Part shown: positions 1-34,431 of the stretch, piece by piece
How the letters are laid out: each line of letters opens with the position of its first letter
Position numbering within the stretch: the first letter of the stretch is position 1
DNA from: Candidatus Rokuibacteriota bacterium
Lineage (GTDB): Bacteria > Methylomirabilota > Methylomirabilia > Rokubacteriales > CSP1-6
Assembly: GCA_016209385.1 (NCBI GenBank)
Contig: JACQWB010000050.1
Span: 1-34,431, forward strand
DNA: 34,431 bases
Reading direction: 5' to 3'
The notes under the pieces: generated by a model
What the model saw: the letters and a program-made list of their open reading frames with translations, nothing else
Database searches by the model: none
What the model was told of the DNA's origin: nothing
Translations under genes and position numbers: made by a program

Positions 1-312
1 CTCGACGATCTCGCCTTCCACGTTGACGCCGCGGGTACGGAGGGCGTCCACCACCTTCCCCAGATCGTCGCAGCGGATCGAGAGGCAGACGTGGTCCATC
101 CCCGCCTCCGGGGTCGGAGACGGCACCGCGGGATCGAGGGGAAGGAGGTCGATGTAGGCTTCGCCAAAACGGAGGTGGATCAGCGAGAGCTTCGGGTTGA
201 CGTGATCGAGGGTGGCGCCGAGCTGCTCGCAGTAGAAGCGCTGGGACGCGTCCTGGTTCCTGACGCGGAGGACCACGTGATCGACGCCGAGGGGCTCGAA
301 GAGCCTGTCCAT
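1..312 (-). CDS. VOC (glyoxalase/dioxygenase fold) family protein, C-terminus cut by window edge
   Basis: The minus strand is open in one frame from ATG at 312 to the window edge (104 residues visible). The start follows a strong AGGAGG ribosome site about 5 nt away. The N-terminus reads LGVDHVVLRV, a typical first strand of the vicinal-oxygen-chelate fold. Probable metal ligands are H12, E51 (FGEAYIDLL) and H74 (GMDHVCLSI); the fourth would lie beyond the edge. VOC proteins include glyoxalases, extradiol dioxygenases and methylmalonyl-CoA epimerases, and the visible part does not separate them. It is the last visible gene of the operon starting at 3507, two nt after the TenA-like stop. Confidence 0.8.
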   Translation of the reverse strand, partial: MDRLFEPLGVDHVVLRVRNQDASQRFYCEQLGATLDHVNPKLSLIHLRFGEAYIDLLPLDPAVPSPTPEAGMDHVCLSIRCDDLGKVVDALRTRGVNVEGEIVE

Positions 313-314
313 AG

Positions 315-983
315 CTACCTCCTGGACATCGCGTGGAGCGTGTCCCAGTAGAGCTTCTCGTATCCCTGGAGGACCCGCGCGGCGCGCTTGATCAGGCGCG
401 GGTCGGCGCCGCGCGCGAGGCCGCCGTCCACCACAGCCAGCGCGCTCCGCTCGAACTCTGCCGGCGCGCTCGCGAACAGATCGAAGAACGCCGTGTCCTT
501 GGGGCCGAGCCCGTACTTGGCCTGAAGGGCCCGGCTCATCCTCCCGCAGTTGGCCCCCCACGCCGAGAAGTTCACGAGAAAGCCCGCGGCCACCTCGGCG
601 TCCGAGCCGTAGAGGGCGAGCCAGGCCATGAAGGCCGGATAGGCCTGGGCCCCGGGGTCGGCCTCGTAGTTCTGAAGCAGGGTTTCGTCCATCCCTACCG
701 CCGTGGCGAAGGCCTTGAGGGCCTCGAGCGCCGCGGCCTCGCCCCCGAGGACGGCCTGGAAGAAGGGTCCGCTCGCCGCCGTGCCGAAGCGGGTCACGAG
801 GAGCGCGACACTCCTGAGATCGCTCCGGATGATGTGGTACTGCTCCCCGGCGAAGCAGCGGAGGTCCTCTCGCCGCAGCCGTGCCGCCTCGACGTCGGCG
901 AGGTAGGGGTGATTACGAATCGCTTGCTCCACCGAAGCCAGCTCGCGTTTGATCGCCTCAATTAGCGATCGTGCATCGGCCAT
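315..983 (-). CDS. TenA/THI-4/PqqC-fold (heme-oxygenase-like) protein
   Basis: A 222-aa all-helical protein that looks like the TenA/PqqC heme-oxygenase-like superfamily. The clues are an early HPYL segment, GEQYHIIRSD, the long central helices FFQAVLGGEAAALEALKAF and YPAFMAWLALYGSDAEVAAG, and a C-terminal helix RAARVLQGYEKLYWDTLHAM. Members include thiaminase II, the PQQ synthesis oxidase and non-heme diiron oxidases. I cannot assign the reaction. The catalytic Cys of classical TenA is not evident, so a thiamin-salvage role is not supported. It starts one nt after the DUF4149 stop and ends two nt before the VOC start, so it is translated in the same operon. Confidence 0.7.
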   Translation of the reverse strand: MADARSLIEAIKRELASVEQAIRNHPYLADVEAARLRREDLRCFAGEQYHIIRSDLRSVALLVTRFGTAASGPFFQAVLGGEAAALEALKAFATAVGMDETLLQNYEADPGAQAYPAFMAWLALYGSDAEVAAGFLVNFSAWGANCGRMSRALQAKYGLGPKDTAFFDLFASAPAEFERSALAVVDGGLARGADPRLIKRAARVLQGYEKLYWDTLHAMSRR

Positions 984-984
984 G

Positions 985-1434
985 TCAGACCTCTCCGGGA
1001 CGGGTTCCGAGCGCCTCGACGACCACCAGGGTGAGCCCCGCCAGCATCGTCGTCAGGTTCAGGGCCACTGAGAAGAGATGGAGACGGGCGAAGCCGAGAG
1101 CCCCGCCGGGCGCGGCCGATCTCAGCGCCTGGAGCTGAGGAAGGAGCACGAGCCAGGTGAAGGCGTTCATCCCGAGCATCAGGACCAGCAGCACGAGCGG
1201 TCCCCAGGGCCGCACTCCCCCCGACAGCCACCGTCCAAGCACGCCGGCCAGGGCCACGATCCCGAGCGCGATCCCAAAGACATAATAGCGGGGAAAGACC
1301 ATGCTCACCAGCCGGCCCGCGCTCTCCCTGTCGAGAACGGAGAAGGCCGCCGGGGCGACGAAGGCTGAGAAGAAGACCATGGCGCCCAGCCAGAACGAGA
1401 CCGACACGATCGTCAACAATTTCAGGAAGTTCAC
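985..1434 (-). CDS. DUF4149-type four-helix membrane protein
   Basis: A 149-aa protein with four predicted membrane helices (about 5-27, 48-68, 77-98 and 116-140). The N-terminus FWLGAMVFFSAFVAPAAF resembles the TMEM205/DUF4149 family, whose function is unknown. The start is GTG at 1434 and overlaps the stop of the upstream hydrolase as GTGA, indicating translational coupling. The stop lies one nt before the TenA-like start. Family placement rests on the helix pattern and N-terminal motif only. Confidence 0.75.
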   Translation of the reverse strand: MNFLKLLTIVSVSFWLGAMVFFSAFVAPAAFSVLDRESAGRLVSMVFPRYYVFGIALGIVALAGVLGRWLSGGVRPWGPLVLLVLMLGMNAFTWLVLLPQLQALRSAAPGGALGFARLHLFSVALNLTTMLAGLTLVVVEALGTRPGEV

Positions 1435-2315
1435 GTCAACTTCTTTTGAGGCGCCTTGAAGAAGTCGATCAGCAGCCGGTTGACCCGGTCCGGCGCCTCT
1501 TGCTGAACCCAGTGGCTGACCCCGGGGAGGTAGGCGATCCTGAACGGCCCCGAGAAGTTGCGCCGCATGCCGCGCGTGAGCTCCTGGCCCAGGAAGTGGT
1601 CCCGGCTTCCCCAGATCACCAGCGTGGGTGCCGAGATCTTGGGGTATTCCCTGAGCGCGGGGAGCCCGCGCCTGAACATCGCCCGGTACCAGTTGATGCT
1701 CCCGGTGAGCGCCCCGGGCTTTGCCATGGCGGCCACGTATTCCCTGAGGACGGGGGGCGGGAATGTTCCCTTTCGCGCGTTGGCGTAGGCGAACTCCTTC
1801 AGGAAGCGGAAGTTGTTGGCCGAGAGGAGCTCCTCGGGCGCGCCGGGGAACTGGAAGAAGAACATGTACCAGCTCTTCTTGAGCTGCTCCTGGTTCCCGT
1901 CGCGAAGCGCGCGCGTGAAGGCGTCGGGGTGGGGGCAGTTGAGCACGGCCAGGCGCACAGTCATCTCGGGATGGAGCATGGCGAAGGCGTAGGCGGCGGC
2001 GCCACCCCAGTCGTGGCCGACGATTCCGGCCCGCTCGTGACCGAGGGCGCGGATCAGGCCCGCGATGTCCTCGACGATGGAGCCGATCCGGTAGGCCTCG
2101 ATCCCTTCGGGCTTGTCCGAGTCGTTGTAGCCCCTCAGGTCAGGCGCCAGGACGGTGAAGCCGGCCCGCGCCAGCGCCGGGATCTGGTAGCGCCAGGAGT
2201 ACCAGAACTCGGGGAAGCCGTGGAGGAGGACCACGAGCGGGCCCTCGCCAGCGGTGACGCAGTGGAAGCGCAGGCCGTTGGCCTCGACGACACGATGGCT
2301 CCAGGGCTCGGGCAT
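1431..2315 (-). CDS. alpha/beta hydrolase, epoxide-hydrolase-like
   Basis: A 294-aa alpha/beta hydrolase. It has the HGFPEFWYSW oxyanion motif (residues 32-41), a nucleophile elbow VGHDWGG with Asp102 in place of Ser, an acid loop WGSRD (D239) and the base H268 (GVSHW). Cap-domain tyrosines Y150 (SWYMFFFQFPG) and Y210 (NWYR) match those that polarise the oxirane in soluble epoxide hydrolases. An Asp nucleophile plus two cap Tyr favours epoxide hydrolase over haloalkane dehalogenase. The ORF is open further upstream, but ATG at 2315 is chosen because it begins one nt after the CoA-transferase stop and matches normal family N-termini. The real substrate is unknown. Confidence 0.85.
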   Translation of the reverse strand: MPEPWSHRVVEANGLRFHCVTAGEGPLVVLLHGFPEFWYSWRYQIPALARAGFTVLAPDLRGYNDSDKPEGIEAYRIGSIVEDIAGLIRALGHERAGIVGHDWGGAAAYAFAMLHPEMTVRLAVLNCPHPDAFTRALRDGNQEQLKKSWYMFFFQFPGAPEELLSANNFRFLKEFAYANARKGTFPPPVLREYVAAMAKPGALTGSINWYRAMFRRGLPALREYPKISAPTLVIWGSRDHFLGQELTRGMRRNFSGPFRIAYLPGVSHWVQQEAPDRVNRLLIDFFKAPQKKLT

Positions 2316-2316
2316 G

Positions 2317-3507
2317 CTAGACGATGCCTCGCGCCCTGAGGCTCTCGAGCTCATGAAGCGTGAGGCCGAGCCTCCCCAGATAAATCTCCTCGTTGTGCTC
2401 GCCGACCTTGAGGGGCCCCGTGCTCCTAATGCTCCCCGGTGTCCGGCTGAGCTTGGGGACCACGCCGACCATGTGGAGCAGGCCACCCAGCGGGCTCGGG
2501 ACCGTCACGATGTTCTCGCGCGCCTTGACGTGGGGGTCCTCGAAGAGATCCTTCACGCTGTAGACGAGGGAGCAGGGCACCTCGGCGGCCTCGAGCCTGC
2601 CGAGGGCGCCACTCGCGTCCTGGCTCCCGACCCACTCACGGATCAGCCGCTCAAGCTCGTCGCGCTGGCGGAGCCGATCGGCCATCGTCGCGTAGCGGTC
2701 CTTCAGGTCTTCGCGCCCCATGGCCTTGAGGAGCCGCTCGAACATCCGGTCGTTGGTGCAGGCGATGGCGAGCCAGCGCCCATCGCGGGCCTGGTAGTGG
2801 TCGTGCGGGACGACGTACTCGGTCCCCGAGCCGATCCGCTCCCTCACGTGGCCGGTGGCGCCGTAGACCGGGACCAGCTCATCCAGCATCCTGAGGATCG
2901 GCTCGTACAATGCGATGTCCACCATCTGCCCCTCGCCCGTCCGCTGGCGGTGCTGGAGCGCGACGAGCGCACCGAAGGCTCCCATCACGCCTGCCAGGTA
3001 ATCGGGGATCGTCGGCGTCCCCGGGGTGACGGGCGGGCGGTCGGGATAGCCGGACAGATAACTGATCCCGCTCACCGCCGCGGCGATCCTGCCGAAGCCC
3101 GGCCGCTCGCGGTAGGGCCCTGTCTGGCCGAAGGCGGAGATCCTCACCATGATCAGGCGAGGGTTGACCGCGCGCAGACCGTCGTAGCCCAGGTTCCAGC
3201 GCTCGAGGGTGCCGGGTCTGAAGTTCTCGGTCAGGATGTCGGCCTTCTCGACGAGCCGCTTGATCAGCGCCTGCCCTTCGGCAACGCGCAGGTTACAGGT
3301 GATCGCCTTCTTGTTCCGCGCCTCGGCGAGCCACCAGAGCGAAACCCCGCCCGCCCGCCGCCCCAGGCGCCGGAGGTCGTCGCCGACGCCCGGCTGCTCC
3401 ACCTTGATCACCTCGGCGCCGAACTCGCCGAGGAGGGTCGCGCAGACCGGCGCGGCGACGAAAGTCGCCAGGTCGAGAACCGTCAGGCCGTCGAGGGCGT
3501 GGGCCAT
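2317..3507 (-). CDS. CaiB/BaiF family (family III) CoA-transferase
   Basis: A 396-aa protein of normal family length. The N-terminus LDGLTVLDLATFVAAPVCAT, the GEFGAEVIKVEQP strand, ENFRPGTLERWNLGYD and the late motif DPHVKAREN are hallmarks of formyl-CoA/carnitine CoA-transferases. The catalytic Asp is D169 (PTIPDYLAGV). These enzymes move CoA between carboxylic acids. ATG at 3507 is preferred over the ORF-opening codon at 3570 because homologous proteins begin just before the LxGLxVLD strand. First gene of the operon; next to an epoxide-hydrolase-like enzyme and a VOC protein it suggests organic-acid catabolism, but the substrate cannot be read from sequence. Confidence 0.9.
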   Translation of the reverse strand: MAHALDGLTVLDLATFVAAPVCATLLGEFGAEVIKVEQPGVGDDLRRLGRRAGGVSLWWLAEARNKKAITCNLRVAEGQALIKRLVEKADILTENFRPGTLERWNLGYDGLRAVNPRLIMVRISAFGQTGPYRERPGFGRIAAAVSGISYLSGYPDRPPVTPGTPTIPDYLAGVMGAFGALVALQHRQRTGEGQMVDIALYEPILRMLDELVPVYGATGHVRERIGSGTEYVVPHDHYQARDGRWLAIACTNDRMFERLLKAMGREDLKDRYATMADRLRQRDELERLIREWVGSQDASGALGRLEAAEVPCSLVYSVKDLFEDPHVKARENIVTVPSPLGGLLHMVGVVPKLSRTPGSIRSTGPLKVGEHNEEIYLGRLGLTLHELESLRARGIV

Positions 3508-3528
3508 GCTGGGATCGATCGCGCGTTC

Positions 3529-3557
3529 ATGATGGGGTCTCGCTTCCGGCAAGTCAA
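3529..3557 (-). promoter_or_regulatory. predicted sigma-70 promoter of the CoA-transferase operon
   Basis: On the minus strand TTGACT (3557-3552) is separated by exactly 17 nt from CATCAT (3534-3529, 4/6 to the -10 consensus). The -10 lies 21 nt before the ATG at 3507. It is back to back with the TPR-gene promoter, the two -35 boxes being 18 nt apart. Pattern match only. Confidence 0.45.
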
Positions 3558-3575
3558 GGCGACCCGGCACGCCCG

Positions 3576-3604
3576 TTGACAGGATCGAGCCCGGCGGGCA
3601 GAAT
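3576..3604 (+). promoter_or_regulatory. predicted sigma-70 promoter of TPR/nth pair, possibly leaderless
   Basis: A perfect TTGACA (3576-3581), a 17-nt spacer, then CAGAAT (3599-3604, 4/6). Only 7 nt separate the -10 from the ATG at 3612, so transcription would begin at or next to the start codon. No Shine-Dalgarno sequence is visible, which agrees with a leaderless mRNA. Confidence 0.5.
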
Positions 3605-3611
3605 CGGGGCG

Positions 3612-4346
3612 ATGCACCGAGCCGTCTTCCTGCTTCTGCTCCTCGGGCTTCCCGCGCTCGCGCCGGCCCAGTCGCCCATCGAGGAGGCCAGAGAGCTGGT
3701 CGCGAGCTACCACAGCGATCTGAGCGGCCTCGACCGCGGGCGCGACCTCCTGGAGAAGCTCCTCAAGACCGACCGCCAGGTGGAGGCGATGATCCTCCTT
3801 TCCCGGATCTACTTCATCTGGGGCGACGTCCGGGCCTCCAGCAGGGAGGAGAAGCTCGAGGCCTACGAGCGCGGGCGCGAGATCGCCAAGCGCGCCGTGG
3901 AACTGGCGCCCAAGAACGCCGACGCCCACGTGTGGTATGCGACCAACACCGGAAGGTTCGGGCAGACCAAAGGCGTGCTCCGCTCGCTCTTCCTCCTGCC
4001 GACGATCAAGAACGAGCTGGAGGTCATCTTCGACCTGAACCCCAAGCACCTGGGCGCGCACGTCCTCGCGGGGAACGTGGAGCTGGCCATCCCGTGGGGG
4101 GACCTGGACAAAGCCGAGGAGTACTTCAGGAAGGGGCTCAAGCTTGATCCGCACTTCACGGTGCTTCGAGTTGACCTCGCCCGGCTCCTGATCAGGCGCG
4201 GCAAGTACGACGAGGCCCGGAAGGAGCTCCGGCGGGTCCTGAACGAGAAAGCACCGACCAACCTGGCCGACTGGACGATCAAGGACGCCAAGCGCGCGCG
4301 CGAGCTACTGGAATCAATAAAGGACAAATCAAAAGACAAATCGTGA
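3612..4346 (+). CDS. exported TPR-repeat protein
   Basis: A 244-aa protein with a clear signal peptide (MHRAVFLLLLLGLPALAPAQ, predicted cleavage after about residue 20), so it should be periplasmic. The mature part is helical with TPR-like repeats, for example AKRAVELAPKNADAHVWYAT, DKAEEYFRKGLKLDPHFTVL and KYDEARKELRRVLNEKAP. ATG at 3612 is chosen over the upstream in-frame codon at 3576 because it places the signal peptide at the N-terminus and the promoter overlaps the longer version. The tail is Lys/Asp-rich. Its stop overlaps the nth start (GTGA). TPR proteins are scaffolds; the partner is not evident. Confidence 0.8.
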   Translation: MHRAVFLLLLLGLPALAPAQSPIEEARELVASYHSDLSGLDRGRDLLEKLLKTDRQVEAMILLSRIYFIWGDVRASSREEKLEAYERGREIAKRAVELAPKNADAHVWYATNTGRFGQTKGVLRSLFLLPTIKNELEVIFDLNPKHLGAHVLAGNVELAIPWGDLDKAEEYFRKGLKLDPHFTVLRVDLARLLIRRGKYDEARKELRRVLNEKAPTNLADWTIKDAKRARELLESIKDKSKDKS

Positions 4347-5047
4347 GCGACCGGCCGCGGTGGCTGGCGCGGGCGATCCGCGCGCCCATGGACGCGCGCA
4401 CGCTGAGCCGCGTCATCGCGCGCCTGAAGGCCAAGGCGCCCGACTGGAACCCGACAGCCCTGGCCGAGGTCGCCGACCGGACCGAGCGCGACCCGTTCAG
4501 GATCCTGATCGCCTGCCTTCTCTCCCTCCGGACGAAGGACGAGACCACCGGCCCGGCCGCCGAGCGCCTCTTCGCTCTCGCCGACACTCCCGAGACGATG
4601 CTCGGGCTCCCGCCCCGCCAGATCGAGCGCGTCATCTTTCCCGTGGGCTTTTATCGGACCAAGGCGCGCGTCATCCGCGCGGTCTCACGTGAGCTGGTCG
4701 AGCGCTTCGGGAGTAAGGTCCCGCCAGACCTGGACACGCTCCTGACCCTCCCCGGCGTCGGCAGGAAGACCGCGAACCTGGTCGTGACGATGGGCTTCGG
4801 CCTGCCCGGGATCTGCGTAGACACCCACGTCCACCGGATCACGAACCGGCTGGGGTTCGTCCGCACCAAGACGCCCGAGCAGACCGAGTGGGCGCTCCGC
4901 GCCAAGCTCCCGCGCCGGCACTGGATCGAACTAAACGACCTCCTGGTCAGCTTCGGCCAGAACGTCTGCCAGCCGGTCTCGCCCCGCTGCTCGATCTGCC
5001 CGGTGCGCCGGGCCTGCCACCGGGTCGGTGTGACCCACTCGCGCTAG
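4343..5047 (+). CDS. nth: endonuclease III (DNA glycosylase/AP lyase)
   Basis: A 234-aa protein, slightly longer than E. coli Nth (211 aa) because of an N-terminal extension. It contains the helix-hairpin-helix LPGVGRKTANLVV with catalytic Lys142, the VDTHVHR motif with catalytic Asp160, and a C-terminal [4Fe-4S] cluster motif C-x6-C-x2-C-x5-C (C209, C216, C219, C225). It removes oxidised pyrimidines and cleaves abasic sites in base-excision repair. Translation starts at GTG 4343, overlapping the TPR stop by four nt. A second repair nuclease gene (nfo) lies about 7 kb downstream beyond the accessory region. Confidence 0.95.
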   Translation: MSDRPRWLARAIRAPMDARTLSRVIARLKAKAPDWNPTALAEVADRTERDPFRILIACLLSLRTKDETTGPAAERLFALADTPETMLGLPPRQIERVIFPVGFYRTKARVIRAVSRELVERFGSKVPPDLDTLLTLPGVGRKTANLVVTMGFGLPGICVDTHVHRITNRLGFVRTKTPEQTEWALRAKLPRRHWIELNDLLVSFGQNVCQPVSPRCSICPVRRACHRVGVTHSR

Positions 5048-5348
5048 CCCTCACCCGCGACGCCGCGCGTGCTCTCTATACCGCCCTCTGCCACCGAGCC
5101 GGCGCGGCCACGCCGTTCATGCGGTCCCCGCGAGGCCACTCCCCTCCTCGTAGCGCGTGCCCGCCCGTCGTCGGCCTTCCCCTTAACCGGGCTCCTGAAC
5201 TTACGTTGTCGGATCAGCGCAGGCCTGGCGAGGCCTGGCCGGTGCAAATGCGTGGTCATCCGGGCACTCTTTAGGCTGCCTATTCCCGTCAGACATGAGA
5301 TAAGATAGCCCTCAACAGGCGACTGCTGGAGGAAGAAGAGCGAGAGTC
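5048..5348. other. intergenic stretch without recognisable gene
   Basis: This stretch marks the left edge of the accessory region. I see no gene, hairpin terminator or tRNA. The composition becomes less GC-rich towards the right end, just before the MNT antitoxin gene. A weak -10-like TAAGAT lies near 5300 without a convincing -35. Confidence 0.5.
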
Positions 5349-5663
5349 ATGAATTATCGCGGAGTTCAAATATCCAAGGACAAGATTGCCGAGTTCTGCC
5401 GCCGGTGGAAGATCACGGAGTTTGCCCTGTTCGGCTCTGTCCTTCGAGAGGATTTTCGGCCGGACAGTGACATCGACGTTCTGGTAACTTTCGCGCCGGA
5501 TGCCAGGTGGAAGCTCGATGATCTGCTTGCCATGCGGGAAGAGCTGGCAGGCATCTTTGGCCATCCGGTGGACCTGGTCGAGAAAAGACTGGTCCAGACA
5601 AGCCCCAACTACATTCGCCGGAAGCACATCTTAAGCCACACCGAAACCCTGTATGTGGCGTGA
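5349..5663 (+). CDS. mntA: minimal nucleotidyltransferase (MntA-type antitoxin)
   Basis: A 104-aa protein of the minimal nucleotidyltransferase family. It has the polymerase-beta motif [20 protein letters not shown], with G29-S30 and metal-binding D41 and D43, plus a third carboxylate at D75 (PVDLVEKR). In MNT/HEPN type VII toxin-antitoxin pairs such proteins AMPylate and silence the HEPN RNase. All catalytic residues look intact. It overlaps the downstream toxin remnant (start 5653), the usual gene order and coupling for these pairs. Because the toxin is gutted, this antitoxin may now be an orphan. Confidence 0.85.
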
Positions 5664-5832
5664 TGCGGAGTCGGTCCTGGACATGCTCCAGGCCGCCCGC
5701 AAGATTCGGGAGTACGCGCGAGGCCTCTCGGAACTCCAGTTCAAGACAAGCAGCCTTCATCAGGATGCCATTCTTCGTGAGGTGCCCGATCTGGTCGAGC
5801 TGTTGACACGGATCGTACCCCCTGAGGAGTAA
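5653..5832 (+). pseudogene. hepT: HEPN/DUF86 (HepT-type) toxin with internal in-frame deletion
   Basis: A 59-aa ORF starting at ATG 5653, inside the mntA stop region. Residues 1-42 ([20 protein letters not shown] followed by YARGL and LHQDAILR) match the N-terminus of DUF86/HepT toxins. The last part, VPDLVELLTRIVPPEE, matches their C-terminus. Intact members are about 110 aa. The missing middle normally carries helix 3 and the Rx4-6H RNase motif. The two ends are joined in frame after LHQDAILR, so the protein may still be made but should lack nuclease activity. Homology is from recognition of the family motifs. Confidence 0.75.
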
Positions 5833-5857
5833 TGCGACGGAGGAAGATTCGCGGTGA

Positions 5858-6169
5858 GATTGGAGTAAGATTGAGGGAATTTCCCTGAGTCCTCCGGGGC
5901 TCAGGGAGGGCGAGGCGAAGTTAGTGAAGGATCTGTGGGACTTCTGGCAGCGTAACCACTCCTTGGAAGAATACCGGAATCGTGAGATCTACCTGCTTCG
6001 GAATGTTCCAAGGGTGGGCGTGGGGTTCTTCGGGCGGAGCGGATTTTATCCCGACTTCATTCTGTGGATTCAGGAACGAGGCCGCAAGCCGACCCATGTC
6101 CGATTCCTTGAGCCTCACGGGCTTCACCACGGGGGACTGACGGGCAACCACGACAAGTTTGAAGCACTA
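5858..6169 (+). pseudogene. 5' part of a type III-like restriction endonuclease/helicase C-terminal remnant, interrupted by IS630
   Basis: The frame is open from just after TGA 5855-5857 and reads ISLSPPGLREGEAKLVKDLW, then REIYLLRNVPRVGVGFFGRS and GFYPDFILWI. This resembles the C-terminal PD-(D/E)XK-like region of DEAD/DEAH type III restriction subunits. Homology-like sequence starts before the GTG at 5924, so the gene has lost its 5' end. The expected D-x-K is E-P-H here, suggesting further decay. The frame runs into the IS630 terminal repeat at 6170. Excising the IS plus one TA copy restores an open frame ending at 7645. Family call is moderate. Confidence 0.6.
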
Positions 6170-6202
6170 AGTACACCGGACAGGGAATTCGTTCCTAGTT
6201 TT
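6170..6202 (+). repeat. IS630 left terminal inverted repeat
   Basis: 33 bp identical to the reverse complement of 7414-7446. It contains the transposase stop codon at its inner edge (6202-6204). Confidence 0.9.
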
Positions 6203-7351
6203 CATACGCAGACTGCCGGTCCCAGGGCTGACGTTGCAGCGAACTTTTTCTGCAGCTTGGCCGAGGTGTAGCTCCAGCGAATGGGCTTGGGATGTTTGTT
6301 GCGTTCCCGAAAATGATTCATGAGGACATGTTCCAAGTCCCGGAGGCTTTCGAAGTGATTCGGGGTCAGCACTTTTCTCTGGATCTGGCTGAACACGATC
6401 TCGATCTGATCCAACCACGAGGCGTGAACCGGGAGCCAGTGGAGTTTGACCTGGAAGGGAAGCTGCAGCGTCCGAATCCACGCCTCGATTTGCTTGGGGG
6501 CATGGGTGGAGCCGTTGTCCAGGATGAGATGCAGGCAGCGGATCCGCTTGCACCAGAGGCTGCCGAAGATCGTCTGGAGGAAGGCCTGGAATTCGACGAA
6601 GCGTTTTCGCTTGAAGCACCGAGCGATCGTCTCCCCCGTCGATACCAGCAAGGCCGCAAAGAGCTGCAAGGCCCCTTTGCGCTGGTACCGATCCCCGACC
6701 CGCAGGGGGAGCCCGGGCCGCGCCGGGCTGAGCGCGCCCTGGGTCTTCCGGGCTTGCAGGGAGGTCTTCTCATCGGCACAGACCACGATGTGCCCGCGCT
6801 GGGCGAGCGACTGGGCCTGGGCGTAGAGGTCCAACACGGGGATCGCTTTCTCCAGGAACCGGGGATCGGTCGGCTTTTGCCAACTGTGGTACTGCCAGGG
6901 TTTGATTTGTTCCGCGCGCAGCCAGCTCTTGATCGTGGACGGGGAGATGCTCTTGACGATGCCCTGCGCTTTGGCGACTTGGGCTAACTCCGTGCTCGAC
7001 CAACGCGAGAGCGGCTTCTTGGACTGCCGGGGGAGCGTGCAGGCAAGGGCCGTCACCTGGGCACGCTGGCTAGAGGGAAAAAAAGCGAGGCCCCCCGGGA
7101 CGCTCGCTGTCCACGAGAGAGCCCTTGCTTCTCCAGCGCTGACGCCATTTGCGGACCGTTCGAAACGTGCACCCCATCGCTCTGGCAATTTGCTGGTTGG
7201 TCCAGTCGGGATGCTCATAGGCCGTGACAATGACCTTGGCCCGAACGACTTCCGCGTAGGGAGCTGTGCGAAGCCGGGCAATGTGCTTAAGCCCCGCATA
7301 CTCTTTCGCGGTCAGCGTGACCTTGTGCGTTGGTTTGGGTCCACGGGGCAT
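6202..7351 (-). CDS. IS630-family transposase, needs a +1 frameshift
   Basis: The first frame (7351-7070, 93 aa) starts MPRGPKPTHKVTL and holds the helix-turn-helix NQQIARAMGCTFRTVRKWRQ; it ends RPGGPRFFSL-stop. The second frame continues PSSQRAQVTALAC to the stop at 6202 and holds the DDE catalytic domain: ADEKT, LDNGSTH and SWLDQIEIVFS, with 38 residues between the second Asp and Glu. The frames join at a run of seven T after CGC, where omitting one T gives a continuous protein of about 382 aa. That is a normal IS630 length. Slippage on the T7 run could produce it; otherwise this copy is inactive. Confidence 0.85.
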
Positions 7352-7413
7352 AGACAGCGCTTCCCCCCTGCAAGCCTTGGACCCAATGTACCAAACGGGC
7401 CTTCATGACCCAA

Positions 7414-7446
7414 AAAACTAGGAACGAATTCCCTGTCCGGTGTACT
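7414..7446 (-). repeat. IS630 right terminal inverted repeat
   Basis: 33 bp, exact reverse complement of 6170-6202. The TA at 7446-7447 overlaps its last base, so the element end is 7445 if the TA is counted as target duplication. Confidence 0.9.
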
Positions 7447-7447
7447 A

Positions 7448-7645
7448 AGGGAACTGAGTGCGCTGAGCCAGGAGCCTGCCTTTAAAACGAAGGGGATCTC
7501 GATGTCCGGGTATCTCCTGACTGACACAAAGCTTGAGGAGATCCCCGATGCCGGGGGGCGGGGATGGGAAACTCTTGAGCGGGACTATCCGCTGCTTCGC
7601 CAGCACGGAGGGTACGTCAAGAAGATCTTGGATTCCCCTGTCTGA
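7448..7645 (+). pseudogene. 3' part of the restriction-enzyme remnant split by IS630
   Basis: Joined to 6169 after removal of the IS and one TA, the frame continues as EAL then RELSALSQEPAFKTKGISMS, GYLLTDTKLEEIPDAGGRGW and ETLERDYPLLRQHGGYVKKI, ending at TGA 7643-7645. It has no start codon of its own in a sensible place. That both halves are open in the same frame is the main evidence that they were one gene. The C-terminal style (a small polar domain after the nuclease core) agrees with type III-like restriction subunits. Confidence 0.65.
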
Positions 7646-7677
7646 CCTGATCAGGGCCCGAAGGGGGGGAGGGTGCC

Positions 7678-8526
7678 ATGCCAACCGCGATGATCGACGG
7701 CCTGGAAGTGAACTACGTGACGCGGGGCTCCGGACCCGCCCTGCTCATGCTCGCGCCCGGCGGTTTCGACGCCACGATAGAGAAGTGGTCCACGGCCTCG
7801 GCGTGGAAGGGCATGCGAGCCCTCGAAGTCCTTGCGAGCGAGTTCACGGTGATCGCCTACGACCGGCGGGAGTCCGGGGCGTCCGCCGGGCGCGTCGAGC
7901 ACCTCTCCTGGTCGCTCTTTGCGGCGCAGGCCAAAGGGCTCCTGGACCACCTGGGTATTCGCGAGGCGTTCGTCCTGGGCGGCTGCATGGGATGCTCCGT
8001 CGCGCTGGCTTTCGCCGCGCGCTTTCCGCAGGCGACGCGCGGCCTCCTCCTCCACTGGCCCGTCGGCGGCTACCGCTGGAAGCTGAACGGTCAGGAGCGC
8101 TTCGCGCGTCATCTCCGCTTCGCCCGTGAGAACGGCCTCGCCGGCGTCGTCAAGCGCGCCCACGAGGGCAAGTCCTTCTGGCAGGACTCCGAGGCCGGGC
8201 CCTGGGGCTCAGTGATCGTGCGCGACCCGGCCTTCGCCGCGTCCTTCGAGGCGCAGGATCTGGAGCGCTATCTGGGGCTCGTGACGGCCAGCGCGCGCGG
8301 CCTCTTCGATCGGGACACCGTGCCCGGAGCGGAGCCGGAAGAGATCATGGCGATGAAGGTCCCGGCGCTCATCGTTCCGGGCGACGACCCGTCCCACGCC
8401 ACGTCCGGGGCCCACTACCTCCGCGAGCTGCTGCCGCAGCCGGAGTTCTGGCCGGTGATGCCGCCCGAGCAGACTCAGGACCGGCTGCGTGACCGCATCC
8501 TCGAGTTCGGCCGCGCCCACAAGTGA
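7678..8526 (+). CDS. alpha/beta hydrolase with cysteine in the nucleophile elbow
   Basis: A 282-aa alpha/beta hydrolase fold protein starting at ATG 7678 after a GGGGGGAGGG ribosome site. The elbow is VLGGCMGCS, so the nucleophile position (G-x-Nu-x-G) is Cys103, as in dienelactone hydrolases, not Ser. The acid loop is VPGDD (D236/D237). The usual late catalytic His is not visible in the loop FWPVMPPEQTQD; H240 or H246, right after the acid loop, are the nearest candidates. The early strand YDRRESGAS is typical of the fold. Function is unassigned. It sits between IS-damaged genes, but its composition is like the core genes. Confidence 0.75.
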   Translation: MPTAMIDGLEVNYVTRGSGPALLMLAPGGFDATIEKWSTASAWKGMRALEVLASEFTVIAYDRRESGASAGRVEHLSWSLFAAQAKGLLDHLGIREAFVLGGCMGCSVALAFAARFPQATRGLLLHWPVGGYRWKLNGQERFARHLRFARENGLAGVVKRAHEGKSFWQDSEAGPWGSVIVRDPAFAASFEAQDLERYLGLVTASARGLFDRDTVPGAEPEEIMAMKVPALIVPGDDPSHATSGAHYLRELLPQPEFWPVMPPEQTQDRLRDRILEFGRAHK

Positions 8527-8954
8527 CGGGCCACGCCCCTGCACCATGCTGACGCCGGGAAAGCGCACCCCCCGGCGCGCACGGAGAAGGGTTTGTGAGT
8601 GAGCTATGCTCCGGTTACTTCCCGCTCTCCGGCGACGTGCTCTGGACCCGAAGGACGAGGCGGCGCCCCCGCGCTCATCTTCCACCCGGGGGCAGTGGAC
8701 GCCGATCGCGCCCGTGCCGGCACGGTCGTTCCGTGGCTGGCGCTACCTGGAGTCACTGCCGAGCACGGCAGCGACTCTGCCAGACCCCGCGGCGGTTCGA
8801 TGACCACGGTGCAGAAGGAAGAACGCTCTCCTCCAAGCACTCCTTGGAAGAAGATGTGCGATCCCGCGCTGGCGCTACTTCCCCCATCTGCTACGTCTAC
8901 TTCTCCTCCACCAGCCGTGACAGGACAACGCGACGCTCTGTCTAAGGGGTGCCC
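8527..8954. other. intergenic stretch without recognisable gene
   Basis: About 430 bp with several short overlapping open frames on both strands, none with domain-like sequence. None has both a good ribosome site and a convincing start. No tRNA, terminator or repeat is evident. It could be the remains of a decayed gene. Confidence 0.4.
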
Positions 8955-10205
8955 ATGAACACGATGCAGGCGATGTTCCACTCGCTTCTCCAGGAGGAGT
9001 TCTCCTTCCAGAAGTTCGCCCTGCGGCTTATTACCGATCGCCTTCGCGATCGGGGGATTACGCTTACGCGGTCGCAGCGAGCCACGCTCGAGGACCGGCT
9101 CAAGAATCTCCAGCCCGATGACCTCTCGCTCGCACTCGAGATCACGGACGCGCAGTTTGCCCAGTCGACGATCACCGATGAAGAACGCAACGCCCAGAGG
9201 ATATCGCTCGATCTCGACGCCGACCGCGTTCTCTCAAGTCTCGAAGCGGCGACCCCGGCCATCATCCTTGGTTGCATCGACAAGGCGTCAGACCTGATCT
9301 GGAAGAAGCTCAAGCGCGATTCGCCCACCATGCTCAAGGACCGGCGGCGCGAACGGCGAGGGTTCGAGACGAGACTGGCCCGAAGGTGGGGCCGAGCGGT
9401 CGACCTCCTCGAGATGGTTCGGGAGATCGCCGTCGAAGCCGGCGATGATTTCAACACTGAGTTCCGGCCGGAGGCGGCGACCGCCAAGGATTTCGTCTTC
9501 GAGGTGCTCACCCGCCTCCATGCGCGAGCCTGCCAGGTGGGCTCGGAGGTGATCACCCTCCTCCGATCAGGCCACGCGGACGGTGCCCACGCGCGATGGA
9601 GATGTCTCCATGAGATCGCCGTGGTCGGTTTCTTCGTGCGAGCCCACGGCAACGATGCCGCGGAGCGGTATATCTTGCACAACGCCATCGAGTCCTACCG
9701 CGCGGCACTCGCCTACCAGGAGCACTGCACCGCACTCGGCTATGAGCCGCTTACTGAGGACGAGTTCGCGCGCATCAAAGCGACCCGCGACGCGCTCAAG
9801 GCTAGGTTCGGCGAACCGTACGGCGCAGAGTACGGGTGGGCCGCCGAGGCGCTCGGGATGAAGAACCCCAAATTCAGCGATATCGAACGGAGCGCCGGGC
9901 TGGCGCACCTCCGCCCCTACTACAAGCTCGCAAGCCACAATGTCCACGCGAACCCGAAAGGCGCGTTCTTCAAACTGGGTCTTCTTCCCGATCAGCAGAT
10001 GCTTCTAGCAGGCCCGAGCGATCTTGGCCTCGCCGATCCGGGCCACGGCACCGCGATTTCTCTTTCACAGATCACGTTCACGCTCCTGACCATGAAGCCC
10101 AACATCGACCGCCTTGTGATCTGCCAGATCCTGTGCAGGCTTGAACACGAGGTAGGCGAGGCTTTCATTGCAGCTCACCGGGCTCTCGAAGGCGCAGAAG
10201 AATGA
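8955..10205 (+). CDS. DUF5677-like protein of unknown function
   Basis: A protein of about 416 aa, largely helical. The central section VITLLRSGHADGAHARWRCL followed by HEIAVVGFFVRAHG resembles DUF5677, a family common in accessory regions and of unknown function. Residues 1-90 are charged helices with no signal peptide. ATG at 8955 is chosen because AAGGGG lies at proper spacing; an in-frame GTG at 8949 is possible. The end is 162 nt before the next likely start. Lower GC and varied codon use compared with the flanking operons agree with an acquired gene. Confidence 0.65.
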   Translation: MNTMQAMFHSLLQEEFSFQKFALRLITDRLRDRGITLTRSQRATLEDRLKNLQPDDLSLALEITDAQFAQSTITDEERNAQRISLDLDADRVLSSLEAATPAIILGCIDKASDLIWKKLKRDSPTMLKDRRRERRGFETRLARRWGRAVDLLEMVREIAVEAGDDFNTEFRPEAATAKDFVFEVLTRLHARACQVGSEVITLLRSGHADGAHARWRCLHEIAVVGFFVRAHGNDAAERYILHNAIESYRAALAYQEHCTALGYEPLTEDEFARIKATRDALKARFGEPYGAEYGWAAEALGMKNPKFSDIERSAGLAHLRPYYKLASHNVHANPKGAFFKLGLLPDQQMLLAGPSDLGLADPGHGTAISLSQITFTLLTMKPNIDRLVICQILCRLEHEVGEAFIAAHRALEGAEE

Positions 10206-10367
10206 CGGCCGATGTCCCGGGTACCGCGGGCACGTATACCGACGGGCACGCGTGCCAGACATCTATCTCATTCCGTTGCTCGGGATTGTGACCGCGGTAG
10301 TGCCACCCGACTTCTACGCGCTGGCGCTCTGGCGTCCAGACCCGCGGCGGCTACACAGAGGGTGCTG

Positions 10368-10841
10368 ATGTCCGACGCCCTCACGATCGCGCTGACGGCT
10401 GGCGTTACGCTCGGCGGAGGAGTCCTTCTGTTCGTCATCAGCCAACTCCTCCAGAAGTTCGTTCTCGAGCCGCTCCACGAGCAGCGCAAGGTCGTCGGGG
10501 ACATCGACTATCGGCTGACCTACTGGGCGTGGGCGTACGCCAACCCGCAGGACGCGAAGACCGCCGAGCGGGACAAGGCCATGGATGAGCTGCGAGACGT
10601 CGCAGGCCGCCTCCTCGCCACGACGAATGCCATCCGCTGCTGGCGGCTCTCGCTCGCGCTCGGTGCCGTTGCGCCAGGGATCGCGAACGAGGCCTCGCGC
10701 ATCCTGATCGGCCTGTCGAACGGCGTCTATGGCCGCTTCGACCACAATCACCCGCCCTCCCGTGACGCGCAGCGGCTCCGGGATCTTCTCCGGATCCCTT
10801 TGGCGGGTCGGCCGGAACAATCCGCGGAGGGGCATCGATGA
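10368..10841 (+). CDS. orphan membrane-anchored protein
   Basis: A 157-aa protein with one N-terminal membrane helix (about residues 6-25, ALTIALTAGVTLGGGVLLFV), then LEPLHEQRKVVGDIDYRLTY, a charged middle and LLATTNAIRCWRLSLALGAV with ASRILIGLSNGVYG near the end. I recognise this layout as a recurrent bacterial family without known function. ATG at 10368 is chosen over the upstream ORF opening at 10212 because the earlier part is Arg-rich and not protein-like. Its stop overlaps (ATGA) the start of the recombinase stub. Confidence 0.6.
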   Translation: MSDALTIALTAGVTLGGGVLLFVISQLLQKFVLEPLHEQRKVVGDIDYRLTYWAWAYANPQDAKTAERDKAMDELRDVAGRLLATTNAIRCWRLSLALGAVAPGIANEASRILIGLSNGVYGRFDHNHPPSRDAQRLRDLLRIPLAGRPEQSAEGHR

Positions 10842-10903
10842 TCGCGGCGATCTACGCACGTAAATACATTGAGCAGAACGGCGCCAACGACCTCCTGGTG
10901 TAG
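10838..10903 (+). pseudogene. N-terminal stub of a large serine recombinase/resolvase
   Basis: A 21-codon ORF that begins MIAAIYARKYIEQNGAND and then stops. Serine recombinases typically start with AxIYARxS-T-EQNG, where the Ser is the catalytic nucleophile. Here that Ser position is Tyr (codon TAC) and the frame ends after 21 residues. The following 170 nt show no further recombinase sequence in any frame. The stub overlaps the upstream stop by four nt, so it once formed an operon with the membrane protein. Confidence 0.6.
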
Positions 10904-11079
10904 CCGCGCGCGTTACGTCGCAGTGATCTGACCGTTCTTGCCTACGTAGTCCTTCAGAACTTGCAGAACTTGCCGTAAGCTCGACCCCTCGAAAAGGCGG
11001 CGCCTCGGATGTCGTCAGCACCCGGGGCGTCTGTGCGTGCCCCGACCTCGTTGTGCAGGGCACCGCGGAGGAACGCGGC

Positions 11080-11442
11080 ATGAGCATCGCGCTGACGTGG
11101 TGCGGCTTCAAGACCTACTTCGAGGAGATGGGGCCCGGCCGCGGGCAGCCGCCGCGGCCGGCCAAGTGCGTGTTCCGCGACGGCGCGCGCGTCTGGTTCA
11201 ACGGGCGGCGTCGCGTGCTCATCACTCTGCTGGTCGAGGGGCGACCCCATCGCCGGGCCGAGTGGGTGCCACTGCGGCGCGTCTATGCTCTCTCTACACC
11301 ATTCGCCCCTTTTATCCCAGGGGCCCGAGATTGCTTATCACGTTATAAACGAACCATCCGGTATCTTTACCAGTTTCGAACAGTTGTAGCCGCCCGGTCT
11401 CCCGATGAACCCCGACTCCATCCTCGTGCGGAACAAGACTGA
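11080..11442 (+). CDS. small hypothetical protein, C-terminal part doubtful
   Basis: A 120-aa ORF starting at ATG 11080. Residues 1-76 (MSIALTWCGFKTYFEEMGPG, VWFNGRRRVLITLLVEGRP, RAEWVPLRRVYAL) look like a real compact protein. From about 11290 the base composition drops and the sequence becomes unstructured, and the last 130 nt lie opposite the 3' end of the convergent zinc-finger gene. The native C-terminus was probably lost at the composition change. I do not recognise the family. Confidence 0.4.
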   Translation: MSIALTWCGFKTYFEEMGPGRGQPPRPAKCVFRDGARVWFNGRRRVLITLLVEGRPHRRAEWVPLRRVYALSTPFAPFIPGARDCLSRYKRTIRYLYQFRTVVAARSPDEPRLHPRAEQD

Positions 11443-12208
11443 TAACCTTGGCATAAGGGATTCTCAATGCCTTGGTCGATCCCACGAAATAGATGTGGTG
11501 GGTTGTGATCCCAAATGAACCGCTATCCATGTACTCCATCTGCTCGGTTTCGACTGGACGACCGCGGAAACCACCGACCCGGTAATATAGCCCGCGAGCT
11601 ACCCGGACGCTCACGCCTTGATAGCCGCCGATGTATTCCCGTTTTGTTCGGAGTTCGTAATAATCCGTGAAATCAAAACTCCAGACGAGTTGCTCCCCAC
11701 CCTTCAGGTTAAACGCTGTGGCATCACAAAGATCAACATTCCGTGGCGCTCTGCCCTCAAGGACGTCTCGTAGTGCCATGGCCAGTTCAAATCGTTGAAG
11801 CGCATGAAATGCCTCACTCGCTACATCGCTTTGGGTAGCTTCCGTTCCGCTCGTCTGAAGATTTTCTCTCAGCTGACGGAGCCCTTGCCAGGTGAATCCG
11901 AAGCGGTCCGCATACGTTCGAAGTGGAGCCTCTTCCTCTTCGGTCAGCAGATCGTCCTCCAGGGCTGCGTCGAGGGCGCGCCGCCACCCGGCAATCAAAG
12001 CCCGCTGAACGTCCGTGTGGGGTCGGTGGCTGGATCGCGCGATGTCCGAGAGCCGCTCGGTCAGCGAGCCCACTTCACTGCTGCCCGCCGCGGCTTCGGC
12101 GGCAAGCTGGACCATCGCTGGCCACGCTTCGGAATGGCGCCGCTCGCATTCAGGATGTCGATCTTTGAACCAACCGGCGTTTCGAGCGCAGAAAATGCAC
12201 TCGCCCAT
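11312..12208 (-). CDS. protein with N-terminal C-x2-C...H-x2-C zinc finger and PH-like C-terminal region
   Basis: A 298-aa protein. Residues 1-21 hold C4-x2-C7 and H18-x2-C21 (MGECIFCARNAGWFKDRHPE), a short zinc-finger pattern. A helical middle carries acidic EDDLLTEEEEAPLRTYADRF, similar to tellurite-resistance/EF-hand-like helices. The C-terminal half (KGGEQLVWSFDFTDYYELRT, MDSGSFGITTHHIYFVGSTK, ALRIPYAKVISLVPHEDG, VHRETG) has the strand pattern of bacterial PH-like domains that follow 'ITxxRIYF'. Such proteins are of unknown role. GC content is clearly lower than in the flanking operons. ATG 12208 is preceded by GGAGG at long spacing. Confidence 0.6.
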   Translation of the reverse strand: MGECIFCARNAGWFKDRHPECERRHSEAWPAMVQLAAEAAAGSSEVGSLTERLSDIARSSHRPHTDVQRALIAGWRRALDAALEDDLLTEEEEAPLRTYADRFGFTWQGLRQLRENLQTSGTEATQSDVASEAFHALQRFELAMALRDVLEGRAPRNVDLCDATAFNLKGGEQLVWSFDFTDYYELRTKREYIGGYQGVSVRVARGLYYRVGGFRGRPVETEQMEYMDSGSFGITTHHIYFVGSTKALRIPYAKVISLVPHEDGVGVHRETGRLQLFETGKDTGWFVYNVISNLGPLG

Positions 12209-12232
12209 GGCAGATTTCCAGCCTCCGCCTGC

Positions 12233-12322
12233 CTACTTCGTTTTCGCCGCTTTCCAAAACTTGGTGTGTTTGATTCCTTTTCCCTTCTTGATTCGCCGCT
12301 CTGCCGAATCCAGAATAGCCAT
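12233..12322 (-). CDS. possible 29-aa small ORF upstream of the zinc-finger gene
   Basis: A 29-codon ORF beginning MAILDSAERRIKKGKGIKHT and ending FWKAAKTK, 24 nt upstream of the zinc-finger gene. The 'RIxxGKGIxHxxFW' run recalls the tail of small antitoxin-type proteins, but the ORF is short and lacks a clear ribosome site. It may be a remnant rather than a gene. Confidence 0.25.
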   Translation of the reverse strand: MAILDSAERRIKKGKGIKHTKFWKAAKTK

Positions 12323-12387
12323 GAACCGTGGTGTGTGCGCGAGAACATGTCTCCGATGTTGTAAGGCGCGGGGTCGGCGCAAGCTCT

Positions 12388-13275
12388 TCACCTGCTGGCG
12401 CGAGCTCGGACAGACGACCTACGTCTCAGGCGGCGGAGCGTGGCGAGGTTCCGCGCGTCGGCGTTGCCTTCCTTGGGGGTCTCCAGCACCATGGGCAAGC
12501 GGGCGAAGCGCCGGTCGCTCAGGATCCGGCGAAATCCCGCGAGCCCGATCTTCCCCTTGCCGATGTGCTCGTGACGGTCGAGGCCCGAGCCGAGCCCCTG
12601 CTTGGCATCGTTCAGGTGAAAGGCGAGGAGCCGCTTCGCGCCGACCGCCCGCTCAAAGGCGGCCAGCGTCGTCGCATAGCCGGCGAGCGTCCGGATGTCG
12701 TAGCCGGCGGCGAAGAGGTGGCAGGTGTCGAGGCAGATGCCGAGGCGCTCGGGGAGGCGCGCGCGCTCCAGGACGGCGGCCAGCTCCTCGAACCGCGCCC
12801 CGAGCGTATTCCCCGCCCCCGCGGTGTTCTCCAGGCAGACCTTGACCCGGTAGCCCGCCGTTCGCGCGCAGAGCTCGTCCAGCGCTGCCACGATGCGGGC
12901 GATGCCGGCATCCAGCCCGCTCCCCTTGTGGGAGCCCGGGTGGATCACGACGAACGGGAGCCCTAGCGCTTCGGCGCGCTCGAGCTCATCGTGAAAGGCG
13001 TCCACCGACCTCCGCCACTCGCTCTCCACCGGTGAGGCGAGGTTGATCAGATAGGTCGCGTGGGCAAAGCTCAGGCGGATCCCGGTCTCCCCCTGGACCC
13101 GCTTGAACTCGGCCACCTCGGCCTGGGTCAGCGCCTTCCCCTGCCACTGGACCTGGTTCTTCAGGAAGAGCTGGACGACGGAGCACCCGACGGCCTTCCC
13201 CCGCTCGAGGGCCAGGTGGAGACCTCCCGCGATCGACATATGAGCGCCGAGGAGGTCGCCCACGCGGCCCCTCAC
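12388..13275 (-). CDS. nfo: endonuclease IV (AP endonuclease)
   Basis: A 295-aa AP endonuclease (E. coli Nfo is 285 aa). The N-terminal LLGAHMSIAGGL motif, HPGSHKG, LENTAGAGN, CLDTCHLFAAGYD, FHLNDAKQGLGSGLDRHEHI and VLETPKEG carry the His, Asp and Glu ligands of the three-zinc site. It nicks DNA 5' of abasic sites in base-excision repair. Start is GTG 13275, overlapping the SRPBCC stop (GTGA). The longer ORF upstream is antisense-like Arg/Pro-rich sequence and is rejected. Together with nth it brackets the accessory region. Confidence 0.93.
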   Translation of the reverse strand: MRGRVGDLLGAHMSIAGGLHLALERGKAVGCSVVQLFLKNQVQWQGKALTQAEVAEFKRVQGETGIRLSFAHATYLINLASPVESEWRRSVDAFHDELERAEALGLPFVVIHPGSHKGSGLDAGIARIVAALDELCARTAGYRVKVCLENTAGAGNTLGARFEELAAVLERARLPERLGICLDTCHLFAAGYDIRTLAGYATTLAAFERAVGAKRLLAFHLNDAKQGLGSGLDRHEHIGKGKIGLAGFRRILSDRRFARLPMVLETPKEGNADARNLATLRRLRRRSSVRARASR

Positions 13276-13754
13276 CGACGCGCCTCGAAGCGCTCGAGGA
13301 GGCGCACCCGGCGGTAGGCGAAGATCGCTTCGAGCTGGCGGCGCACGAGGAGCGCGTGGAGGCAGCGCCCGAGCGCGCCAAACGGGAGCTGGTAGGTCAC
13401 GCGGTCCTCGACCCACGTGCCGATCGCCGTCTCCCCCTCCCCTGCCGCCGTGCCCTCGAGAAAGAGGTGCCGGTGCTCCCAGCGCGCGTACGGGCCCCAG
13501 AGCTGGACGTCCACGAAGCGGTACGGCGGGTCGTACTCGCGGATCATCGAGCGCCAGCGGAGCGGAACGCCGAGCCAGCGGACCTGGCAGTCGATGACGG
13601 CCCCGGCCTCGAGCTCGGGTGGCACGGTGAGGAGGGTCAGCCCGAGCCAGCGCGGCGTGACGGCCGTGAGGTTCGCGGGCTCGGCGAAGAAGGCAAAGAC
13701 CTCGGGGCGCGGGCCGGGAAGCCAGAGCCGCGTCTCGAGAATGTGATCCGGCAT
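13272..13754 (-). CDS. SRPBCC-fold ligand-binding protein
   Basis: A 160-aa protein with the START/SRPBCC pattern: ETRLWLPGPRPEVFAFFAEP at the first strand and helix, AVTPRWLGLTLL, EAGAVIDCQVRWLGVPLRWR, REYDPPYRFVDVQ, and a C-terminal helix LHALLVRRQLEAIFAYRRVR. Many bacterial relatives are annotated as cyclase/dehydrase or CoxG-like; the bound ligand is unknown. It leads the nfo gene with a 4-nt overlap and has its own near-consensus promoter. The start lies only 20 nt from the divergent EamA start. Confidence 0.8.
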   Translation of the reverse strand: MPDHILETRLWLPGPRPEVFAFFAEPANLTAVTPRWLGLTLLTVPPELEAGAVIDCQVRWLGVPLRWRSMIREYDPPYRFVDVQLWGPYARWEHRHLFLEGTAAGEGETAIGTWVEDRVTYQLPFGALGRCLHALLVRRQLEAIFAYRRVRLLERFEARR

Positions 13755-13762
13755 CGCCGCGC

Positions 13763-13792
13763 TATCATAGGGAGGTGCCCCTGCCGAGTCAA
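13763..13792 (-). promoter_or_regulatory. overlapping divergent promoters of SRPBCC-nfo and EamA
   Basis: Minus strand: TTGACT (13792-13787), 17-nt spacer, TATGAT (13769-13764), then 9 nt to ATG 13754; the -35 lies inside the EamA coding region. Plus strand: TATCAT (13763-13768), 6 nt before GTG 13775. Both -10 hexamers share the near-palindrome CTATCATAG, so the two polymerases would compete. The spacing implies leaderless or almost leaderless transcripts on both sides. Confidence 0.55.
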
Positions 13793-14668
13793 ACCCGCGC
13801 CTACGTCGCGCTCCTCCTCATCGTCACGCTCTGGGGCAGCTATCCGGCGACGGCCAAGCTGGCGCTCGCCGACCTCCCGCCCTTCGTCCTGGTGACCTTC
13901 CGCTGCCTCCTCGCGTCGGTCTTCCTCGCCGTCCTCCTCGCGCGACGCGGCATCGAGGAGGCCAAGGGACTCGCGTGGAGCGACCTCCGGGGGCTCGGCT
14001 TCCTCGCCTTCTCGGGAATCTTCCTCTCCACCGGCTTCACCTACCTCGCGATCTACCTGACCACTGCCTCCAACGCCGTGATCCTGCAGGCCAGCACCCC
14101 TGTCCTCGTCGCGCTCGGAGCGCGCGTCTACCTCAAGGAGCGCCTCACCCGGCTCCAGTGGGCCGGCATCGCGTGCTCGGCCGCCGGGGTCCTCCTCGTC
14201 ATCACCAAAGGCGGCTGGGCCGCGCTGAGCCCGGCGGCACTTCACGTCGGCGACTTCCTCGTCCTCTTCGCGATCTCCGGCTGGAGCGCCTACACGATTT
14301 ACGGCAAGCGCGTCCTGACCGTCCACTCCCCCGCCCTCGCCACCACCGCAGCCTACGTCCTGGGCTCCCTCATGCTCGTGCCGCTCGCCCTCGCGACGGT
14401 CCCGCTCTTCCCGGCACCGCGCCTCAGCTCGGCGACCGCCTGGGCCGTGGTCCTCTACCAGGCGCTTCTCGGCGCCCTCGCCCACGTCTGGTGGTACGAG
14501 GCCGTGAAGGCGGTGGGGGCGAGCCGATCGGCGATCTTCATGAACTTCCAGCCGGTGGTGGGCGTGCTTCTTGCCGCCGCCATGCTCGGGGAGAGGCCCG
14601 GACCCGCCCAGCTCCTCGGTGGCCTCGCTGTCCTCGTCGGCGTCACCCTCACGACGCGCCAGAGATAG
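13775..14668 (+). CDS. EamA-family (DMT) transporter
   Basis: A 297-aa integral membrane protein with ten predicted helices in two repeated EamA halves (about residues 8-140 and 150-290). Typical segments are VTLWGSYPATAKLALADLPP, ASTPVLVALGARVYLKERLT and NFQPVVGVLLAAAMLGERPG. DMT transporters export small metabolites such as amino acids; the substrate cannot be inferred. Start GTG 13775 abuts a GGGAG without spacing, so leaderless initiation from the -10 at 13763 is plausible. It ends one nt from the convergent MFS stop, leaving no room for a separate terminator. Confidence 0.88.
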   Translation: MPLPSQTRAYVALLLIVTLWGSYPATAKLALADLPPFVLVTFRCLLASVFLAVLLARRGIEEAKGLAWSDLRGLGFLAFSGIFLSTGFTYLAIYLTTASNAVILQASTPVLVALGARVYLKERLTRLQWAGIACSAAGVLLVITKGGWAALSPAALHVGDFLVLFAISGWSAYTIYGKRVLTVHSPALATTAAYVLGSLMLVPLALATVPLFPAPRLSSATAWAVVLYQALLGALAHVWWYEAVKAVGASRSAIFMNFQPVVGVLLAAAMLGERPGPAQLLGGLAVLVGVTLTTRQR

Positions 14669-14669
14669 C

Positions 14670-15878
14670 TCAGCCCCGCTGGACGAGGGGCTGAAGGCGC
14701 GAGAGCGCCGCGGCGACAAGCAGGGCATAGGCCGACAGGAGGAGCCAGGCTCCGACGTACGAGCCCGTCGCCTCGAGCACAACGCCGAAGAGGGGCGGGC
14801 CGACCAGCACCCCGCTCCAGGCGAACATCACCGCGACCCCCGTGAGCAGGCCCGCGTAGCGCACCCCCGCGATCTCCGCCACGAGCGCCAGGTAAAGCCC
14901 GACCCACCCGAAGGCCCCGGCGCCAGCGATCACCGCGAGCGGGGCCGCGAGCCGGGAGGGGAGCGCGCCGCCGAAAGCGAAGGCGATGTAGCTCGTCGCG
15001 CCGATCAGCGCGGTGACGATGATCCCGGGGCGGCGACGGCCGCCGAAGAGCCGATCGCTGACGAGCCCCCACCCGAGCCTGGCCGCCGCCCCACCCGCCT
15101 GAGCGAGCGCGAGGAGACGCCCGGCGTCAACGACGGAGACCGCCAGGACTTCCTTGGCGTAGAGGACCAGGTAGGCGAGGACAGAGGACTGGGCCATCGA
15201 GAGCGCCAGCCCGCAGCCGAAGACGACGAGGACCCCGCGACGCTGCAGAAAGGGCGTGACCTCGGCGAAGCGCGGTCGCTCGGGGGGTGCCTCGGCGAGA
15301 TACCCCGAGCGGGTCCGGTAGCCGAACGCGACGAGCGCGGCAGAGAGGAGGGAGGCGGCTCCTGCTACGGCGAGACTCAGGCGCCACCCGAGCGCGAGAG
15401 CGAGCGGCGGGAGGACGAGCGCCCCGGCGATTCCGCCGAGCGTGAGGCCGGTCTGCTTGACCCCCATCGCGAAGCCCCGCTCGCGCGGCGGAAACCACTC
15501 GATGACCGCCTTCCCCGTGGTCGGGTTCAGGACGCTCCAGCCGAAGCCGCCGAGGAAGAGGAATCCCAGGAGCACCGCGAAGCTCGGGCTCAGCGCCGCC
15601 AGGCCGACCGCGGCTCCCGTGAGCCCCTGGCCCAGGACCAGCGCGCGACGGACGCCGAGGCGGTCGCTGAGCCATCCTGCAGGGAGCGAGGCGAGGACGC
15701 CGCCCAGGTAGAGCGCGGGAAGGAAGAGACCAACCTGGGTCCGCGAGAGCTCGAGGGCGTCCAGGAGGAACGGCGAGAGGGGGGCCGCGGCCAGGACCGA
15801 AAGCGAGCCGAGAGCGTGGGCGACCGTGATCAGCGCCAGGATCGCCCAGCGGGAACGCTCGCGGCCTTGGGCGTTCAC
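14670..15878 (-). CDS. major facilitator superfamily transporter
   Basis: A 402-aa protein with about twelve hydrophobic helices. MFS motif A is seen as AGWLSDRLGVRRAL after helix 2, with a second copy GLVSDRLFGGRRRPG after helix 8. PTTGKAVIEWFPPRERGFAM resembles the helix 4 region of anion/organic-acid symporters. Its place ten nt after the mandelate-racemase-like gene suggests uptake or efflux of the sugar acid or hydroxy acid handled by that enzyme; this is inference from the operon. The start is ATG 15878. Confidence 0.88.
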   Translation of the reverse strand: MNAQGRERSRWAILALITVAHALGSLSVLAAAPLSPFLLDALELSRTQVGLFLPALYLGGVLASLPAGWLSDRLGVRRALVLGQGLTGAAVGLAALSPSFAVLLGFLFLGGFGWSVLNPTTGKAVIEWFPPRERGFAMGVKQTGLTLGGIAGALVLPPLALALGWRLSLAVAGAASLLSAALVAFGYRTRSGYLAEAPPERPRFAEVTPFLQRRGVLVVFGCGLALSMAQSSVLAYLVLYAKEVLAVSVVDAGRLLALAQAGGAAARLGWGLVSDRLFGGRRRPGIIVTALIGATSYIAFAFGGALPSRLAAPLAVIAGAGAFGWVGLYLALVAEIAGVRYAGLLTGVAVMFAWSGVLVGPPLFGVVLEATGSYVGAWLLLSAYALLVAAALSRLQPLVQRG

Positions 15879-15888
15879 CCGAGGCTGG

Positions 15889-16968
15889 CTACACGCTGAA
15901 GCGCTCGACCGCCTTCCGGTTCAGGCCGAGCCCGATCCCGGGCCTGTCGGGAAGGAGGACCTGGCCGTCCACGACCGGAAGCGGCTCGGCGAACAGCTCC
16001 TGCCACCACTGCATGTGCTCCAGGATCAGGCCGTTGGGCGCGACCGCGATCAGGTGGCTCGAGGCCTCCATGAAGAGGTGCGAGGAGACCGGGACGTGGA
16101 AGGCCTCGCAGAGCGTCGCTGCCTTGAGGAAGCCGGTGATCCCTCCCATTCGCTGCAGGTCGGGCATCAGGATGTCCGCGGCCCTCACCTCCAGGTGGCG
16201 CTTCATCCCGAGGCTTCCGTAGTCGGTCTCACCGGTGGCGATCGGGGTCGTCAGCGCGGCGGCAACCCGCGCGCAGCCCTCGAGGTCCTCGTACGGGAGC
16301 GGCTCCTCGAGCCAGTAGAGGCCGAAGGGCTCGAGCTCGCGCCCGACGCGGACGGCGGTCGCCTCGTCCCATCCCTGGTTGACATCCGCCAGGAGCTTCA
16401 CCTCGTCGCCGATCGCCTCGCGCAGGACGCGGACACGCTCCAGATCTTCCTTCGGGGCCCTCCCCAGACGCATCTTCATCGCCCGGTGGCCCTGAGCCAG
16501 AAAGCGGCGGGCCTCAGCCACCAGCTCGTCGACGGAATAATCGAGCCAGAGGCCCGAGGAGACATAAGCCGGAATCCTGTCGCGGGCTCCGCCGAGAAAT
16601 CTGAACAACGGCTGGCCGGCGGCCTGAGCGGCCAGGTCCCAGCACGCGGTGTCGAGCGCCGCCAGCGCCATCACGGCCACGCCCGCGTGGCCCAGGAAGT
16701 TGATCGAGCGCCAGGCAGCCTCGAAGAGCGCCCGCGCCGCGCGGGGGTCCTGCCCTTCGTAGAGCGGGAGCAGGTCCTCGACCAGCGCGTGGAGCGCCCG
16801 CGCCCGGTGGGGGCCGAAGGCGAAGCAGTAGCCGCTCCCGACCGCGCCCGCGTCGGTCTCCAGCTCGACGAGGACCGTGTCCACGGCGCGGATGTGGTGG
16901 ACCGCGGTCTTCACCGGGCGCGGGAGCGGCACGGCGAGAAGGTGTGGACGGACGCGGGTGATCTTCAT
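15889..16968 (-). CDS. mandelate racemase/muconate lactonizing enzyme family (enolase superfamily)
   Basis: A 359-aa enolase-superfamily protein of normal length. Metal ligands are D195 (LLADVNQGW), E221 (WLEEPLP) and E247 (ATGETDY). The strand-2 acid/base motif is K165-M-R167, where mandelate racemase has K-x-K. The H297-D270 dyad (SSHLFMEASSHL and MPDLQRMGG) places it in the mandelate racemase subgroup, which includes acid-sugar dehydratases. It abstracts a proton alpha to a carboxylate in an unidentified substrate. ATG 16968 overlaps the cyclase stop by four nt and the MFS gene follows after ten nt. Confidence 0.9.
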   Translation of the reverse strand: MKITRVRPHLLAVPLPRPVKTAVHHIRAVDTVLVELETDAGAVGSGYCFAFGPHRARALHALVEDLLPLYEGQDPRAARALFEAAWRSINFLGHAGVAVMALAALDTACWDLAAQAAGQPLFRFLGGARDRIPAYVSSGLWLDYSVDELVAEARRFLAQGHRAMKMRLGRAPKEDLERVRVLREAIGDEVKLLADVNQGWDEATAVRVGRELEPFGLYWLEEPLPYEDLEGCARVAAALTTPIATGETDYGSLGMKRHLEVRAADILMPDLQRMGGITGFLKAATLCEAFHVPVSSHLFMEASSHLIAVAPNGLILEHMQWWQELFAEPLPVVDGQVLLPDRPGIGLGLNRKAVERFSV

Positions 16969-18851
16969 TCGAGCCCCGCCTTGCGCAGGCCCTCGAGGTA
17001 GCGGTCCAGGTCCGCCGGATTCTTGTAGGGAAGGCTCCGCCTCAGGCTCTCCAGCGAGGCCTGGGGACTCCGCTTCCCGGCCTCCGCCAGTGCCGCGCGG
17101 GCCTCATCCCTCCGCCCCAACTCCGCATACAGGACCGCCAGCTCCGCGTGCGAGGGAACGAAATCGGGGTTCTCGGCGAGGGCCCTCCTGTGGGCGGCGA
17201 CGGCCTCCTGAAACCGTCCGGCCAGCCGGTAGGCATGGCCCAGCATGTAGAAGGCGTGGAACGAGGCGCGGGGGTTGAGCCGGATCGCTTTCTGGATCAG
17301 CTCGATGGCGTCCTTCGGCCTTCCGGCCCACGTGAGGAACTCGCCCAGGTCCGCGTGCCCTTCGGCGCCGTTGGGATCCAGGGCGATGGCCTTCGCGGCC
17401 TCGGCGATGGCCTGCTCGTGGTCTTTCTTCCACAGGTAGACGTGGCCCAGGATCCGGTGGGCCTTCGGGAGGGAGTCGTCCATGGCGATTGCCTTCTGCG
17501 CCAGCTCGAACGCGCGCTCGAGCGTCCCCGGATCCTGGCTCCACTGGAGCGCCCAGGTCTGCCAGTAGGTGAACCCCAGCGTCGCGTAGGCCGCGGCGAA
17601 TTTGGGATCGAGCGCGATGGCTTTCTCGAACATCGTCCGGGCCTCCGCATTGGCCGCGGGGGTCGTGCGGTACCAGTACTCCACCCCTTGCAAGAAGTGG
17701 TCGTAGGCTTCCAGGTTCGCCGTGTACTTCCGTGCGAGGCGCGCGCGCTCGCTCTCGCTCAGCCGCACTTCCAAGGCGGACACGATCTTCTGAGTGATCT
17801 CGTCCTGCAGCGCGAAGATATCCCGGAGGTCCCGGTCGTAGCGCTCCGCCCAGAGGTGCCGCCCGGTCGCGGCATCCACGAGCTGGGCGGTGACCCGGAC
17901 CTGGTTGCCCGCCTTCCGCACGCTCCCTTCCAGCACGAACCGCACGCCCAGCTCCCGACCCACCTCGCCCACCTTCACCGCCTTGCCCTTGTACGTGAAC
18001 GCCGAGTTGCGCGCGATGACGAACACGCCTGAGAGTTTCGAGAGGCCGGTGATGATGTCCTCGCTGATGCCGTCGCTGAAGTACTCCTGCTTCGGGTCCT
18101 CGCTCATGTTGGTAAAGGGGAGCACCGCGATGGAGGGTCTGTCCGGCAGCTCGAGCGCCGGTCGGGAGGTCGGACGCGAGAAGAGCTTCCAGGCTGCCAC
18201 GCCTGCGCCGGCGAGGAGCACGACCCCGACCACGGCCATCAGCGCGGCCCGGCGCCAGCGGCGCGCTCCGACCGGTGCTCCGCGCTCAGCCGGTCTCGCG
18301 CCGGCGATCGTCGCCGCAGCGCCCGGCCCGAGCCGAACCCGATACATGCGAACCGGCTTGGCGATGTTCTTGACCGTGTGCTCGCCGAGCGGGTCGTATC
18401 CCAGCGCCAGCTTGTTCTCGATGTGGTCGTAGACGGTGCCCGAGACACAGATGCCGCCTCCCTCGGCGAGGCCCTGGACGCGGGCCGCGATGTTGACACC
18501 GTCACCGTAGATGCGCTCGCCGTCGACGATCACATCCCCGAGGTTGATGCCGATGCGAAACTCCATCTGGCGAGAGGCCGGGAGCTCGGCGTTCCGGCCG
18601 CTCAATTCCTTCTGGATCTCCGCCGCGCACTCCACCGCATCCACGACGCTGGTGAACTCGGCCAGGAGGTTGTCCCCCGGTGAATCCACCACGCGCCCCC
18701 GGTGCTGGCCGATGAGGGTGGCCATCGCTTCACGGTACGCGGTCAGCGTACGGACGGTCGCCACCTCGTCCTCGCCCATCAGCCGGCTGTAGCCCTTGAC
18801 GTCGGCGCTGAGGATCGCGGTCAGCTTGCGTTCGATCCGGTGTGATTCCAC
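16965..18851 (-). CDS. class III adenylate/guanylate cyclase fused to TolB/FlgO-like and TPR domains
   Basis: About 628 aa. Residues 8-175 form a class III cyclase: metal Asp D17 (SADVKGYSRL) and D60 (SPGDNLLAEF), transition-state N120 and R124 (GVNIAARVQG). A membrane helix spans about 202-221. Residues 238-360 match the 'SIAVLPFTNMSEDPKQEYFS' module common in such proteins. From about 375 to 600 there are TPR repeats. The cyclase domain would be cytoplasmic and the C-terminus periplasmic. GTG 18851, preceded by GGGGTG, is preferred; TTG 18869 extends it by six residues. Overlap with the racemase gene suggests co-expression. Confidence 0.88.
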   Translation of the reverse strand: MESHRIERKLTAILSADVKGYSRLMGEDEVATVRTLTAYREAMATLIGQHRGRVVDSPGDNLLAEFTSVVDAVECAAEIQKELSGRNAELPASRQMEFRIGINLGDVIVDGERIYGDGVNIAARVQGLAEGGGICVSGTVYDHIENKLALGYDPLGEHTVKNIAKPVRMYRVRLGPGAAATIAGARPAERGAPVGARRWRRAALMAVVGVVLLAGAGVAAWKLFSRPTSRPALELPDRPSIAVLPFTNMSEDPKQEYFSDGISEDIITGLSKLSGVFVIARNSAFTYKGKAVKVGEVGRELGVRFVLEGSVRKAGNQVRVTAQLVDAATGRHLWAERYDRDLRDIFALQDEITQKIVSALEVRLSESERARLARKYTANLEAYDHFLQGVEYWYRTTPAANAEARTMFEKAIALDPKFAAAYATLGFTYWQTWALQWSQDPGTLERAFELAQKAIAMDDSLPKAHRILGHVYLWKKDHEQAIAEAAKAIALDPNGAEGHADLGEFLTWAGRPKDAIELIQKAIRLNPRASFHAFYMLGHAYRLAGRFQEAVAAHRRALAENPDFVPSHAELAVLYAELGRRDEARAALAEAGKRSPQASLESLRRSLPYKNPADLDRYLEGLRKAGLE

Positions 18852-18880
18852 AGCAGGTTCACCCCGCAAAAGGGTGCGAG

Positions 18881-18900
18881 ACCAATTCTACCAGAATGGT
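18881..18900. promoter_or_regulatory. small hairpin overlapping a -10-like box upstream of the cyclase gene
   Basis: ACCAATTCT and AGAATGGT can pair with one bulged base around a 3-nt loop. On the minus strand the same bases contain TAGAAT (18890-18885), a good -10, about 35 nt before GTG 18851. No convincing -35 is seen. It could be an operator overlapping the promoter. Confidence 0.35.
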
Positions 18901-18910
18901 GAAGAATCTG

Positions 18911-19099
18911 GTTCGAGCGCGCACCCGCTTCGCGGGTACCCGGCCCGCGCAATGAACTCGGGCCTCGCCTCGGGGCGGGCCTGCCTGCGGCATGGCCGAC
19001 GCCCCTCGGCTCGAACCACGGGGGGAGGCATCGGAAGGGGCGGGGAGCCGGGCATCCACGCCGAAGGCGTGGGGGTGCCTGGGTGGCCCCCCTCCGAGG
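18911..19099 (+). repeat. structured intergenic repeat, copy 1
   Basis: A roughly 190-bp element. It runs from TTCGAGCGCG through a CTTCG-capped hairpin, GCGCAA, the core ACTCGGGCCTCGCCTCG, a stem GGGGCG (18972-18977)/CGCCCC (19000-19005), GGCTCGAACCAC, and a GGGGGGAGG tract. It ends in a hairpin CCACGCC-GAA-GGCGTGG and CCCCCCTCCGA. Bases 18956-19027 match 34243-34314 at 70 of 72 positions. It lies between the divergent cyclase and aldehyde oxidoreductase genes. Confidence 0.8.
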
Positions 19100-19135
19100 A
19101 ATCTCGGGAAGCGGAAGGAAGGTGTCAATTCCGGG

Positions 19136-19165
19136 TTGACCCGCACGCCGGCCATCGGCTACCGT
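19136..19165 (+). promoter_or_regulatory. possible promoter of the aldehyde oxidoreductase gene
   Basis: TTGACC (19136-19141), an 18-nt spacer and TACCGT (19160-19165, 3/6). The implied leader is about 65 nt and ends with AAGGAGG a few nt before ATG 19239. The -10 is weak. Confidence 0.35.
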
Positions 19166-19238
19166 ATCAAACGGGGCCGCGTTTCGAGGGACGGGACGCG
19201 CAGGGAGCGCACCGGCCCAACCCAAGGAGGAACGGCGC

Positions 19239-21131
19239 ATGGCATCGGGCGTGACCGCGAAGCTCCTGCACGTCGATCTCATCACCCGGACGACCCGCGT
19301 CGAAGAGCTGCCGGAGGTCGTGGTCCGCAAGCACCTCGGCGGCGGGGCTCTCGCTGCCTACCTGCTCCTCAGGGAGCTGCCGCCCGGGGTGGACCCGCTG
19401 GGTCCCGACAACATCCTGGTGTTCACCACCAGCGTGATCAACGGCCTCTCGCTCTCGGGGACCAACCGCTACACCGCCGCGGCCAAATCGCCCCTCACCG
19501 GGGGGTACGGCGAGTCGGAAGCGGGCGGCTGGTGGGGGCCCGAGCTGCGCGCGGCGGGCTACGACGCGCTCCTCATCCGCGGGCAGGCCGACTCCCCCGT
19601 GTACCTGTGGATCAAGGACGACCAGGTCGAGTTCAGGGACGCGCGCGCCTACTGGGGGAAGCTCTCGGGCGAGGTGCAGGACGGGCTGGAGCAGGAGCTG
19701 CGCGACAAGCGCATCCGCGTGCTGCAGACCGGCATCGCGGGCGAACGCGGCGTCCGCTTCGCCGCCATCGTGAACCAGCTCAAGCATTTCCACGGGCGCG
19801 GGGGGCTCGGGGCCGTCATGGGGGCCAAGCGCCTCAAGGCCATAGCGGTCCGCGGGAGCAAGCCCCCCGCCGCGACGGACAAGGAGGGCGCCAAGCGCGG
19901 CCTCGTCTGGTTCCGGGAGCACTACGACCGGGCCAAGGACCGCTTTCACCAGCTTGGCTCGTCCAGCGCCGTCATGGCGCTGGAGGCTTCCGGCATCCTG
20001 CCGACCCGCAACTTCCGCGACGGCTCCTTCGAACACGCCCGCGCGATCAGCGGCCAGACGATGCGCGACACCATCTTGGTGAACCGTGGCACCTGCTACG
20101 CCTGCGCCGTGGCCTGCAAGCGCGAGGTCGAGGTCAAGGACCTCGGCGTGACGCCGAAGTACGGCGGGCCCGAGTACGAGACGCTCGCGGCGTCCGGCTC
20201 GCTCTGCGGCGTGAGCGACCTCAACGCCCTCGCCCTCGTGAACCAGCTCTACGCCCAGTACGTGCTCGACTCGATCTCCACCGGCGCCGTCATCGCCTTC
20301 GCCATGGAGTGCTACGAGCACGGGCTCATTACAAAGGAAATGACCGGCGGGATCGAGCTGGTCTGGGGCAACGCCGACGCGGTCGTGCAGATCGTGCACC
20401 TGATTGGCAGGCGCGAGGGCATCGGCCGGCTCCTCGGGGAGGGCGTTCGACGGGCCGCCGCGCAGCTCGGGAGGGGCGCCGAGCGCTTCGCGCTCCACGT
20501 CAAGGGCCAGGAGCTCCCCATGCACGACCCGCGCGGCAAGAAGGGGCTCTCCCTCGCCTACGCCCTCTCGCCAACGGGGGCCGATCACATGGAGGCCCCT
20601 CACGACCCCCTGTACGCCGGGTTTCATCCCCAGGGCCACCCCTTCGGCGTGCTCGGCCTCATCGAGCCTCTCGACCCGCTCACGCTCGATGGCAAGAAGG
20701 TGCGCGCCTTCTTTGAGACCCAGAAGGTGTGGAGCTTCTACAACACGGTCGGCATGTGCGACTTCGTCGGGACGCCCCTCAACACGCTGGAGCTGGAGCC
20801 CCTCGTCGGCTACGTCAACTCCGTCACGGGCTGGAACATGAGCCTCTACGAGGCCATGAAGGTGGGCGAGCGGAACAACACCCTGGCGCGGCTATTCAAC
20901 TGCCGGGAGGGGTTCACGCCCGAGGACGACGTGCTCCCCCAGCGGATGCACGAGGGAATCGGCAACGGGCCTCTCAAGGGCCAGCGGATCGATCCGGGCG
21001 AGTTCCTCGCGGCGCGACGGACCTACTACCAGATGGCCGGCTGGGACCCGGAGACGGGCCGACCCACCGTCGCCAAGCTGGCCGAGCTCGGCGCCGATGA
21101 GGCGCTCGTCAGCGAGACGGTGCGCGCCTAG
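19239..21131 (+). CDS. aor: aldehyde:ferredoxin oxidoreductase (tungstopterin enzyme)
   Basis: A 630-aa protein of normal AOR length. The N-terminal domain has LLHVDLITRTT, HLGGGALAAYLL, SGTNRYTAAAKSPLTGGYGE and AGGWWGPELRAAGYDALLIR, and the cofactor region has FHGRGGLGAVMGAKRLKAI. The [4Fe-4S] ligands are C286, C289 and C293 (GTCYACAVAC) plus C507 (VGMCDF). The family oxidises aldehydes to acids with ferredoxin using a bis-pterin tungsten cofactor. No ferredoxin or cofactor genes are adjacent. The start has a strong AAGGAGG. Inverted copies of a dispersed repeat flank the gene. The substrate is not predictable. Confidence 0.9.
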   Translation: MASGVTAKLLHVDLITRTTRVEELPEVVVRKHLGGGALAAYLLLRELPPGVDPLGPDNILVFTTSVINGLSLSGTNRYTAAAKSPLTGGYGESEAGGWWGPELRAAGYDALLIRGQADSPVYLWIKDDQVEFRDARAYWGKLSGEVQDGLEQELRDKRIRVLQTGIAGERGVRFAAIVNQLKHFHGRGGLGAVMGAKRLKAIAVRGSKPPAATDKEGAKRGLVWFREHYDRAKDRFHQLGSSSAVMALEASGILPTRNFRDGSFEHARAISGQTMRDTILVNRGTCYACAVACKREVEVKDLGVTPKYGGPEYETLAASGSLCGVSDLNALALVNQLYAQYVLDSISTGAVIAFAMECYEHGLITKEMTGGIELVWGNADAVVQIVHLIGRREGIGRLLGEGVRRAAAQLGRGAERFALHVKGQELPMHDPRGKKGLSLAYALSPTGADHMEAPHDPLYAGFHPQGHPFGVLGLIEPLDPLTLDGKKVRAFFETQKVWSFYNTVGMCDFVGTPLNTLELEPLVGYVNSVTGWNMSLYEAMKVGERNNTLARLFNCREGFTPEDDVLPQRMHEGIGNGPLKGQRIDPGEFLAARRTYYQMAGWDPETGRPTVAKLAELGADEALVSETVRA

Positions 21132-21133
21132 GA

Positions 21134-21298
21134 CAATCGGAGGGGGACACCCACGCCTTCGGCGCGGGTACCCGGGCGCCCTCCGAGGCCTCCCCCCAGG
21201 AATGGTGGTTCGAGCCGAGGGGCTCCCGACGAGCCGCAGGCGAGGAGAGCCACGAGGCGAGGCCCGAGTCAATTGCGCGGGCGAAGCCCGCGCTCGAA
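21134..21298 (-). repeat. structured intergenic repeat, copy 2 (inverted)
   Basis: On the minus strand it has the same order of parts as copy 1: TTCGAGCGCG, a CTTCG-capped hairpin, GCGCAATTGACTCGGGC, CTCGCCTCG, a stem, GGCTCGAACCAC, GGGGGGAGGC, a GAA-capped hairpin and CCCCCTCCGA. Its central stem has different bases from copy 1: plus coordinates 21245-21251 pair with 21221-21227, giving GGCTCTC/GGGAGCC with one G-U pair. It lies between the convergent oxidoreductase and peroxiredoxin genes. Confidence 0.75.
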
Positions 21299-21319
21299 GG
21301 GCGTTACTCCGACACGCGC

Positions 21320-21793
21320 CTAGGCGAGCGTCTTGACCTCGGCCAGGATCTTGTCCGGCTCGGGGAGCACGCCCTTGGCGTAACGCTCCACGAACCGGAC
21401 TCTCCCCTGCTTGTCTACGACGTAGGTGGCCCGGTAGTTGGCATTCAGGTCGGGCCACCAGATCCCGTACTTCTTGGCGGTCTCCCGGTGGATGTCGGCG
21501 AGCAGCGGATAGCTGATCCCGCCGCACGCCTGCTTGGCCCACGCATCGTGGGAGAAGATGCTGTCGGTGCTGATACCCATGACCTGGGCATTGGCCGCCT
21601 CGAAGTCCTTCAGCCGGGCTTCGAAGGCGGGCATCTCCTTGGTTCAGCCTGGGGTCCAGTCGAGGACGTAGAAGAGCAGCACAACGCTCTTCTTGCCCCT
21701 GAACTCGCTCAGCGTGTACTCCTTGCCCCCGATCCCCTGGAGCTTGAAGTCCGGGGCCTCATCACCGGCCTTGATTTCGGTCTCTGTGGTCAT
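21320..21793 (-). CDS. peroxiredoxin with predicted selenocysteine at the peroxidatic position (in-frame TGA)
   Basis: One frame from ATG 21793 to 21320 gives 157 residues if TGA at 21646-21644 is read as selenocysteine (residue 50). Before it is FKLQGIGGKEYTLSEFRGKK with VVLLFYVLDWTPG; after it TKEMPAFEARLKDFEAANAQ and VMGISTDS. In peroxiredoxins the motif T-P-x-C-T carries the peroxidatic Cys; here the Cys codon is TGA. R121 matches the conserved active-site Arg and C90 may be a resolving Cys. A SECIS-like hairpin follows. Ordinary gene callers would give two fragments. It overlaps the UPF0282 stop (ATGA). A recent nonsense mutation is the alternative. Confidence 0.82.
21597..21628 (-). promoter_or_regulatory. 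predicted bacterial SECIS hairpin
   Basis: Fifteen nt after the TGA, GCCTTCGAAG pairs with CTTCGAGGC: nine base pairs with a single bulged U. The 13-nt loop CCCGGCTGAAGGA can close two more pairs to leave GGCUGAA, so the apical loop would start with GG about 29 nt from the UGA. Known bacterial SECIS elements have a G in the first two loop positions and a UGA-to-loop distance of roughly 16-37 nt. Confidence 0.6.
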
Positions 21794-22740
21794 CGGGCGT
21801 TTCCTCCTTTGGCGCGGCGCGCAGCGGTTCGACCACCGATGATACTCGAACCCTCCAGAGGCTTCAACTCCCGGCCGGGAACCCGGGCCCCGGGCTTCCG
21901 CCGCCCGGCCCAGAGGATGTTGCGGGTCGCCTCGAGCCGCGCGTCGGCGAGGCCCAGGTGCCCCGCCGCGGTCACCACCCGGCCGGTCTCCCAGATCCGT
22001 CCCAGCCGCTCGCGCACGCGCGGATCGCGCAGCGCGTGGTGGTCCAGGATCACCCGGCAGCCCGTGGCCTCGACGATGGCGAGGAGGTTGGTGATCCCCT
22101 GCTCGATGACGCGCGTGCCGACCTGGCGCTCCAGGTACGTCGGCGGCCCGGAGAGATAGAGCAGGTGCGGGCGCTCGCGGATCAGGTAGGCAGTCACCAC
22201 GGGCGAGACCGGTCCCTGGACGTCGGAGGCGAAGACGAAGCGAAACCCCTCGGCCCGGTCCGTCACGGTGAGGGCGACGACGTAGCCGAGGCCGGTCCCC
22301 TCGGAGCCGTGGGCGAGCGGCGGCGAGGCCTTCAGGCTCGCGTCGGGAAAGTCGTAGACCTTCCCTTCGGCGGAGTCGAGGCAGCAGGACGCCTTCAAGG
22401 ACCGCCAGAGCTCGGCCGCCCGCTGCCCCTGCCTGGGATTGATCATGTGGGAAGGGTCCTTCGCCCACACCGCCCGGCCCGCATAGACCGTCGGGTCGTA
22501 GCGGAAGTGGTCCTCGTGATAGTGGCTGACGAAGACGAGCTGGGCCCGGGTCGCGTAGGCCGAGATCCGGTCGTTGGCGCGCCTGAGCGCCTCCCACTCT
22601 TGATCGGCCGGCGGGAGCCCGAAGCGGCTCGGGCCGAGGGCGGCGCCCGGGTCGATCAGGATGCGTGATTGGGCGCACTCCACGTACGTGGCCATGGAGC
22701 GGACGCCCAGGGATTCCGCGGCGAGCGGGATGACCTTCAT
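21790..22740 (-). CDS. UPF0282 family metallo-beta-lactamase-fold hydrolase
   Basis: A 316-aa protein. The N-terminus MKVIPLAAESLGVRSMATYV and DPGAALGPSRFGLPP are typical of UPF0282 (COG2248), a metallo-beta-lactamase-fold family best known from archaea. The metal motif is H73-Y-H75-E-D77-H78. Further motifs are ASDVQGP and a late DHHALRD. Function is unknown. ATG 22740 overlaps the SDR stop (ATGA), so it is chosen over ATG 22746; its own stop overlaps the peroxiredoxin start. The Arg/Lys-rich tail lacks a domain. Confidence 0.85.
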   Translation of the reverse strand: MKVIPLAAESLGVRSMATYVECAQSRILIDPGAALGPSRFGLPPADQEWEALRRANDRISAYATRAQLVFVSHYHEDHFRYDPTVYAGRAVWAKDPSHMINPRQGQRAAELWRSLKASCCLDSAEGKVYDFPDASLKASPPLAHGSEGTGLGYVVALTVTDRAEGFRFVFASDVQGPVSPVVTAYLIRERPHLLYLSGPPTYLERQVGTRVIEQGITNLLAIVEATGCRVILDHHALRDPRVRERLGRIWETGRVVTAAGHLGLADARLEATRNILWAGRRKPGARVPGRELKPLEGSSIIGGRTAARRAKGGNAR

Positions 22741-23498
22741 AGGCACCGGCCGCCGTCAACCTCCACGCACGTGCCTGTCACCATCGCGGCATCGTCAGAA
22801 GCCAGGAAGAGCGCAGCCCGCGCGATGTCCTCGGGCGTGTTGAGCCGCCCGAGCGGGATCGTCCTGACCATCGCCTCGCGCCCCTTGTCGTCCACGGCCG
22901 CCTTCCCCATGAAGGCGGGGAGCATAGGGGTGTCCGTCGCCACCGGCGCGATCGCGACCACGCGGATCCGGTGGCGCGCCAGCTCGAGCGCGAGGGCCTT
23001 GGTCAGCGCGATCACGGCGCCCTTGGAGGCGCCATAGGCCTGGATCCCCTGGCGCGGCCTGATCGCGGCGGTGGACGCAGTAATCAGAATGACGCCACTC
23101 CCCTGGCGCTTCATGACCGGCACCGCGTGCTTGACCCCGAGGAACACCCCCTTGACGTTCACGGCCATGATCCGGTCGAAGAGGGCCTCGTCCAGCTCCT
23201 CCACCGGAATCGGCGACTGCGGGACGCCGGCGTTGGCGTAGAGGATGTCCAGGCGGCCCCACTGGGCGAGCGCGCGCTCTACCATCGCCTGGTTCCCCGC
23301 GGCCGTCGAGACGTCGGCGCTCACGGCCACACCCTGCCCGCCGGCCTTCTCGATCTGCTCCACGCTGCGCTTGGCCGTCGCCTCGTTGATGTCCACGCAC
23401 GCCACGCGCGCCCCCTCCGCGGCGAAGAGCAGCGCGGTGGCCTGCCCGATCCCCGATCCCGCTCCCGTTACGACGGCAACTTTCCCATTCAGCTTCAT
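22737..23498 (-). CDS. short-chain dehydrogenase/reductase
   Basis: A 253-aa classical SDR. It has the cofactor motif TGAGSGIG (11-18), D36 at the end of strand 2 (suggesting NAD(H)), NAGV at 89-92, and the catalytic residues S142, Y155 and K159 (YGASK). The C-terminal DIARAALFLASDDAAMVTGT plus VDGG is typical of FabG/glucose-dehydrogenase-like members. It reduces or oxidises an unknown alcohol/ketone. The start overlaps the small ORF stop and the stop overlaps the UPF0282 start, so the genes are translationally coupled. Confidence 0.92.
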   Translation of the reverse strand: MKLNGKVAVVTGAGSGIGQATALLFAAEGARVACVDINEATAKRSVEQIEKAGGQGVAVSADVSTAAGNQAMVERALAQWGRLDILYANAGVPQSPIPVEELDEALFDRIMAVNVKGVFLGVKHAVPVMKRQGSGVILITASTAAIRPRQGIQAYGASKGAVIALTKALALELARHRIRVVAIAPVATDTPMLPAFMGKAAVDDKGREAMVRTIPLGRLNTPEDIARAALFLASDDAAMVTGTCVEVDGGRCL

Positions 23499-23584
23499 GG
23501 CTCTCCTCTTTCCGGCAGGACCCGGTCGTTGCGGTGGGCGGCCAGCCCCTGCGTGTAGCGCTCCATCATCTCATGGTAGATCAT
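23495..23584 (-). CDS. translationally coupled 29-aa small protein
   Basis: An ORF of 29 codons, MIYHEMMERYTQGLAAHRND then RVLPERGEP. ATG 23584 overlaps the YbaK stop as ATGA, and its TGA overlaps the SDR start as ATGA. It exactly fills what would otherwise be the only sizeable gap between the coupled genes from YbaK to the peroxiredoxin. A GAGGAG lies near its 3' end and would serve the SDR. No family is recognised. It may act as a translational relay or be a real small protein. Confidence 0.5.
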   Translation of the reverse strand: MIYHEMMERYTQGLAAHRNDRVLPERGEP

Positions 23585-24054
23585 GCGGGCTCTACCTTGA
23601 GGTCGGCCACAGTCCCGCCCGTCGCCCTGAGCAGCTCGGCGGGAGAGATCGGGAAGACGCACTCGGGAAGGCCCGCGGCGGGGTAGATGACCTCGTACTG
23701 GAGCAGGTCCCGGTCGATGAAGGTGGCGAGCGGAGCGGCGTGGCCGACGGGCGGCACCCCGCCGATGCTGAAGCCCGTGACGCGCTTGACCGTGTCCGCG
23801 TCAGCCTTCCGGATCGCCCCGCCGGCCAGCCGCTCGAGCTTCAGCTCGTTGACGCGGTTCGCCCCCGAAGCGATGACGAGGACCGGGCTCCCGTCGGCCA
23901 TGAAGAGGAGCGACTTGGCGATCTGCGCCACGTTCACGCCGAGCGCCGCCGCAGCCTCTCGGGAGGTCCTCGCGCTCACGGAGAGCTCGATGACCTCCCG
24001 ATCGATCCCGAGCGCCGCCAGCGCCTCCTGGACGCGCCTCGCCGCCGCCTTCAC
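23581..24054 (-). CDS. YbaK/aminoacyl-tRNA deacylase domain protein
   Basis: A 157-aa protein of the YbaK/ProX editing-domain family. Hallmarks are SREAAAALGVNVAQIAKSLL with the catalytic-type Lys, VLVIASGANRVNELKLERLA, KRVTGFSIGGVPPVGH and CVFPISPAELLRATGG. Such proteins hydrolyse mischarged aminoacyl-tRNAs (for example Cys- or Ala-tRNAPro). The start is GTG 24054, immediately after AGAGGAGAG and 8 nt past the LLM stop. The longer open frame upstream is the shadow of the LLM gene. The stop overlaps the small ORF start. Confidence 0.88.
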   Translation of the reverse strand: MKAAARRVQEALAALGIDREVIELSVSARTSREAAAALGVNVAQIAKSLLFMADGSPVLVIASGANRVNELKLERLAGGAIRKADADTVKRVTGFSIGGVPPVGHAAPLATFIDRDLLQYEVIYPAAGLPECVFPISPAELLRATGGTVADLKVEPA

Positions 24055-24062
24055 CCTCTCCT

Positions 24063-25088
24063 CTAAAGCACCAGCTCGGCCATCAGCCTGACGGCCTCGA
24101 TCTGGTCGGTCCGGCAGATCAGCGTCGTCACCCCGGCCGCCTTCCAGGCCGCGAGCCGGTCGCGGATCCGCTCCCTGGGACCGCAGAGCGCTACCTCGTC
24201 CACGAGCCGGTCCGGCACGGCCGCAGCCGCTTCCTCCTTTCGTCCCGCCAGGTAGAGGTCCTGGATGCGCGCGGCCTCGGCCTCGTAGCCGTAACGCCGC
24301 GCGAGGTCGTTGTAGAAGTTCTTCCCGCGGGCGCCCATGCCGCCGATATAGAGGGCGAGCCGGGGCTTGACCTGGTTCCGGCAGGCGGTGGCGTCGTTCC
24401 CTACGACCACGGACACGCTGGGCGCGATGTCGAAGGAGGCCGGAGCCCGGCCCCCGGCGCGGGCGAAGCCGGCCTCCAGGGCCTCGCGGTAGACGCTCGC
24501 GCGCTCCGGCGCGAAGTAGCTCGGCAGCCAGCCATCGGCGATCTCTGCGGCGAGGGCGACGTTCTTCGGCCCGATGGCCGCGAGATAGATCGGGATGTCG
24601 GGCCGGCCGTGGAGGATCGACCGGAGCGGCTTGCCCAGGCCGGTGGCGCCCGGTCCCGAGTACGGGATCTGGTAGTGCTCGCCCCTGAACTCGAGCGGCT
24701 TCTCCCTCGCCCAGATCGCCCTCACGATCGCCACGTACTCGCGCGTTCTGACGAGAGGTTTGCCGAACGCGATCCCGTGCCACCCCTCGACGACCTGAGG
24801 TCCCGAGACACCCAGGCCCAGGAGGAACCGGCCGCCCGAGAGCTGGTCCAGCGTCGTCGCCGTCATCGCCGTCATGGCCGGGGTGCGCGCGGGCATCTGC
24901 ATGATCGCTGTGCCGACGCGGATCATCTCGGTGCGGGCCGCGACCCAGGCGACGGGCGTCACAGCGTCCGAGCCGTAGGCCTCGGCGGTCCACACGGAGT
25001 GGAAGCCGAGGCGCTCGGCCTCGAGGACCAGCGGGAGATTCAGGGAGAACGTCGGACCCGAGTAGCCGAGGTTCAATCCAAGGCGCAT
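24063..25088 (-). CDS. LLM-class (F420-dependent type) flavin/deazaflavin oxidoreductase
   Basis: A 341-aa bacterial luciferase-like monooxygenase family protein. It begins [18 protein letters not shown] and contains [60 protein letters not shown] and [20 protein letters not shown], typical of coenzyme F420-dependent members. Cofactor choice between F420 and FMN is not certain. ATG 25088, six nt after AGGAGA, is preferred over the ORF opening at 25112. Ten nt separate it from the alkyltransferase-like gene. Confidence 0.88.
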
Positions 25089-25098
25089 CACACTTCTC

Positions 25099-25449
25099 CT
25101 AGAGTTTCCCAAGGGCGGGAAGCTTCACCGCGGGGCGCCGGCGCGGCCCGGCCCAGCAGTACCGCGCGAGGTCCACCCGGCCGCGCTGGAGCGGAACGCC
25201 CTCGCGCTCCAGCAGGATCCGCTGGGTGGTCATCCCGCTCACGTTGGCCCTCAGGCTGATCCCGCCCCGGTGGTTCAGGACGCGCTGCCAGGGGAGGTCG
25301 GGCGGGCAGCGCTTGAGCGCCGACCCGACAGCGCGCGCGGCCCGAGGGTATCCCAGGAGCGAGGCGATCTGGCCGTAGGTGGCGACGCGCCCCGGCGGGA
25401 TCCGGGAGACGAGGCGGTACACCGCACGATCAAAGCGCCGATCCCTCAC
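25099..25449 (-). CDS. alkyltransferase-like protein (ATL), DNA alkylation damage recognition
   Basis: A 116-aa protein related to the C-terminal domain of O6-alkylguanine-DNA alkyltransferase. [35 protein letters not shown] and NHRGGISL match the fold. The active-site motif PCHRV is PWQRV here (W54), so the alkyl-accepting Cys is absent, as in ATL proteins. ATLs bind O6-alkylguanine and hand lesions to nucleotide-excision repair. GTG 25449 overlaps the ABC gene stop (GTGA). The long upstream open frame is the shadow of the ABC gene. Confidence 0.88.
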
Positions 25450-27245
25450 TTGACGAACTGAAGCTCGTAGAGCCGCGCGTAGAGCCCGCCGCGCCGGAGC
25501 AGCTCGCCATGGCTCCCCTCCTCCCGCACGCGCCCGTTGTGGAGGACGAGGATCCGATCGGCCAGCCTGATGGTCGACAGCCGGTGGGCGATGATGAGGC
25601 TCGTCCGCCCCGCCAGCAGCCGCGCCATCGCCTCCTGGATCAGCGCCTCCGATTCGGGATCCACGCTGGAGGTCGCCTCGTCCAGCACCAGCACGGCGGG
25701 ATTGTACACGAGGGCGCGCGCGATCGCCAGAAGCTGGCGCTCGCCCTGGGAGAGGTTGGCGCCGCGCTCCCTGATCTCCTGCCGGTAGCCGTCGGGCAGC
25801 GACTCGACCAGCCGCCGCGCGTTGGCCATCGCGACGGCCCGCTCCAGCGCGTCCCGCGACACCGGCCCGTCGCTGGACAGCCGCAGGTTCGCCTCGAGGG
25901 TTCCCGTGAAGAGGAAAACATCCTGAGGGATCAGCCCCACCGCCCGCCGGAGCGTCGGGAGCTCCCACTCGCGAACGTCCACGCCGTCCACGAGCACCTG
26001 GCCGCGGGCGACGTCGTAGGAGCGGTTCAGGAGCCGGGCGATGGTCGTCTTCCCCTCGCCCGTGGCGCCGACGAGCGCCACCCGCTCCCCCGGAGCGACC
26101 CCGAAGGAGCAGTCGCGCAGCACCCAGTCCTCACCCGCATAGGCGAACCACACCTGCCTGAGCTCGATCGCGCCGCGGACGGGCGACGCCTCCCGCGGGG
26201 CTGGCGGTGACGCGATGGCGGGTCGAAGATCGAGGAGGCCGAAGACCCGTTCCGAGGAGGCCATCGCTGACTGCATGACCGCGTACTTGGCGCCGAGGTC
26301 CCTGATCGGGAGGAAGAAGCGGTTTGTGTACTCGATGAAGGCCACGAGCCCGCCGAAGGTCAGGACCCCGGCCCAGATCTGGCCGCCGCCATACCAGAGG
26401 AGCAGCGCCACCGCGGCCGATCCGATCGCCTCCACGGCGGCGTAGAGCGAGGCATCGTAGATCGTTGATCTGAACTGCGCCCGCCGGTAGTCGCGGTTCA
26501 GCTCCTCGAAGGCGCGCCGCTCCTGAATCTCCCGCGTGAAGAGCTGGGTCACGGCCATCCCCTGGAGGGATTCCTGGAGGAAGGCGTTCAGGCGGGCGAG
26601 GCGCGTGCGCACGAGGCGGTACGCCGTCCGCGCGCGGGCGCGGAAGAAGGCGGCGATGGCGAAGAGGACCGGGACCAGGGAGAAGGTCACCAGGGCGAGC
26701 TTCCAGTTCATCCCGAGCATCACCACGACGACGCCGGCCAGCGTGAGGACGTCGCCCAGGATCGACACCAGGCCGGCGGTGAAGACCTCGCTGATCGCCT
26801 CGACATCGTTCAGGACCCGGGTCATGAGCCGGCCTACCGGATTCCGGTCGAGGAAGGCCTGGTCCATCCGCTGGAGATGGACGAAGAGGGCGTGGCGCAG
26901 GTCGTGAATGACGCGCTGGCCCGTGAGATGGGTCAGGTAGCTCTGCCAGGCGCGCAGGGCGTAGAGGAGGATCAGCGTGGCGAGAAACGCCAGCGCGACC
27001 CAGGTCAGGCCCGGCCAGTCGCCGGGCAGGATGTGGTGGTCGATCGCGAGCTTGAGCAGGTACGGCTGGAGCAACTCGAGCGCCGCGACGGGGAAGAAGA
27101 GGAGCGCGGTCAGCAGGACGACGCCGCGGTGAGGCCGGCTCACCGCCCACAGCCGGGCCATCAGCCGGGCGTCATAGGCCTTGCCCGCGATGTCGTCGTC
27201 GAAGGGGTTCCCCGCGCCCATGGCACCGTGGCTATGCGCGCTCAT
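25446..27245 (-). CDS. ABC exporter half-transporter (MdlB-like subunit)
   Basis: A 599-aa half-transporter with a six-helix membrane domain (about 45-335) followed by a nucleotide-binding domain. It has Walker A GATGEGKTT, signature LSQGERQ (non-canonical), Walker B AVLVLDEATSS with the catalytic Glu, and H-loop IAHRLS. The partner gene directly upstream has a degenerate Walker B, so they likely form a heterodimeric exporter like MdlAB/TM287-288 with one active ATP site. The N-terminus is His/Gly-rich. ATG 27245 follows GGTAGGAG. Its first codons are duplicated 166 bp upstream. Confidence 0.92.
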   Translation of the reverse strand: MSAHSHGAMGAGNPFDDDIAGKAYDARLMARLWAVSRPHRGVVLLTALLFFPVAALELLQPYLLKLAIDHHILPGDWPGLTWVALAFLATLILLYALRAWQSYLTHLTGQRVIHDLRHALFVHLQRMDQAFLDRNPVGRLMTRVLNDVEAISEVFTAGLVSILGDVLTLAGVVVVMLGMNWKLALVTFSLVPVLFAIAAFFRARARTAYRLVRTRLARLNAFLQESLQGMAVTQLFTREIQERRAFEELNRDYRRAQFRSTIYDASLYAAVEAIGSAAVALLLWYGGGQIWAGVLTFGGLVAFIEYTNRFFLPIRDLGAKYAVMQSAMASSERVFGLLDLRPAIASPPAPREASPVRGAIELRQVWFAYAGEDWVLRDCSFGVAPGERVALVGATGEGKTTIARLLNRSYDVARGQVLVDGVDVREWELPTLRRAVGLIPQDVFLFTGTLEANLRLSSDGPVSRDALERAVAMANARRLVESLPDGYRQEIRERGANLSQGERQLLAIARALVYNPAVLVLDEATSSVDPESEALIQEAMARLLAGRTSLIIAHRLSTIRLADRILVLHNGRVREEGSHGELLRRGGLYARLYELQFVK

Positions 27246-27413
27246 CGGCTCCTACCTCTGAGTCGCCACCATCCAGCGGCCCGAGAAGCGAGCAGTCCAA
27301 GGATCGAGGGAGGAGCCGACCGGAGGCGTACGCGGTTGTACGTTGAGGATCGGCGACGACCGAGGACGCGGGAATGCGACGCTTATCGGGCCGCTGGCTA
27401 TGCGCGCTCATCG
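27229..27413. repeat. direct repeat plus hairpin insertion between the two ABC genes
   Basis: The 19-bp TGGCTATGCGCGCTCATCG at 27229-27247 recurs exactly at 27395-27413. Between the copies, CCAGCGGCCCGAGAAGCG (27273-27290) is an inverted repeat of 27380-27397 with one mismatch, enclosing an 89-bp loop. On the minus strand the first direct-repeat copy contains ATGA joining the MdlA-like stop to a duplicate of the MdlB-like start. Only a 59-aa, non-protein-like ORF follows that duplicate start. Confidence 0.7.
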
Positions 27414-29177
27414 CTCCATGCCTTCGCGCTCAAGCTCTTCCTCGACCTGCTGGACCTCCCACAGCCGAGCGTACAGGCCACGCTGCGCCAGCAGCTCCGC
27501 GTGGGTCCCCCGCTCGACGACCCGCCCCTCTGCGAGGACCAGGACCCGGTCGGCGAGCTGGGCGGCCCGCAGCCGATGGGTGATGAGGAGGACGGTCCGC
27601 CCGGCGAACACCTCCCGCAGCGCGCCCAGGATCTCAGCCTCCTTCGCCGCGTCCACGCTCGCAAAGGCGTCGTCGAGGATCAGGATCCGGGGATCGCGGA
27701 GGAGGGCGCGCGCCAGCGCCGCGCGCTGGCGCTGACCGCCCGAGAGCGTGAGCCCGCGTTCGCCGACGACGGTCGCCCAGCCTTCGGGGAACGCCTCCAC
27801 CTCGTCGGCGAACCCGGCCAGCGCAGCCGCCCGCCGGATCCCGGCCTCGCTCACGCCGTCGCCGGCCAGGGCCAGGTTCTCCAGGATCGAGCGCGAGAAG
27901 AGAAAGGATTCCTGGGGAACGTAGCCGACCGCGAGCCTGAGCGCCTCAAGTCGCAGCGATCGGACGTCGCGCCCGTCGACGAACACGGTGCCGGCAGGCG
28001 GATCGAAGAGCCTCGGGATCAGGATGCCGAGCGTGGACTTCCCGCTCCCGGTGGGACCGACGAGGGCGACGGTGCTGCCGGCCGGGATCGTGACGCTTAT
28101 CTCCCGGAGCGCGGAACTCCGCCCGGGATACGCGAAGGTCAGGTTCCTGAACTCCACCGACAGGCCCGACGCTTCGCCTCTAGGCGGCGGAGGCGGAAGG
28201 TCCAGCGCCGACGTCCCATCCCGAATCCCGGGCTCCGCGGTGAGAATCTCCTCGATCCGCTCCATGGCGCTGAGCGCCCGGCGCACGATCGAGAGCGTCC
28301 AGCCGAGCGCGATCGTGGGCCAGGCCAGGTGCGCGAGGTACCCGTTGAAGGCGACGAACGCGCCGAGGGAGATCCTGCCGTCCACCACCGCCTTGCCGCC
28401 GAGCCAGAGCATGATCAGCGTGCCGGTACCCGCGATCAACCCCATGAGGGGGGAAAACCCGGCCTGGGTCCGGGCGAGGCGCAGGCTCAGCCCCAGATAC
28501 TCCCGGTTGAGCCGGTCGAACTCGGTGACCTCGCGCCCCTCCATCGTGTAGGCGCGCACGACACTCGCGCCGGCCAGGTTCTCCTGGACCTTGGCGGAGA
28601 GGCGCCCGAGCTGGTCCTGGACCGCCTGGGAGCGGACGTGGACGAGCGCGTTGAAGCGCTTGGCCAGGAGGATCACGACCGGGTACGGGGCCATGGTGAA
28701 CAGCGTGAGCCAGGGATCGATGGCGAGCATGGCGATCAGCGTCCCGGCGAACGTGAGCGTGGTGCCGATGAGGCTCACGGCTCCGAAGCCGAAGAGCTGC
28801 TTGACCGCGGCGAGGTCGTTGGAGGCCCGCGACATCAGGTCGCCGGTCCGGTGCGCCTGATAGAAGGCGGGAGGAAGGTTCTGGAGATGCGCGTACAGGT
28901 CGTTCCGGAGATCGAGCTCGATCCGCTGCGCCGCCCCGAGGACCGCGAAGCGGGAGCCGAGGCGAACCAGGCCGTGGCAGGCTGCGAGGAGCAGGATCGC
29001 CCCAACGAACCACCCGAGGTCGGCCGGCCCCCCGCCGGCCTCGAGCGCCTCGATGGCGCTCTTCACCATCCACGGGATCGCGAGGGCAGAGAGGCTCGCC
29101 AGGAGGAGGAAGCCGAAGCCGGCCAGATACCTGAGGGCGTACCGGCGGAGGTAGCGCGCGAGGAGACGTTGGGGCAT
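27408..29177 (-). CDS. ABC exporter half-transporter with degenerate ATPase site (MdlA-like subunit)
   Basis: A 589-aa half-transporter with six membrane helices (about 15-310) and a C-terminal nucleotide-binding domain: Walker A GPTGSGKST, Q-loop VPQES, signature LSGGQRQR, Walker B ILILDDAFASVDA and H-loop ITHRL. The catalytic Glu after Walker B is Asp, the usual mark of the degenerate half of heterodimeric exporters. The canonical signature here would complement the intact Walker B of the partner. A perfect TATAAT lies 6 nt before ATG 29177, so the pair may have its own leaderless promoter. Substrate unknown. Confidence 0.92.
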   Translation of the reverse strand: MPQRLLARYLRRYALRYLAGFGFLLLASLSALAIPWMVKSAIEALEAGGGPADLGWFVGAILLLAACHGLVRLGSRFAVLGAAQRIELDLRNDLYAHLQNLPPAFYQAHRTGDLMSRASNDLAAVKQLFGFGAVSLIGTTLTFAGTLIAMLAIDPWLTLFTMAPYPVVILLAKRFNALVHVRSQAVQDQLGRLSAKVQENLAGASVVRAYTMEGREVTEFDRLNREYLGLSLRLARTQAGFSPLMGLIAGTGTLIMLWLGGKAVVDGRISLGAFVAFNGYLAHLAWPTIALGWTLSIVRRALSAMERIEEILTAEPGIRDGTSALDLPPPPPRGEASGLSVEFRNLTFAYPGRSSALREISVTIPAGSTVALVGPTGSGKSTLGILIPRLFDPPAGTVFVDGRDVRSLRLEALRLAVGYVPQESFLFSRSILENLALAGDGVSEAGIRRAAALAGFADEVEAFPEGWATVVGERGLTLSGGQRQRAALARALLRDPRILILDDAFASVDAAKEAEILGALREVFAGRTVLLITHRLRAAQLADRVLVLAEGRVVERGTHAELLAQRGLYARLWEVQQVEEELEREGMER

Positions 29178-29183
29178 AAAGCG

Positions 29184-29189
29184 ATTATA
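29184..29189 (-). promoter_or_regulatory. perfect TATAAT -10 box, leaderless start for the ABC exporter pair
   Basis: TATAAT on the minus strand is followed by CGCTTT and ATG 29177. Transcription would start at the A of the ATG. No good -35 is seen at 17 nt (CCCCTG). It lies in the 24-nt gap after the PanE-like stop. Confidence 0.5.
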
Positions 29190-29201
29190 CCGGGACGACG
29201 A

Positions 29202-30122
29202 TCAGACAGGGGGACCGTCAACGAACGGCTTGAGGCTCGCGTAGACGGCAAAGCACATCGGCGTCGGGACGCCCAGACGCTCGCCGAGGCGCACCGCGTA
29301 CCCCTGGAGCGCTTCCAGCTCCAGGCGCTTGCCGCGGGTCAGGTCGTAGTGGAGCGAGGAGTATACCGTGGGCGCCAGCTGGTCGCTCGCTGTCATGACC
29401 GTGTCCACCGCCTCCGGTGGAAGCTCGATCCCGGCGGCCTTGGCCAGCGCCCCCAGCTCCTCCACGATCAGCCGGTACATCTTCCGCGTCTCCGGGACCG
29501 AGCGGATCACCCCGAGGGGGCAGCCGGTAAGCGCGGTCATCCCGCTGTGGGCGACGATCATCAGGTACTTCTCCCAGAGGGCGCGCTGAATGTGGGGAGA
29601 GAGTTCTACGGGGATTCCGGCACGGGCGAAGGTTTCCCGGATCCGCCGGGCGCGGGGAGTCTCGCTCCCGTCCAGCTCCCCGAAGACGATCCGGCCTGAG
29701 AGCGAGTGCACGATGACGCCCGGCGCTTCGATCGATGCGAAGAGGTACGCGACTCCGCCGAGGACGTGCTCCGTTCCCACGATCGCGCCGAGCTTCTCCT
29801 CGTTGTCCACGCCGTTCTGGAGGGACACGATCACGGTCTCCGGCCCGACGGCGGGCCCGAGGGCCCGGGCGGCGCTCTCCGTGTCGAAGGCCTTCACGCA
29901 AACGAGGATCAGGTCCGCGGGGCCCGTCGTCGCGGGGTCGGCGGTGGCGGGAGCGGTGACAACGGATTCCCCCTCCACGCTCGACCTGATCCTGAGCCCG
30001 CGCGCCCGGATGGCGTCCAGGTGGGCACCGCGGGCCACGAACGTCACGGCTTCACCGGCGCGGGCCAGCTTGGCGCCGAAGTACCCCCCGACAGCGCCGG
30101 TCCCCATCACGAGAATCTTCAC
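29202..30122 (-). CDS. 2-dehydropantoate 2-reductase family protein (ApbA/PanE)
   Basis: A 306-aa protein. The Rossmann motif MGTGAVGGYFGAKLARAG lies at 6-23, N103 is in SLQNGVDNE, and the putative catalytic Lys is K185 (RALWEKYLMI). The C-terminal domain has SSLHYDLTRGKRLELEALQG, characteristic of ketopantoate reductases. The classic reaction is NADPH reduction of ketopantoate in pantothenate synthesis, but many paralogues use other 2-keto acids and no pan genes are nearby. GTG 30122 overlaps the RNase-H-like stop (GTGA). Confidence 0.88.
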   Translation of the reverse strand: MKILVMGTGAVGGYFGAKLARAGEAVTFVARGAHLDAIRARGLRIRSSVEGESVVTAPATADPATTGPADLILVCVKAFDTESAARALGPAVGPETVIVSLQNGVDNEEKLGAIVGTEHVLGGVAYLFASIEAPGVIVHSLSGRIVFGELDGSETPRARRIRETFARAGIPVELSPHIQRALWEKYLMIVAHSGMTALTGCPLGVIRSVPETRKMYRLIVEELGALAKAAGIELPPEAVDTVMTASDQLAPTVYSSLHYDLTRGKRLELEALQGYAVRLGERLGVPTPMCFAVYASLKPFVDGPPV

Positions 30123-30586
30123 TGCAGCTGCCCCGGCGGCCCGGAGCCGAGCGCTCGCTTCAGGGCTTGGCGCGCGAGCGCGTGGGCCTGGGCCTGGTAG
30201 AGCATCGTGTTCGGCGGTTCCCACTCCCAGGTCACGGGCCGCTTGCGCAGCTCGGCGTCGAGCTTGGCCCAGAGGTCGGTGTTGGCGCTCCGCTCCCGCT
30301 TTCCCGTCGCCCCCTCCACCAGATACTGGCTCGCGGTGACGACGCGGACGGGAGTTATCCGTGCCTTGTTCCCGAGCGACCTGAGCCCCTCGATCACCGC
30401 CTGAAGCTCCATCCGGTTGGAAGTGGTCTCGGGCACCGTGCCGTGGCCGGCGCGCTCGACGCCGCTGGAATCGCAGCTCACATACCCCCATCCCCCCGGC
30501 CCGCGGGATCCGTCGCAGACGCCGGAGACCACCAGCAGGATGGGGCGGGCCGGGCCGGGCCGGTCAGGTCGGCGCACGCCTACCAC
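30119..30586 (-). CDS. RNase HI-fold protein with most catalytic carboxylates replaced
   Basis: A 155-aa protein. GPGGWGYV and TSNRMELQAVIEGLRSLG align with the RNase HI fold and keep E60 (E. coli Glu48). The other positions differ: the Asp10 site is S21 (VVSGVC), the Asp70 site is A85 (VTASQYL instead of xTDSxY), and the Asp134 site is H135 (AHALAR instead of ADELA). The protein should therefore not cleave RNA:DNA hybrids by the two-metal mechanism. It may only bind nucleic acid. GTG 30586 overlaps the CorA stop by seven nt. Alignment is by eye. Confidence 0.7.
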   Translation of the reverse strand: MVGVRRPDRPGPARPILLVVSGVCDGSRGPGGWGYVSCDSSGVERAGHGTVPETTSNRMELQAVIEGLRSLGNKARITPVRVVTASQYLVEGATGKRERSANTDLWAKLDAELRKRPVTWEWEPPNTMLYQAQAHALARQALKRALGSGPPGQLQ

Positions 30587-31680
30587 CAGCCGCGGAAGCG
30601 GAAGTAGCCGATCAGGCCGGCCGCCACCACCGCCATCAGGCCGAGCGCGGCCGGATAGCCGTAGCGCCAGCCCAGCTCGGGCATGTGCTGGAAGTTCATC
30701 CCGTAGATGCTGGCGATGAACGTCAAGGGGATGAAGAGCGTGGCGATAACGGTGAGGACCTTCATGACCTCGTTCAACCGCTGGTTCTGAGCCGAGAGGT
30801 AGACTTCCATGAGGAACGCGGCGGTCTCACGGTAGGTCTCCACCAGCTCCAGCCCCTCCACCGTGTGGTCGTGGCAGTCCCGCAGGAAGATGCGGGTCTC
30901 CGTGGCGATCAGGGGCGACTCCTCCCGCTGGAGCGCCTGCAGCGCGTCGCGGGTGGCCCAGATCACGCGCCGCAACCCGAGCAGGTCCCGCCGGACCCCA
31001 TGGATCCGCTGGAGCCCCGGGCGCGTCGGCTCGCCCACCACCTCGTCCTCGAGAACCTCCATGCGCTCGCCCACCGACTCCAGCACGGGGAAGAGGCCGT
31101 CCACCACCGCATCCAGGAGCGAGTAGGCGAGATAGTCGGCGCCGGCGGTTCGGATGCGCCCGCGGTTGCGACGGATCCGTTCCCGGACGGGCTCGAACAC
31201 GTCACCGCCGCGCCGCTCCTGCACGGTGAGGACAAAGCCGCGGCCGAAGAAGAGGCTCACCTGCTCCTCGTCGACCTCCGGCGTGAGCCGGATCATCCGG
31301 AGCACGATGAAGTAGTGATCCCCGTACGCTTCCACCTTGGGACGCTGCGGCACCGTCACCACGTCCTCCAGCGCCAGCGGGTGGAGGCCGAAGCGCTCCC
31401 CCAGCTTGGCCAGCAGCTCGGGCTGGCCGAGCCCCTCCACGTTGATCCAGGTCGCGCCCGGCGGGCCGACCAGCTCCAGGCACTCCTCCACCGTCTTGGG
31501 CTCGAACTCCTGGAACTCGTCCGGGTTGAACGTGATGACGGTGAGCCGGGCCGGTTGCCCCTGTTGCGACTCGGGGGCCACGAGCATCCCGGGCGGCACG
31601 CCGGTCTTGAGCGCGCGCCGGCGCCGGAGCCCGAGCGCCTTTCGAAGCCGGATCTGCGGCCGCTTCCGGATGAACCCCAT
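30580..31680 (-). CDS. corA: CorA-family magnesium/divalent cation channel
   Basis: A 366-aa protein with a cytoplasmic N-terminal domain, a long helix region (about 200-300) and two C-terminal membrane helices. The signature YGMNF (in FIASIYGMNFQHMPEL) follows the first membrane helix, as in all CorA channels. The intact HPLALEDVVTVPQRPKVEAY motif is also typical. It transports Mg2+ (or Co2+/Ni2+) into the cell. First gene of the long minus-strand operon, with its own promoter upstream. The basic N-terminus (RKRPQIRLRKALGLRRRRAL) is unusual. Confidence 0.93.
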   Translation of the reverse strand: MGFIRKRPQIRLRKALGLRRRRALKTGVPPGMLVAPESQQGQPARLTVITFNPDEFQEFEPKTVEECLELVGPPGATWINVEGLGQPELLAKLGERFGLHPLALEDVVTVPQRPKVEAYGDHYFIVLRMIRLTPEVDEEQVSLFFGRGFVLTVQERRGGDVFEPVRERIRRNRGRIRTAGADYLAYSLLDAVVDGLFPVLESVGERMEVLEDEVVGEPTRPGLQRIHGVRRDLLGLRRVIWATRDALQALQREESPLIATETRIFLRDCHDHTVEGLELVETYRETAAFLMEVYLSAQNQRLNEVMKVLTVIATLFIPLTFIASIYGMNFQHMPELGWRYGYPAALGLMAVVAAGLIGYFRFRGWW

Positions 31681-31695
31681 GCTCGCCCCCCCGTC

Positions 31696-31725
31696 ATGCT
31701 GCCGGAGGCGCGGCAGCCATGTCAA
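31696..31725 (-). promoter_or_regulatory. predicted promoter of the corA operon
   Basis: Perfect TTGACA (31725-31720), an 18-nt spacer and CAGCAT (31701-31696, 3/6), followed by a short G-rich leader to ATG 31680. The -35 is strong and the -10 poor. Confidence 0.4.
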
Positions 31726-31796
31726 GCGAGGGCGCGCGGGTGTGCTATGCTGGACGCGCGGCCTCGGGCCGCATTTGTCGTGTCTGGACAGCCGAT

Positions 31797-32042
31797 GACG
31801 AGCGAAGGCTTTTGCGATGTCGCGATCGAGGCGGCCACGCGGGCGGGCGACTTCCTCCGCGCCGAGTGGGGCCGCCGCCACCAGGTCGCCTTCAAGGGCG
31901 GCCCGACGAACCTGGTGACGGAGATGGACCGGCGAGCAGAGGCCCTCATCATCGAGCGGCTCCGAGCCGCCTTCCCCACCCACGCGATCCTCTCCGAGGA
32001 GCGGGGAGCGGTGGGCGACGCGTCCCGCTACCGGTGGATCAT
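31797..32042 (+). pseudogene. inositol monophosphatase family, truncated before the metal site
   Basis: From ATG 31797 the frame reads MTSEGFCDVAIEAATRAGDF, then FKGGPTNLVTEMDRRAEALI and FPTHAILSEERGAVGDASRY followed by RWII. This is the N-terminal third of the IMPase/SuhB family including the first Glu of the metal site (SEE). Family members continue with D-P-L-D-G-T. Here the sequence ends at that point and becomes the antisense of the ThDP enzyme's last codons. The ORF runs on to 32244 only as that antisense. About 82 of roughly 260 residues remain. Confidence 0.75.
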
Positions 32043-33662
32043 CTACAGCTCCCAGGGCGGATCGATCGCCAGCGGCAGCTCGAGGAGTGTTGGGCCGGGA
32101 GCGGCCAGGGCCTTGGCGAGCGCGCGCGGGAGGTCGTCGAGGCGCTCGACACACTCGCCCTCGGCGCCGAACGCCCTGGCCAGCGCCGGAAAGTCGGGAT
32201 TGACCAGGTCGGCCTCACCCCACCGGCTGAAGATCGCCTCCTGAAGCCACTTGATCGCGCCGTAGCGCGCGTCGTTCAGCACCAGGAAGACGACCGGGAG
32301 CTGATACTTCACCGCCGTGGCCAGCTCGTTCACGGAGAAGAGAAAGCCGCCGTCGCCGACCACCGCGATGACGGGCCAGTCGGGGTGGGCGATCCTGGCA
32401 CCGATCGCGGCGGGGACCGCGTAGCCGAGGACGGCCGAGCCCACCGGGTAGAGGAAGGTGCGCGGCCTGAGCACGGGGAAGTACCACTCCATCCAGTAGT
32501 TGATCCCGGTCTGGTCGTTCACGACCACACCCTCGGGTGGGAGCGCGTCGCGCAGGATCCGGATCAGCCGGTCCATTTCGGCGGTGTAGCGCGGGCTCTT
32601 CGCCTCGCGCTGCCGGCCGAGCGAGTCCCAGTCCCACTCCGAGCGCCCCGGGCCTGGCCCAAGCGCTGTGACCAGCCCGGCCAGCCCGTCCCGGGCGTCG
32701 CCCACGATTGCGAGGGTCGGCGGGAAGAGCTTGCCGATCACGGTCGCGTCCAGGTCGAGGTGGAGGAGTTGCTGGTCCGCCGAAAAGTTGAGGTTCAGCA
32801 GCAGCCCTTTGGTGGAGCGGTGGGCAAAGCGGCAGCCGACGGCCAGGATCACGTCCGCAGTCTCGAGCGCCGCCTGGGTCGCCCGCCTGTTCGGGAGCAC
32901 GCCGAGCCAGAGAGGATCGGTCTCGGGAATGATGCCGCGCCCCGTCACCGTCGTGATGACCGGGGCCCGGAGTCTCCGGGTGAGGGCTAGGAGCTCGGCG
33001 CCCGCCTCCGCAGCCACGGCCCCGCCTCCCGAGACGAGCAGCGGGCGCCGGGCCTGAGCGAGGCGCCGCGCGGCGTCCTCGATCGGGCCGACGTCGCACG
33101 GAGGCCGGCGGCCGCTCCTCGGCGGTGTGAGGCCTCCTTCAATCTTGGCGGTGAGCAGGTCCGTCGGGAGCGAGAGCGCGATGGGGCCTGGCCGTCCGGT
33201 CCTCAGGAGGTGAAACGCTCCCTGGATCGCGCCGGGAATCGCGCCGCCCTCCGTGATGGTCTCGGCCCAGCGACAGACTGGCTTGAAGCACTCGATCTGG
33301 TTCGGCACCTCGTGGAGCGCTCCGACCTCCTTTCCGATCAGGGGCGACGGGATGTCGCTCATCAGCACCACCACCGGGATCGAGCCGGAATAGGCCTCGG
33401 CGAGCGGCGTCAGCGTGTTAGTCGCCCCGGGACCCGTGGTTACCACGACCACGCCCGGTCGCCCAGAAGCTCGAGCATACCCGTCGGCCATGAACGCCGC
33501 GCCCTGCTCGTGGCGGGCCAGGATGTGGGTGATCTCCGACTGTCCGAGGAGCGCGTCGTAGACCGCCAGGTTGTGAATGCCCGGGATGCCGAAGACGTGG
33601 CGCACGCCTTCGGCCCGGAGCGCTTCGATGACCCACTCCCCGCCCGTACGCGTTTGCGTCAT
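32043..33662 (-). CDS. thiamine-diphosphate enzyme, acetolactate synthase-like large subunit family
   Basis: A 539-aa ThDP-dependent decarboxylase-superfamily protein. The N-terminal Pyr domain has RHEQGAAFMADGYAR with catalytic E52 and TTGPGATNTLTPLAEAYSGS. The middle domain and the C-terminal PP domain with VVGDGGFLFSVNELATAVKY and VLNDARYGAIKW (GDG...N ThDP-Mg motif) are complete. These enzymes include acetolactate synthase, benzoylformate decarboxylase and sulfopyruvate decarboxylase. No regulatory subunit gene is adjacent, so a catabolic role is likelier than branched-chain synthesis. ATG 33662 is preferred over 33719. Its stop abuts the truncated IMPase gene. Confidence 0.88.
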   Translation of the reverse strand: MTQTRTGGEWVIEALRAEGVRHVFGIPGIHNLAVYDALLGQSEITHILARHEQGAAFMADGYARASGRPGVVVVTTGPGATNTLTPLAEAYSGSIPVVVLMSDIPSPLIGKEVGALHEVPNQIECFKPVCRWAETITEGGAIPGAIQGAFHLLRTGRPGPIALSLPTDLLTAKIEGGLTPPRSGRRPPCDVGPIEDAARRLAQARRPLLVSGGGAVAAEAGAELLALTRRLRAPVITTVTGRGIIPETDPLWLGVLPNRRATQAALETADVILAVGCRFAHRSTKGLLLNLNFSADQQLLHLDLDATVIGKLFPPTLAIVGDARDGLAGLVTALGPGPGRSEWDWDSLGRQREAKSPRYTAEMDRLIRILRDALPPEGVVVNDQTGINYWMEWYFPVLRPRTFLYPVGSAVLGYAVPAAIGARIAHPDWPVIAVVGDGGFLFSVNELATAVKYQLPVVFLVLNDARYGAIKWLQEAIFSRWGEADLVNPDFPALARAFGAEGECVERLDDLPRALAKALAAPGPTLLELPLAIDPPWEL

Positions 33663-33715
33663 GATTGAGCCGTGGCTGGCAAGAGGCCGCCGGACGAGAC
33701 CGCCCGGCTGGGACC

Positions 33716-33982
33716 TCACCCTCCCGAACCGGACATATTGATCTGAGCCCCGGCTGGCGCCTCCGGCCGAACCAGCGGGAACCAGTGCGCGCCGTGCAGG
33801 AGGACGCCGGCGCCGTAGTAGAACCAGCCCATTTTGAAGCTCACTCCAAGGGACGGCAGCTCTTCGCGGGGCAGGCCGCGGATACCGTACTTGGCGGCGT
33901 AGGCGTCAACCTGGAAGAAAAGGGAGACGTAGAACCGGGACGCAGGAACCGCCGCAGGTGCCGCCACCTGGACGTAAGGCAT
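33716..33982 (-). pseudogene. fragment of a TRAP-transporter fused permease
   Basis: The 88-aa frame includes PYVQVAAPAAVPASRFYVSL then FFQVDAYAAKYGIRGLPREE and LPSLGVSFKMGWFYYGAGVL. This matches an internal stretch of DctM-like 4TM/12TM fused TRAP permeases, where the motif is followed by more membrane helices. Here the last about 25 residues (LLHGAHWFPLVRPEAPAGA) are not membrane-like, suggesting a frameshift or junction, and nothing upstream continues the family. A solute uptake gene therefore once stood here. Confidence 0.6.
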
Positions 33983-34126
33983 CCCCGACCGCCGTCGACA
34001 GCCGGTTCACAGCGTCGGCTTTGGGTCACGGCGCGGGCTCGAGTATCCGTCTTCATCGCCCGCTTCCGGGACCCTTCCCACCCGCGCCGCTCACTGGACT
34101 ACCTTCGCTTATGATTCAGCACCGCC

Positions 34127-34315
34127 GTTTCGAGCGCCCACCCGCGCCGAAGGCGCGGGTACCCGGCCGGCGCAACTAGCTCGGGCCTCGCGCGGCGGGT
34201 GGCCCGCCTCACGGCATGGCCGAACCCGCCACGCTCGAATCTACTCGGGCCTCGCCTCGGGGCGGGCCTGCCTGCGGCATGGCCGACGCCCCTCAGCTCG
34301 AACAACGGGGGGAGA
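34127..34315 (+). repeat. structured intergenic repeat, copy 3 with a doubled core
   Basis: It starts TTTCGAGCGC, has a 9-bp hairpin ACCCGCGCC-GAA-GGCGCGGGT and GCGCAA, then two tandem core units of about 65 bp. Unit A (34178-34242) has stem GGCGGGT (34194-34200)/ACCCGCC (34224-34230). Unit B (34243-34314) has GGGGCG (34259-34264)/CGCCCC (34287-34292) and is 70/72 identical to copy 1. It ends at the GGGGGGAG tract and lacks the 3' hairpin of copies 1 and 2. Confidence 0.8.
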
Positions 34316-34353
34316 CTTTCTATGACCCTTGTCAAGAACTTTTTTTTTCACGG

Positions 34354-34431
34354 TCACGCCGCCCGGCGTAACTGCTGCCGCGCCATGGTCGCCAGGTGGT
34401 AGGTCTCGTCGTATGGCACCTGCCGACTCCA
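34354..34431 (-). CDS. C-terminal end of an unidentified gene
   Basis: The minus-strand frame is open from the window edge to TGA at 34354-34356, giving 25 residues: WSRQVPYDETYHLATMARQQ then LRRAA. Codon use is GC-rich like the core genes. The fragment is too short for a family call. A run of nine A (minus strand) follows two nt after the stop, the longest homopolymer in the window. Confidence 0.4.
   Translation of the reverse strand, partial: WSRQVPYDETYHLATMARQQLRRAA

Follow-up and report, generated by a model that had tools for sequence, protein, structure and literature searches.

In the type VII HepT-MntA toxin-antitoxin system of Shewanella oneidensis (SO_3166/SO_3165), an arginine and a histidine of the toxin HepT belong to the RNase site, and a tyrosine receives three AMPs from MntA, a minimal nucleotidyltransferase (MNT) antitoxin whose motif is defined as GSX10DXD (PMC7641770). 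In Legionella pneumophila, an MNT modifies the RX4HXY tyrosine of a HEPN toxin; the HEPN dimer is formed by helices 1 and 2 together with the Y-loop, and the MNT binds helices 3 and 4. Another MNT, that of Aphanizomenon, contacts its HEPN partner through the first and last HEPN helices (PMC11586414).

We analyzed a window of 34,431 nucleotides (the whole stretch of contig JACQWB010000050.1 in assembly GCA_016209385.1, Candidatus Rokuibacteriota bacterium) in which an intact mntA overlaps a hepT that has lost its centre. The locus is like the Shewanella system in being a two-gene operon with a GSX10DXD-bearing MNT and HepT-like ends, but its toxin lacks RX4HXY and is about half as long, and the proteins of the two systems have low sequence similarity, matching by fold rather than by sequence. 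The Legionella toxin, unlike that of the window, is intact, and the helices through which it contacts the MNT (3 and 4) lie within the segment deleted here. We regard the window's pair as very probably a type VII HepT-MntA module that was acquired horizontally, has a dead toxin, and is decaying in the expected toxin-first order; it is an ordinary first step of toxin-antitoxin decay and not a new system. That the toxin is lost first is established thinking for toxin-antitoxin modules. The chromosomal ccdO157 pair of E. coli, the subject of a 2009 study by Mine and colleagues that PMC10305079 cites, reportedly decays as well, the toxin often being inactivated and the antitoxin remaining, but ccdO157 belongs to an unrelated type II family and its decay was followed across strains of one species.

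An intact mntA and a hepT without its centre

The antitoxin gene mntA (5349..5663, + strand; 104 aa) was identified from Pfam NTP_transf_2 (7e-16, well above that model's cut-off), NCBIfam MntA_antitoxin (NF047752; 5e-12, with 45.6 bits falling below the 60-bit cut-off), and its relatives. Its catalytic motif, G29 S30 ... D41 x D43 (5433..5477, + strand), is complete in the alignment, so the metal site that the first-pass annotation took to be intact is indeed so. Relatives of MntA with approximately 60-71% identity occur in Nitrospira and, here and there, in other phyla, the top match reaching 71% over almost the full length, and such relatives are scarce among the 57 genomes of the window's own family; this distribution points to horizontal acquisition of the pair. 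The end of mntA and the start of hepT share an 11-nt overlap (5653..5663, + strand), the same layout as in intact relatives such as L006 and L032.

The overlapping gene, mini-hepT (5653..5832, + strand), encodes a 59-aa HepT remnant that matches the Pfam HepT-like model only at N-terminal positions 1-44 (5.6e-4; 20.1 bits against a cut-off of 23.5 bits). We gathered the neighbor genes of 87 related mntA copies and built a family profile of 113 positions using 59 intact HepT proteins encoded beside close relatives of MntA. Residues 1-43 of mini-HepT, corresponding to helix 1 and the start of helix 2 (5653..5781, + strand), align with profile positions 1-43 (40.3 bits), and the C-terminal peptide EVPDLVELLTRIVPPEE, residues 43-59 (5779..5829, + strand), aligns with positions 96-112 (8.9 bits), a score reached by none of 5000 shuffles. 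Recognizable at both ends, mini-HepT descends from a full-length HepT. The placement of residues 44-54 as undeleted helix 2, as given by MAFFT, gained only approximately 1.4 bits vs 8.9 bits for the C-terminal placement, and was rejected.

In most close relatives the overlapping mntA is followed by a full-length hepT of 113-114 aa, against which mini-HepT is short by 53-55 central residues, in frame; the loss of some 50-55 central residues, RNase motif included, was thus read correctly at the outset, and the full-length gene proposed for comparison exists with the same overlap. The junction lies at 5776..5784 (+ strand), uncertain by 1-2 codons, with approximately 53 codons lost. RX4-6H and the tyrosine that follows it (the adenylylated Y of RX4HXY) are invariant or nearly so among relatives, and both fall inside the segment missing from mini-HepT. 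At the positions equivalent to the deletion ends we found repeat matches of only 3-5 nt and no long direct repeat, and these in relatives rather than in the parental sequence, where the first-pass annotation had proposed to look for short direct repeats. Another relative, L065, has a hepT with a frameshifted deletion whose left end differs from that of the window. A 59-aa HepT conserved as an independent family, which the first-pass annotation had named as evidence against its reading, did not turn up among 60 relatives, in viral contigs or plasmids, or at the 87 MntA loci.

No solved HepT structure could be reached by sequence, and a fold search returned several. A full-length relative is predicted to have helices at 2-22, 27-32, 34-53, 56-61, 67-79, and 86-107, and its predicted fold matches solved HepT structures 6m6u, 5yep, and 7ae8 (best E = 0.01, probability 1.0). 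For mini-HepT, helices are predicted at 2-22, 27-32, and 34-54 (mean pLDDT 88), and the model overlays helices 1-2 of Shewanella HepT (6m6w_B: TM = 0.73, rmsd = 1.4; foldseek E = 0.7, not significant). The C-terminal peptide extends helix 2 in this model, which leans toward such a continuation because the alignment supplied to the predictor already placed the peptide there. The remnant is modeled as only the alpha1-alpha2 hairpin, which may be stable. Mini-HepT therefore has neither the catalytic site nor the tyrosine that is modified nor a Legionella-type MNT-binding surface, but retains part of a dimer surface.

Broken HepT beside intact MntA in relatives

At the 87 closest MntA loci, drawn from many phyla, GSX10DXD is intact in all but one (86/87), while approximately one-third are without an intact HepT: HepT is intact at 56, broken at 14 (15 if the window itself is included), without the catalytic motif at 3, and absent at 13, with 1 cut by a contig end. 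At L044, L048, and L020, a full-span HepT beside MntA has lost the catalytic arginine or the entire RX4-6H through small changes, and at L035:3266-3691 an otherwise complete HepT has an in-frame insertion of approximately 25 residues just after RX4H.

Because MntA served as bait, this set is biased, and we therefore ran the MntA and the HepT profiles against the 95 genomes of the phylum, pairing the matches by hand and inspecting some of them. Approximately 40 pairs are intact. An intact MntA accompanies a broken HepT at 13 loci, and the converse, an intact HepT with a broken MntA, was found at none in the 95 genomes. The 13 loci (G000 C50 and C256; G010 C51; G040 C1 and C17; G044 C15; G045 C1:608837; G053 C52; G059 C69; G081 C257; G085 C93, C137, and C191) represent 12 independent events, because G053 and G081 have one lesion in common, and the bias of 12 vs 0 events is significant (sign test, P of approximately 5e-4, two-tailed). 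The MntA call at G085 C93 comes from PF01909 only, and the HepT remnant at G010 C51 was spotted by eye. Furthermore, MntA occurs without a trace of HepT at 5 loci and HepT without a trace of MntA at 1, and both genes are damaged at 1 locus, G007 C8, as a fused frame. Some of the stops and frameshifts among relatives may be errors in metagenome-assembled genomes (MAGs), but sequencing errors should strike both genes about equally and hence do not account for the bias.

L156 (G053:C52) and L157 (G081:C257), in two species of another family, carry the same internally deleted and frameshifted hepT beside an intact mntA, and are approximately 96% identical across 1.1 kb. L151 (G007:C8, reverse strand from approximately 1293) is a 115-aa open frame in which an N-terminal piece of MntA runs into the middle of HepT; it stops just past RNVLIHH and is apparently the product of a deletion spanning the mntA/hepT border. 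At L158/L094 (G010:C51), directly 3' of an intact mntA, approximately 17 N-terminal HepT residues continue in frame into a DEAD/DEAH-type helicase.

The window's own genome (G000) contains further loci of the family. At L115 (C256, reverse strand 2096-2638), an intact MntA lies beside a HepT that ends just before RX4H and is fused in frame to a further segment, which we take to be phospholipase-D-like from its HxKxxLW ... GSPNFTSGR pattern, there being no database match. C244, C139, and C209 carry intact HEPN/MNT pairs; the HepT-like matches at C139 and C209, belonging to such pairs, were excluded from the decay count, as was a partial HepT at C201 that ends at the contig end. In this assembly, matches to the HepT profile with E <= 1e-10 are confined to C244 and C256.

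Decay of the island and alternative readings

Immediately downstream of mini-hepT, a type III restriction (Res) helicase survives only as a C-terminal remnant in two pieces. The first (5858..6169, + strand) matches positions 979-1091 of the 1154-position PADLOC REase_III profile (3e-8), and the second (7447..7645, + strand) is, by sequence and profile, in frame with it when the insertion sequence between them is omitted. Together they amount to the last approximately 165 codons, the N-terminal approximately 900 aa being missing; matches on halophile plasmids are annotated as DEAD/DEAH helicase or type III R subunit. The intervening IS630-family element (6170..7446, - strand) has 33-bp inverted repeats (6170-6202/7414-7446) and a transposase (6202-7299) that matches transpos_IS630 at 1e-38. 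The insertion within the Res remnant (5858-7645) is flanked by a TA or TAA target duplication. With Res both truncated N-terminally and split by IS630, the whole island around mntA and mini-hepT is being eroded, and the hepT deletion would be one of several lesions in it.

An in-frame deletion of approximately 160 bp took the middle of hepT, and with it the greater part of helix 2 together with helices 3 and 4, RX4-6H, and the tyrosine; we propose that the missing residues would leave the toxin dead. Such pairs would die toxin first because loss of MntA with an active HepT is costly or lethal and loss of HepT is free. MntA would thus have had to outlast the active toxin and, once redundant, would be free to decay later. 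The deletion, the intact MntA motif, the broken Res gene, and the toxin-first bias among relatives are observed; that toxicity has gone we infer from the residues lost, and the sequence of events and the lack of any present role are likewise inferred. With its frame open and the start overlap intact, mini-hepT probably still yields the 59-aa protein, but the open frame is a weak argument against decay because a random deletion keeps the frame one-third of the time.

Had the deletion been an assembly or binning error, with the organism carrying a full-length hepT, one would look to the fragmented state of the MAG (310 contigs) and to the failure to find a second assembly of the species with the locus. 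We consider this highly improbable: the central HepT segment is nowhere else in the assembly, the junction joins the homologous ends of a single gene exactly and in frame, relatives have at the equivalent positions no long repeats that might cause a collapse, and the adjoining Res gene decayed independently. Very little credence, likewise, is given to mini-HepT as a functional leftover whose hairpin would act as a dominant-negative by pairing with the cell's other HEPN toxins, or would remain able to bind MntA. Its confident hairpin model overlays solved HepT helices, helices 1 and 2 with the Y-loop are the dimer interface in Legionella (PMC11586414), and intact HEPN/MNT pairs do exist in the genome, but residues 44-54 derive from the C-terminal helix and not from helix 2, the Y-loop is deleted along with helices 3-4, mini-HepT is only distantly related to the genome's other HEPNs, the foldseek E-values of the hairpin are not significant, and the 59-aa form is conserved nowhere we searched. 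We would be surprised, then, if a hairpin made from the overlapping operon acted as a dominant-negative of intact HEPN toxins or as an MntA decoy, the former toxin becoming part of the antidote. The first-pass annotation had allowed that the mini-HEPN might still bind the antitoxin, which finds no support because the Legionella contact helices are deleted, although an Aphanizomenon-type site is partly kept and might still allow binding. It had also proposed a domesticated or neutralized pair; neutralization is the best reading, and domestication is unsupported, there being no 59-aa family and the surroundings being in decay.

A different proposal, compatible with a dead toxin and bearing only on why MntA persists, is that selection maintains MntA by itself, for anti-addiction or for cross-protection against the HepT of incoming elements. 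MntA often has a complete catalytic motif where HepT is broken or absent, one internally deleted hepT with an intact mntA is common to two species of another family, and anti-addiction has been described for ccd, but the same review calls it rare and modest in effect (PMC10305079). Recent loss of the toxin predicts an intact MntA equally well, and the two species with the common lesion are too close in this region to test selection; we consider such selection unlikely, if less so than an assembly error or a functional hairpin.

With decay of a toxin-first kind as the preferred reading, the window's locus by itself carries little weight, being one more decaying toxin-antitoxin pair. Its value is modest, as a clear example of toxin-first decay in HEPN-MNT modules, where the bias can be counted within one phylum. 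A genome that carries an intact mntA need not have a working toxin-antitoxin system.
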